Virus record (IMG/VR): IMGVR_UViG_3300046714_000157 | Span: 1 to 44,218 of that record | DNA length: 44,218 nt | Source: a virus | Reading direction: 5' to 3' (one strand) | Part shown: positions 1-44,218 of the stretch, piece after piece | How positions within the stretch are numbered: position 1 is the stretch's first letter | How the letters are laid out: each line of letters starts with the position of its first letter | The notes under the pieces: generated by a model | Seen by the model: the letters and a program-made list of their open reading frames with translations, nothing else | What the model was told of the DNA's origin: nothing | Database searches by the model: none | Program-made: the position numbers and the translations under genes

Positions 1-228
1 GCGCAACTCAAGGCGAAGGAACAGGGATTGCGGAGCGCGGAGACGATCAATCGGGCGGGGTTGGCGAACGAGGTGGCGAAGATCGACGAGCTGCGGGCGG
101 CATATCAGATCAACGATCGGGAAATGAACACGATGAAGCAGGCGGCGATGGTCGAGGCGGACAAGATCACGGGGGCGGGGCTTGAGACGCAGTTATTCGC
201 TTACCGGCAGTTTGCGGTGGATCGTGCG
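1..228. repeat. Terminal direct repeat, left copy
   Basis: Bases 1-228 recur at 43991-44218 with one visible difference (C at 101, G at 44091). The repeat lies inside the tape measure gene and keeps its reading frame, so it looks like the overlap of a circular assembly and not a functional terminal repeat. The difference changes one codon, Ala here and Gly in the right copy. Confidence 0.95.
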
Positions 229-1098
229 GCGACGTTCACCAGTGATCTCAAGGGGACGACGGATCGGGTCCGGTTTGAAGAAGAGGCGGCGGGGAAGATC
301 AAGCAGATCGAGGACGATATCACGGCGCATGCGATTCAAGCGGATACGACGCGGCGTCAAGCGGGGATGCAGATCAAAGGATTCTGGCAGAAGCAGTTGG
401 ACGATATTGCGGCGAGCAACGTGTTCTCCACGGGGATCATTATCTCGGCGTGGACGGGCGGCGTGGCGAATGCGATCGTGAACGGCGGGAATTTCGCGCA
501 GGCGGCGTGGAAGCAGACGGAGTTGGCGTTGGTGCAGGGGGCGTTGAATCTGGCGGTCCAGTGGGGGATTACGGAAGCGGCGAAGCTGGCGGCTACGAGT
601 GGCGCGGCGGCGGGGGTGTTGGCGATTTGGGAAGGGACGGCGGCGGCGATCACGGGGACGTTTGTCACCATGACGGCGGCGGTGATGTTGTTTATGTCGG
701 AGACGGTGATCCCGGCGCTGGTATCGATCGGGGAGGCGGTGGCGGAGTTCCTGTTCGCGCTGGGCGAAGCGGAGACGGTGACGATATTCGGGGCGGAGGT
801 GGGGATCGCGACGATCGCGGCGGCGGCGACGGTGTTGGCGGCGGTCGGGGCGTTGGCGGCGTTCTCGTTTCGGAAGGGCGGGATCGGGGATTTCGGATCG
901 GGACAACCGGCGATGTTGCACGGGAAAGAAGCGATTGTGCCGTTGGATGGGCGCGGGGCGAAGTTCATGCAGGAGGCGTTCGGGGATCAGGGCGGCGGGA
1001 AGGTGATCCATACGCACGTGTATCTGAATCGGCGCGAGATCGCGTCGGCGGTGAGTGAGGACACGCCGGGGGCGTTGCGATCGATGGGGGTCTTCTAA
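1..1098 (+). CDS. Tape measure protein, C-terminal part (continues from the right end)
   Basis: This is the C-terminal half of the tail length-determining protein that starts at 42944. The frame is open from base 1 and matches the frame at the right end, so the joined protein is about 714 residues. After a charged, probably helical segment come long Ala/Gly/Val-rich hydrophobic stretches (about 420-850), as in other tape measures, which help DNA enter the cell. The end carries the usual tape-measure closing pattern: a Gly-rich stretch, then PAMLHGKEAIVPL, then a short polar tail. At 714 residues it is short for a siphovirus and would suggest a fairly short tail. The stop overlaps the next start (TAATG at 1096). 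Confidence 0.9.
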   Translation, partial: AQLKAKEQGLRSAETINRAGLANEVAKIDELRAAYQINDREMNTMKQAAMVEADKITGAGLETQLFAYRQFAVDRAATFTSDLKGTTDRVRFEEEAAGKIKQIEDDITAHAIQADTTRRQAGMQIKGFWQKQLDDIAASNVFSTGIIISAWTGGVANAIVNGGNFAQAAWKQTELALVQGALNLAVQWGITEAAKLAATSGAAAGVLAIWEGTAAAITGTFVTMTAAVMLFMSETVIPALVSIGEAVAEFLFALGEAETVTIFGAEVGIATIAAAATVLAAVGALAAFSFRKGGIGDFGSGQPAMLHGKEAIVPLDGRGAKFMQEAFGDQGGGKVIHTHVYLNRREIASAVSEDTPGALRSMGVF

Positions 1099-2909
1099 TG
1101 CAGTTCGCGGCGGCGGAGGCGGGGAGCGTGGCGCTCGGGTCGATCCTGCAGGACGGGGGATCGGCGACGACGGCGGAAGATCTCGGCCCCATTATGACGG
1201 AGATCAATGGCGTCGATCTGCGCGCGGCGATCTTGATGAACTCGTTGACGGTAACGGATACGTTAGGGGAGCCGGTCCAGGCGTCGGTGTCGGTGCGCGG
1301 GGCGGCGCCGTCGGTGGGGGATCGGATCGAGATGCGCTATTTTTCGGCGGTGATTTTTGCCGGCACGATCGATCACGTCGATCAACGGAATGAAGGGTTG
1401 GTAGGGGCGGTGTATGAGTGCGGGTGTCTGGATTGGTCGCAGATCCTGTTGCGGCGGCGGTTGCGGAGGAATTTTACGAATGCGACGGTGCAGGCGATCG
1501 TCCAATCTATTCTGGAGAATGAACTGGTGGGGGAGGGGTTGACGCAAGGGGTCCTCGATGCGCGGTCCGTGGTCCCGTTGCTGGATTCGAAGGGCGGGAA
1601 GATGTTCGACGCGTTGCGGACGTTGGCGACGGCGACGGGGCAGACGTTCTACGTGGACTTTGATCAATCGATCCAGATGCGTAGTACGACGATGCCGCTC
1701 GCGCCGATCGTGTTGAATGAGGCGAATACGTTGGTGGCGGAGACGGAGATTCAAACGGATCGCGAGACGTATCGGAATAAACAGATCGTCGTCGTGACGG
1801 GGACGCCGCCGGAGGGGGCGGACGCGTTGGTGATTACGGTGTCCCGGCAGAACGATGGGCAGATTGCGGCGCGCGCGGCGATCGAAGGCGGGACGGGGAT
1901 CTATGAGGAGATCGAGGAGATCACGCACCCGACTTCGAATGATGGGGTACAGATCACGTTGTTGGCGATCGGGTACGCCAATCTCCGGTTGAGTACGTCG
2001 GGGCAGACGCGGCAGACGGTGACGGTGAACGCGCGCGGGTATGGATTCCGCGCGGGGCAGGTCGCGACGGTGGATCTCCCGACGTTTGGGATCGCGGGGA
2101 CGTTCGTCATTCAGCGGGTGACGATCACGGAGCGCGATGGGCGCTACCTCTTTCATAATTTGGAGTTGGTGAACTCGTCGGCGCAACAGCGGGCCTACGA
2201 ATCGTGGCTCAGTATCGTCAAGGGCGGGAAGGTGACGGTGCAGATCCCGAGCGCGGTCACGAATAATTTGCAGACGTTCAATGTCCCCGGCGCGGACGTG
2301 TTTGTGGTTCCGGCGGGTGTGACGGTGTTGGAGTTGACGACCTACGGGGCGAGCGCGGGCGGGGGCGGCGGCGCGCGTGAGACGGCGATGAGCGGGCTCG
2401 TCCAGCGATGTACGAGTGGGGGCTATTATGGGGCGGGGGAGAATGACGGCGCGAATGCGGGGATCGGCGGGAGTAGCGGGAAAGCGGTGACGGTGATCAA
2501 TGTCAATCCTGGCGATTCCGTTTCGACGTTCGTCGGCTCGGCGGGGACGGGCGGCGCGAGCGATACGGACGCGTTTCCGTTTGGGATCGGGGTGGGAACG
2601 GTCGTATCCACGACGGCGGCGAACGGAGTCGATGGCACGGCGTCGTTCGTGACCTACCTCAGCGTGATCGTGTGTCAAGCGGATGGCGGGAAGGGCGGAA
2701 AAAAGGCAGTCTGTACGGCCTCACGGATCGACGCCTTCACCTATCGACTCTGCAAGACGGTCGGCGCGGCGGGGTTGCCGGGGTCCGGCGTGGGGGACGC
2801 GGTGTCGTCGGGCGGCGGATTCACGGGGGGCGCGAAGGGCGTCGGGAATCCGAGCACGGTGTCAGCGGGCGGGGCGGGCAGTGATGGAAGGATTGAGGTG
2901 CGTTGGTGA
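1098..2909 (+). CDS. Tail hub / baseplate protein with Gly-rich C-terminal domain
   Basis: A protein of 603 residues straight after the tape measure, where siphoviruses encode distal tail and hub proteins. Residues about 30-370 are beta-rich and read like a hub protein of the gpD/gp27 type: a short N-terminal beta domain (VRGAAPSVGDRIEM), a central mixed domain (VQAIVQSILEN), and a late segment (GYGFRAGQVATVDLP) typical of hub proteins. From about residue 400 there is a Gly-rich region (SAGGGGGARE, GAGENDGANAGIGG, GSAGTGG) like the glycine-rich domains at the tips of phage fibres. Cysteines cluster late in that region. The hub role rests on position and general pattern; receptor binding by the C-terminus is inference. 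Confidence 0.7.
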   Translation: MQFAAAEAGSVALGSILQDGGSATTAEDLGPIMTEINGVDLRAAILMNSLTVTDTLGEPVQASVSVRGAAPSVGDRIEMRYFSAVIFAGTIDHVDQRNEGLVGAVYECGCLDWSQILLRRRLRRNFTNATVQAIVQSILENELVGEGLTQGVLDARSVVPLLDSKGGKMFDALRTLATATGQTFYVDFDQSIQMRSTTMPLAPIVLNEANTLVAETEIQTDRETYRNKQIVVVTGTPPEGADALVITVSRQNDGQIAARAAIEGGTGIYEEIEEITHPTSNDGVQITLLAIGYANLRLSTSGQTRQTVTVNARGYGFRAGQVATVDLPTFGIAGTFVIQRVTITERDGRYLFHNLELVNSSAQQRAYESWLSIVKGGKVTVQIPSAVTNNLQTFNVPGADVFVVPAGVTVLELTTYGASAGGGGGARETAMSGLVQRCTSGGYYGAGENDGANAGIGGSSGKAVTVINVNPGDSVSTFVGSAGTGGASDTDAFPFGIGVGTVVSTTAANGVDGTASFVTYLSVIVCQADGGKGGKKAVCTASRIDAFTYRLCKTVGAAGLPGSGVGDAVSSGGGFTGGAKGVGNPSTVSAGGAGSDGRIEVRW

Positions 2910-4450
2910 GTACACCCATTACCAATTTCGGCAAGGTGACGGTGAGCACGGGCTACGACGCGGCGGCGACGAGCATTGTGTTGTCGTCGGGGCATGGATC
3001 ACGGCTGCCGTCCACGTTCCCGTTTCCGTTGACGTGGTGGAACGCGACGGACAACGGCGATCCGGCGGACGATACCAACAAAGAGATCGTGACGGTGACG
3101 AATCGATCGAGCGATACGTTGACGGTGACGCGCGGCGCGGAGGGGACGAGCGCGAGCACGAAGAACACGGGCGGGAAGACGTACAAGATGGTGTTGGGCA
3201 TCACCAAAGCCATGTGGGACGCGTTGACGGTCAATCGCGCATTGTCGCAGACGTTTCGCGGGGTGCAGGTCCAGCCGCATCCGGACGCAGACAAGGCGGT
3301 GACGCAGATCCGATTGGTGCATGCGGATGCGATCGTGATGAACGACGGGGAAGAGGTGGCGGACTGGAACGATCTGGATGTGAATCTGGCGGCGGCGACG
3401 GGGATCGGCGGGTTGGATACGGGGACGGAACAGAACGCGACCTGGTACAAGATCTTCGCCATGTGGAATGGGACGACGAAGGGCGTGATGATGCAGCGGG
3501 CGAAGAATTATCTGTTGGACACGCAGTACATTACGGGGGAGGACGCGAGTCAGGGGATTCGATCGGCGGTCGATAATTCGACGGTGAAGGTGTCGCAAGG
3601 CGTCCAGTTCGGGGTGGCGGGGCTCTTGGAATTTGTCGATCTGAAGTTGATCAAGACGGGGACGCCGGGGGGATTTCTGTGGGTGACGCTCGAAGCGAAC
3701 AACGGCGGGGTGCCGAGTAATACGCCGCTCGCCACGTCCGATAAAATCGACGTGTCAAGGCTCTCGACGGCGGCGACGTGGGTTCGGATTCCGTTCCGGA
3801 CGCCATACAGTGCGTCGGTGGCGACGCAGTATCATCTGGTGCTCCAGGGGGATTGGACGATCAGCGCAACCAATTTCGTGTCCGTCCGGATGGATGGATC
3901 GGCGGGGACGTATGCGCTCGGCTCGAAGGCGTTGTTTGATTCGGACACCTCCACATGGACGACGGACACGGACGACGATCTCCAGTTCACCACCTACATC
4001 ACGCAGAACGATACGGCGTTGGTCGTGCCGACGGGGTATCGCTACGCGCATATCGGATGGGCGTTCAACGGCAATGGGGGCGATGTGGCCCCGTTCAGGC
4101 AGATGAATCGGTGTTGTATGTACGCGAGCCAGAGCGTCGCGCAAGTGGTGAACGAACTGGCGGCGGCGGTGACGTTGTACGATCTCAGGAATTATCTGCC
4201 ACCCATGACGGTGACGGCAACCTTCTCGGTGAGCGGGACCGGGGCGGCGTCAGCGACGGCGGTCCTGGGCGATCTGAAGGGGACGGATACGGTGAACGCG
4301 GCGGCTGGGCCGTTCATGGCGTCAGGGAGTTCGCGGGATACCGCCGAGATCGCGTCGGGGACCTGCACGCCGATCGTCTTGGAATATAACGTGGTGATGG
4401 TGGACGCCACGTCCGGCGCCGACTTGTATATCCAATCATTCGAGTTCTAG
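2906..4450 (+). CDS. Tail fibre-like structural protein
   Basis: A protein of 514 residues. I chose GTG at 2906 because it overlaps the upstream stop (GTGA) and follows a purine-rich stretch; TTG at 2903 is an alternative. Residues about 1-110 form a beta-rich N-terminal domain: VSTGYDAAATSIVLSSG, a WWNATDNGDP loop, then IVTVTNRSSDTLTVTRGAEGT. From memory this pattern recurs at the N-terminus of many metagenomic phage fibre proteins. The remainder is Thr/Ser/Gly-rich with regular beta-strand spacing, like a carbohydrate-binding or fibre shaft domain. I see no catalytic motif. Probably part of the adsorption apparatus. Confidence 0.6.
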   Translation: MSTPITNFGKVTVSTGYDAAATSIVLSSGHGSRLPSTFPFPLTWWNATDNGDPADDTNKEIVTVTNRSSDTLTVTRGAEGTSASTKNTGGKTYKMVLGITKAMWDALTVNRALSQTFRGVQVQPHPDADKAVTQIRLVHADAIVMNDGEEVADWNDLDVNLAAATGIGGLDTGTEQNATWYKIFAMWNGTTKGVMMQRAKNYLLDTQYITGEDASQGIRSAVDNSTVKVSQGVQFGVAGLLEFVDLKLIKTGTPGGFLWVTLEANNGGVPSNTPLATSDKIDVSRLSTAATWVRIPFRTPYSASVATQYHLVLQGDWTISATNFVSVRMDGSAGTYALGSKALFDSDTSTWTTDTDDDLQFTTYITQNDTALVVPTGYRYAHIGWAFNGNGGDVAPFRQMNRCCMYASQSVAQVVNELAAAVTLYDLRNYLPPMTVTATFSVSGTGAASATAVLGDLKGTDTVNAAAGPFMASGSSRDTAEIASGTCTPIVLEYNVVMVDATSGADLYIQSFEF

Positions 4451-4459
4451 GAGGACGCG

Positions 4460-4801
4460 ATGCTGTTCGCCGCGTATCGAGTGAGTGATGGGCAATTTCT
4501 CCGAGTGTGGCCGAACGTGCCACCGTTCGATCCGGCGACGGAAGGGATGCAGTCGTATCCGGAGACGTTGCGGCCTGATCTGCGGACGGAGCGATTCGAC
4601 GGGACGGCGGGAACGAAGAAACGCGCGGCGACGACGCAGGAGCTGGCGGATTACGACGCGGCGCGCGCGGGGGAGATCGAGGCGGCGCAGTTCGATGGGC
4701 AGAAGATGTTGAAGGCGGTGGCGATGTATTTCGCGCAGCAGGCGGGGATTCCGTTGAACACGGCGAAGGCGGGGATCGTGGCGATCTATCGTGGCTTGTA
4801 G
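4460..4801 (+). CDS. Small protein in the tail fibre cluster, unknown function
   Basis: A protein of 113 residues with an AGGAGG-type binding site at 4449-4454. The N-terminal part is aromatic and Pro-rich (YRVSDGQFLRVWPNVPPFDP). The C-terminal part is an alanine-rich helix ending in GIPLNTAKAGIVAIYRGL. The size and two-part layout resemble small tail-associated or fibre-assembly proteins next to fibre genes, but I do not recognise a family. It lies 9 bases after the fibre gene and is likely cotranscribed. Confidence 0.6.
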   Translation: MLFAAYRVSDGQFLRVWPNVPPFDPATEGMQSYPETLRPDLRTERFDGTAGTKKRAATTQELADYDAARAGEIEAAQFDGQKMLKAVAMYFAQQAGIPLNTAKAGIVAIYRGL

Positions 4802-4809
4802 GGGGCGCG

Positions 4810-5094
4810 ATGGCGATCAACCCGGTGATCAGTTGGGATCTCAATACGACGGATTCGGACGTGGCGGGCTATCGGATCTATTTCGGGCTGGAAGCGCGGA
4901 CGACGCCGGGGTGGATTCAGTACACGGGATTCGTGCAAGTGTTGGTGCCGTGCAAGAATTGGCTCCGCATGACGGTGTTGACGAAATACGTGACGAATTA
5001 CTTGGCGGTGACGGCGTTCGATACGTCGAACAATGAAAGCGGGTACAGCACGGAAGTGACGGTGATTCCGACGGGCGGGCTGGTGCTGAAGTAG
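4810..5094 (+). CDS. Single fibronectin type III-like domain protein
   Basis: A protein of 94 residues, about one Fn3 domain. Fn3 marks are visible: an early strand with W (ISWDLNTTDSDVAGYRIYFG), a central strand pair, and the late Y-L-A-V-T-A-F-D-T-S-N-N-E-S-G-Y-S stretch corresponding to the F strand and FG loop. Such domains decorate phage tail proteins and bind surface carbohydrates weakly. Here the domain stands alone as a gene. The next gene encodes a second copy of the same fold. Confidence 0.65.
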   Translation: MAINPVISWDLNTTDSDVAGYRIYFGLEARTTPGWIQYTGFVQVLVPCKNWLRMTVLTKYVTNYLAVTAFDTSNNESGYSTEVTVIPTGGLVLK

Positions 5095-5128
5095 TTCATT
5101 CCGAAGCGGAGAAGGGGGAGGGGCGGGC

Positions 5129-5413
5129 ATGATTACGAATACGTTGACCTGGAGCGCGAACACGGAGACGGATCTGGCGGGCTATAACGTCTATCGCGGG
5201 ATCGATGCGAGTCCGATGGTGAAGATCAACGCGGCGTTGGTGGCGAAGCCTGCGGTGAAATATGTGGATATCACGGCGGAGGTGGACGGGAATTATATCT
5301 ACAACATCACGGCGGTGGATACGGCGGGGAACGAGTCGTTGCATTCGGCGAACGTCAACAAGGTCGTGAACGTGGTCCCTCCCCAAGCCCCGACTGGCCT
5401 GAGTGTTGTCTAG
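5129..5413 (+). CDS. Single fibronectin type III-like domain protein
   Basis: A protein of 94 residues with the same layout as the gene before it: TWSANTETDLAGYNVYRG at the start, then YIYNITAVDTAGNES as the F strand. Identity to the neighbour is low outside these Fn3 core positions, so the pair is at best an old duplication. It ends in PPQAPTGLSVV, which is how the first strand of a following Fn3 domain begins, so the protein may be cut from a longer multi-domain ancestor. The binding site GGGGGAGGGG lies at 5113-5122. Confidence 0.65.
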   Translation: MITNTLTWSANTETDLAGYNVYRGIDASPMVKINAALVAKPAVKYVDITAEVDGNYIYNITAVDTAGNESLHSANVNKVVNVVPPQAPTGLSVV

Positions 5414-5475
5414 CGGTCCGGGGCTGGCGGAAGACGATGTGCAGGATCTTTCATTGGTGTCCGTAGGGGAATCAG

Positions 5476-6636
5476 ATGGCGACGTATTACGTGCGGACAG
5501 ACGGCCACGACACGGCGAGCGGCCTGAATAATACGAACAACGCGACGACGGGCGCGTGGTTGACGCCACAGCGCGCGACGAAATCGCCCGTTGCGCCTGG
5601 TGATCTGATTCTGGTGAATGATGGGACGTATACGGAGCCGGGCTCCAATGGGGGGATCGTTTGTTATATCTCCGTCGCGAGTCGCAGCTCCGTCGCCGGC
5701 ACGCTCGCGAACCGGATCACGATGCGAAGTCTGAATCAGTATGGGGCGATCATCACGGTGCCGGGCAGTCAAGCGGGATCGAACTATGGCATACTCGCGT
5801 CCGCCAATTACTGGAAGATCGAAGGTTTCGAGATCACGGGCGGGGCGGGACAGTCCGGCACGAGCGTGGCGTATCACGGGATCGGGCTCGCGTTCCCCAG
5901 CCCAACGGGCGTCGAGGTTCGGAATAATAAGATTCATCATATCGGGCGGACGGTCTGTTCCAATTCTCCGTTTGGGTTCTCTGGGTTGTTGATCGGGCAG
6001 CCTGGGAGCCCCGTCATTGATGCGATCGTCGAAGATAATCTGATCTATTCCATCGGGCGGTTGTTGAACGGAGAATCAGGGTGTGGGACCACGATCACGC
6101 AACACGATCATGCCCTGTATATCGACTGCTCGACGAATCTGATCGCGCGGCGCAATCAGATGTACGATATCCGGAGCGGGTGGCCGATCCATATTTTCCC
6201 TGGCGATAACATCAACTTCGCGATCAACAACAACACGATGGATGGGACGACGGACGGGACGGCGGGGCATATCATCCTGTGCGGCAACGCGAGTGGGTCG
6301 ATCAAGAACAACATTTCGTATCAGTCGAAAATTGCCATGGTGCATTACGCCTCCGTCGGCACGATGAATGTGTTGATCGATCACAATATCTATTTCAACC
6401 AACAGAGTAACGGGACGCCTCCAGCGGGTGTGACGTTCACGAATAATCTTCAGAGTACGACGCCAGGATTCACGAACGCGGGGACGCATGATTACACGCT
6501 GGCGCCGGGCGCGTTCGCGATCGATAAGGGCGCGGACGTGGGGCAATTATTCAACGGGGCGGCGCCCGATTGCGGGTACTACGAATCCGGTGATATCACG
6601 CCGCCCGCGGTTCCAACGGGAGTGAAGGTGTTGTAA
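5476..6636 (+). CDS. Right-handed parallel beta-helix protein, probable tailspike
   Basis: A protein of 386 residues. The N-terminus (MATYYVRTDGHDTASGLNN, then W-LTPQRAT) is the usual opening of parallel beta-helix proteins of the DUF1565/pectate lyase type. Helix rungs rich in N and I follow (NYWKIEGFEITGG, VRNNKIHHIG, ARRNQMYDIRSG, IKNNISYQS, IDHNIYFNQ). The end carries AIDKGADVG and DCGYYESGD, the standard closing of this family. In phages such proteins bind or cleave surface polysaccharide. Acidic residues lie in the groove region, but I cannot name a catalytic set. The C-terminus ends in PPAVPTGVKVL, again the first Fn3 strand. Confidence 0.75.
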   Translation: MATYYVRTDGHDTASGLNNTNNATTGAWLTPQRATKSPVAPGDLILVNDGTYTEPGSNGGIVCYISVASRSSVAGTLANRITMRSLNQYGAIITVPGSQAGSNYGILASANYWKIEGFEITGGAGQSGTSVAYHGIGLAFPSPTGVEVRNNKIHHIGRTVCSNSPFGFSGLLIGQPGSPVIDAIVEDNLIYSIGRLLNGESGCGTTITQHDHALYIDCSTNLIARRNQMYDIRSGWPIHIFPGDNINFAINNNTMDGTTDGTAGHIILCGNASGSIKNNISYQSKIAMVHYASVGTMNVLIDHNIYFNQQSNGTPPAGVTFTNNLQSTTPGFTNAGTHDYTLAPGAFAIDKGADVGQLFNGAAPDCGYYESGDITPPAVPTGVKVL

Positions 6637-7352
6637 TGTCGATCACCAACGTGCAGTCGGTGAACAGTGCGACGAATACGATCACGTTGAACGGCGTGAC
6701 GGCGGGGAACACGCTCGTCCTGATGGTCGGCTACTATCGGGACACCGGCACGGATGCGGTCTTCCCGACGCCGACCGACTCCAGCGGGAACACGGTCAAT
6801 GTGGCGGTGTCGCCCGTTCCGTCGAATGATAGCGTGAACGCGCACGATCTCGGCGTGGCGATCTTCTACGTGACGAACGCCTCGGCGGGGACGCATACGC
6901 TCACGATGTCGTCGGTGAGTTCGCAGCACGCAACGTTGACGGAATTCTCCCCGCTCACGTCGTCGAGTTTCGATGTCGCGGCGAGCGCCACGACGAACGG
7001 GAGTTCGTCGGCGACGAGTCAAGTAACGGGGACGACGGCGAGCACGGCGCAGGCGAACGAATTGGTGGTGATCTGTTGCACGTTGGGCGCGACGGCGGGG
7101 AGCACGTCGGACGTGCTCTGGACCGATCCGGTGTCCGGATTCACGACCCTGCAAAAGGTGGTCAATCTCGCGTCGGATCTCCCGATCCTGCATGCCTGGA
7201 AAGAGGTCAGCGGCGTCGGCGCGCAGTCGGCGACGTTTAATTGGGGCGTAAGCAATTCCACGGGCTTTATGCAGGCGGGCATCGCGACGTTCAAGGCGAG
7301 CGCGAGCGGGGCGGACCAGCACGAGCCGTTTGTCAAGGTGTTAATCAAGTAG
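6636..7352 (+). CDS. Beta-rich tail/adsorption protein, unknown function
   Basis: A protein of 238 residues, rich in Thr, Ser, Val and Ala, with alternating patterns typical of beta-sandwich domains. It starts by TAATG overlap with the beta-helix gene, so the two are translationally coupled. Two halves of similar size can be seen, about 1-110 and 115-225; the second opens TSQVTGTTASTAQANELVVICC and ends with a TFKASASGA strand. It resembles the tandem beta-sandwich proteins often found among phage fibre genes. No motif assigns an activity. Confidence 0.55.
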   Translation: MSITNVQSVNSATNTITLNGVTAGNTLVLMVGYYRDTGTDAVFPTPTDSSGNTVNVAVSPVPSNDSVNAHDLGVAIFYVTNASAGTHTLTMSSVSSQHATLTEFSPLTSSSFDVAASATTNGSSSATSQVTGTTASTAQANELVVICCTLGATAGSTSDVLWTDPVSGFTTLQKVVNLASDLPILHAWKEVSGVGAQSATFNWGVSNSTGFMQAGIATFKASASGADQHEPFVKVLIK

Positions 7353-7388
7353 GGGCGGAGGGAGTTCAATCACAAGGAGGGTGGGGCG

Positions 7389-8012
7389 ATGTTGACAACT
7401 TCATTGCGGGACACGTGTTTGGGAAATTTGGGCGGGTTCGTCGGGCTCATTAAGTCGTTTACGAACTGGCGCGCGGGAACGGTGACGGAGGCGGCGTATA
7501 CGGGGTACGGGACGCGTCCGGCGATCACGTATGGGGCGGCGGCGGACACGTCGCCCGTGGCGGGGCGGCAGAAGTCGAATTCAGCGGCGGTGACGTTTCC
7601 GCAGAATACGGGATCGAATGAAGATCAGATTGGCTATGGGATCTGGTCCGCAGCGACGGCGGGGACGTTGCACGCGATCGGGATGTTGGATACCGATCCG
7701 CCCGTGTTCGGCGTCGGCCAGACGGACGATTTCATTCATTCGATCGCGCACGGATTGCAGACGGATCAGCGGGTGTATTTTCTGGCCGCGCCAGGCGGGA
7801 CGACGCCTACGGGGTTGTCGGAGAATACGGCCTACTTCGTGTTAGCGGCGGGCTTGACGGCGGATCTGTTCAAGTTGTCCACGACATCAGGGGGCGCGGC
7901 GGTCGATGTGACGGTGGGAGGATCGGGATTGTTCATCTCATATAAGGCGGTGACGGTGGCGACGAATGCGACGCCGGAATTCGCGATCGGCGCGATCGTC
8001 ATTCAGATATAG
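7389..8012 (+). CDS. Putative tail fibre / virion protein
   Basis: A protein of 207 residues with a strong binding site (AGGAGGGT at 7376-7383). The N-terminal part (about 1-80) contains WRAGTVTEAAYTGYGTRPAI, a pattern I associate with small fibre-like virion proteins of diverse phages. The middle, about 110-180, is like a phage carbohydrate-binding insert: IAHGLQTDQRVYFLAAPGGTTPTGLSEN, where the DQRV-F pattern recalls repeats in fibre adaptor proteins. The assignment is by pattern and by position among adsorption genes. Confidence 0.55.
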   Translation: MLTTSLRDTCLGNLGGFVGLIKSFTNWRAGTVTEAAYTGYGTRPAITYGAAADTSPVAGRQKSNSAAVTFPQNTGSNEDQIGYGIWSAATAGTLHAIGMLDTDPPVFGVGQTDDFIHSIAHGLQTDQRVYFLAAPGGTTPTGLSENTAYFVLAAGLTADLFKLSTTSGGAAVDVTVGGSGLFISYKAVTVATNATPEFAIGAIVIQI

Positions 8013-8023
8013 GAGGGCGCGCG

Positions 8024-8575
8024 ATGCAGGGGCCATATTATAACGATCTGCTCACACCGCACATTTCAGGCGACGGGCCGGATATCACGTTGGCGGCGAC
8101 GGCGAAGGCGCTCTACAACGCGTCGATGTTTCCGGTGTTGGGGGCGGGGTTCTTTAATGATACCGGGCGCAAGATTCGGGTTCGCGCGTTCGGGAAGATC
8201 ACGACGGTGTTGACGCCTGGGAACGGCGTGTTCGATATTTATTACGGGACGGGCGCTGATGCGAATGGGGTGATCTTGCAGTCGTCGGCGGCGTTGACGT
8301 TGTTGGCGTCGCAAACGACGGTCTCCTGGGAAGTGGATTTTTATGTCCAGACGCGTTCGTTGGGGACGACGGGGACGTTGTTCTGTACGGGCAAAGGGTT
8401 CTTCAATACGGGCGTGAACGCGGCGGGATTCTTTTTGATTCCGGCGGCGACGGCGGTCGTGTCGGGGGCGTGCGATCTCACGGCGGCGTTGATCGTCAGT
8501 CTTCAATTCAGGCGGTCCGGATCGACGGCGGAACACATGTGGTGCCAGGATTTGGAAGTAACCTCCCTCAATTAA
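8024..8575 (+). CDS. Putative virion protein of the adsorption cluster
   Basis: A protein of 183 residues preceded by AGGAGG (8012-8017). It is beta-rich and Gly/Thr-rich with no charged clusters. It looks like a trimerising jelly-roll-type structural domain (FNDTGRKIRVRAFGKITT, then VFDIYYGTGADANG, then WCQDLEVTSLN at the end). The VRAFGK...Y.GT pattern recalls head-fibre or tail-fibre domains of other phages, but I cannot name a family. It sits between a fibre-like gene and the Arg-rich repeat gene. Confidence 0.5.
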   Translation: MQGPYYNDLLTPHISGDGPDITLAATAKALYNASMFPVLGAGFFNDTGRKIRVRAFGKITTVLTPGNGVFDIYYGTGADANGVILQSSAALTLLASQTTVSWEVDFYVQTRSLGTTGTLFCTGKGFFNTGVNAAGFFLIPAATAVVSGACDLTAALIVSLQFRRSGSTAEHMWCQDLEVTSLN

Positions 8576-8594
8576 AGGCGGAGCGTGAGCCGAG

Positions 8595-10493
8595 ATGCAA
8601 GGACGCAGCAAGCCTAATCGTCTCGGTTCACGGTATCGTCTCCTCCCTCAACCAAAAGTATTAGGGGCGAAAGTCTTCCTCGCGGGGACGATCTGCGCGG
8701 GCGCGCGATTGTTTTCGACGGGGATCAGTCTGTGTTACCGAGCGATGCCGGTTCGCGCGGGTGCGCGCGCAGTCAGCGCGCTCCTCACCGGCAAAGTGTC
8801 GATGGCGGGACAGATCCGCGCGGGCGGGCGGGTGCTTCAAGCGGCGCGGTTGTCGTCGTTGATGGCCGCGGCCCCGATCCGGAGCGGCGGGCGGGTGATT
8901 CAAGCGGCGCGATTGTCGTCGTTAATGGCGGCGTCCAAGATCCGATCGGGCGCGCGGGCGGTGAGCGCGTTGCTCACGGGCAAGGTGTCGGTGACGGGGA
9001 CGATCCGGAGCGGCGGGCGGGTGATTCAAGCGGCGCGATTGTCGTCGTTGATGGCGGCGGCGGCGATCCGGAGCGGCGCGCGCGCGTTGTCGTTGTCGAT
9101 CAGTCTCGCGTATAAGGCGGCGGCGATCCGGAGCGGGGCGCGGCTGAAGGGGGCGACGCTCGACGTTCCGATTACGGGGCCGAAGGTGGCGTGTGCGGGG
9201 CGGATCGTGGTCCCGGCGCGGCTGACGGGTCGTCTGTCGTTGGTGTACGACGTGGCGCCGATTGTCGTGATCGCGCGCGTGAAGGGGGCGACGCTCCAAC
9301 TCTTTAGCGGTTCGAAGGTGTTCCTGGCCGGAACGATCCGGAGCGGCGCGCGGTTGCGGGCGCTCTCGATCAGTATGACGGCGAAGGCGGGCCCCATCCG
9401 ATCGGGCGCGCGGTTGAAGGGCGCGGCGATTACGATCACGGGCGGCGGGTTCGTGCAATCGCTCACGGCGGCGAAGATCCGCGCGGGCGCGCGGCTGATC
9501 ATCGGGACGCGGTTCGTGTTGCGGTTCAATGCGGGGATCATTCGCGCGGGCGCGCGATTGCGCGGGACGTTGCAGTATCGGTTCCCTGGCGGGAAGATCC
9601 GCGCGGGCGGGGTGGCGCAAAGCGCCGTCCTCACGATGAAGTCGCCGCAGTTGTTTATTCTCGGCTTCGGGATTATCCGCTCCGGCGCGGTGGTGGCGGG
9701 GAATCTCGGAAGCCGGATGCCGTTATTCGCGGGACGGATCTGCGCGATCGCGCGGACGCTCGGGACGTTGCAGTATCGATTCCCCGGCGGAACGATCCGG
9801 AGCGGGGCGCGGGTGAATGGCGCGGTCCTCACGGGGAAGGTGGCGACGGCGGGCGTGATCCGGAGCGGCGTGCGCGTCCAGGCGGCGACGTTGGGATTCG
9901 CGACGCCGAATCTGAAGATCGCCGGGACGATCTGCGCGGGGGCGCGGGTGAATGGGGCGGCGCTGACGGGGAAGACGGCGATGGGGGGAACGATCCGGAG
10001 CGGGGCGCGGGCGGGCGCGGCGTGGATCAATCTGCGGACGGCGGGCGCGGGCGTGATCCGGTCCGGCGCGCGGGCGCAAGCGGCGACGTTACGCTTGAAG
10101 ACGTTAGTCGGCGGGACGATCCGGAGCGGGGCGCGGGTCCAGGCGGGATTCCTCGGCGGGAAGGTGAGTTGTCTTGGGACGATTCGATCGGGCGCGGTGG
10201 CGCGCGGCGGCGTTCCGAATTCGAAGGTCTTATTGGGCGGGAAGGTGCGAAGCGGCGCGGTGGCGCGTGAAGCGACGTTGCTGAATGTCGCGTTTTTGAC
10301 GGGGCGGATTTGCACGGGGATGGTCTGTCGGGGGAATCTGGGGGCCAATTTCAAATGGACGGCGACGAGTGTCGTCCAATCACGGGTGCGGCGGTTTCAG
10401 TTGGCGGCGCGTGCGCGGACGTATGCGGTGGAGGCGCGCGAGCGGATCTATACGTTGCCCGCAAGCGGGCGATTGGGAGGGGGGGACGTATGA
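8595..10493 (+). CDS. Arg-rich tandem-repeat protein (IRSGAR repeats)
   Basis: A protein of 632 residues of which about 550 are tandem units of roughly 18-25 residues. Each unit opens with a motif like T-I-R-S-G-A-R-V, followed by small and hydrophobic residues (for example NGAVLTGKVATAG). I count about 26 units, four of them degenerate. Only six acidic residues occur in the whole protein, so the net charge is extremely positive. The short alternating pattern suits a beta-solenoid with one Arg per turn at a fixed place. The last 80 residues differ (FKWTATSVVQSRVRRFQLAARARTY...) and are also basic. The position among fibre genes suggests a virion shaft or a protein binding a negatively charged surface or DNA. 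The function is not known to me. Confidence 0.8.
   Translation: MQGRSKPNRLGSRYRLLPQPKVLGAKVFLAGTICAGARLFSTGISLCYRAMPVRAGARAVSALLTGKVSMAGQIRAGGRVLQAARLSSLMAAAPIRSGGRVIQAARLSSLMAASKIRSGARAVSALLTGKVSVTGTIRSGGRVIQAARLSSLMAAAAIRSGARALSLSISLAYKAAAIRSGARLKGATLDVPITGPKVACAGRIVVPARLTGRLSLVYDVAPIVVIARVKGATLQLFSGSKVFLAGTIRSGARLRALSISMTAKAGPIRSGARLKGAAITITGGGFVQSLTAAKIRAGARLIIGTRFVLRFNAGIIRAGARLRGTLQYRFPGGKIRAGGVAQSAVLTMKSPQLFILGFGIIRSGAVVAGNLGSRMPLFAGRICAIARTLGTLQYRFPGGTIRSGARVNGAVLTGKVATAGVIRSGVRVQAATLGFATPNLKIAGTICAGARVNGAALTGKTAMGGTIRSGARAGAAWINLRTAGAGVIRSGARAQAATLRLKTLVGGTIRSGARVQAGFLGGKVSCLGTIRSGAVARGGVPNSKVLLGGKVRSGAVAREATLLNVAFLTGRICTGMVCRGNLGANFKWTATSVVQSRVRRFQLAARARTYAVEARERIYTLPASGRLGGGDV
8676..10320 (+). 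repeat. In-frame tandem repeats encoding IRSGAR units
   Basis: The core GATCCGGAGCGGGGCGCGGG and close variants recur at roughly 55-75 base intervals inside the repeat gene. The block around 8876-8933 is almost identical to that at 9002-9060, which points to recent internal duplication. Spacing varies in multiples of three. Confidence 0.85.
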
Positions 10494-10795
10494 CGTTTAC
10501 GGAGACGTTCGAAAAGCAAACGGCGGAAAAGATTCCGAAGGGGATCGAGTATACGGATCGCTTGCCGGAGGGCGAGGTGGTGCAGTTCGCGGACGTGAAG
10601 GTGCGGGTGTATACGGCCGGTACGGATCTCACGGGGACGATGATCGAGGGAGTGCCGACGGTGACGGATACGCGGATCACGGCGATGATCAAAGGCGGCG
10701 CGGATGGAACGGATTACAAGATCACGTATCTCGCGACGTGTTCGAATGGGACGATCCTCGAAGACGATTTGTTGATGCAGGTCCGAGATATTTAA
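10490..10795 (+). CDS. Small virion protein, Ig-like
   Basis: A protein of 101 residues starting at ATG 10490, which overlaps the stop of the repeat gene (ATGA) and follows GGGAGGGGGG. Its order KGIEYTDRLPEGEVVQFADVKVRVY, then GVPTVTDTRITAMIKGGADGTDYKITYLATCSNG, is a common pattern of small phage structural proteins encoded near the connector or lysis genes. The GTDYKITYLATCSNG stretch reads as the last strands of an immunoglobulin-like domain. Its exact location in the virion cannot be told. Confidence 0.6.
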   Translation: MTFTETFEKQTAEKIPKGIEYTDRLPEGEVVQFADVKVRVYTAGTDLTGTMIEGVPTVTDTRITAMIKGGADGTDYKITYLATCSNGTILEDDLLMQVRDI

Positions 10796-10817
10796 CCGGG
10801 TGGGAGGTGGCGCGCCC

Positions 10818-11294
10818 ATGACGATCGAGGAGCAGTTAAAAATGGAAGAGGGCGAGCGGTTGTTTCCGTATGTGGATTGCTGCGGGCGGGCGTGGCGCTC
10901 GTGCGAGTGTGTCAAGAAGGGGAAGTTGACGATCGGGGTGGGGCGGAATATCGAAGACGTAGGGATCACGCGGGAGGAGTCGCAGTACCTCTTCCAGAAC
11001 GATCTTGGACGGGTGCGCGATGAATTGGATCAGGCGTTGCCGTGGTGGCGGGGGCTCGATCCGGTGCGGCAGGACGTGTTGGTGGATCTGGGGTTCAATA
11101 TGGGGGTGTTGACGCCGATCGAGACGGCGAAGTTGCTGCGGTTCAAGGAGACGTTGAAGTTGATCGAGGCGCACGAGTTCAACGCGGCGGCGGAGCGATT
11201 GAGTACGTTGCCGTGGGCGCATCAGGTACAGGAATCGCGCGCGACGCGGTTGGTGGAAATGTTACGCACCGGCCTCGCGCCGGTCGTGGTATAA
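10818..11294 (+). CDS. Endolysin, T4-type lysozyme (GH24)
   Basis: A protein of 158 residues from ATG 10818, preceded by GGGAGGTGG. It cleaves the glycan backbone of peptidoglycan at lysis. The catalytic set lines up with T4 lysozyme: Glu11 in MEEGERL, Asp20 in YVDCC, and Thr38 in KLTIGVGRN (Thr26 in T4). The 12-residue difference comes from an insertion between Asp20 and Thr38 with four cysteines (C21, C22, C29, C31). The later part, RQDVLVDLGFNMG and then RATRLVEMLRTG, is typical of GH24. No signal peptide or SAR segment is seen, so release needs a holin, and three candidate membrane proteins follow. Confidence 0.9.
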   Translation: MTIEEQLKMEEGERLFPYVDCCGRAWRSCECVKKGKLTIGVGRNIEDVGITREESQYLFQNDLGRVRDELDQALPWWRGLDPVRQDVLVDLGFNMGVLTPIETAKLLRFKETLKLIEAHEFNAAAERLSTLPWAHQVQESRATRLVEMLRTGLAPVVV

Positions 11295-11357
11295 GAGGCG
11301 CGGGAACGGGGGCGCAGTCTATCAATCGATCGAGCGGACAGTGGGAGGGCGACGGAG

Positions 11358-11690
11358 ATGAATTCAGCGAATTGCGGAAAAGCGTGGCCGTATATTCTGG
11401 CGGTCGTCGTGATGGCGATCCTCGGCGTGGGGGCGATTGTCGCGTTGGCGTTGTTCCGACCGAATGAGGATCATACGGTGGTGATCACGTTGATTCTGGG
11501 GTTTCTCGGACCGACGACGCTCAGTCTGTTGTCGTTTCTGAAAGCGCAGGAGGCGGCGTTGATGTCGGGGCAGACGGCGAAGATGGTCAACGGCGGGCTG
11601 GAACAATGGAAGCGGGATCATGCGGCGCTGAATTTCGCGCAAGGGAAAGCGGTGGGGATTGCGTTGGAGCGCGCGAAGGTGAACGAATAG
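11358..11690 (+). CDS. Membrane protein of the lysis cassette, holin candidate
   Basis: A protein of 110 residues with two predicted membrane segments: about 9-33 (WPYILAVVVMAILGVGAIVA) and about 41-61 (HTVVITLILGFLGPTTLSLL). A soluble, probably helical tail follows. The order, a short N-terminus, two hydrophobic helices and a charged C-terminus, suits a class II holin or a membrane accessory protein. It lies directly after the lysozyme with a good binding site (GGGAGGGCGACGG). Which of the three membrane proteins makes the lethal hole cannot be decided from sequence. Confidence 0.6.
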   Translation: MNSANCGKAWPYILAVVVMAILGVGAIVALALFRPNEDHTVVITLILGFLGPTTLSLLSFLKAQEAALMSGQTAKMVNGGLEQWKRDHAALNFAQGKAVGIALERAKVNE

Positions 11691-11702
11691 GAGGCGGCGA
11701 TC

Positions 11703-12200
11703 ATGGGATGGTTGGATTTCCTATCAGGGACGACGCCCGCGGGGGTGATCTCGGAGACGGGGCAGAAAGTCGTGGCGGGCATCTTCGATGGGGTCGGGTC
11801 GATGATTGATCGGTTTCATTTGTCGGACACCGAAAAGCAAGAGATGAAGATGGAGTTAGCGCGGATGGAATTGGACGCGTACAAAACGCAGATCTCGGAT
11901 ATTCAATCCGCGCGGACGATGCAAATGACGACACAAAGTCCATGGCCGGGGATCTTGACGTGCGTGATCGTCGGCGGGTATTTCGGGCTGTTGGGGGTGA
12001 TGATCGTGCATGGGATTCCGAGCACGAAAGATCCAGGGGGCGAAGTGTTGTTGACGTTGATCGGGGTCCTCGCGGGCGCGGTGCCGACGGTGTTGGCGTT
12101 TTGGTTTGGGACGACGCAGAACGGACGGCAGAAAGATCAGATGCTCGCGAATTCCATTCCATCGTCGGCGGTGGTGTCGGCGATCCGTCCGCCTGCGTGA
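11703..12200 (+). CDS. Holin, 3-TM GTA-type family
   Basis: A protein of 165 residues. The N-terminal third is amphipathic (ETGQKVVAGIFDGVGSMIDRF), then a charged helix (SDTEKQEMKMELARMELDAY), then DIQSARTMQMTTQSPWP, then hydrophobic segments at about 82-103 and 112-135, then FWFGTTQNGRQKDQM. The D-x-x-x-AR...P order and the FWFGTT.....K end match the 3-TM holin family first described for gene transfer agents. It probably forms the membrane lesion that lets the lysozyme reach the wall. It is 12 bases from the previous gene, with AGGAGGCG before the start. Confidence 0.7.
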   Translation: MGWLDFLSGTTPAGVISETGQKVVAGIFDGVGSMIDRFHLSDTEKQEMKMELARMELDAYKTQISDIQSARTMQMTTQSPWPGILTCVIVGGYFGLLGVMIVHGIPSTKDPGGEVLLTLIGVLAGAVPTVLAFWFGTTQNGRQKDQMLANSIPSSAVVSAIRPPA

Positions 12201-12216
12201 GAAAGGAAAAAGAAAA

Positions 12217-12402
12217 ATGGATCCAATTTACGCTGTGTTAATCGTCGCGATCGTCGGCGTGTTGGTGGGGTTGTTGATCACGTTGGTGTCGATGCCTGCG
12301 ATCTTCAAACAGATCATTCTCGTCGTGGCGGTGTTCGCGGTGGTGTTCTGGTTGTTGGAAGGGTTCGGATTGTTTTCGATCCGGAGCCACCTCAAGCCAT
12401 AA
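12217..12402 (+). CDS. Small two-TM membrane protein
   Basis: A protein of 61 residues from ATG 12217; a purine-rich AAAGGAAAAAGAAAA precedes it. Two hydrophobic helices fill it: about 4-27 (IYAVLIVAIVGVLVGLLITL) and about 32-52 (IILVVAVFAVVFWLLEGFG). It ends in a short basic tail. Probably a third lysis-cassette membrane protein, such as an antiholin or second holin; that role is inferred from size and place only. It is the last gene before the large gap. Confidence 0.6.
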   Translation: MDPIYAVLIVAIVGVLVGLLITLVSMPAIFKQIILVVAVFAVVFWLLEGFGLFSIRSHLKP

Positions 12403-12414
12403 AAGAAACATGGG

Positions 12415-12484
12415 GGAGACGAGCGGGGAGTGGTCCACCTCGATCGATCTAGGTTCACCGGCCTGGGTTTTCTCGTCTCTCCCT
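12415..12484 (+). terminator. Possible terminator / structured 3' end of the lysis operon
   Basis: GAGACGAG near 12416 can pair with CTCGTCTC near 12473. The enclosed segment contains a further short imperfect hairpin around CCTCGATCGATCTAGG. A pyrimidine run (CCCTCCTTTCC) follows the outer stem. The loop is long and there is no clean U tract, so this is weak. Confidence 0.3.
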
Positions 12485-12680
12485 CCTTTCCGTTTCTGAC
12501 CAGTGTCAAGCGCGCAGCTCCGGCGTAGCGGAGCGATCTCCATCAAAGGAATAGAGTGGATCGCGTTTTCAGATGCGTGCATCTGGGGGCGATTCTGTGC
12601 GTTGTGCGGGCGGTCGATTGCGTCGATTCGCGTCGTTCGCCGTGGCGATAGTTTATCGAAATCTGAGGCATGTAGGCTTA

Positions 12681-12709
12681 TCAACAGGTTACGATAAAAG
12701 AAATATATT
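12681..12709 (+). promoter_or_regulatory. Candidate sigma70-type promoter for the early genes
   Basis: TCAACA (12681-12686, four of six matches to TTGACA), a 17-base spacer, then TATATT (12704-12709, five of six matches to TATAAT). It lies in the AT-rich gap and reads toward the early genes. The DnaA-box-like TTATCAACA overlaps the -35 element. Confidence 0.4.
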
Positions 12710-12886
12710 CGTAGACTCTTGTGCTGCGCGTAGAAATAACGTACTCTTTTTATGGGAGGTTGGTTGAGAGAGCGGCGGTCGAAAAAATCAGAGCCCACTA
12801 GAAACGGATGGGCGCAATAGAGCGGGGGGAATCAACCGAGAAAGACACCCTACCCGGCACCACAGATGTTGAAGAGGTGGCGAGAA

Positions 12887-12902
12887 TGTTCCACGTAGAA
12901 CA
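12887..12902. promoter_or_regulatory. parS-like: parS-like palindrome
   Basis: TGTTCCACGTAGAACA. It differs at one base from TGTTCCACGTGGAACA, a known form of the bacterial parS centromere bound by ParB. With flanking bases the arms ATGTTC/GAACAT are perfect. Read in one frame it encodes MFHVEH, the peptide that chromosomal parS sites often leave inside annotated genes. The phage encodes its own ParB at 25561. I saw no second copy by eye. Confidence 0.6.
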
Positions 12903-12924
12903 TCACGACGAAAGGGAGGCGGCG

Positions 12925-13185
12925 ATGGAAAGAGCGGACCTAAATCCAAACGATATGGTGGTGTTTTTGTCCCCGTTCACGGGAAAAGAATCCACGGTGT
13001 CGTATCGGGGCGAGTTCAACGGGAAGGCGATGATCTGGACGGGCATGACGCAGTACGCGGTCGAGTATCGGGATCTGATCCGGAAGGTGATGGGGGAGGA
13101 GCCGACGGCGGTCAAGAAATCTCTGCCCTATCATCAGCGCGTGGCGATCGGGCGGCGGCACACCAGCGGAAATTCGAACATCTAA
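12925..13185 (+). CDS. Hypothetical early protein
   Basis: A protein of 86 residues. I chose ATG 12925 because AAAGGGAGGCGGCG stands directly before it; the frame is open back to ATG 12808, but that start has no binding site and the extension crosses the parS-like site. The product has a small beta-rich core (DMVVFLSPFTGKESTVSYRGEF) and a basic end. No family recognised. First gene after the gap, so probably first in the early transcript. Confidence 0.55.
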   Translation: MERADLNPNDMVVFLSPFTGKESTVSYRGEFNGKAMIWTGMTQYAVEYRDLIRKVMGEEPTAVKKSLPYHQRVAIGRRHTSGNSNI

Positions 13186-13193
13186 CGGGCGGC

Positions 13194-13219
13194 GCGCGCC
13201 TTTCTTCGGAGGGGCGCGC
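13194..13219 (+). promoter_or_regulatory. Hairpin hiding the ribosome binding site of the next gene
   Basis: GCGCGCC at 13194-13200 pairs with GGCGCGC at 13213-13219; T-G, T-G, T-A and C-G pairs extend the stem to 11 pairs around a TTCG loop closed by C-G. The only ribosome binding site for the gene at 13221 (GGAGGGG, 13208-13214) lies inside the 3' arm, and the start codon follows one base after the stem. Confidence 0.7.
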
Positions 13220-13220
13220 A

Positions 13221-13517
13221 ATGGGGGACCACATGAACGGTGAAATCGTGCGGGCGAATCGGCGGGAGTGCGACACGTTTCCCTGTAATTGCGAAGGGAA
13301 GGGCGCGGGCGCGGTCGAGTATATGGTGGGGCGATATGTCGGGCGGTGGTACGTGACGATGGGGCATTGCGGATTCAATTCGAAGATCAACAACTCGATG
13401 GGGTACGCGACGGAGAAGTTGGCGCGGGCGTCGATCGCGAAGTATGGGACGCGCGTCAATGAGGTGGAGTATCCGGCGGACGCGGAATCGTATTTGAATC
13501 CGGAAGCGAATCGGTAA
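13221..13517 (+). CDS. Hypothetical protein with Cys motif
   Basis: A protein of 98 residues. N-terminal cysteines lie in CDTFPCNCEG and another in GHCGFNS; four Cys and a nearby His could bind a metal. The rest (YMVGRYVGRWYVTMGHCGF, then KLARASIAKYGTRVNEVEYP) is a small alpha/beta fold. A second Met at 13233 is an alternative start. The gene sits between two UUCG hairpins. No known family. Confidence 0.55.
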   Translation: MGDHMNGEIVRANRRECDTFPCNCEGKGAGAVEYMVGRYVGRWYVTMGHCGFNSKINNSMGYATEKLARASIAKYGTRVNEVEYPADAESYLNPEANR

Positions 13518-13528
13518 ACGGGCGAACG

Positions 13529-13550
13529 GCGCACCTCTTCGGAGGTGCGC
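13529..13550 (+). promoter_or_regulatory. Perfect UUCG hairpin between genes
   Basis: Nine perfect pairs (GCGCACCTC with GAGGTGCGC) around a TTCG loop closed by C-G. Unlike the hairpin at 13194, the next gene's binding site (AAGGGAG, 13554-13560) lies outside the stem. There is no U tract after it, so it is not a standard terminator. Confidence 0.7.
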
Positions 13551-13566
13551 GGGAAGGGAGATCAAA

Positions 13567-13788
13567 ATGGACAGCATGAATTCGACGGAATGCGCGGGCG
13601 TGATCGCGAGTCTAATCGAGGACGCGGATTTGGAAGCGCAGTTCGCGGTGGACGAGGACGGGAAGGATATCAATGTGGCGCGCGTCGAGACGTATGAAGA
13701 CGCGGGGATTCTCACGGCGGACGCGGGGTTCGTTTTGAAGTTGTCGGACGGATCGGAGTTCCAGATCACGGTGAAGCGGTCGAATTAA
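13567..13788 (+). CDS. Hypothetical acidic protein
   Basis: A protein of 73 residues, strongly acidic (LIEDADLEAQFAVDEDGKDIN). Two short beta-strand patterns near the end (GFVLKLSDGSEFQITVK) suggest a compact domain. Not recognised; the charge would suit a small inhibitor or DNA mimic, but that is speculation. It precedes the PP-loop enzyme by 17 bases. Confidence 0.55.
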   Translation: MDSMNSTECAGVIASLIEDADLEAQFAVDEDGKDINVARVETYEDAGILTADAGFVLKLSDGSEFQITVKRSN

Positions 13789-13805
13789 AAAGGGGGGGCG
13801 AGATC

Positions 13806-14537
13806 ATGCGGACCATTCTGAGTTATTCCGGCGGACGCGATTCGGGGGCGATGGTGTTGGCGATGTTGGCGGGCGAGCATCCGACGATCAAGGTGATCGA
13901 CGAAATCATTTTTTCTGATACGGGCTCGGAGGCGGATGAGACGTATGCCTACCTCCCCTATTTCCAAGCGATCGTGCGCGAGCGGTTCGGGCGGGAAATC
14001 ACGGTGTTGTCGTGGCGGACGAATCCGGAGACGCGCTATCAGACGTTGTTTGACTATTGTCAGGAGACGGGCCACGAACGGATTCCCTCGCGGATTATGA
14101 AATGGTGCACGGACAAGACGAAGATCGTCCCGATCACGCGGTACGTCAAGGCGACCTATCCAGGGGAGGCGATTCAAATGTGCATCGGGTTTCGCGGCGA
14201 CGAAGCGCACCGCGTGAAGGGCGGGCGGAATCAGATGAAGGGTTTTGTGAATGCGTTCCCGTTGGGGGCGATGGGGATTACGACGCGGGAAGACGTGTAC
14301 GCGGTCTTCGATCGAATGGGCGTCAAGCGCGCGCCGCATTCGGCGTGTTGGTTCTGTCCGATGCGCAATATTGACTGGTTTCGGGATCATATGGCGGTGG
14401 ATCTGCCGGAGCGGTTCGAGGCGTTGATTCAGTTAGAGACGACGATCAATGAGCGGCGGGCGGCGGAAGGCAAGTCGCAGTTTACGTTGAAGCACAAACC
14501 GTTGGCGACATGGCGAGCGGTGGCGGTCAATTCATAA
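13806..14537 (+). CDS. PAPS-reductase-like PP-loop enzyme
   Basis: A protein of 243 residues of the adenine nucleotide alpha hydrolase superfamily. The PP-loop is S8-G-G-R-D-S13; Arg replaces the usual Lys. Further marks are IIFSDTGSEADETYAYLP (substrate-side loop), MKWCTDKTKIVPI (the WC..K pattern of PAPS-reductase-like proteins) and C181-W-F-C184 near the end, a likely metal or Fe-S ligand pair. Relatives act on sulfate assimilation, DNA phosphorothioation (DndC) or tRNA thiolation; phage members are of unsettled function. Here it sits in the early region, with no other sulfur gene in view. Confidence 0.8.
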   Translation: MRTILSYSGGRDSGAMVLAMLAGEHPTIKVIDEIIFSDTGSEADETYAYLPYFQAIVRERFGREITVLSWRTNPETRYQTLFDYCQETGHERIPSRIMKWCTDKTKIVPITRYVKATYPGEAIQMCIGFRGDEAHRVKGGRNQMKGFVNAFPLGAMGITTREDVYAVFDRMGVKRAPHSACWFCPMRNIDWFRDHMAVDLPERFEALIQLETTINERRAAEGKSQFTLKHKPLATWRAVAVNS

Positions 14538-14570
14538 TGGCGCGCGGCGCCAGAAAGTCGAGGGGAGAGC

Positions 14571-16067
14571 ATGGACCACTTAACCCAATTTCAGAAGGGG
14601 CGGAGCGTCGGGGTGCCGATCATGGGGATCGAGACGCCGGATCAAGAGGCGACGATTCGGGTGTTGGCGGCGACGGGGAAGAATGGGAAGGCGGCGATGA
14701 TCGGATGGGATATCGTCCGAGGGTTCACGGCGATGAATGAAGCGGGCGCGGCGGTGTTGGCGAAGATCGCGAGCGATCCGACGGAGTTGAAGGGACGGAC
14801 GGTCAACGTCGTCGAGGCGTTGGATTTGGCGGTGGGGTTTCCGGACGATGCGATTGTGTTCGCGCGGAATATCCACCGCGTCATTGACGAGGCGGGCGTG
14901 TCGCAGGCGATCGCGAATCTGCGAGACGGGAATAAGGCGAAGGGGCGGACGTTGGTGTTACTCGCCCCGTTTCTCCGGTTGCCGGTCGAGTTGGAGCGCG
15001 ATGTCATTGTGCTGGAGGAGCCGTTGCCGAGCGATCAGGAGTTGGGGGCGATCGTCAAGGGGGTCTATGAAGACGCGGGGATGAGTGCGCCGACGGAGGG
15101 GCATTTGGACCATCTGATATCGGCGTCGAGGGGGTTGGCGGCGTTTCAGTCGGAGCAGGCGGCGGCGATGGCGTTGACGAAGGCGGGCGTCGATCGGGTG
15201 GAGTTGTGGGAACGGAAGCGGAAGATGATCGAATTGACGCCGGGTCTGTCCGTCGTGCGGGGATCGGCGACGTTCGCGGAGATCGGCGGGATCGAGAACG
15301 TCAAGGCGTTCGGGGCGTCGATCTTCAAAGGTCAAGCGCGTCCGTCGTGCGTCGTGTTCCTCGACGAGATCGAGAAGGCGTTGGGCGGCGCGACGGGGGA
15401 GGTGGGGGATTCGTCGGGCGTGGCGCAGGACGCGTTAGGGGTGTTGCTCAAGGCAATGGAAGATAACGCGTGGACGGGGCAGATCGCGGTCGGCCCGCCA
15501 GGGTGTGCAAAAAGTATGTTCGCGCAGGCGTTGGGGGCGACACATGACGTGCCGACGATCGCGTTGGATTTGGGGGCGGCGAAGGGATCGCTGGTTGGGC
15601 AGTCGGAGGCGCGGGTTCGGGGGATCGTGCGGGTGTTGAAGGCGGTGGCGGGATCGGGCGCGTATTGGGTGGCGACGTGTAATCGGTTGGAGACGTTGCC
15701 GCCGGAATTGCGGCGGCGGTTCCGGTTCGGGTTGTGGTATTTCGATCTGCCGGACGCGGTGGAGCGCGCGGCGATTTGGACGTTACAGATGAAGCGGTAT
15801 CAGGTCCGCGCGGATCAGGCGCGGGAGATGCCGGACGATGCAGAATGGACGGGGGCGGATATCCGGAACTGCTGCGAGATCGCGTGGCGGTTGAATGCGT
15901 CGTTGGTCGCGGCGGCGCAGTTTATCACCCCGGTGGCGAAGTCGAATCCGGAGGCGATCAAAAAGCTGCGGGATACGGCGCACGCGCGGTTTCTGTCGGC
16001 GAGTTATGCGGGGACGTTCGATCGGGAGCGGAAGGTGGAGACGAAGGGACGGAAGATCAGCATCTAA
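14571..16067 (+). CDS. Ycf46-like AAA+ ATPase with rearranged Walker motifs
   Basis: A protein of 498 residues. Residues about 1-235 read like the N-terminal domain of Ycf46-type ATPases (VRGFTAMN, then LLAPFLRLPVELERDVIVLEEPLPSDQEL), followed by the domain entry FAEIGGIENVK (to about 245). The AAA+ core has its parts in unusual order. Walker B (V261-V-F-L-D-E-I-E-K269) and the helix with GDSSGVAQDALGVLLKAMED come first, then Walker A (G308-P-P-G-C-A-K-S315), LDLGAAKGSLVGQSEARVR, sensor 1 (VATCN371) and LPPELRRRFRFG. In standard AAA+ proteins Walker A precedes Walker B. The P-loop also has Ala313 where Gly is usual. Likely an ATP-driven remodelling enzyme working with the next two gene products. 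Confidence 0.85.
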   Translation: MDHLTQFQKGRSVGVPIMGIETPDQEATIRVLAATGKNGKAAMIGWDIVRGFTAMNEAGAAVLAKIASDPTELKGRTVNVVEALDLAVGFPDDAIVFARNIHRVIDEAGVSQAIANLRDGNKAKGRTLVLLAPFLRLPVELERDVIVLEEPLPSDQELGAIVKGVYEDAGMSAPTEGHLDHLISASRGLAAFQSEQAAAMALTKAGVDRVELWERKRKMIELTPGLSVVRGSATFAEIGGIENVKAFGASIFKGQARPSCVVFLDEIEKALGGATGEVGDSSGVAQDALGVLLKAMEDNAWTGQIAVGPPGCAKSMFAQALGATHDVPTIALDLGAAKGSLVGQSEARVRGIVRVLKAVAGSGAYWVATCNRLETLPPELRRRFRFGLWYFDLPDAVERAAIWTLQMKRYQVRADQAREMPDDAEWTGADIRNCCEIAWRLNASLVAAAQFITPVAKSNPEAIKKLRDTAHARFLSASYAGTFDRERKVETKGRKISI

Positions 16068-16082
16068 AAATGGGCGGCGCGG

Positions 16083-16104
16083 CGGGCGGGGTGATTCCCG
16101 CCCG
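16083..16104 (+). promoter_or_regulatory. Intergenic hairpin after the AAA+ gene
   Basis: CGGGCGGG (16083-16090) pairs perfectly with CCCGCCCG (16097-16104) around GTGATT. No U tract follows. The hairpin at 17943 has the same type of loop (GTGACT) and sits in the same kind of place. Confidence 0.6.
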
Positions 16105-16125
16105 TTGTCGAAGGGAGACGGGACC

Positions 16126-16566
16126 ATGAGTCATGTGGCGAAGATCGAGATCGAGATCAAGGACCTGGCAGCGTTGAAGGCGGCGGCGGAGAAGTTGGGG
16201 ATGGAGTTCATGGAGGGGCAGAAAACGTACAAGTGGTATGGACGGAGCGTCGGGGATACGCAGCTCCCGGCGGGGTTTTCGAAGTACGAATTGGGGACGT
16301 GCGCGCACGCGTTGCGGATCGCGGGGAATAAGACGGCGTATGAAATCGGGGTCTGCGCGCGGAAGGATGGCGGCGCGGGGTTTCTGTTGTTGTGGGATTC
16401 ATGGAATGGCGGCTATGGATTGACGGAGAAGGTGGGGGCGAAGGCGGAGAAGTTGAAACAAGGCTATGCGGTCGAGGTGGCGACGCGGGCGGCGCGGCGT
16501 CAAGGGTTCCGCGTGACGACGACGACGAGACAGGACGGCAAAGTTGAACTCCGGTTGCAGCGATAA
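16126..16566 (+). CDS. DUF1257 / Ycf35-like protein
   Basis: A protein of 146 residues. I placed the start at ATG 16126 after AAGGGAGACGGG; the frame is open further upstream but only inside the AAA+ gene. The opening MSHVAKIEIEIKDLAALKAAAEKLGMEF is the hallmark of DUF1257 (Ycf35), whose members usually begin MSH followed by a strand and IKDLEALK. A Gly/Tyr-rich middle (YEIGVCARKDGGAGFLLLWD) and a basic C-terminus follow. DUF1257 genes in plastids and bacteria are linked to Ycf46-like ATPases; the biochemical role is not established. Here it follows the ATPase and precedes the DUF2997-like gene. Confidence 0.8.
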   Translation: MSHVAKIEIEIKDLAALKAAAEKLGMEFMEGQKTYKWYGRSVGDTQLPAGFSKYELGTCAHALRIAGNKTAYEIGVCARKDGGAGFLLLWDSWNGGYGLTEKVGAKAEKLKQGYAVEVATRAARRQGFRVTTTTRQDGKVELRLQR

Positions 16567-16581
16567 GGGGAGGGAACGGAA

Positions 16582-16761
16582 ATGCAAACAGTGACCATTG
16601 TGATCGATCAAGAGGGTGGGGCGTCGGTGGGCGTCGGGTGCGTGAAGGGGAAGACGTGCAAGGCGGTGACGGCGGAGATCGAGAAGGCGTTGGGGAAGAC
16701 GGTCGGCGATCAACTGACGGCGGAATACCATGAGGTGGAAAATGCAAAAGCTCGTCATTGA
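16582..16761 (+). CDS. DUF2997-like small protein
   Basis: A protein of 59 residues. It starts at ATG 16582 after GGGGAGGGAACGG and ends at TGA 16759-16761, overlapping the next gene. The pattern matches DUF2997: a short strand (QTVTIVIDQEGG), a V-K-G-K-T-C segment, then TAEIEKALGKTVGDQLTAEYHE, where DUF2997 proteins have an LE..LG...E.T.EYY end. With the ATPase and the DUF1257 protein it completes the three-gene association seen in cyanobacteria and other bacteria. Confidence 0.75.
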   Translation: MQTVTIVIDQEGGASVGVGCVKGKTCKAVTAEIEKALGKTVGDQLTAEYHEVENAKARH

Positions 16762-16993
16762 TAACGCGGGGACGATCACGTTGATCTATGCGGATGATCT
16801 CAGCGCGATCATGGGCGAAGGGAAGGTGACGATCACGCGGGCGAGTCATGTCGAGCCGGTCGATGAATTCGATTGCTTCAAGGGATGGGCGGCGGATCTC
16901 TCACCCGTCGGCGGTCCGGTGTTGGGACCGTTCAAGAGTCGGGCAGAGGCGTTGGCGGCGGAAGTCGAATACTTGGAAAGGGAGGTGCTGTGA
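16742..16993 (+). CDS. Conserved phage protein (RASHVEP / GGPVLGPF family)
   Basis: A protein of 83 residues from ATG 16742 (GAGGTGG lies just before; ATG 16730 is an alternative). It carries ITRASHVEP, then GWAADLSPVGGPVLGPFKSRAEALAAEVEYLE, a pattern I know from many phage and bacterial small proteins of unknown function. The first half is a beta hairpin (LVIDNAGTITLIYADDLS). The gene overlaps its upstream neighbour by 20 bases and the downstream one by a single base (TGATG). Confidence 0.65.
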   Translation: MQKLVIDNAGTITLIYADDLSAIMGEGKVTITRASHVEPVDEFDCFKGWAADLSPVGGPVLGPFKSRAEALAAEVEYLEREVL

Positions 16994-17931
16994 TGAAGCG
17001 GACGGCAAGCGCGGTGATCGCGGAAGAGGCGACGAACGGGACGGACGTGATCAGGGATCTCCAGCGGGAGGCGATTCTGTTCTCGCTGAAGATCGGGCAA
17101 TGGAGAATCCGGAAGACGGCGGAGACGGCGAAGGTGGAGACGACGGCGCATAAAAATCTGATCCATGTTCGGAAGCGGATTCTTGACTCGGATGAATATC
17201 GGGCGATCGCGAAAGCGGACACGGAGGCGCGGGAATTCGTGTTGCGGCAGTGCGTGCCGTCTCCGTTGGGGCGGGGCGTGTATCTGTTGCCGATCGAGTT
17301 GGTACGCGGGACGATGGAATGGTTGAAGGATTATCAGGAGACGCGGGACGAATTGATTGCCGCGTTCCTGAAGGTATACCCGGCGCAGCGGGAGGAAATG
17401 CGCCGGACGTTGGGGGATCTGTACGATGAAGCGGATTATCCGGTGGCGCGCGAGATCCGTGATCGGTTCTGGGTTTCGACGATGATGATGGAATTGAACG
17501 CGCCGGAATCGCTGAAGGGGATCAGCGGCGTCATGTATCAGGAGGAGGTGGCGCGGATTCGGAACGTGTGGGAGGAGACGAAAGGGACGATCACGGCGGC
17601 GTTGTATCAGGAGATGGCGGAGTTGGTGAACGGGTTGGTGGAGCGGTTGACGGTGCGGGAGGGGGAGAAGGCGCAGGCGTTGCGACCGGGCGCGGTGGCG
17701 AAGTTTCAGGAATGGTTGGATCTGTTCGGCGCGCGGAATTTGACGCGGGATCAGGATTTGGAGGTGATCGTGGAGCGGGCGCGCGCGGTGGTCAGCGGCG
17801 TCGATGTCGAGACGATTCGCGAATCTAAAGGGTTGCGGCAGGAACTGGCGGCGACGTTCGCGGATCTCAAGAAAGAGTTGACGGCGGCGATCGGCGCGCG
17901 TCCGTCGCGAAAGATTCGGTTGGAGGAGTAA
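16993..17931 (+). CDS. DUF3150-like phage protein
   Basis: A protein of 312 residues starting at ATG 16993, which shares its A with the upstream TGA. It is almost wholly helical. The order KVETTAHKNLIHVRKRILDS, then CVPSPLGRGVYLLPIELV, then LGDLYDEADYPVAREIRDRFWVS, then LFGARNLTRDQDLEVIVERAR and VSGVDVETIRES follows what I recall of DUF3150-like proteins, which often accompany MoxR/CobS-type ATPases in phages and plasmids. Here it directly follows the Ycf46-like trio, so it may be a fourth partner. The family call is from memory. Confidence 0.55.
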   Translation: MKRTASAVIAEEATNGTDVIRDLQREAILFSLKIGQWRIRKTAETAKVETTAHKNLIHVRKRILDSDEYRAIAKADTEAREFVLRQCVPSPLGRGVYLLPIELVRGTMEWLKDYQETRDELIAAFLKVYPAQREEMRRTLGDLYDEADYPVAREIRDRFWVSTMMMELNAPESLKGISGVMYQEEVARIRNVWEETKGTITAALYQEMAELVNGLVERLTVREGEKAQALRPGAVAKFQEWLDLFGARNLTRDQDLEVIVERARAVVSGVDVETIRESKGLRQELAATFADLKKELTAAIGARPSRKIRLEE

Positions 17932-17942
17932 ACGGGCGGACC

Positions 17943-17966
17943 GGCGGCGGGGTGACTCCCGCCGCC
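17943..17966 (+). promoter_or_regulatory. Intergenic hairpin
   Basis: GGCGGCGGG (17943-17951) pairs perfectly with CCCGCCGCC (17958-17966) around GTGACT. The binding site of the gene at 17986 (GAAGGGAACGGTGG) lies downstream and is free. There is no U tract. Confidence 0.6.
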
Positions 17967-17985
17967 AGAAGGGAACGGTGGAGCG

Positions 17986-18261
17986 ATGGGCGACGCGTTG
18001 CGGAGTGGAATGGGGCATCATCGATTGACGATCAGGGCGGATCATGTGGTGCCGGGGCGGGGGTTCGTGGTGCGGTGTGCCGATTTCGGGTTAGCGGCGG
18101 GGGAGTTTCCCGGGTCGTTCGTGGTGAATCCGCCGATGAAGGACGCGAGGGGGGTGGAGTGGGGGACGTTCACGACGGCGCGTCCGGAATACGATCGCGG
18201 GGTGTATCTGGGATGGGTGTTCCTCGATTTCAGCGGGCATGAAGTGTTGGTGCTGGTATGA
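17986..18261 (+). CDS. Hypothetical protein
   Basis: A protein of 91 residues, beta-rich, with LTIRADHVVPGRGFVVRCADFGL, then GEFPGSFVVNPPMKDARGVEWGTFTTARPEYDRGVYLGWVFLDFSGHEVLVLV. The regular strand-and-turn spacing suggests a small barrel. No motif recognised. The last codons overlap the next start (ATGA at 18258). Confidence 0.55.
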   Translation: MGDALRSGMGHHRLTIRADHVVPGRGFVVRCADFGLAAGEFPGSFVVNPPMKDARGVEWGTFTTARPEYDRGVYLGWVFLDFSGHEVLVLV

Positions 18262-18467
18262 CGAAGAAAGAGATCGCGAAACGATTGACGGCGGCGGAGA
18301 AAGCTGAAGAGTGGTGGGATCGGCGGGTGTTGGTGTCGGTACATAAAATGCGCTATTACCGGAAGCGGGCGAAATACTATCGGGAGAAGTTGGGGGCGTA
18401 TCCGGCGGCGGAGATCTCGCATCGCGTCCGGCGGAAGATCGCGTTGGTGGAAGAAAATAAAGGTTGA
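18258..18467 (+). CDS. Small basic helical protein
   Basis: A protein of 69 residues, rich in Lys, Arg, Tyr and Glu, apparently all helix: LTAAEKAEEWWDRRVLVSVHKMRYYRKRAKYYREKLG. The aromatic/basic face (MRYYRKRAKYYREK) would suit binding to nucleic acid or to a protein partner. Coupled to the previous gene by ATGA overlap. Function unknown. Confidence 0.5.
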   Translation: MTKKEIAKRLTAAEKAEEWWDRRVLVSVHKMRYYRKRAKYYREKLGAYPAAEISHRVRRKIALVEENKG

Positions 18468-18535
18468 CGACGGCGGAAGAGTAGCGTAGAAGGGCGGACG
18501 GGTTTGCATTTCATACTCTGAACGGAAGGACCACC

Positions 18536-18748
18536 GTGACAGACTCACCTCAGAAGCGCGCGGGCGCGTCGAATGTCATTCAAGCGCCGAATCTGTTAAA
18601 GGGGCCGATGGTCGTGATCATGGCGACCACCGGCCTTGTTTTTTGTTGGCCGCCGTGGCAGTGCGGGCGGTGTCAGGTGTTGAGTAGTGTCTTGCGGAAC
18701 GCGGGCGGGCGGACGTTCTGCGCGGAGTGTCAGCGGAGCGTCGTATGA
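18536..18748 (+). CDS. Small zinc-ribbon protein
   Basis: A protein of 70 residues starting at GTG 18536 with GGAAGGA before it. The C-terminal half holds two CxxC knuckles, C-G-R-C and C-A-E-C, about 24 residues apart, a standard four-cysteine zinc ribbon. The middle has a short hydrophobic stretch (VVIMATTGLVFCW). The stop overlaps the exonuclease start (ATGA), so this protein is made together with the recombination pair. Confidence 0.55.
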   Translation: MTDSPQKRAGASNVIQAPNLLKGPMVVIMATTGLVFCWPPWQCGRCQVLSSVLRNAGGRTFCAECQRSVV

Positions 18749-19794
18749 TCGACAATCTGATTCAAACGGGATTCCTGGCGGAGCGGCGGAGCGGGATCGG
18801 CGGGACGGACGCGGGGATCATTGCGGGCGTGTCCACGTTCAAGCGTCCGTTGACGTTGTTCTATGAAAAGCGCGGGGAGATTCCGGATCAGTATGGGAAG
18901 GGCGCGGAGAATGTCATTCGATGGGGCAAACTGCTAGAGGGACCGATCCGGCGCTATTATCGCGCGGTGACGAAGCGGACGACGCGGCGCGGGACGTTTC
19001 TGCGGCATCCGGTCTTCCCGTTTCTCTGCGGGCATGTGGACGGGTTTACGTGGCGCGCGATCGAACCGGTCAAGCGCGGGCGGCGGATCGTGCGCGTCGA
19101 GAAGGGGCTGTTGGAAATCAAGACGGCGTTTTTCACGAAGCGGCGGGAATGGGAAACATCTGGGGTGCCGGATTCATATTACTTGCAGGCGCAGCATTAC
19201 CTCGGGATCAGCGGGTTGGCGTTCGTGACGTTCGCGGTGTTGTTCGGCGGATCGGAGTTTGAATTTTTCGACGTGGCGCGGGACCAGACGGTGATCGATC
19301 TGCTATTCCGCGCCGAAGTGGAGTTCTGGGAGCGCGTCCAGACGAACGATCCGCCGGGGGCGTCGTTCGATGCGTTGGGGGAGGCGTTGGCGCGGGTGTT
19401 GTATCCGGTGCCGGTGGCGGGGGTGGAGCGGGTGTTGACGGATGCGAACGCGATGGCGCGAATGGCGCAATATCTCAGGTTGCGGAAGACGAAGCAGACG
19501 ATCGAGAAGAAAATGGAGGAGCACGAGACGTGGTTGATGTTCGAAATGAAAGAGGCGGAGCGGGCGTATATCCTCGGGACGGCGCGGGCGAAGTGGTCGG
19601 CGGGCTCGCGGCGGTCGGTGGATTATAAAAAACTGCAACGGGAGTTTGCGGCGGCGTATCTCGCGACGGTGACGACGAATCCAAATCGGCGGTTGACGAT
19701 CGCGGATCTGCGCGAGACGGACGAGGAGATCGAGGAGATCCCGGCGGCGACGGCGGAGCGAACGCGGCGGAAGATCGTGGCGGAGGCGTTGTGA
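18745..19794 (+). CDS. YqaJ-type recombination exonuclease
   Basis: A protein of 349 residues of the YqaJ / lambda-exo nuclease fold. Visible marks are the entry motif RRSGIGGTDAGIIAG, then WGKLLEGPIRRYYR, the metal Asp in CGHVDGFTW, the E-x-K pair in GLLEIKTAFF, and SYYLQAQHYLGISG after it. These proteins degrade one strand of duplex DNA 5' to 3' so that an annealing protein can act. The candidate annealing protein is the next main gene. A helical C-terminal extension (KTKQTIEKKMEEHE) may serve oligomer contacts. The start overlaps the zinc-ribbon gene by ATGA. Confidence 0.85.
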   Translation: MIDNLIQTGFLAERRSGIGGTDAGIIAGVSTFKRPLTLFYEKRGEIPDQYGKGAENVIRWGKLLEGPIRRYYRAVTKRTTRRGTFLRHPVFPFLCGHVDGFTWRAIEPVKRGRRIVRVEKGLLEIKTAFFTKRREWETSGVPDSYYLQAQHYLGISGLAFVTFAVLFGGSEFEFFDVARDQTVIDLLFRAEVEFWERVQTNDPPGASFDALGEALARVLYPVPVAGVERVLTDANAMARMAQYLRLRKTKQTIEKKMEEHETWLMFEMKEAERAYILGTARAKWSAGSRRSVDYKKLQREFAAAYLATVTTNPNRRLTIADLRETDEEIEEIPAATAERTRRKIVAEAL

Positions 19795-20024
19795 TCAAAA
19801 ACGGATCGATGGGCGCGAGCCAGAAGCAGAGTCATGTGGTGCAGCGGCGGGCGAATCGCGGGAAGGCGGTGGGGAAAAGTCTGTCGCTGTTGGTGGATCG
19901 GTTTTTTTCTCAACCAAAGGGGGACCAGTATGGAGACGGGAACGAAACAGCCAGGGAAGATCGAGAAGATGGCGAATCCGTTGGCGGCGGTGAAGCCGAG
20001 CCCGATGCAGATCGTGGAATATGA
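19791..20024 (+). CDS. Doubtful small basic protein
   Basis: A possible 77-residue product from GTG 19791, overlapping the exonuclease stop as GTGA with GGAGG five bases before it. The first 46 residues are basic (SQKQSHVVQRRANRGKAVGKS). The last 31 overlap the annealing-protein gene in another frame and look like its shadow. Either a real small gene with a long overlap or an untranslated spacer of 135 bases. Confidence 0.3.
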   Translation: MIKNGSMGASQKQSHVVQRRANRGKAVGKSLSLLVDRFFSQPKGDQYGDGNETAREDREDGESVGGGEAEPDADRGI

Positions 20025-20943
20025 AGTGCCGCTCCCGGCGGGCGCGGTGCCGGTGACGGAGTTGGATCGGTATTATCAGCGTCCGATTACGGAGTGGCCG
20101 ATGGCGGAGCGGATGCGATTTTGTGAATGGTTGGCGAAATCGAACTCGATCCCGAGGGACGATCGCGGGAATTCCGCCAACGTGTATTTCAAGGTGGAGC
20201 GCGGCGCGCGGTTGGGATTATCGCCGACGGAATCGTTGTCGCATATTCTGGTCGTGAACGGGGCCACGTCGGTGTATGGGGATATGGGGTTGGCGTTGGT
20301 GCGGAAGTCGGGGTTGTTGGAGAAGTTTGAAGAGTGGTATGAGATCGACGGGGAGCGGCAGCGCGGCGACGATTTCGACATCGTGACGGCGCATCAGCAG
20401 GGGAAGATTGTCAAGGCGTTTTGTGTGATGAAGCGGCGCGGCGATCCGGAGAAGGTGTTCACGTTTTCGATTCAAGACGCGATCGATGGCGGGTTGTGGG
20501 AGATCAAAGAACCCTGGAAGAAATCCCCGAAGCGGATGCTGATGTGGCGTCCACGGTCGTTCAATATGCGCGACAATTTCCAAGACGTGTTGGCGGGATT
20601 CTATACGGTGGAAGAGGCGCGGGATCTGCCCGATCCGGAGGAGGCGACGGCGATCGCGGCGTCGTCGCAACCGGAGACGAAGGGCGCGGCGATGGCGGAG
20701 GTGTTGGGCAGGTTGGGGTATATTTCGACGGAGACGCGCGAAGAGATCGAAATGTTGGAATCGATCTTGATCGCGGGCGGGCGTGGGGGGCGCGCGGCGG
20801 AGATCTGGACGGAGTTGCATCTGGATCGGCGGGACGATCTCACGGCGGCGGGGGCGGCGTTGTACCTCAAGGGGTTGAGTCTCGCGATCGATGCGATGAA
20901 CGCGGAGGCGGATGGAGTCAAAGCGAAAGGGTCGTTGCTGTAA
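19930..20943 (+). CDS. RecT-like single-strand annealing protein
   Basis: A protein of 337 residues from ATG 19930 (AAAGGGGGACC before it). The core, about 60-235, has the order AKSNSIPRDDRGN, then VERGARLGLSPTESLSHILVVNG, then YGDMGLALVRKSG, SIQDAIDGGLWE, PKRMLMWRPRSFNMRDNFQDVLAGFYTVEEARD. From memory this is the pattern of phage proteins filed as RecT-like recombinases. With the exonuclease upstream it gives a two-component recombination system, likely used for replication and genome repair. The C-terminal 90 residues are helical and variable. Confidence 0.75.
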   Translation: METGTKQPGKIEKMANPLAAVKPSPMQIVEYEVPLPAGAVPVTELDRYYQRPITEWPMAERMRFCEWLAKSNSIPRDDRGNSANVYFKVERGARLGLSPTESLSHILVVNGATSVYGDMGLALVRKSGLLEKFEEWYEIDGERQRGDDFDIVTAHQQGKIVKAFCVMKRRGDPEKVFTFSIQDAIDGGLWEIKEPWKKSPKRMLMWRPRSFNMRDNFQDVLAGFYTVEEARDLPDPEEATAIAASSQPETKGAAMAEVLGRLGYISTETREEIEMLESILIAGGRGGRAAEIWTELHLDRRDDLTAAGAALYLKGLSLAIDAMNAEADGVKAKGSLL

Positions 20944-21632
20944 TGGCGTGGGGATTGTTCGACGCGTTCGCGTGGGTGGCGGCGCAACAAATGCCAGCGG
21001 CGTTGAAGTGGACGTTGCACGTGTTGGTGCATGAGGCGGTCCATGAAGCGGGTGGGGAGTTTGTGGCGCGGATCACGCAGCACGATCTGGCGCGGTTGAC
21101 GTGTTCCTCACGGCGCACGATGGTGTCGCATTTGACGGACTTGGAGACGCGGAGGCTTGTGGAGAAGATGGGGACGGCGGGGGATCAGACGGGGCTGGAG
21201 TATCGATTGATGTCACCGAGGGACCTAGGAAAAACTTTCACAGGTAGGTGTGAAAAATCGTTACAGGTACCTGTGAAAAATCTTCACAGGTCGGGATCTC
21301 GCTATATTGACGCGCGCGCGTCTTCTCTTAATTCGTCTTCACAGATTTCGTTAATTCCAACCGGAGGGGAGGGAGCCGCGCCTGGCGGCGCTCCCGCGCG
21401 CGCGGTGACGCGGGCGAAAAGTCTGTTACCGGAGGGATTCGAACCGGACGCGAAAGCGGTGGCGATGGCGAAGGCGATGAAGTTGAACCCGCACGCGTTG
21501 GCGGCGGAGTTTCGGGATCATTACGCCGCGAACGGGAAGCCGATGGCGGATTGGCAGGCGTCGTTTCGATCGTGGATCAGAAAGGAAATTAAGCTCAGAG
21601 CGGAGCGCGGTGGCGCGGGGAGGTTTCTATGA
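20943..21632 (+). CDS. Winged-helix replication initiator-like protein
   Basis: A protein of 229 residues from ATG 20943 (TAATG overlap with the previous stop). Residues about 1-80 form a winged helix (ITQHDLARLTCSSRRTMVSHLTDLETRRLVEK). Residues about 85-145 are a Ser/Gly/Pro-rich linker. The end matches the helical C-terminal domain of phage replication proteins (LPEGFEPDAKAVAMAKAMKLN, then MADWQASFRSWIRKEI), which in such proteins contacts DNA or the helicase loader. The linker-coding part holds 23-bp-spaced repeats, the same arrangement as the lambda O gene with its internal origin. No helicase, primase or polymerase gene is in the window, so the host replisome is presumably used. Confidence 0.7.
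   Translation: MAWGLFDAFAWVAAQQMPAALKWTLHVLVHEAVHEAGGEFVARITQHDLARLTCSSRRTMVSHLTDLETRRLVEKMGTAGDQTGLEYRLMSPRDLGKTFTGRCEKSLQVPVKNLHRSGSRYIDARASSLNSSSQISLIPTGGEGAAPGGAPARAVTRAKSLLPEGFEPDAKAVAMAKAMKLNPHALAAEFRDHYAANGKPMADWQASFRSWIRKEIKLRAERGGAGRFL
21237..21346. repeat. Iterons inside the initiator gene, candidate replication origin
   Basis: The core CAGGT recurs at 21241, 21264 and 21287, exactly 23 bases apart. The first two units are also dyads: TTCACA-GGTAGG-TGTGAA (21237-21254) and ACAGGTACCTGT (21263-21274). Both continue as GTGAAAAATC. The third is TTCACAGGT (21283-21291) and a looser fourth half-site TTCACAGAT is at 21338. An AT-richer stretch follows (to about 21360). Confidence 0.7.
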
Positions 21633-21991
21633 TCGCGTGCGTCATGTGCTTTAAGACGATTGAGGGATACCCGTGTGAGTGTGGCGCGAATGTTCAAGAG
21701 GGCGCGGCGACGCGGGCGATGGTGAAGGAAATCCAGGGCGCGCGTCCGGTGGGGATCACGGTCGAGGAGTTCGGGATGGCGACGTTCGAAGCGATTCAAG
21801 CGGCGACGGCGCGCGATCAGGCGCGAAAGGCGGCGGCGGTGTATGCGGCGAAGGGGTTGGCGCGGATGGCGCACGACGCGACGTTGCGCGCGTTGGCGGC
21901 GGATGAACGGTTGCGGGAGTTGTTGAAGGCGGAGACGGTCAAGGGTGAGGACGTGCGCAAGATTCTGTCGATGGCGGATCAGGCGCGCTAA
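21629..21991 (+). CDS. Small protein with N-terminal zinc knuckle
   Basis: A protein of 120 residues. The first 20 residues hold C-V-M-C and C-E-C (MIACVMCFKTIEGYPCECG), a likely zinc site. The remainder is helical and Ala/Arg-rich (FEAIQAATARDQARKAAAVYAAKGLARMAHDATLRAL). It is coupled to the initiator gene by an ATGA overlap, so it may take part in replication; that is inference. No family recognised. Confidence 0.6.
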   Translation: MIACVMCFKTIEGYPCECGANVQEGAATRAMVKEIQGARPVGITVEEFGMATFEAIQAATARDQARKAAAVYAAKGLARMAHDATLRALAADERLRELLKAETVKGEDVRKILSMADQAR

Positions 21992-22222
21992 AGTGTCCGC
22001 GTCGCGACGACGGGCGAGAACGGAGAGGGGCGACCCGATGGACGTTCTCAGGGTAGGGATACCCAACGAGTCGATCGAGACGCGGCGGACCGGGCGCGGG
22101 TGGCGCGTTCGGGGTTCAGGGGGGAGGCATCGGATCGGGGGTCCCGTCGTCGCACGGTCTGCGCGCGACGATGCTCGATCCGACCCTCCTGGACCGAATA
22201 GGGGACCAAGGGAGGGCGCCGG
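21992..22222 (+). ncRNA. Structured intergenic region, possible RNA element
   Basis: This 231-base gap holds a long-range perfect 11-pair stem: GCGACGACGGG (22004-22014) with CCCGTCGTCGC (22143-22153). Inside are GAGAACG/CGTTCTC (about 22015-22049) and a small hairpin GGGTA-GGGA-TACCC (22051-22064). CGGATCG near 22130 can also pair with CGATCCG near 22176, which competes with the outer stem. The open frame crossing it (from 21945) lacks a binding site and is probably not a gene. No tRNA or known riboswitch core is visible. Confidence 0.4.
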
Positions 22223-22567
22223 ATGGAACAATTGACGATGGACGGGGTGGACCCGGTCCGGAACGAGTTGGAAGCGGCCTATCGGCGATGGTTGGAGACG
22301 CATCCGGAGGTCCGGAAGCTGATCGAGCGATTCGCGCTCGAGATGGCGGGAAAACATCGGCGGTTCGGGGTGCGGTTGTTGACGGAGCGGGTCCGGTGGG
22401 AAGTGTTGACGACGTGGGTTGAGGACGAGGACGGGTACAAGATCAATAATAACTTCAACGCGTATCTGGCGCGGGATCTGATTGCGAAGTATCCGGCGCT
22501 GGAGGCGTTGATCGAGACGCGGACGATCCGGATCGATGGGGACGACGCATCAAACGGCGATCAGTAG
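22223..22567 (+). CDS. Conserved phage protein, unknown function
   Basis: A protein of 114 residues with GGAGGGCGCC before its start. It has the order FALEMAGKHRRFGVRLLTERVRWEV, then YKINNNFNAYLARDLIAKYPALEALIETR, a pattern I recall from many phages, where the KhNNNy...yAR..i...P.l...fe.R segment is well kept. The function of that family is not known. Here it follows the structured gap and precedes a run of small genes. Confidence 0.65.
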   Translation: MEQLTMDGVDPVRNELEAAYRRWLETHPEVRKLIERFALEMAGKHRRFGVRLLTERVRWEVLTTWVEDEDGYKINNNFNAYLARDLIAKYPALEALIETRTIRIDGDDASNGDQ

Positions 22568-22580
22568 AAAGGGGGCGGAT

Positions 22581-23111
22581 ATGACGGACGAGAAATCGAA
22601 TGCGCGGGTGGTGGCGGACGCGATGGTGGAGCAGTATGTGGAGGCGTTGCGATGGAGCGCGGAGGCGACGGAGTACGAGAAGCAATTGGTGGTGGGGAAT
22701 CTGCGCGGGTTCTCGATCCTCGTGGAGCAGGCGTTGTCAGCGATGCAGGCGGCGCACGAGGAGGCGCGGCGCGAATGGGGCGCGGCGGGGTTGGGGAAAG
22801 AGCACGATCCGCTCTGGCGGGTGCGCGGCGGGAGTATGACGGAATTGATCTCCGAGATGGGGCGCGGGATCGATCTGCAACACCTCGGCGCGGGGACGGG
22901 CGAGCCTGATGTACTCATTTCGCGGCAGCGGTTGTGGGTGGTGGAGACGTTGGCGACGATCGCGGGGGTGTATCTGCGGAATCTGGTCAATCCCAACGTC
23001 GGGGAGGCGCAGCGCGCGGATCTGGCGGCGGACTATGCGCGGATGTGGTTGACGGAATTGCAGGCGGCGGTGTTGCGGTATGAACGCGGGACGGAGGACG
23101 TGAGGGAATGA
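22581..23111 (+). CDS. Hypothetical helical protein
   Basis: A protein of 176 residues from ATG 22581, with AAAGGGGGCGG before it. It is mostly helix, with acidic and aromatic patches (VADAMVEQYVEALRWSAEATEYEKQ). A loop region with GAGTGEPD in the middle and a last helix (LAADYARMWLTELQAAVLRYERG) are visible. Not recognised. It overlaps the next gene by ATGA. Confidence 0.55.
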   Translation: MTDEKSNARVVADAMVEQYVEALRWSAEATEYEKQLVVGNLRGFSILVEQALSAMQAAHEEARREWGAAGLGKEHDPLWRVRGGSMTELISEMGRGIDLQHLGAGTGEPDVLISRQRLWVVETLATIAGVYLRNLVNPNVGEAQRADLAADYARMWLTELQAAVLRYERGTEDVRE

Positions 23112-23380
23112 CACGGCCATTGACGGCGCTGGAAAAAGCGGCAGAGGCGTCGATCTTGAAGTTACGGACGGACGAGACGCAGAAGTTCGTGGTTCCGTTG
23201 GGGATGAACTGTCAGCAGGACGTACAGGACGCGTTGGAACGGTTGATGTTGCGGGATTGGATTCGGTTGATCGATGTCGCGTTGATTCCGCATCTCGGGC
23301 CGCACGTGTTTCGCGTGTTTCGGGTGATGCCGGAGGCGGAGTTCTGGTTGATCGAATGGGAGAAGGGGCGGGCGCGATGA
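23108..23380 (+). CDS. Hypothetical protein
   Basis: A protein of 90 residues. Its order, helix (LTALEKAAEASILKLR), helix (CQQDVQDALERLMLRDWIRLID), then two strands (HVFRVFRVMPEAEFWLIEWE), is that of a small winged-helix-like fold. DNA binding is possible but no clear recognition helix stands out. ATGA overlaps on both sides place it in a coupled three-gene run. Confidence 0.5.
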   Translation: MTRPLTALEKAAEASILKLRTDETQKFVVPLGMNCQQDVQDALERLMLRDWIRLIDVALIPHLGPHVFRVFRVMPEAEFWLIEWEKGRAR

Positions 23381-23559
23381 AGAGCTATATTCTGGTGGTC
23401 GTCGTGATTTGCAGCGTGGCGTTCGTCGGGCGATTGTTCGGGATCGATGCCACGCTACTCGGGGTGGATCGGTTGGGGCCGTACGGGCGATATGTGGCGG
23501 CGGTGTTCAATGCGGTGTTGGCGGGGTGGGGGATCTATTTGTTGTTCTGTCGCACGTAA
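23377..23559 (+). CDS. Small two-TM membrane protein
   Basis: A protein of 60 residues from ATG 23377. It has an N-terminal hydrophobic helix (YILVVVVICSVAFVGRLFG) and a second one (YVAAVFNAVLAGWGIYLLF) with a short polar loop. It may be an inner-membrane protein made early in infection, for example for superinfection exclusion; nothing in the sequence proves that. It overlaps the previous gene by ATGA. Confidence 0.5.
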   Translation: MKSYILVVVVICSVAFVGRLFGIDATLLGVDRLGPYGRYVAAVFNAVLAGWGIYLLFCRT

Positions 23560-23613
23560 CGGGCGGGCGCGATGAGGGATGGGGCGGGACCATTTAACCA
23601 AGGAGGCATGATC

Positions 23614-23898
23614 ATGGTTCGGACACGGTCGGAAATGGTGGTGATGGCGGGCGATCACAAGATTCACATGGAGGACGTGTTGCAGACCGACGCGGCGTTG
23701 CGCGTCGAGATCCAGACGAAAGATTCCTGCATCGAGGCGCAGGCTATTGAACTGGCGCGCCTCCGCGCGTTGATCGACGAGGTGACGACGAGTCGGGCGC
23801 AGACGGCGAGTCTCGCGACGGAGATCCGCCACGAGAACGCGCGATTGAAGAAAGAGAATCAGATGTTGGAGGAGGCGACATTGGCGCTACGCGCGTGA
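23614..23898 (+). CDS. Coiled-coil protein
   Basis: A protein of 94 residues. ATG 23614 is chosen because AGGAGG at 23601-23606 is well spaced from it; ATG 23608 is too close. From about residue 30 the sequence shows heptad-like spacing: DAALRVEIQTKDSCIEAQAIELARLRALIDEV, then LATEIRHENARLKKENQMLEEATLALR. Such small coiled-coil proteins often serve as scaffolds or partners. The function is unknown. Confidence 0.55.
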   Translation: MVRTRSEMVVMAGDHKIHMEDVLQTDAALRVEIQTKDSCIEAQAIELARLRALIDEVTTSRAQTASLATEIRHENARLKKENQMLEEATLALRA

Positions 23899-23937
23899 CG
23901 CGGGCCACGAGCAAACCACGCGGGAGGAGGTGAGACG

Positions 23938-24375
23938 ATGAGCGGGAACGGCATCGGGGACGGGCCGAAGTTGACGGTGGTCGGGAAAGAGGCGGGGCGC
24001 GCGGAGTTGGAGCGGGCGGAAGCGGCGCGGGCGACGCCGGAATTTATCACGAAGAATGCGATCTTTCAGGGGCAGGTGTCGCATTCACCGGGGGGGCCGA
24101 TTTGGGCGGTGGGGTTCACGCTGCCGGAAGGGATGGCGAAACGGCCGATCAAGGTATTGGTGGAACAGCGGTCGGGGCGGTTTCATTTGTTCGGGGAAGT
24201 GCCGAATCCGGAGTATAAGCAGCCGGACGAGGACGCGGCGTCGAGCGTCGAGTGTGGGCATGTTTGGGCGGAGATCTCCACGCACGGTGATCTGCCGACG
24301 CGGAAGTTTCTGTGCACGGTGTGTAATGCGGTGCGGTGGGAGGGGGCTCGGGCGGTGGATGGTGCGGGGCCATAG
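23938..24375 (+). CDS. Hypothetical protein with Cys/His motif
   Basis: A protein of 145 residues with a strong binding site (AGGAGGTGAG). The middle (IWAVGFTLPEGMAKRPIKVLVEQRSGRFHLFGE) is beta-rich. The last third has C-G-H, then a second knuckle C-T-V-C followed by NAVRWEG, which together could bind zinc. Not recognised. Confidence 0.5.
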   Translation: MSGNGIGDGPKLTVVGKEAGRAELERAEAARATPEFITKNAIFQGQVSHSPGGPIWAVGFTLPEGMAKRPIKVLVEQRSGRFHLFGEVPNPEYKQPDEDAASSVECGHVWAEISTHGDLPTRKFLCTVCNAVRWEGARAVDGAGP

Positions 24376-24441
24376 GTGGCGTAGCGCGCGGTGTTGTTGG
24401 CGAAGTGGGGACGGAAAGGATAGCGGAAGGGGACGCGAGGA

Positions 24442-24936
24442 ATGAAGCCGGAACATAGTCCGTGGGTGACGGTCGCGATGTTGTTTGTGCGGCAAAGATT
24501 CGAAGGGCATCGATACAGTTTTCAGTATGAAACACCACGCGTGAAGGGTGGTCCACGCGGGACTTATATGCGTCCAGATATCTCGGTGTTCAAGGATGGG
24601 CGACTGTGTGCGGTGATTGAGGTGGGCTCGTTGACGTGTCAGGACAAATTGGAATGGTTGCGCCTCGCATTGCCCGGCGTTGAGGTGCTGAGGATCAGAA
24701 AGGAGAAAATGGCGGGCGGGATCATGTGGGGGCTAAAGCGAATGCTGGAGGAATGTCCATCTATTCGAGAGGATTGGGAGGTGGCGTGCCGACAGTTTTC
24801 TGAATTTATAGAGCGGTACGGCGGCGCGGTTCTGTCGGAAGAATATGCTGATGGGCCGGGATCGGAAAGTGTTGGCGATGAAACGGAGGACGGAGACGAT
24901 GGCAAAGAACACGTTTTGGAAAATGTTCGAAAATAA
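24442..24936 (+). CDS. Nuclease-like protein (PD-(D/E)xK-type fold candidate), foreign composition
   Basis: A protein of 164 residues. The segment MRPDISVFKDGRLCAVIEVG has the PD...E shape of the restriction-endonuclease fold: Asp after Pro, a hairpin, then E-V-G, where an active enzyme would have E-x-K. Lys is missing, so it could be inactive or use another residue. Codons differ from the surroundings, with more A- and C-ending codons and lower GC, which suggests a recent arrival. The C-terminus is very acidic (GDETEDGDDGKEH). It overlaps the next gene by 38 bases. Confidence 0.45.
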   Translation: MKPEHSPWVTVAMLFVRQRFEGHRYSFQYETPRVKGGPRGTYMRPDISVFKDGRLCAVIEVGSLTCQDKLEWLRLALPGVEVLRIRKEKMAGGIMWGLKRMLEECPSIREDWEVACRQFSEFIERYGGAVLSEEYADGPGSESVGDETEDGDDGKEHVLENVRK

Positions 24937-25504
24937 ATGTGCACGAGACTTCGGCGGGGCGGGGCGGTTTCCGGCGAATCAGGGCGGGGCGTTGGATTTC
25001 GAGACGCCCTACGCGATCGGGCAGTGCAAGACGATGGTCGCGTTGGTCGAGACGGATCGGACGGAGCGACGGAAGGGAAAGGTGGTCAAGGTGCGGATCG
25101 CGAAGAAAGGGGCGAGTTATCGCGTGATGCAGATCTCCGGATGGTGTCAGGCGGTGTTGGCATGTACGCGTCGGGGAACGGAGCGCGCGGAGAAGTGGCC
25201 GGTGGTCTGCGTGAAGGCGCGGCGCGGGGCGGGGGTCCGGTCGGAGACGTTGTTCTGCTTCTCGGTGACGGCGGCCGAGGAGTGGATGGGGGAGACGCGG
25301 AAGATGATGGGGACGTTTGACGGCGGCGCGAAAGGGGCGACGATCGAGACGTTGACGGCGGCGATCGAGGCGTTGGGGGTGGCGGAGCCGGAGACGTTCG
25401 GGGTGGTGGTGAAGTCCAGGGGGCGGGCGTGCTTCGTCGTGGTGGGGCGGAGCCGGTTCCTTGAGACGTATACGTTCAAAGGGAAGCGGACGAAGGCGGC
25501 GTGA
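24899..25504 (+). CDS. Putative PD-(D/E)xK nuclease, Holliday-junction-resolvase-like
   Basis: A protein of 201 residues from ATG 24899. The N-terminal part has the order of Hjc/VRR-type nucleases: a helix with Glu (WKMFENKCARDFGGAGR), a loop with Gly and Asp (ANQGGALDFETP), and a strand ending Q-C-K (YAIGQCKTM), where E-x-K or Q-x-K is usual. The remainder is beta/alpha and basic. It follows recombination genes and precedes parB, so roles in branch resolution or host DNA attack are plausible. The start is uncertain because the frame is open upstream. Confidence 0.5.
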   Translation: MAKNTFWKMFENKCARDFGGAGRFPANQGGALDFETPYAIGQCKTMVALVETDRTERRKGKVVKVRIAKKGASYRVMQISGWCQAVLACTRRGTERAEKWPVVCVKARRGAGVRSETLFCFSVTAAEEWMGETRKMMGTFDGGAKGATIETLTAAIEALGVAEPETFGVVVKSRGRACFVVVGRSRFLETYTFKGKRTKAA

Positions 25505-25560
25505 GCGTGTGGGGCGGGTGAACTCTTTTTAACCTATCAATGAAGCGGAAAGGGACGACC

Positions 25561-27105
25561 ATGACGGACCAGGAGACGGTGAATCAGGGGCGGGCGGCGA
25601 CGGTCAAGGTGGAGGATTTGGAGGCGGCGCCGTGGAATGCGCGGCGGGCGATCGAGAAGGATGGGATTCAGGAGTTGGCGGCGTCGATCGAGCACGACGG
25701 GTTGTTGCAGCCGTTGGTGGTGCGCGGGCGCGGCGCGGCGTCAGGATATGAGGTGATCTGCGGGGCGCGGCGGTTGGCGGCGGTCCAATTGCTGAACTAT
25801 AAAGAGGTGCGGGTGTGGATCGTGACGGCGGACGATGCGCGCGCGAAGGTGATGAATCTGGCGGAGAATATCCAGCGGGCGAGTCTCACGGCGTTGGAAG
25901 AGGCGGCGGCGTTTCAGAAGTTGGTGGAGGTGGACGGGTTGACGGCGGTGCAGATCGCGGCGGAGATCGGGAAGGCGCACGACGCGACGTATGTCTATCA
26001 ACGACTCCGGTTGATGCAGTTGATTCCGAAGTGGCGGAAGGAATTGGAGGCGCGGCGGATTTCGACGGGCGTCGCGTTACAGATCGGGCGCGTGCCGGCG
26101 GAAGCGCAGGAGGCGTTGGCGGGGCAATATCTGCGTCGAGGGGCGGGCGGGATCGAGGACGATTCCTTGACGGTGCGGGAGGTGCGGGACTGGATTCGGG
26201 GGAACGCGATGTTGGCGTTGAAAGATGCGCCGTGGAGTTTAGCGGACGCGGGGCTCCCTGGCGGCGCGTGCGAAGTCTGCCCGAAGCGGACGGGGGCGGC
26301 GATCGAATTGTTTCCGGATCTGGCGAAGGGGAAGGATAAGGCGGGGGATTTGTGTCTCGATGTCGTGTGCTGGAAAAAGAAAGAGGAGACGCATATTACC
26401 CTGGCGAAAAAGCGCGATCCGAAGTTGATCGAGTTGAAGGGATGGGAAGAGGGCCACGTGTGGAAGGCGTCGGCGGGCGGGACGGCGAAGGGGATCATTA
26501 TGCAGGAGGGATTTCACCAGGAGGCGATGGCGCGGGGGACGATCGTCGCGATCGAGATGATCAAGCGGAACGAGTTGCCGATGGTGGACGGCGCGGGACG
26601 GAAGACGGACGGGAAGACGCTCAGGCAGGAGGCGGAGATCCGGCGGCGGACGGTGCTGGCAGTAGTGAATCACTTATTGATCGAAGGGGCGAGCGTCGAG
26701 GATTGGCGGATGGCGGTGAAGATCCTGGTCGGGCGCATGATGAATGACGATCGGCGGGGGTTGTGTAAGGTGTTGGCGTTGGAGGCGAAGAAAACGGCGT
26801 ATGGCAGTCCGGATTTCGAACGCGCGTTGATCGACTGGGCGGAGGCGAAGCATCGCGGGGATTCGGCTGTCTATCCGGTGTTGGCGGTGGGGTGCGCGAG
26901 TTCGGTGCGGATGGTGGGGAGTAAAGACCCGATCCAGGCGGCGGCGATCCGGATGAAGATCGATACGAAGGCGATCGCGCGCGCGGTGCGGGAGGGGACG
27001 AAGACGCCGACGGTGAAGGGGGGCGAGAAAACGATCAAAAAGGTGCTGATCGTGAAACGTGCGACGGTGGGGAGTAAAGGGACGAGGACGACGAAGACAA
27101 AATGA
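25561..27105 (+). CDS. parB-like: ParB/Spo0J-family protein, long phage form
   Basis: A protein of 514 residues from ATG 25561 (GGAAAGGGACG before it). The N-terminal ParB domain, about 15-110, opens VEDLEAAPWNARR and keeps both CTP-binding motifs: G68-A-R-R71 followed by LAA, and E102-N-I-Q-R106. A helix-turn-helix follows at about 127-155 (LTAVQIAAEIGKAHDATYVYQRLRL). Beyond it are a Cys-rich knuckle region (CEVCPKRTG, then C-L-D-V-V-C) and a helical C-terminus with a Lys-rich end. Such proteins bind parS and slide on DNA as CTP-dependent clamps. A parS-like site lies at 12887. No ParA gene is in the window. Confidence 0.85.
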   Translation: MTDQETVNQGRAATVKVEDLEAAPWNARRAIEKDGIQELAASIEHDGLLQPLVVRGRGAASGYEVICGARRLAAVQLLNYKEVRVWIVTADDARAKVMNLAENIQRASLTALEEAAAFQKLVEVDGLTAVQIAAEIGKAHDATYVYQRLRLMQLIPKWRKELEARRISTGVALQIGRVPAEAQEALAGQYLRRGAGGIEDDSLTVREVRDWIRGNAMLALKDAPWSLADAGLPGGACEVCPKRTGAAIELFPDLAKGKDKAGDLCLDVVCWKKKEETHITLAKKRDPKLIELKGWEEGHVWKASAGGTAKGIIMQEGFHQEAMARGTIVAIEMIKRNELPMVDGAGRKTDGKTLRQEAEIRRRTVLAVVNHLLIEGASVEDWRMAVKILVGRMMNDDRRGLCKVLALEAKKTAYGSPDFERALIDWAEAKHRGDSAVYPVLAVGCASSVRMVGSKDPIQAAAIRMKIDTKAIARAVREGTKTPTVKGGEKTIKKVLIVKRATVGSKGTRTTKTK

Positions 27106-27395
27106 GAGTGGGACCGAAGCAGGCGCGGATGGCGATCGCGCGGGATCTGGCATACGAAGACGCGGGGGATCGCTGTCCGAAAGATGGCGGGTGTTTGGCG
27201 TGGGTGACGGACGAGGAGTTGATCATTCTGCGGTGTATCAACTGCGGCTGGCGGAAGTTTTCGAGGTTGGGGAAGTTGACGGCGGCGATCGCGAAGATCC
27301 ACGCGGAGGCGGAGGCGTCGAAATCGGTGGTCCGGATCGCGTCGATCCATCGGAATCGAGACGAGCAGAAAGGGGGCGACGAATGGGAGATGTAG
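27102..27395 (+). CDS. Small zinc-ribbon protein
   Basis: A protein of 97 residues, coupled to parB by an ATGA overlap. C-P-K-D-G-G-C and C-I-N-C lie about 14 residues apart (DRCPKDGGCLAWVTDEELIILRCINCGW), as in zinc ribbons. A basic helical part follows. The N-terminal region (KQARMAIARDLAYEDAGD) is helical. Function unknown; the coupling to parB suggests they act at the same time. Confidence 0.55.
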   Translation: MRVGPKQARMAIARDLAYEDAGDRCPKDGGCLAWVTDEELIILRCINCGWRKFSRLGKLTAAIAKIHAEAEASKSVVRIASIHRNRDEQKGGDEWEM

Positions 27396-27583
27396 GGGGC
27401 ATGGAACAGAAACGGGTGACGGCGAAGTTCCGGTGTGCGGACGGGCATGAATGGAGCGCGCGCTATCTCACGGCGGCGGAGTTCTATCGCGCGCCGGATC
27501 AGCGTCCAGCGTGTCCGGACTGTGGGAAGGGATGGGTGGGGGCGAATCTGTCGGGACTACAGGGGGAACGGGTGGAACTATGA
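27383..27583 (+). CDS. Small zinc-binding protein
   Basis: A protein of 66 residues. ATG 27383 is chosen because AGGGGG (27371-27376) is well spaced from it; ATG 27401 has its purine run too close. C-A-D-G-H and C-P-D-C-G give a likely four-ligand site. Aromatic residues between them (WSARYLTAAEFYRAP) complete a compact knuckle protein. It overlaps the upstream gene by 13 bases. Confidence 0.5.
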   Translation: MGDVGGMEQKRVTAKFRCADGHEWSARYLTAAEFYRAPDQRPACPDCGKGWVGANLSGLQGERVEL

Positions 27584-27918
27584 AGAACACGAAGGCGCGT
27601 CGGGGAGATCGGAAGCGGGGGAAGCGGAAGCGGACGGTAGTCACATACGACGAATCGGCGTTGACGTTCGTGATCGATCTGGTCAAGGGCGTGCGGGAGT
27701 CGGTGGGGCATCTGATCGGGAAGCGGATGGGCAAGAAAGAGGTAGGGGATCTGATGAACATCGCGGAGATCAATGCGCTGGAGCGGATACGGATGGCGCA
27801 TAGTGGGAAGGCGGTGAAGGTGGGCAACTTCTCCTGGCAACTGATTCAAGCGGTGGCGTGCTGGGAGGCGGTGAGAAGGGACGAGTTAGGGAAGAGTCGG
27901 GCGTTGATGGATGGGTAG
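27580..27918 (+). CDS. Hypothetical basic protein
   Basis: A protein of 112 residues starting at ATG 27580 over the upstream TGA. The N-terminus is very basic (KARRGDRKRGKRKRTVV), as in nucleic-acid-binding tails. A helical domain follows (ESALTFVIDLVKGVRESVGHLIGKRMG, then LIQAVACWEAVRRDEL). No family recognised. It belongs to the coupled run after parB. Confidence 0.5.
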   Translation: MKNTKARRGDRKRGKRKRTVVTYDESALTFVIDLVKGVRESVGHLIGKRMGKKEVGDLMNIAEINALERIRMAHSGKAVKVGNFSWQLIQAVACWEAVRRDELGKSRALMDG

Positions 27919-27937
27919 GGGCGGGGGGGATGGGGAG

Positions 27938-28222
27938 ATGGGGCGTCGGATCGAGATCGTGGTTGAAGTGGAGCGCATGATTGTCTGTGGGAAGGGTGAT
28001 CAGGCGGTCTGGGTGCGGGCGTGGAAGGCGATGAGAGAACAAGGACAAGGATCAAGTGGAGTCTGCGCGCACGCGTGGGTGGCCTGCGAGTATGTACGCG
28101 GGAGCGCGGGCGGATGGTGGTCGCAGTGTGCGAAGTGTCTGAAGATCAAGCATACCCATCCAGGGTGGGGAGGGGTGGGGGTGCGGGAGCGGGAGGGGTA
28201 TGGGGACGAGGGATCGAAATGA
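27938..28222 (+). CDS. Hypothetical protein with Trp/Cys-rich middle
   Basis: A protein of 94 residues from ATG 27938. It starts with a strand (RRIEIVVEVERMIV) and has CAHAWVACEYVRGSAGGWWSQCAKCLKIKHTH in the middle, in effect a zinc-ribbon-like pattern with His and Cys. It ends in a Gly-rich tail. Last gene of the parB run; a 153-base gap follows. Confidence 0.45.
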   Translation: MGRRIEIVVEVERMIVCGKGDQAVWVRAWKAMREQGQGSSGVCAHAWVACEYVRGSAGGWWSQCAKCLKIKHTHPGWGGVGVREREGYGDEGSK

Positions 28223-28375
28223 TCTCAGAGACAAGATGTCCGGAGAAAAGTGAAAGGTACTTAGGCGGGTTGAGGTATGCGGGTCAGGCCGCGTCGCGTT
28301 TCTTGAGTCGGGGCGTACTTTTTTGTTTGGTTGTGCCGATATCTGATACCGGATACTGAGCGGAAAGGGAAGCGG
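28223..28375. other. AT-richer gap before the packaging genes
   Basis: Contains a T-rich stretch ACTTTTTTG (28317-28325) and a GATAC direct repeat (TGATACCGGATACT, about 28344-28357) shortly before the binding site GGAAAGGGAAG. A promoter here is plausible but no -35/-10 pair fits well. Nothing coding is seen. Confidence 0.3.
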
Positions 28376-28936
28376 ATGGCGGTTATATGGGCGACGACGG
28401 TTCCGGCGTTGGCGAAAGTGTTGGGGGTGGCGGAGATTACGGTCAAGCGGGCGCGGGCGGCGGGACAAATTGAACGGACGGCGCGGGGGTTTCATGTGGA
28501 GAAGTGCCGGGCGGCGTTGTTGATCCGGCGGACGCGGGCGAAATCAGGGACGACGACGGCGACGGGGGACGCGGCGGGAGAATTGAGCGCGGAGTATAGC
28601 GAGACGTTAAAGCGGAATGTGGAACAGCGAGAGGAGTTATACGAATGGGACAAGCGGGGACGAAGGGCCAAGGCGTTGATCGCGGAGGTCGAGTTGGCGG
28701 AAAAAAGCAAGCGCGTGTTGCCGATGATTCAGGTCCGAAAGGCGTGGATCGCAAACGAAATGAGTTGGAAAGAAAGCCTCAAAACGATCGGGCGGCAACT
28801 CGGCGGACAGTGGGGCGGAAAGTTAGGAAAAGAGATCGAGGCGGCGGCGCTGAAGTTGTTCAACGAAATGTTTCGACGGATGGCGGGCGATCCGATTCTC
28901 AGCGGGGAGACGAAAGGCCCGGCGACGACGCGGTAG
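28376..28936 (+). CDS. Small terminase subunit candidate (Nu1-like)
   Basis: A protein of 186 residues from ATG 28376 (AAAGGGAAGC before it). It opens with a helix-turn-helix (TVPALAKVLGVAEITVKRARAAG) and a wing (RTARGFHVEKC), as in Nu1-type packaging proteins. A long charged helical part follows (KRNVEQREELYEWDKRGRRAKALIAEVELAEK), and then LKTIGRQLGGQWGGKLGKEIEAAALKLFNEMFRRM, which resembles the end of Nu1-like subunits. It would bind the packaging site and hand DNA to the large subunit at 32575. The 3.6 kb between them is unusual, and the HTH protein at 34599 is a rival. Confidence 0.6.
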   Translation: MAVIWATTVPALAKVLGVAEITVKRARAAGQIERTARGFHVEKCRAALLIRRTRAKSGTTTATGDAAGELSAEYSETLKRNVEQREELYEWDKRGRRAKALIAEVELAEKSKRVLPMIQVRKAWIANEMSWKESLKTIGRQLGGQWGGKLGKEIEAAALKLFNEMFRRMAGDPILSGETKGPATTR

Positions 28937-28938
28937 CG

Positions 28939-29592
28939 TTGCCGTCGTGGGAGAATCGGATTGTCGGGTATGAATCCGTCAAGCCGGATCTGTTGATTGC
29001 GAATCCGTTGAACTGGCGCGTGCATCCGGCGCATCAGCAGGAGTCGATGTTGGCGGTGTTGCGGACGATCGGGTGGGTGGCGCCGGTGACGGTGAATCGA
29101 TCCACGGGGGTGATTATCGATGGGCATCTGCGCGTGGCGTTGGCGATCGAACGCGGGCTTGCCGTGGTGCCGGTGGCCTACGTGGAATTGTCGGAGATCG
29201 AGGAGCGGGAAGTGTTGGCGACGTTCGACGTGATCGGGTCGATGGCGAAGAAAGACGAAGCGAAATATGAGGCGCTCGCAGCGGAGATCGCGCGGGATGA
29301 AGATCTGGATCAGGTGGTGTTGGAAATGATCGAGGAGTCGAATCAGGCGGGGAAGCGGCGGAAGAACGAGACGTTGGTGCCGGAGTGTACGATTTCGGCG
29401 GAATTGCACGAGCGACAAGATTATCTCCTCTTTACGTTTGATAATGAATTTGATTGGCAGGTCGCGTGCGAGCGGTTGGGGGTGCGGAGCGTCGTGAGCG
29501 CGCAGGTCGGGAAATGTTCAGCGGGACGGCGCGGAATTGGGCGGGTGATTCTGGGGAAGACGCTGTTGCAGAAATTGGGCGCGGTGGAGTGA
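28939..29592 (+). CDS. Phage ParB-N-domain (ParB/Srx-like) protein
   Basis: A protein of about 217 residues. The start is uncertain: TTG 28939 lies two bases after the upstream stop, and no ATG or GTG with a good binding site is near. Residues about 15-100 have the ParB/sulfiredoxin-like fold: VKPDLLIANPLNWRVHPAHQQESMLAVLRTIGW, then VTVNRSTGVIIDGHLRVALAIERG, then VPVAYVELSEIEEREVLATFD. This form is common near phage terminase genes and often linked to DNA methyltransferases, but none is here. It lacks the HTH and the ENxQR motif of the protein at 25561, so it is not a partition protein. Confidence 0.6.
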   Translation: MPSWENRIVGYESVKPDLLIANPLNWRVHPAHQQESMLAVLRTIGWVAPVTVNRSTGVIIDGHLRVALAIERGLAVVPVAYVELSEIEEREVLATFDVIGSMAKKDEAKYEALAAEIARDEDLDQVVLEMIEESNQAGKRRKNETLVPECTISAELHERQDYLLFTFDNEFDWQVACERLGVRSVVSAQVGKCSAGRRGIGRVILGKTLLQKLGAVE

Positions 29593-29598
29593 CGGGCG

Positions 29599-30084
29599 AT
29601 GGACCACGAGATCTACATTCTCACGGACGGCGTGGAGCGGCGCATTACGACGGCGATCGCGCGGGACGGGTTTGAGATCGTGTATTACGAGGACCACGCG
29701 ACGCTGTTCGCCACGTTTCTTCGATCGGGGCCTGAGAGCGAAAGCGCACCCCCGATGCTCGGGGACGAGATTCTAGTACGCGAGGTATCGACGAGCACGA
29801 TCTTGGTATCAAGTCGGCGCGTCTTCCAGGGGGTGATCGAGGAGATCGCGATCACGTCGGACAAATGGTTGATGCGGTATCGGTGCCGGGCGCGTGGGCC
29901 GAATTATGTGGCGGCGGCGCAAGCGGCGGCGGCGTCGTCGATCGTGTCGAATTCGACGCAGGTCTTCTGGTCGGCAATGGCGGATGGGACGCATCCGCCT
30001 CTGGCGGCGGCGCGGCGTCCGACGATCGTCGTGGTCGAGGAGACGGGGCGGCGGAAGATCACGCGAGAGGAGTTGCCGGAATGA
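29599..30084 (+). CDS. Hypothetical protein with shared C-terminal tail
   Basis: A protein of 161 residues. A beta-rich first part (HEIYILTDGVERRITTAIARDG, then PMLGDEILVREVSTSTILVSSRRVFQG) is followed by an Ala/Ser-rich stretch and the tail RRKITREELPE. The next two genes end in nearly the same tail. The codons of the tail also give the GAGGAG ribosome binding site of the next gene, whose ATG overlaps this stop. No family recognised. Confidence 0.5.
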   Translation: MDHEIYILTDGVERRITTAIARDGFEIVYYEDHATLFATFLRSGPESESAPPMLGDEILVREVSTSTILVSSRRVFQGVIEEIAITSDKWLMRYRCRARGPNYVAAAQAAAASSIVSNSTQVFWSAMADGTHPPLAAARRPTIVVVEETGRRKITREELPE

Positions 30085-30248
30085 ATGCGGGCGAGCGGAT
30101 CTGGCACGACGCAATGGCGGCGGCGATCGCGGAGCGGAAGTTGACGGTTGAAGAATGCGCGGCGTTGTGGATCTTCCTGAAGAATCCCCCGTTTCGAATC
30201 AGTCGCCAGAACGGGCGACGAATTAAGCGCGAGGAGTTGCCGGAATGA
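30081..30248 (+). CDS. Small helical protein with shared C-terminal tail
   Basis: A protein of 55 residues from ATG 30081 (ATGA overlap). One or two helices (MNAGERIWHDAMAAAIAERKLTVEE, then CAALWIFLKN) and then the tail GRRIKREELPE. The bases GAGGAGTTGCCGGAATGA at the end are identical to those ending the previous gene. Function unknown. Confidence 0.55.
   Translation: MNAGERIWHDAMAAAIAERKLTVEECAALWIFLKNPPFRISRQNGRRIKREELPE
30231..30248 (+). repeat. Repeated gene-end / RBS / start-overlap module
   Basis: GAGGAGTTGCCGGAATGA at 30231-30248 is identical to 30067-30084. A diverged version, GACGAGTTAGCGCCATGA, ends at 30442. Each copy encodes the last residues of one gene, the ribosome binding site of the next and the ATGA stop/start overlap. 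Confidence 0.8.
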
Positions 30249-30442
30249 GTGAGCTATGGGCGGTGATCTGGGGCGCGATGCCGATGGTGGCGGGGGCGGT
30301 GCTCGCCTATTATTTCGGATCGCGCGGAGGGGGGCGCGAGCGGTTGAGTCGGGGTGTTGACGTGAAGGCGGTGGCGACGGGCGTCGAGGTGAACGCGGGG
30401 GAGGGACATCGGAAGATCCGGCGCGACGAGTTAGCGCCATGA
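30245..30442 (+). CDS. Small membrane-anchored protein with shared C-terminal tail
   Basis: A protein of 65 residues. An N-terminal membrane helix (LWAVIWGAMPMVAGAVLAYYF) is followed by a basic Gly-rich stretch, a short beta segment (DVKAVATGVEVN) and the tail HRKIRRDELAP. The topology suggests one membrane pass with the tail in the cytoplasm. It may join the other two tail-bearing proteins at the membrane, but this is guesswork. Confidence 0.5.
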   Translation: MSELWAVIWGAMPMVAGAVLAYYFGSRGGGRERLSRGVDVKAVATGVEVNAGEGHRKIRRDELAP

Positions 30443-30573
30443 CCGAGTGGGTCGAGTCAATCGACTGGTGGCGCGTGGTCAGGGTGATGGTGGCGGTGTA
30501 TGTGGCGATGGTGACGGTGGAGGCGTTGGATCGCGGGGTGCGGGCGTTGGCGAAATGGATCAAAGGGAGGTGA
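30439..30573 (+). CDS. Very small membrane protein
   Basis: A protein of 44 residues from ATG 30439 (ATGA overlap) to TGA 30571-30573. It has one hydrophobic, Val-rich helix (WWRVVRVMVAVYVAMVTVEAL) and a basic C-terminal helix (ALAKWIKGR). It is coupled to the previous gene, also a membrane protein. The end of the gene carries GGGAGG for the next start. Confidence 0.45.
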   Translation: MTEWVESIDWWRVVRVMVAVYVAMVTVEALDRGVRALAKWIKGR

Positions 30574-30577
30574 CGAG

Positions 30578-30820
30578 ATGGGAATCAGTCGAATTCCGAA
30601 ACATCTGGAATATACGTCGGCGTCGGAGATGTTGGCGGCGATCGAGGCGCGGAATGAGCCGCTGAATTTCTACAAAATGCTGGTGTTGTTGGCGTTGAAG
30701 GACGCGCTCTGCGCGGCGGATGGGATCGGGGACGATGCCTACCGCGCGGCGGGTGCGGAAGGGCGGGCGATCGCGTTCCTCAATCAGGCGGTGCCGTACA
30801 CGCCGGACGAGGCGGCATGA
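30578..30820 (+). CDS. Hypothetical protein
   Basis: A protein of 80 residues preceded by GGGAGGTGACG. It is a helical protein (SASEMLAAIEARNEP, then FYKMLVLLALKDALCAADG, then DAYRAAGAEGRAIAFLNQA). No motif recognised. Its stop overlaps the following ATG. Confidence 0.5.
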   Translation: MGISRIPKHLEYTSASEMLAAIEARNEPLNFYKMLVLLALKDALCAADGIGDDAYRAAGAEGRAIAFLNQAVPYTPDEAA

Positions 30821-31104
30821 TGGCGGCGCGATATCGGTTCGAAATATCTGCTGGCAGGCCGGGGCATCCGAGTATGGTACGGGACGACGCGGGCGAATGG
30901 GTGCGGGAGCGGGATCATAGGGAGACGGTTGAGCGGGTCAGGCAATTGGAAGGGGCGTTGGCGTGGTTGCGGAATCAGTTCGCGGCGGGGCGGACGATTC
31001 GGGCGTTGGCGCCCGGCATTCCGACGTTGATCGATTGCGGGAATGGGGTGTTTCGCGGGAATCTGAAAATCGAGGGTGACGCGATCGAGAAGGTGACGGA
31101 ATGA
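30817..31104 (+). CDS. Hypothetical protein with coiled-coil segment
   Basis: A protein of 95 residues. The middle holds a heptad-like helix (HRETVERVRQLEGALAWLRNQFAAG), and the end is a beta segment (LIDCGNGVFRGNLKIEGDAIEKV). ATGA overlaps on both sides. Unknown function. Confidence 0.5.
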   Translation: MMAARYRFEISAGRPGHPSMVRDDAGEWVRERDHRETVERVRQLEGALAWLRNQFAAGRTIRALAPGIPTLIDCGNGVFRGNLKIEGDAIEKVTE

Positions 31105-31307
31105 GCGCGCGGGCGGCGTGTTCGATCTGTCAACACGGGACGGACCATAATTACCACAAGGTACTGATGGGCGGAATTCCTGGCGCGGTGTGTTGGTATT
31201 GTTTTGTGGCGTGGTACGAGGGCGGGTTGGTGACGGACGAAGCGATTCGGCGCGCGTCGATCACGGATCGGCATCGCGAAGGCGCGTTGACGGAGCGCGC
31301 GGTATGA
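31101..31307 (+). CDS. Small zinc-binding protein
   Basis: A protein of 68 residues. C-S-I-C near the start and C-W-Y-C about 23 residues later, with His residues between (QHGTDHNYHK), make a likely zinc site. The C-terminal part is helical (TDEAIRRASITDRHREGAL). Coupled by ATGA overlaps to both neighbours. Confidence 0.5.
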   Translation: MSARAACSICQHGTDHNYHKVLMGGIPGAVCWYCFVAWYEGGLVTDEAIRRASITDRHREGALTERAV

Positions 31308-31471
31308 AGGCGCGGAGCGGGGTGGATGCGATCCGGATGGTGCCGGTGAATCTGTTAGAGCAGACGTGGCGGATCTGGAAGGGAGCGCGGAATCTTGGGA
31401 TCGTGAAGTGGCACGGGGCGATTCCGTTCCGGATTCGGGTGGAATCAAAGCCTATCAGGTGGAAGCGGTAA
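31304..31471 (+). CDS. Very small basic protein
   Basis: A protein of 55 residues from ATG 31304 (ATGA overlap). Basic and Trp-rich (LLEQTWRIWKGARNLGIVKWHGA, then SKPIRWKR). No motif. The frame is also open upstream inside the neighbouring gene, so the start rests on the overlap. Confidence 0.4.
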   Translation: MKARSGVDAIRMVPVNLLEQTWRIWKGARNLGIVKWHGAIPFRIRVESKPIRWKR

Positions 31472-31539
31472 ACGGCGGCGATCCGGCGTGAAGTCTCACG
31501 GACCCGCGCGAAGTGGGGCGATCTGCGCGCGTGTGAGCG

Positions 31540-31576
31540 GTCGGCCTGGTCCCTTTATGGTAGGGATTGGGCCGAC
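31540..31576 (+). promoter_or_regulatory. Two-tier hairpin upstream of the gene at 31602
   Basis: Outer stem GTCGGCC/GGCCGAC (seven pairs), inner stem TCCCT/AGGGA (five pairs), internal loop TGG/TTG, apical loop TTATGGT. It lies in the 130-base spacer 31472-31601, in which I find no gene. The binding site of the next gene (AGGGAGGGGCG) is downstream and free. Confidence 0.6.
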
Positions 31577-31601
31577 GACGCGAGCAGGGAAGGGAGGGGC
31601 G

Positions 31602-31817
31602 ATGATCTGGACGGAGAAGGCGCCAACGGTCGAGGGATGGTACTGGTTCCGGTGGAAAGAGGAGACGAATCCGGAGCGATGGCGCGTCGTCAATGTCTAT
31701 GGCTATCGGAGCGATCCGAGTCTATTGGGCGCGAGCGGGGAAAATTTCGATCTGTTCAATCTGTCCTTGGGCGAATGGGCGGGGCCGTTGGTGCCGCCAG
31801 AAGAGAGGGGAGCATGA
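31602..31817 (+). CDS. Hypothetical acidic/aromatic protein
   Basis: A protein of 71 residues from ATG 31602. Its opening, WTEKAPTVEGWYWFRWKEE, with the P-T-x-x-G-W-Y-W-x-R pattern, is common in small phage and bacterial proteins of unknown function. It ends W-A-G-P-L-V-P-P-E. The gene sits directly before the glycosyltransferase-like gene with overlapping stop and start. Confidence 0.55.
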   Translation: MIWTEKAPTVEGWYWFRWKEETNPERWRVVNVYGYRSDPSLLGASGENFDLFNLSLGEWAGPLVPPEERGA

Positions 31818-32572
31818 TGAGTACGCCGACGATCCATGTCGCGATTCGGTCCTATAAGCGGGCGGGGACGATCACGACGTTGAAGTTATTTCCGGAGGCG
31901 TCGGTGTGGGTGCCGGAATCGCAGGCGGCGGCGTATCGGAAAGAGTACGGGGCGAAGCGGATTGAAGCGATTCCGGACGCGGAGGACGGCAACCTTGGCC
32001 GGAAATGTAATGCGATCTTGGATCGGTCGCCGAGTCGGTGGACGTTGATCGTGGACGACGATCTGACATCGATCAATATGTGGGAGGGCGGCGCGAAGCA
32101 TGTGCTCACGATGCGGCAGATTCGCGGGATGGTGGAGCATTTCTACGATCTGGCGGAGCAACTGCGCGTGACGTTGTGGGGGTTGAATCAGATAGACGAC
32201 GCGCTCGCGTATCGGACGCAGACGCCGTTCTCGTTTCTCGCGCCGGTGTTGGGGCCGTTCGCGGGGCATCTCGATCCGGTGGTCCGGTACGATCCCTCGG
32301 TGGGGGGGAAGGATGATTATGATTTCTGGCTGGCGACGATCGCGCGGGAACATCGCACGTTGCGCGTCAATAAATATACCTACCGGCACGATTCGGGGCG
32401 GAAGGCGGGCGGGTTCGTGAGTCTGCGGACGTTGGAGATCGAGCAGGCGTCGGTGGCGCGGATGCGCGCGAAGTGGGGGAATTTGTTCCGCGCGGGGGGG
32501 TCGATCGGGCCGCATTCGCGCGGGACAAATATCCTGAATTCGATTGTGACGGTGCCGATCGCGGGGGTGTGA
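31817..32572 (+). CDS. GT-A-type glycosyltransferase-like protein
   Basis: A protein of 251 residues (ATG 31817; ATG 31814 in the same frame is equally possible). It starts with a strand and sugar-nucleotide loop (IHVAIRSYKRAGT), then VWVPESQAAAYRKEYG, NLGRKCNAILD, and the metal-binding D80-D-D82 in WTLIVDDDLTS. Later come KDDYDFWLATIAREHRTLRVNKYTYRH and a closing MRAKWGNLFRAGGS. The order resembles the TET-associated / GREB1-type glycosyltransferases of phages, which add sugars to modified bases. The position next to the terminase suggests DNA or virion decoration. No hydroxymethylating enzyme is in view. Confidence 0.65.
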   Translation: MSTPTIHVAIRSYKRAGTITTLKLFPEASVWVPESQAAAYRKEYGAKRIEAIPDAEDGNLGRKCNAILDRSPSRWTLIVDDDLTSINMWEGGAKHVLTMRQIRGMVEHFYDLAEQLRVTLWGLNQIDDALAYRTQTPFSFLAPVLGPFAGHLDPVVRYDPSVGGKDDYDFWLATIAREHRTLRVNKYTYRHDSGRKAGGFVSLRTLEIEQASVARMRAKWGNLFRAGGSIGPHSRGTNILNSIVTVPIAGV

Positions 32573-32574
32573 CG

Positions 32575-34602
32575 ATGGCGGAGAGCGCGGGGGATCTGTC
32601 CAGCGCGTTGTATGCGCCGGACGTGGTGGAAGTGTTTCGGGTGGTGGGGCGGCAACATCTGGACACGAAGGTGGAGCGATCGGTGTCGGCCTGGGCGGAC
32701 GTGGAGCGGCGGTTGGTGGCGGAGACGGCGGCGGAGGCGGGGTTCTGGCGGACGGAGCGGGCGCCGTATCAGCGCGAACCGATGGACGCGTTTACTGATC
32801 CGGACGTGACGGACATTACGCTGTGCACGGCGACGCAGGTCGGGAAGACGGAAATGATTTTGAATATGGTGGGCTATGTCATTGACGACGATCCGTCGCC
32901 GACGATGATCGTGCTCCCGCGCGATGAAGACGCGAAGGCGTGGGCCTCGAAGCGGGTCAAGCCGATGGTGGAAGCGTGTCCGGCGTTGCGGATGCACACG
33001 ACGGGATTGGACGACGATCTGGCCGGGAAGACGTATCGGTTCGATCGCATGTTCCTGAAATTCGCGGGCGCGAATTCCCCGGCGGATCTGGCGTCCGATC
33101 CGTGTCGGCGCGTGTTGTTTGACGAGGTGGAGAAGTATCCGCAATTCTCAGGGCGGGAGGCGTCGCCGATCCGGTTGGGCTCGGAGCGGACGCGGACGTA
33201 TCCGGATCGGAAAATTGTGTTGGCGTCCACGCCACGATTAGAAACGGGCTACATCTGGTCGTCGTTGAAGCGGTCGGACTGGCGGCGATGGTGGGTGCCG
33301 TGTCCGAGGTGCCAGGCGTTTCAGGCGTTGACGTTTCGTCCGGACGAGAAATTAGGGACGGGGGCGTTGCGGTGGACGAAGGGCGCGACGGCGGACGAGA
33401 TTCGGGAAGGACGGGCGGAGGTGTGGTACGTGTGCGGGCGGTGCGCGGGGCGGATCGAGACGACGGAGCGGATGGAGATGCTGCGGCGCGGGGTGTGGGT
33501 GCCGAAGGGGTTGACGTGTGTCGAAGGACAGGTGAAGGGGAGCCCGCGGCAGCGATATCACCGGGGCTATCATCTGTCCGCGTTGTGTTCGATGTGGGTG
33601 GAGTGGGAGACGATCGTGGCTGAATTTCTGGACGCGAAGGGGAAGCGCGAGGAGTTGATGGGATTCGTCAATTCGGTGTTAGCGGAGCCGTGGGTGGAAA
33701 CATCGGAGGAGCGCGTGGTGCTCGATCCATTGAAACGGTTGGAGCGGTATGCGGGGTATATCCCGAGCGGCGTGTTGATTCTCACGGCGGGCGTCGATGT
33801 GCAGGACGATCGCATCGAGTGTGAATTGATCGGGTGGGGCGTGGGGGAAGAGTCGTGGAACATCGACTATTTCGTATGGCCGGGCGATCCGGCGAAAGAC
33901 GACGTATGGGCGAATGTGACGGCGTTGAAGGCGCGGACGTTCAAGCGCGTCGATGGGGTGGAGATGAAAGTCACCTGCATGGCGATCGATAGCGGGGGGC
34001 ATCATACGCAGAAAGTATATAGCTACGTGCGGCCACGGCAGATCGATCGGGTGTGGGCCGTGAAGGGCGGGAGTGAAGTCAGTCCGCGCGTGATCGCGGG
34101 GAAGGCGCGGACGAATGTCGGCCAGGTCGATCTGTGGTTGATCGGCACGCAGGTGGCGAAGGATACGATCTACTCCCGGTTGAAATTGGATCAGGTGGGG
34201 CCGGGGTTCTGTCATTTTCCGGACGCGCGGGAGTCGGACTATTTTGCGCAGTTGACGGCGGAACGGGTCCAGGTCGCGTATCGGAAGGGGTTCATGGTCC
34301 GGACGTATGTCAAGACGGGGCGGAATGAGGCGTTGGATTGTCGGGTCTATGGGTACGTCGCGCTGGTCCTGTTGCAACGCGGCGCGGGGATCGCGTGGGA
34401 GGAGATCCGGCAGCGGTTGACGGATGAAGCGGCGGAAGTGGCGGCGGGGATTGCGTCGAGGACGTTGGACGAGGCAGGAAAAGATGCGCTGCACATGCCG
34501 GTGGCGGTGGCGGCGAAAGAGCGGACGCCGTTCCCGTCGGAGGCGGCGAAGCGCGAGGCGCGTCTTCCACGGCGGGGCGGGTTTATCAAGGGGTGGCGGT
34601 GA
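32575..34602 (+). CDS. Terminase large subunit (lambda gpA family)
   Basis: A protein of 675 residues that packages DNA into proheads and cuts it. The ATPase part has a Walker A-like A86-T-Q-V-G-K-T92, a coupling region (LPRDEDAKAWASKRV), and Walker B VLF-D183-E184. A zinc-ribbon insert holds C-P-R-C and C-G-R-C. The nuclease part has AGVDVQDDRIECELIGWG and AIDSGGHHTQ, as in the RNase-H-like domain of gpA, and later DCRVYGYVAL. These are the hallmarks of the lambda gpA group, many of which use cos sites. The C-terminus ends GFIKGWR, matched in the next gene. Confidence 0.95.
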   Translation: MAESAGDLSSALYAPDVVEVFRVVGRQHLDTKVERSVSAWADVERRLVAETAAEAGFWRTERAPYQREPMDAFTDPDVTDITLCTATQVGKTEMILNMVGYVIDDDPSPTMIVLPRDEDAKAWASKRVKPMVEACPALRMHTTGLDDDLAGKTYRFDRMFLKFAGANSPADLASDPCRRVLFDEVEKYPQFSGREASPIRLGSERTRTYPDRKIVLASTPRLETGYIWSSLKRSDWRRWWVPCPRCQAFQALTFRPDEKLGTGALRWTKGATADEIREGRAEVWYVCGRCAGRIETTERMEMLRRGVWVPKGLTCVEGQVKGSPRQRYHRGYHLSALCSMWVEWETIVAEFLDAKGKREELMGFVNSVLAEPWVETSEERVVLDPLKRLERYAGYIPSGVLILTAGVDVQDDRIECELIGWGVGEESWNIDYFVWPGDPAKDDVWANVTALKARTFKRVDGVEMKVTCMAIDSGGHHTQKVYSYVRPRQIDRVWAVKGGSEVSPRVIAGKARTNVGQVDLWLIGTQVAKDTIYSRLKLDQVGPGFCHFPDARESDYFAQLTAERVQVAYRKGFMVRTYVKTGRNEALDCRVYGYVALVLLQRGAGIAWEEIRQRLTDEAAEVAAGIASRTLDEAGKDALHMPVAVAAKERTPFPSEAAKREARLPRRGGFIKGWR

Positions 34603-34850
34603 GAAAACTCCAGACGGTCAAGGATCTGGCGAAATTGTTTCACAAGCATGAGAACACGATCTACCGCTGGATCGTCGAGGATCATTTATTCCCGAACGCG
34701 TTCCGCGTCAAAGATGGGTGGTACGTGCCGGAATCGGATGTCGAGAAGTTGATGAAGGCGGGGAAAGTCGAAACGAACGGCGACGCGCCCGCGTCAAAGT
34801 TAGGCCAGAAGCGCGTCAGCGCGGGTTTTGTCAAAGGGTGGCGCGAATAA
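34599..34850 (+). CDS. Small HTH protein of the packaging cluster
   Basis: A protein of 83 residues from GTG 34599 (GTGA overlap with the terminase stop; GTG 34593 also possible). Excisionase/MerR-like HTH: LQTVKDLAKLFHKHENTIYRWIVEDHLF, then a wing (NAFRVKDGWYVPESDVEKLM). It ends in SAGFVKGWRE, which repeats the terminase end GFIKGWR. Position and tail suggest a packaging role, possibly as the true DNA-recognition subunit. It is too short for a standard small terminase. Confidence 0.6.
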   Translation: MRKLQTVKDLAKLFHKHENTIYRWIVEDHLFPNAFRVKDGWYVPESDVEKLMKAGKVETNGDAPASKLGQKRVSAGFVKGWRE

Positions 34851-34956
34851 AAATCGGTCCCCAGGGTTCACTACCTCCCACGATCTCCCACTATCCATAG
34901 TGTTCGATCTCGCGTATCTCCCCACGCATTGTGCTTGACGGCGTGGAGGGCGCGGA
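34851..34956. other. C-rich gap between packaging and portal genes
   Basis: A 106-base stretch whose + strand is rich in C and T, opposite to the rest of the window. It holds a perfect dyad CACTAT-CC-ATAGTG (34889-34902) and a run of short CTCCC/TCCCC repeats. It contains no gene. The composition and its place beside the terminase make it a candidate packaging signal. Confidence 0.4.
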
Positions 34957-36600
34957 ATGTTTGAGCGATTGACGGCGGCGTGGCAGACGTTCAAGACGTG
35001 GGGCGCGCCGTCGTCGAATCCGGTGAAGGCGAAGGCGTCGGCGGCGGACCTCAATCGCATGTATAGCCTGGGGCGACCTGGGCGGCTCACCTCTGGTTTC
35101 GGCACACAAACCACTTCAGAAGATACGGAATTGATATCGAGTCTGCGCGTTGCGCGGAATCGGTCGCGTGAATTGGTGCGCGACGCGGCCTATGCGAAGC
35201 GCGCGAAGGTGATCATCCAGAATAATATCATCGGGTCCGGCGTCGGGATGCAGGCGAAGGTGAAGACGACGCGGGACGAGTTCAATGAAACGGTCAACGA
35301 CGAGATCGAAGAGGTGTGGGAAGAGTGGAGCTATGCGGAGGCGTGCCATACGGGGCGGTCGTTGCATTTCTGTGATTTGGAACGGCAGGCGGTCGGGCAG
35401 GTGTTCGAAGCGGGGGAGATCTTCATTCGCATGTGGCCCATGCGGATCGGCGCGTCCAAGGTGCCGTTGGCGTTGGAGTTGATCGAGCCGGAACGGATCG
35501 CGGACGATGTGGGGCCGATCACGGCGTCCACGACGGCGAACGTCAAGCTGGGGATCGAGGTCGATCGGTTCGGCGCGCCGGTGAATTATTTGATCCGAGA
35601 ATTGCACCCCGGCGATCCGCGCGTCATGGGGACGGCGACGGATCGGGTGGAGCGCGTTCCGGCGAGCGATATCATTCACTTGCGCAGTATCGATCGGTGG
35701 CCGCAGACGCGGGCAATGCCGTGGATGCACGCGAGCGGGCGGAAGTTTCAGGATATGGACGGATTGACGGAGGCGGAGATCACGGCGGCGCGCGGCGCGG
35801 CGTGCTATATGGGGTTCATTGAATCGCCGGGCGGGGAATCGGAATTTGGCTCGAAGCAGGAAGACGGATCGTTGACGACGGAGATCGAACCGGCGTTGCT
35901 GGCGCGGTTGCGGGCGGGCGAGAAGTTTAATTTTGCCTCGCCGAATCGTCCGAATCAGCATCTCGATCCGTTTATGCGGATGATGTTGCGGGAAGTGGCG
36001 GCGGGGACGGGCGTGAGCTACGAAAGTCTCTCGCGGGATTATTCCCAATCCAATTACTCGTCGTCGCGATTGGCGTTGCTGGATGATCGGGATCTGTGGC
36101 GGGTGTTGCAGATGTGGTTCATTCGATCGGTTCGGCAGCGGGTGCATAAGTTCTGGCTCCAACAGGCGGTGTTGGCGCGCGCGATCACGTCGATTCCGGT
36201 CGAGGCGTATGCGTTGAATCGATCGAAGTATGAGGCGGTACGATTCAAGCCGCGCGGATGGTCGTGGGTCGATCCGACGAAAGAGGTGGAGGCGGCGGAG
36301 AAGTCGATCCGGAACGGGTTCACGACGGTGTCGGCGGTCATTGCGTCGGTGGGGGATGGGCGGGATCTCGAAGACGTAATGAAAGAGCGGCGCGACGAAT
36401 TGGATTATATGAAGACGCAGAAATTGATCTTCGACAACGATCCGTCCACGGTCAAGAAAGAACCGGCGCCAGGGGCGGCGGGGGATATGACGCCAACGGA
36501 GACTCAGGCGACGACGGACAATCAGGCGGCGGCGGATCAGACGACGCAGAAGAACGCGGCGCCGATCATTCACATGCACGCGGGAGGGCGACATGGCTGA
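34957..36600 (+). CDS. Portal protein (lambda gpB family)
   Basis: A protein of 547 residues forming the ring at the head vertex through which DNA passes. Marks of the family: LRVARNRSRELVRDAAYAKRAKVIIQNNIIGSGVGMQAK, then GEIFIRMWPMR, LELIEPERIADD, ASDIIHLRSIDRWPQTRAMPWMH, then FASPNRPNQHLDPFMRMMLREVAAGTGVSYESLSRDYSQSNYSSSRLALL. The C-terminal tail is Gln/Thr/Ala-rich and ends in a His-containing peptide (HMHAGGRHG). No protease domain is part of it; that activity is in the next gene, which overlaps by eight bases. Confidence 0.92.
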   Translation: MFERLTAAWQTFKTWGAPSSNPVKAKASAADLNRMYSLGRPGRLTSGFGTQTTSEDTELISSLRVARNRSRELVRDAAYAKRAKVIIQNNIIGSGVGMQAKVKTTRDEFNETVNDEIEEVWEEWSYAEACHTGRSLHFCDLERQAVGQVFEAGEIFIRMWPMRIGASKVPLALELIEPERIADDVGPITASTTANVKLGIEVDRFGAPVNYLIRELHPGDPRVMGTATDRVERVPASDIIHLRSIDRWPQTRAMPWMHASGRKFQDMDGLTEAEITAARGAACYMGFIESPGGESEFGSKQEDGSLTTEIEPALLARLRAGEKFNFASPNRPNQHLDPFMRMMLREVAAGTGVSYESLSRDYSQSNYSSSRLALLDDRDLWRVLQMWFIRSVRQRVHKFWLQQAVLARAITSIPVEAYALNRSKYEAVRFKPRGWSWVDPTKEVEAAEKSIRNGFTTVSAVIASVGDGRDLEDVMKERRDELDYMKTQKLIFDNDPSTVKKEPAPGAAGDMTPTETQATTDNQAAADQTTQKNAAPIIHMHAGGRHG

Positions 36601-38506
36601 GGGGACGCGCGAAGAGATCGTGAAGCAAAAGGGGTTGCTCAGTCGGTGGTTTCAGGCGGACGAATGGGCCTGGCGCAAGGACGAGAAGACGGGGCAGGAC
36701 ATCATTACGTTTTCGGCGTCGTCCGAAGAACCTGTTGAACGGTGGTGGGGGACGGAGATCCTGTCCCATGATCCGGCGGCGGTGAATCTGGCGCGCGCGA
36801 AGGCGGGCGCGATGCCGTTCCTCTTTAATCACGATACGAATGATCCGGTGGGGATGATCGTCGGCGCGCGCGTCAAGGATAAGAAATTGTATACGGACGC
36901 GGCGATGTTCAGCACGGATCGCGCGGCGGAAGTCAAGGCGATGATGGACGGCGGACTCCGCAATGTCTCGATCCGCTATCAGATTGAGGTGATGGAGGAG
37001 AACGTCAAGACGGAGACGTTCACGGCGACGCGCTGGATGCCACACGAGGTATCGATCGCGCCGGTTCCGGCGGATTTCTCGGTGGGATTGGGCCGCAGCG
37101 GTGAGGGGAGCGAGTACGAGATACGGGCATTCAAACAGGTGCGAGAGTCACAACCGGCGGGAGCCGCCGATAACAGGGAGGGCGCGATGGAGACAACGGG
37201 AACAGAGACGGTGGTTCCGAAGCCGAGTGTGGTGGTCGTGGAAGGGGAGCGATCGGAGACGGTCCGGAAGATGGAGAAGGATCGGATTCAGGCGATCGAG
37301 AATCTGTGCACGATGAACAAAATAGACGGGAAGTACAAGGAATACTGGATTCGCGGCGGGCTGTCGTTGAACGAAGTGACGGACGACATGCTGAAGATCA
37401 TGGAGGAACGCGGGAAGCATAACCCGCAGTCTCCGGCCTTGCTCGGATTGACGGAGCGGGAGACGCAGAATTTCTCGCTGATGCGCGCGATCCGCGCGGT
37501 CGCCGATAATAACTGGAACAATGCGCCGTTCGAATTGGAGTGTTCCAGGGCGATCGCGAAAGAGGTGGGGAAGCAGCCCGATCCGCGTCGGTTCTTTGTG
37601 CCGTTCGAAGTCCAGTCGCGGCCGAATCAGACGCCGATCGAGCGGTTGGCGGAGCGGTTGATCCAGCGGGATCTGACCGTGGCGTCGGGCGCGGGCGGCG
37701 GGTTCTTGGTTCAAACGTCGAACGTGTCGTTCCTCGAAATCCTGCGGAATCAGGCGGTGGTGTTCAATATGGGGGCCACGCGGTTGTCGGGTCTGCGCGA
37801 TAGCGTGACGATCCCGAAAATGACGGTGGCGGCGACGACGACGTGGTTGGCGAACGAAGCGGCGCAGATCTCGGAAAGCACCCAGACGTTTGCCCAGGTC
37901 GCACTCTCCCCGAAGACGGTGGGAGGGTACACGGAGATCTCCAGGCAGTTGTTGTTGCAGTCGAATCCGGCGGTGGAGGGGATCGTGTCAGCGGATCTGG
38001 CGAAGGTCGTGGCGCTGGATATCGATCTGAAGGCGTTGAATGGGTCCGGATCGGCGGGGCAACCGTTGGGGTTGATCGGCACGTCCGGCGTCGGGTCCGT
38101 CGTCGGCACGTCGATCGCCTACGCGGGGATCATCGAATTCCAGACGGACGTGTTCGCGGGGAATGCGTTGAATGGGAAGTGCGGGTATATCGCGACGGGC
38201 GTCGTGGCGGGGCTGTTGAAGCAGCGCGTGAAGTTCTCCAGCACGGCGTCGCAGATCTGGGAAGGCCCGTTGAACGATGGATCAGTGGACGGCTATCGCG
38301 CCGTGGCGTCGAATCAGGTCCCGACGGGAGATCTCATATTCGGCGACTGGTCGCAGATGATCGTGGCGGAGTGGGGCGTGCTCGAAGTGGAAGTGAATCC
38401 GTTCGCGGATTTCAAGGCGGGCATCGTCGGCGTTCGGGCGATCGCGTCGATCGATATCGGCATCCGGTATCCGGTCGCGTTCTCAGTCGCCACGTCGGTG
38501 ACATAA
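36593..38506 (+). CDS. Fused prohead protease (S78-like) and HK97-fold major capsid protein
   Basis: A protein of 637 residues. The first about 175 residues are a prohead protease: H80 in FLFNHDTNDPVG, S126 in RNVSIRYQ, and the later HEVSIAPVPAD signature. The C-terminal about 330 residues are a capsid protein of HK97 type: ERLIQRDLTVASGAGGGFLVQ, then EILRNQAVVFNMGATRL, ETQ-like SESTQTFAQVALSPKTVGGYTEISRQLLLQS, and ALNGSGSAGQPLGLIG. The middle (about 200-330) is charged and helical, as scaffold delta domains are. All three jobs thus sit in one chain, with self-cleavage presumably releasing the shell protein. Binding site inside the portal gene end (GGGAGGGCGAC). Confidence 0.9.
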   Translation: MAEGTREEIVKQKGLLSRWFQADEWAWRKDEKTGQDIITFSASSEEPVERWWGTEILSHDPAAVNLARAKAGAMPFLFNHDTNDPVGMIVGARVKDKKLYTDAAMFSTDRAAEVKAMMDGGLRNVSIRYQIEVMEENVKTETFTATRWMPHEVSIAPVPADFSVGLGRSGEGSEYEIRAFKQVRESQPAGAADNREGAMETTGTETVVPKPSVVVVEGERSETVRKMEKDRIQAIENLCTMNKIDGKYKEYWIRGGLSLNEVTDDMLKIMEERGKHNPQSPALLGLTERETQNFSLMRAIRAVADNNWNNAPFELECSRAIAKEVGKQPDPRRFFVPFEVQSRPNQTPIERLAERLIQRDLTVASGAGGGFLVQTSNVSFLEILRNQAVVFNMGATRLSGLRDSVTIPKMTVAATTTWLANEAAQISESTQTFAQVALSPKTVGGYTEISRQLLLQSNPAVEGIVSADLAKVVALDIDLKALNGSGSAGQPLGLIGTSGVGSVVGTSIAYAGIIEFQTDVFAGNALNGKCGYIATGVVAGLLKQRVKFSSTASQIWEGPLNDGSVDGYRAVASNQVPTGDLIFGDWSQMIVAEWGVLEVEVNPFADFKAGIVGVRAIASIDIGIRYPVAFSVATSVT

Positions 38507-38609
38507 AGTCGATGAAGCGGCGCGGCGGAGCGCCATGTTGACGGCGGCGGGCGCGTGGGTGCTCGTCGCCGGACGGGGACCAATACCTAACCAAGGGGAG
38601 GACGGGACA

Positions 38610-38867
38610 ATGGCACTGGATCAAATTCCGGATTTTATCAAGATGAAGGCGCTGCGCGGGTGGCGCGGGACGGTTGATGGTCGGTTTCAAGTGATCGAGA
38701 AGGGGCAGGTCGTGATGGTCGCCAAGGAGTTGGCGGTGGAATTGCGGACGTATGGGAAGGCGGTCATGACCGAAGAGCCGTTGACGGATCTGGACAAGGC
38801 GGCGAAAGGGACGGCGAAAGAGAGCGAGGCGGCGCATCCGGCCAAGAGCGCGAAGGCGGAGAAGTAA
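38610..38867 (+). CDS. Small head/neck-region protein
   Basis: A protein of 85 residues from ATG 38610 with AAGGGGAGGACGGG before it. A beta-rich core (GWRGTVDGRFQVIEKGQVVMVAKELAVELRTYGKAVM) is followed by a Lys/Ala/Glu-rich flexible tail. The pattern resembles small head-tail proteins after the capsid gene in many siphoviruses. A 103-base gap precedes it, in which I see only a weak hairpin (38519-38534). Confidence 0.55.
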   Translation: MALDQIPDFIKMKALRGWRGTVDGRFQVIEKGQVVMVAKELAVELRTYGKAVMTEEPLTDLDKAAKGTAKESEAAHPAKSAKAEK

Positions 38868-38919
38868 GGGCGGCGAGCGCGGCGCGCGGGTCTGAATTCC
38901 GAAACAGGAGGCGGAGACT

Positions 38920-39294
38920 ATGTTGGGACATGAGGCACAGGCGGCGGCGGTTCAGCACGCCATTATTGCAGTCTCCGCCGCGAACACGGCGGCGGCTACG
39001 TCGGCGTGGTTGGACGTGCGCGGGATGGAAGGGGATATCGAAGTGATCGTGAGCGTCGGCGCGGTGACGGGGACGTTGGTGTTGACGACGGAGGACGCGA
39101 ACACGTCGGGCGGCGGGGCGTCGGCGGGCATCACCCCAACAGAAGGGGCGTTCGCGGCGGCGACGGCGAACACCTTGCACAAGCGAACGATCGACGCGAA
39201 GGCGCATCGCGGGTGGATTCGGGTTGTGGGAACGATTACGACGGGGCCGAGTTTGATTGCGGCGGTGGTACAGGCGCGTCCGAAGAATTTCTAA
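38920..39294 (+). CDS. Virion structural protein, possible head decoration
   Basis: A protein of 124 residues with ACAGGAGGCGG before its start. It is Ala/Thr/Gly-rich and beta-patterned (WLDVRGMEGDIEVIVSVGAVTGTLVLTTEDAN) and ends HRGWIRVVGTITTGPSLIAAVVQARPK. The GW-R-vvGT-t-GPslI-a-vv order is common in small structural proteins next to capsid genes. Decoration of the shell is a fair guess from place and size. Confidence 0.55.
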   Translation: MLGHEAQAAAVQHAIIAVSAANTAAATSAWLDVRGMEGDIEVIVSVGAVTGTLVLTTEDANTSGGGASAGITPTEGAFAAATANTLHKRTIDAKAHRGWIRVVGTITTGPSLIAAVVQARPKNF

Positions 39295-39306
39295 CCGGAG
39301 ACGGCG

Positions 39307-39888
39307 ATGGATATTCCGTCGGATGAACCGCGTGAAGTGATCCTCGGGGACACGATTCAATGGCAGCGTCCGGATCTGTCGGGGACCTATCCCCCGTCGA
39401 TCTGGACGCTGACGTATTATTTCGTGTCGCGCAGTCCGGCGTTGAAGTTCCAGATCGTCGCGTCGAATAGCGGCGGGATCTTCTTGGCGGATCTCAGCGC
39501 GGCGTCCGGCGTGGCGTCGTCGTTTGAGCGGATCGGGCAGAGCGGGTACGAGTGGACGGCGCGCGTGGAAAGCGGGGGCGTGAAGGCGGTCGTGGACCAC
39601 GGGTTCATGTCGATCGCGCCGGACGTGGCGACGTTGGGGGCGGGGACGGATCGGCGATCGTGGGCCGTCCGGACGCGCGACGCGCTGAAGGCGGTGATCG
39701 AGGGACGCGCTGACGCGGATGTGAATGAGTACATGCTCGGCGGGAAGCAGGTCGTGAAAATGACGCCGAAGGAATTGCAAGACTGGTATGCGTGGATCTC
39801 AGCGATGGCGCAGGACGAGTTGGCGGAGATCGATCCGGAGGCGACGTTTCAGCGGTATATCAAAGTCGGCTTGCATCGAGGCTACTGA
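39307..39888 (+). CDS. Head-tail connector region protein
   Basis: A protein of 193 residues. The first about 120 residues are a beta sandwich (EVILGDTIQWQRPDLSGTYPPSIWTLTYYFVS, then YEWTARVESGGVKAVVDHGFMSIAPD). The end is helical, with NEYMLGGKQVVKMTPKELQDWYAWI, a pattern seen in phage joining proteins (a short hairpin, then helix). It lies between the capsid and neck genes and probably belongs to the connector. Confidence 0.55.
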   Translation: MDIPSDEPREVILGDTIQWQRPDLSGTYPPSIWTLTYYFVSRSPALKFQIVASNSGGIFLADLSAASGVASSFERIGQSGYEWTARVESGGVKAVVDHGFMSIAPDVATLGAGTDRRSWAVRTRDALKAVIEGRADADVNEYMLGGKQVVKMTPKELQDWYAWISAMAQDELAEIDPEATFQRYIKVGLHRGY

Positions 39889-39890
39889 TC

Positions 39891-40247
39891 ATGGATCTGC
39901 GGGGGTTGATGGCGCGCGATCAGGTGAAGATCTTCGGGAGCGTGAAAGATTTTGGAGAGTCGATTGATTACACGGACGAGTTGGGGACGACGGTCAAGAT
40001 GTGGGCGTTTGTGGAGCGGGAGAAATTGGACCCGACGCCACCCGTGGGGTATGGCGCACAAACCGGCCGGCAATGCCTCTACATCTGGATCGCGCAGAGT
40101 CAGCCGGAGGGACGGGCGAAGGTGACGATCGGGGTGGATCGGATTCTGGCGTTGTGGCGGCGGGGGGACGCGTCCAAGACGACGTTCCGGATCACGGCGA
40201 TCCTGCCCGATTCCGATGGGGCCTGGCATTTGGAGTGTACGCGATGA
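39891..40247 (+). CDS. Neck / head completion protein candidate
   Basis: A protein of 118 residues from ATG 39891. Compact, with mixed strands (QVKIFGSVKDFGESIDYTDELGTTVKMWAFVERE, then CLYIWIAQSQPEGRAKVTIGVDRILAL, then TFRITAILPDSDGAWHLECT). Size and order between connector and tail-terminator genes suggest a head completion (stopper) protein. The fold guess is mine; no motif is diagnostic. Confidence 0.5.
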   Translation: MDLRGLMARDQVKIFGSVKDFGESIDYTDELGTTVKMWAFVEREKLDPTPPVGYGAQTGRQCLYIWIAQSQPEGRAKVTIGVDRILALWRRGDASKTTFRITAILPDSDGAWHLECTR

Positions 40248-40750
40248 GAATTACGGTGGCGGTGTTGAACGCGAAGGAAATGGCGAAGGGGTTCACGTTG
40301 GCGACGGTGTTATCCCAGCGGTATGAACGCTCGGAGTTGACGCGCGGCGGGAAGCGGGTGGTGAAGGCGTTCAAAAAAACGTACCTGTCGGGATCTCCTG
40401 GGATCAAGGGCGGACAATTCAAAAAAGGGAAGCACGTCTTCTCCTTCCCACGGTTCGGGAAGATCGACGACGTAGCGGTGGGGATTAGTCGGATCTTGCG
40501 GACGCATGAAGAGGGGGCGACGATCCCGGCGCACGGGACGGCGCTCTATCTGAGTGAGAAGACGGGGATCGCGGGGAAGGGGAAGATCTTCGCCGTGGTG
40601 CCGAAGGTGAAGATCCCGGCGCGGACGCGGTTCCGGTTGATGGTGCGGGAGATGGCGCCGGATATTGCGGCGAAGGTGGGGCATGCGAACGTGCGCGGGA
40701 TTCAGCACGCGATGGATCAGACGTTGGGCAAGACGATCTCCCGGTTGTGA
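40244..40750 (+). CDS. Tail completion protein (HK97 gp10-like)
   Basis: A protein of 168 residues, with ATGA overlap to the previous gene. It is basic, with an N-terminal helix, a Gly/Phe/Lys-rich middle (GIKGGQFKKGKHVFSFPRFG) and an end (IPARTRFRLMVREMAPDIAAKVGHANVRGIQHAM) typical of phage minor tail or virion morphogenesis proteins that sit just before the tail terminator. The IPARpF-like segment is a hallmark of this group. Confidence 0.65.
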   Translation: MRITVAVLNAKEMAKGFTLATVLSQRYERSELTRGGKRVVKAFKKTYLSGSPGIKGGQFKKGKHVFSFPRFGKIDDVAVGISRILRTHEEGATIPAHGTALYLSEKTGIAGKGKIFAVVPKVKIPARTRFRLMVREMAPDIAAKVGHANVRGIQHAMDQTLGKTISRL

Positions 40751-40753
40751 TCG

Positions 40754-41203
40754 ATGGGATTCACGGTCAAAGAGCAACTGATCCGGCAGATGGTGAACGT
40801 GCTCCAGGCGATTCCGTGGGTGGTGAACGTGCAACGGTTGACGCAGGGCGGCGCGAAGTTCGCCGACGTCCCATTCATTATGGTGACGCAGGGGGATGAT
40901 CTGGTCGAGGCGGTGCAGACGCGTCCGTATACGACGCGGCGGGTGGAGGTGCTGGCGTCCATCATTACGCGGCAGGTCGATCCGGACGATCTCCGGTCGA
41001 GTGATGAAATTCTGAATGGCTATGGGGGCGATGTCGAGGCGGCGTTGATGAAGGATCTCACGGTCAATGGATTCGCGGTCGAGATCAAACCGCCGGACTG
41101 GATGGAGGTCGAGATCGAAAGTCAGGTGCCACATATTGGGTTGGCGTTGCGGTTCGGCGTCGTCTATCGGCATCTACGGGGCGATCCATATCAAGGGGAG
41201 TAA
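40754..41203 (+). CDS. Tail terminator protein
   Basis: A protein of 149 residues that would cap the tail tube and join it to the head. It opens with a helix (VKEQLIRQMVNVLQAIPWVVNVQRLTQGG), then FADVPFIMVTQGDD, a central sheet (YTTRRVEVLASIITRQ) and an end with VPHIGLALRFGVVYRHLRGDPY. The closing strand with R-Y.H..gdP is the usual mark of this family. It precedes the tail tube gene, as in most siphoviruses. Confidence 0.7.
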   Translation: MGFTVKEQLIRQMVNVLQAIPWVVNVQRLTQGGAKFADVPFIMVTQGDDLVEAVQTRPYTTRRVEVLASIITRQVDPDDLRSSDEILNGYGGDVEAALMKDLTVNGFAVEIKPPDWMEVEIESQVPHIGLALRFGVVYRHLRGDPYQGE

Positions 41204-41230
41204 GGTCACCAACGGAGGAGGGAGAGCATC

Positions 41231-41659
41231 ATGCCAAGCGGAGCAATACCAGCATACGGGACACTGTTGAAGCGGGACGACGGATCGGGGACGTTCACGA
41301 CGGTGGCGGAAGTCAAGTCGATGGACGGGCCGTCATTGGAGGCGGATATCATCGACGTGACCACGCATTCCTCGGCGGCGTCGGGGGCGTGGCGCGAGAA
41401 GATCGCGAGTCTGTTGAATCCTGGGGAGGTGTCGTTCTCGATCAATCTGATCCCGGCGTCGTCGGGTCACAAGGCGCTGTTGGCGGATTTCGTGGGGCGG
41501 ACGAAGCGCAACTATAAGTTTGTGTTCCCGGATATCGGGTTGACGGAGTGGCTGTTTTCCGGCGTCTTGACCAAGTTCGGGGCGAAGGCGGAGACGGATG
41601 GGGTGTTGGAAGCGGATTTGACGTTGACGTTGACGGGCGCGCCGACGTTCCCGGCATAA
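41231..41659 (+). CDS. Major tail (tube) protein
   Basis: A protein of 142 residues with GGAGGAGGGAG before its start. It opens GTLLKRDDGSGTFTTVAEVKSMDGPSLEADIIDVTTHSS, then WREKIASLLNPGEVSFSINLIP, then FPDIGLTEWLFSGVLTKFGAKAETDGVLEADLTLTLTGAPTF. The D-V-T-T-H order and the LtltG.p.f end are characteristic of lambda-V-like tube proteins. Many copies build the tail tube around the tape measure. Confidence 0.85.
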   Translation: MPSGAIPAYGTLLKRDDGSGTFTTVAEVKSMDGPSLEADIIDVTTHSSAASGAWREKIASLLNPGEVSFSINLIPASSGHKALLADFVGRTKRNYKFVFPDIGLTEWLFSGVLTKFGAKAETDGVLEADLTLTLTGAPTFPA

Positions 41660-41715
41660 GCGGAGACGCGTGAGGCGGCGGAATCATTTAGCGATCAGAT
41701 AAAGGGGGTGCAGCG

Positions 41716-42078
41716 ATGGCGAGACAAGAGCAACCGATAATCAATCCGAAGGGGCTTTACCCGTTGACGTTGCCCCCACCGGCGAATTCGCTGGATTTCA
41801 TTTTCACGGCGGCGGACGTGGCGAATTTCGATCAGTTCGCGCTGACGGGGCGCGAGTTGTTGTTGGTGAGTTCGACGGGATCGAATACGTTCACGCTGGA
41901 AAGCGTGGCGGATGATCTGGGGCGGTTGGGGGACATCACGACCTACGGGTTGGCGACGGGGTTGTTCTCCTGTTTCTGGTATGGGAATAAAAAGGGATGG
42001 GAACAATCCTTGAGCAAGGCGTTCCTCAAGGGGTCGGCGGCGACGGTGAAGTTCGCGGTGATCCGTATCCCCGGCTAA
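41716..42078 (+). CDS. Virion protein between tube and chaperone genes
   Basis: A protein of 120 residues with AAAGGGGGTG before its start. A beta-rich small domain: PLTLPPPANSLDFIFTAADVANFDQFALTGRELLLVSSTGS, then LGDITTYGLATG, then SAATVKFAVIRIPG. The middle recalls small structural proteins of about 110-120 residues that bind capsids or tubes. The position, after the tube gene and before the chaperone, is usual for a minor tail protein. Confidence 0.5.
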   Translation: MARQEQPIINPKGLYPLTLPPPANSLDFIFTAADVANFDQFALTGRELLLVSSTGSNTFTLESVADDLGRLGDITTYGLATGLFSCFWYGNKKGWEQSLSKAFLKGSAATVKFAVIRIPG

Positions 42079-42214
42079 GGCCAAGGGAACGGGCCGTTGG
42101 ACCGCGACCAACGCTAAGACGCCTTCGCGGTGGTGTCGGGAGTGGAGAGGGGCGGGCGTGCAGGCGTCCGTCCCTCGAGTGCAAGAGGACCAACCAATAG
42201 ACGGAGGGCGGATC
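42079..42214 (+). promoter_or_regulatory. Structured leader of the tail-chaperone gene
   Basis: A 136-base spacer with three hairpins in a row: CGTTGG/CCAACG (42095-42113), GACGCC/GGTGTC (42118-42137) and a 12-pair stem with two G-T pairs, GAGGGGCGGGCG with CGTCCGTCCCTC (42147-42176, loop TGCAGG). The last may act as a terminator or stabiliser but has no U tract. The binding site GGAGGGCGG follows at 42203. Confidence 0.5.
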
Positions 42215-42673
42215 ATGGGACTGAAACGCGGGGCGATACGCGACCGGGTGATGCAGGCGGATGATTTGCGGCGTGAGACGGTCGAGGTGCCGGAGTGGGG
42301 GTTGGAAGGTGGGGAGGCGTTGACGGTGCGCGGGTTGACGGGGACGGCGCGCGATGAATTCGAAGAGAGTTGTTTGTTACGCGGGAAGCCGGGTAGTCCG
42401 TCGGTGTTCACGGCGCACAATCTGCGCGCGAAGTTGGTGGCGAAATGTTGCATTGATGAAGACGGGCTCCGCGTGTTCTCGGAGGAGGACGTGGAATGGT
42501 TGGGCGGGAAGTCGGCGGCGGCGTTGTCGCGCGTGTATGACGTGGCGGCGAAGTTGTCGCGGATCGGCGCCGATGAAGTTGAGGATCTCCTAAAAAACTC
42601 CGCGCGCGTCCAGAGCGAGTCTTCCAGTTCAGACTTGCCCTTGCTCTCGGACGCACCCGCACAGAACTCCTAG
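42215..42673 (+). CDS. Tail assembly chaperone, short form (G-like)
   Basis: A protein of 152 residues from ATG 42215. Proteins in this slot bind the tape measure during tail assembly and do not stay in the virion. It opens LKRGAIRDRVMQADDLRRETVEVPEWG, then EALTVRGLTGTARDEFEESCL, a pattern well known for this group, and then VSEEDV-like FSEEDVEWLGGKSAAALSRVYDVAAKLS. Codons 126-128 hold the slippery run. When no shift occurs, the chain ends with an acidic Ser-rich stretch (SESSSSDLPLL). Confidence 0.8.
   Translation: MGLKRGAIRDRVMQADDLRRETVEVPEWGLEGGEALTVRGLTGTARDEFEESCLLRGKPGSPSVFTAHNLRAKLVAKCCIDEDGLRVFSEEDVEWLGGKSAAALSRVYDVAAKLSRIGADEVEDLLKNSARVQSESSSSDLPLLSDAPAQNS
42592..42598 (+). promoter_or_regulatory. 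-1 programmed frameshift site AAAAAAC
   Basis: A AAA AAC in the zero frame of the chaperone gene (codons CTA AAA AAC), which is the ideal X XXY YYZ phase for simultaneous slippage. A -1 shift enters the frame that stays open to 42960. Confidence 0.85.
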
Positions 42674-42960
42674 AGTCCATTTCGTCGGCGGAGTTGAGCG
42701 AATGGATGGCCTTCGAACACCTCGAACCGTGGGGATTCAAACCGGCGCAGATTCGGGCGGGACAGATCTGCGCGATCACGGCGAACGTGAATCGGAAGAA
42801 AGGATCGAAGGCGTTCGCGGCGGATGATTTCATGCGGATTGAGCCGCGCGGGGATGGGATGCACCGGGACGTGGAGTCGGCGCAGTCGATTCACGCGAAG
42901 GCGATGGTGATCACGGAAGTCTATAGGGCGATGGAAGCGAGTCATGGCAACAATCGGTAG
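42598..42960 (+). CDS. Tail assembly chaperone, -1 frame extension (GT-like)
   Basis: Reading on from 42598 in the -1 frame gives 120 residues, so the fused form is about 248 residues. The added part opens VFQFRLALALGRTRTELLESISSAELSEWMAFEHLEPWG, whose T-x-x-E-L-L..is..EL.eW..f...ePwG order is typical of the T domain that contacts the tail tube. An ATG at 42694 inside it has no good binding site, so separate translation is less likely. The end overlaps the tape measure start by 17 bases. Confidence 0.8.
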   Translation, partial: LRARPERVFQFRLALALGRTRTELLESISSAELSEWMAFEHLEPWGFKPAQIRAGQICAITANVNRKKGSKAFAADDFMRIEPRGDGMHRDVESAQSIHAKAMVITEVYRAMEASHGNNR

Positions 42961-44218
42961 CCTCATAATCAAGATCCTCGCGGATGCGCAGGGGTTGCGG
43001 TCGGAGTTGCAGAAGGCGGCGAGTTCGACGCAGCAATTCGAAAAGAGCGTGAAGGCGGCCGGGACGGTGGCGGCCACGGCGTTTTTCTCCGTGACGGCGG
43101 CGGCGACGGCCATGACGTTGGCGGCGGGGAAGCAGGCGGAGTCGATTGTGCAATTGTCCTCGGTGACGGGAATCAATACGGATAAGTTGCAAGAGTACGA
43201 TGTAATGCTGAATCGCGCGGGGAAGACGGGGGATGATCTGGCGCAGGTAGTGAAGCATATTTCCACCAGTCTCGATCAGGCGCGGCAAGGCACGGGATCG
43301 GCGGCGGATCGGTTCCGGCAACTCGGGGTGGATATTCGCGGCGTGACGAGTACGGACGAATTGATTCGGCGCGTGGCGCAGGCGGCGAGTCGATTCGGGG
43401 ATACCTTGCAGAAAGACGCGGCGATGTCGGATCTCCTAGGGAAGGGATACCAGACGTTTTTGCGGGTGTTCGCGGGCGGCAAAAAAGCGTTCGATGAGAC
43501 GGAAGCGGCGTCGAGGAAATTGGGGCTCACCATGAGCACGTCGAATCTCGCGATCCTCACGAAGATGGACGACGCGGTGGACGATATGGGGACGGCGTTT
43601 ATGCGATTCGGGCAACAGGTCGGGGTGGTGGTGGCGCCGACGATTGAGTTGCTGGCGAACATCTTTCGGGATCTGTTGGCGTGGGGATCGCACGCGATGA
43701 ACGGGCTCAATCTGTTGTTGGATATTTATGCGGTGAAATTGCTGCATCTTGGGATGAAGGCGCAAGAGATCTTCGGCGTCCTCTTTTCAACGGACGTATT
43801 CTCCAAGGATGCGTGGACGCAGGCGTTGGCGAATATCGATCTGATTGCCAAAGAAGAGGAGAAGCAGATCTCGAAAGTCCGCGCGATGTGGTTGAAGGCG
43901 CGCGAACCCGCGCCGAAGGATACGCGTCCGGCAATTCCGACGATGATCGATTCCTCGCTCGTCGCGCAGCAACAGCAGGCGTTGTTGGATGCGCAACTCA
44001 AGGCGAAGGAACAGGGATTGCGGAGCGCGGAGACGATCAATCGGGCGGGGTTGGCGAACGAGGTGGCGAAGATCGACGAGCTGCGGGCGGGATATCAGAT
44101 CAACGATCGGGAAATGAACACGATGAAGCAGGCGGCGATGGTCGAGGCGGACAAGATCACGGGGGCGGGGCTTGAGACGCAGTTATTCGCTTACCGGCAG
44201 TTTGCGGTGGATCGTGCG
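42944..44218 (+). CDS. Tape measure protein, N-terminal part (continues at base 1)
   Basis: The gene runs off the right end in frame with base 229 of the left end. The N-terminus ATIGSLIIKILADAQGLRSELQKAASSTQQFEKSVKAAG is the standard tape measure opening, followed by a hydrophobic stretch (TVAATAFFSVTAAATAMTLAA), GVTG-type VTGINTDKLQEYDVML, and an MDDAVDDMGTAFMRFGQQVGVVVAPTIELLANIF segment. The chain then turns helical and charged, and the repeat to base 1 begins in QALLDAQLKAKEQG. The chaperone pair upstream confirms the assignment. Confidence 0.9.
   Translation, partial: MATIGSLIIKILADAQGLRSELQKAASSTQQFEKSVKAAGTVAATAFFSVTAAATAMTLAAGKQAESIVQLSSVTGINTDKLQEYDVMLNRAGKTGDDLAQVVKHISTSLDQARQGTGSAADRFRQLGVDIRGVTSTDELIRRVAQAASRFGDTLQKDAAMSDLLGKGYQTFLRVFAGGKKAFDETEAASRKLGLTMSTSNLAILTKMDDAVDDMGTAFMRFGQQVGVVVAPTIELLANIFRDLLAWGSHAMNGLNLLLDIYAVKLLHLGMKAQEIFGVLFSTDVFSKDAWTQALANIDLIAKEEEKQISKVRAMWLKAREPAPKDTRPAIPTMIDSSLVAQQQQALLDAQLKAKEQGLRSAETINRAGLANEVAKIDELRAGYQINDREMNTMKQAAMVEADKITGAGLETQLFAYRQFAVDRA
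43991..44218. repeat. Terminal direct repeat, right copy
   Basis: Same sequence as 1-228 with one change (G at 44091). It marks the assembly overlap of a circular or circularly permuted molecule. Confidence 0.95.

Follow-up and report, generated by a model that had tools for sequence, protein, structure and literature searches.

The window, the whole stretch of DNA that was analysed, is 44,218 bases long, comes from a virus record and represents a fragment of a tailed phage, with genes for a terminase, a portal, a head protein, a RecE-like exonuclease and ParB. Positions 14571..16067 of its plus strand encode P0001, a permuted Ycf46-like AAA+ ATPase of 498 amino acids. All 77 scanned members of its family match the AAA domain (Pfam: PF00004). 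On P0001 itself this domain (1.2e-13) is matched only piecewise, and the phmmer alignment of P0001 to solved structures is likewise split into separate pieces.

The N-terminal region of P0001 (residues 1-221, plus strand 14571..15233) has no Walker A motif and is collinear with positions 12-239 of a hidden Markov model (HMM) of canonical-order relatives. Based on this collinearity and on the alignment of the full-length model to the two-ring proteins Rix7 and p97, it is likely to be a degenerate, AAA-like domain of the kind found in Ycf46. The following motifs all lie on the plus strand, and the residues called invariant are so in 77 diverse members of the family with a mean column identity of 39%. 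A block of residues 258-300 (15342..15470), corresponding to HMM positions 318-357, contains beta3 (260-264), Walker B and alpha3 (284-298), as assigned by DSSP on the predicted model. Its Walker B motif VVFLDEIEK (261-269, 15351..15377), with F263 and D265-K269 invariant, precedes the Walker A motif GPPGCAKS (308-315, 15492..15515), in which G308, G311 and K314 are invariant. After Walker A come SLVGQSEAR (340-348), VATCN (367-371) and LPPELRRRF (376-384). The first of these includes L-V-G (341-343, 15591..15599; G343 invariant), which is pore-loop-1-like by analogy with classical AAA proteins, the second the sensor 1 motif ATCN (368-371, 15672..15683; N371 invariant) and the third the arginine-finger region RRR (381-383, 15711..15719; R383 invariant). 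The lid motif TGAD (427-430, 15849..15860; G428 invariant) reads TGAE in most relatives. One permuted relative (L081:5001-6908, IMGVR_UViG_3300031772_000003) carries an intein, CLTGDTL...VVHN, directly before the Cys-Asn of the sensor 1 ATCN.

Walker A, Walker B, sensor 1, arginine finger and lid of the AAA+ proteins are thus all found, and the order along the chain is Walker B, Walker A, VGQSEAR, sensor 1 (ATCN) and RRRF. The classical AAA order of Walker A, Walker B and sensor 1, on strands beta1-beta2-beta3-beta4-beta5, is broken in 100 loci by a Walker B that lies before Walker A. P0001 has a single P-loop; the motif scan of the family gave one match per protein and no second P-loop upstream of residue 261. 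No hhhhDE segment was found between alpha2 and the sensor-1 strand of P0001 or elsewhere after Walker A.

Downstream on the same strand lies a DUF1257 (Ycf35-like) protein of 146 amino acids (16126..16566; Pfam: PF06868, E=1.3e-4, above the gathering score), followed by a DUF2997 protein of 59 amino acids (16582..16761; Pfam: PF11211, E=6.4e-10). Between the latter and a DUF3150-like gene (16993..17931, 312 amino acids) there is a small conserved module protein, 'fam108' (16742..16993), which has homologues in 36 of the 100 permuted loci; the scanned relative of this protein had no Pfam match. The sister-locus homologues of the DUF3150-like protein belong to Pfam PF11348, the window copy itself being below Pfam detection, and we found nothing relevant on DUF3150 in open-access papers. 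Neighbouring homologues of DUF1257, DUF2997 and DUF3150-like proteins are present in 93, 92 and 93 of the 100 permuted loci, respectively, mostly in the same gene order. The order AAA-DUF1257-DUF2997-DUF3150 also occurs in 19 of the 25 nearest canonical loci. Two plasmids of Ca. Manganitrophus (L117 and L118) carry a canonical sister ATPase in this module, with the DUF1257 and DUF3150 genes apparently split in L118.

Directly upstream of the ATPase, at 13806-14537, the window encodes a PAPS-reductase/SspD/DndC-like ATP-pyrophosphatase, a homologue of which is near only two of the 100 permuted loci. Ten permuted loci have a radical-SAM-like 4Fe-4S protein nearby, and in Synechocystis duf2997-ycf35 is grouped with a ferredoxin gene (PMC4284462). 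Together these two observations hint weakly at a possible Fe-S or redox link of the module.

De-permutation of the motor domain

The canonical HMM was built from 93 canonical-order Ycf46-like relatives. Native P0001 matches it in four pieces, which follow each other along the chain as HMM positions 12-239, 318-357, 260-317 and 360-498. The block at residues 259-299 corresponds to HMM 318-357, while the later residues 303-360 correspond to HMM 260-317. For the de-permutation, residues 258-300 were excised and reinserted ahead of the sensor-1 strand. The de-permuted P0001 gave a single match over HMM 12-498 with 316.7 bits, compared to 110.6 bits for the best native piece, and restoring the block raised the score in all 99 permuted-family sequences tested. 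As a control, the block was reinserted 45 residues too late, which did not rescue the full-length match. Since the moved block itself is recognised by the canonical HMM and the restored order scores higher, the order with Walker B first is not due to chance.

The moved unit is one strand-helix of 43 residues (beta3-alpha3), displaced from between alpha2 and beta4 to a position before beta1. The alpha0-beta1 linker (HMM 240-259) is mostly missing from permuted proteins. The rearrangement amounts to a circular permutation of only the first three beta-alpha units of the core, not of the whole domain. These results bear out the preliminary description of the gene, made from the sequence, which had placed the three motifs VVFLDEIEK, GPPGCAKS and VATCN at the residues and in the order given above and had proposed that the strand 3 block with Walker B moved ahead of strand 1 in a protein resembling the Ycf46 group.

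Catalytic residues and predicted fold

As the catalytic residues are invariant, we infer from the sequences that P0001 is catalytically active, as a Ycf46-like AAA+ remodeller whose core was permuted once. The protein would assemble as a hexamer, in which K314 and S315 would bind ATP and hydrolysis would proceed via D265/E266 and N371 together with the R383 finger of the neighbouring subunit. P0001 would then be a classical-AAA remodelling motor, most likely hexameric, whose first ring is degenerate. The R-x-x-R finger loop of canonical proteins is rearranged, and given this rearrangement trans-activation may differ from the canonical one. The least certain step is protein remodelling together with the DUF1257, DUF2997 and DUF3150 partners, for which we see the chances as roughly even.

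Alternatively, the protein could be permuted but non-catalytic, a scaffold or ATP-binding subunit that tolerated the permutation because hydrolysis was already dispensable. Such a subunit would fit with the shortened arginine-finger loop, the degenerate N-terminal domain and the frequent replacement of the Gly before the P-loop Lys, where the 77 relatives have Gly in 37, Ala in 31, Ser in 7 and Cys in 2 cases. The Ala of P0001, which had been noted as a second alteration besides the motif order, is real but, given this variation, no second anomaly. Against a loss of activity stands the invariance of the Walker A Lys, the Walker B Asp-Glu, the sensor-1 Asn and one Arg at the mean column identity of 39% in the 77 members, as well as the intein beside the sensor-1 Asn in L081, as inteins favour working active sites. 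In addition, MCM and RavA proteins are functional with Ala before the P-loop Lys. We regard a non-catalytic protein as unlikely.

AlphaFold2, run with 77 family sequences, predicted the full-length P0001 with a pLDDT of 92.6 and a pTM of 0.84, and the isolated C-terminal domain with a pLDDT of 90.7 and a pTM of 0.87. The motor-domain strands in the model are 260-264 (beta3), 302-307 (beta1), 329-332 (beta2), 364-370 (beta4) and 388-390 (beta5), giving the chain order beta3-alpha3-beta1-alpha1-beta2-alpha2-beta4-alpha4-beta5-lid instead of the usual beta1-beta2-beta3-beta4-beta5. The rewired links are short, with 6 residues for alpha0-beta3 and 3 residues each for alpha3-beta1 and alpha2-beta4. 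Using Foldseek, the top matches of the whole P0001 among solved structures were Rix7 and p97, and the best matches in a viral model library were phage models named 'ycf46'. The C-terminal domain matched proteasomal ATPase, p97 and FtsH domains, with a TM of 0.3-0.6 and an rmsd of 7-14 Å in the sequential alignment. Low TM values are expected when a sequential aligner is used on a permuted chain; the permutation predicts them and they are no proof of it. The structure prediction and fold comparison suggested in the preliminary description thus yielded a confident five-stranded model with AAA folds as top matches, but only these modest sequential superpositions.

By analogy with the known AAA+ topology, the folded sheet would retain the strand order 5-1-4-3-2, with the Walker B (DEIEK) strand next to the P-loop strand. 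All three rewired links would sit on the edge of the sheet opposite the nucleotide site. The steps from beta2 to beta3 and from beta3 to beta4 (-1 each) would become steps from beta2 to beta4 and from beta3 to beta1 (-2 each), and since the step direction across the sheet would be kept, the crossovers can remain right-handed, and alpha2 and alpha3 would share one face of the sheet. The moved beta3-alpha3 could also pack in trans and complete the sheet of the neighbouring subunit, giving a domain-swapped ring, as hexameric AAA rings juxtapose subunits and the new links are short. However, the monomer predictions fold the block within its own chain, with high confidence and all five strands assigned, and a swap seems very improbable. 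We found no support for a reading in which the upstream DEIEK block belongs to some unrelated acidic helix or inserted segment, in a protein of canonical topology with its true Walker B elsewhere. This reading can practically be dismissed, because the block matches the canonical beta3-alpha3 of the HMM including alpha3, no other hhhhDE follows Walker A and the alpha2-beta4 link, the usual site of the canonical block, has three residues.

Distribution and origin of the permuted family

The order with Walker B first recurs in 100 loci, which come from IMG/VR phages, the isolate phage Tunturi_3 and bacterial genomes including the complete genome of Nitrospira moscoviensis. These 100 loci, with the isolate phage and the complete bacterial genome among them, rule out an assembly artefact or a one-off. 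The expectation of a recurrent, phage-borne family was therefore right as to recurrence and phages, but the family is not restricted to phages. Out of 193 classified full-length proteins, 100 are permuted, 93 are canonical and none is of a mixed form. Canonical proteins have the order Walker A, VG.SE, Walker B and sensor 1, in nearly all of them with Walker B 56 amino acids past Walker A, whereas in the permuted family Walker B lies 41-52 amino acids ahead of it. Canonical order is found in remoter Ycf46-like proteins of Mycobacterium, Rhizobium, Aeromonas, Rhodobacter and Streptococcus satellite phages, and in those of plasmids and further viral contigs.

In bacterial genomes the permuted ATPase apparently sits on integrated elements. 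The gene is sporadic, being present in one of 118 genomes of a phylum sample. The complete N. moscoviensis chromosome has two permuted copies (L096 and L097), and metal-resistance-like, ribonucleotide-reductase-like and helicase genes around the first suggest an integrated mobile element. Canonical Ycf46-like relatives are widely distributed among plasmids, with about 1,500 records, including conjugative ones of the IncA/C type. One example is the IncA plasmid pRA1 (L123), and a DUF2997 gene lies nearby on IncA/C-type plasmids. A Ca. Manganitrophus plasmid gene that was considered as permuted (one-piece tblastn coverage) is actually canonical and a useful sister.

The phylogeny was built on the N-terminal domain alone, a region untouched by the rearrangement. 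The permuted proteins form one clade, with an SH-aLRT of 100 in the tree of 108 rows and a bootstrap/SH-aLRT of 100/100 in a tree of 59 rows with a mixture model. This clade groups with the canonical proteins L117 (from a Ca. Manganitrophus plasmid), L131, L136, L137, L152 and L159 with a support of 95/97. With the root assumed among the other canonical proteins, the permuted family would descend from within the canonical Ycf46-like family. Multiple origins of the permutation were rejected, as the tree requires just one change. The nearest canonical group already has a shortened alpha0-beta1 linker, with 26-34 amino acids between the GG motif and the P-loop compared to 36 or more elsewhere. 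Several of its members also share the sensor 1 sequence ATCN with the permuted clade.

The most economical origin would be a tandem duplication of the stretch from beta1 to alpha3, after which the first copy would have lost beta1-alpha2 and the second beta3-alpha3. An intermediate with two Walker B blocks was not present among the 193 classified proteins. Overall, the best explanation, which we consider very likely, is a single-origin Ycf46-like AAA+ subfamily in which the beta3-alpha3 unit of the motor domain, with Walker B, was relocated before beta1.

Relation to known systems and significance

Canonical Ycf46-like ATPases such as Dylan gp95, Rhizobium L338C gp050, Geminocystis pGM3709_04 and those of the IncA plasmid pRA1 and the Ca. 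Manganitrophus plasmids share with the window family the degenerate N-terminal domain, the motor motifs, the lid and a similar length, and their loci often have the same DUF1257/DUF2997(/DUF3150) neighbours. P0001 has the Ycf46-like layout of a degenerate N-terminal domain and one C-terminal motor domain (HMM 12-498 once de-permuted), next to the genomic partners Ycf35 (DUF1257) and DUF2997. Its descent and partners place it among the Ycf46-like AAA ATPases, as a member that departs from the AAA+ motif order. Rix7/NVL, p97/Cdc48, FtsH and proteasomal ATPases, the top matches among solved structures, have the classical AAA motor signature in common with P0001 but differ in that their AAA domains are of canonical order and have no Ycf35-type partners.

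Natural reordering of conserved motifs with the nucleotide- or cofactor-binding alpha/beta fold kept is established for the circularly permuted GTPases YjeQ/RsgA and YlqF/RbgA and for motif-permuted DNA amino-methyltransferases. These belong to other superfamilies and are whole-domain circular permutations, whereas in P0001 one internal beta-alpha unit moved. In the open-access literature we found no account of an AAA+ core permuted in nature, and nothing relevant on permuted P-loop proteins. The SpoVK/Ycf46/Vps4 group includes AAA proteins of the IetA/SgiA type, which are ATPases of anti-phage or toxin-antitoxin systems (PMC10954446). Their similarity to the P0001 motor is weak, at the domain level and far below family cut-offs, and no subtilisin-like IetS protease partner was found among the recurrent neighbours of the permuted loci or the scanned window genes. 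Membership of P0001 in the anti-phage IetA proteins was rejected, the domain match being only weak.

The motif order of AAA+ proteins is usually taken as fixed, and annotation labels genes of this kind merely 'AAA'. Here, a large AAA+ family of phages and mobile elements has its ATP-hydrolysis strand at a place in the chain where no close relative has it. The rearrangement apparently happened a single time and was retained, and would mean that one of the most conserved motor folds in biology was rewired naturally. We lean towards regarding it as the first recognised natural permutation of the AAA+ core, an active motor whose beta3-alpha3 was displaced a single time, through a local duplication followed by loss, within a module of mobile elements. 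If true, Walker B and alpha3 are uncoupled from sensor 1 in the chain, and the path of inter-subunit signalling is rewired with them. The matched canonical sisters in the same module make the cost of the broken alpha3-beta4 link in inter-subunit signalling directly measurable, and many sequences are available for testing a change of fold topology with function kept. A family that is stable, diversified and of single origin and has one beta-alpha unit transposed would mean that the motor core tolerates natural rewiring.
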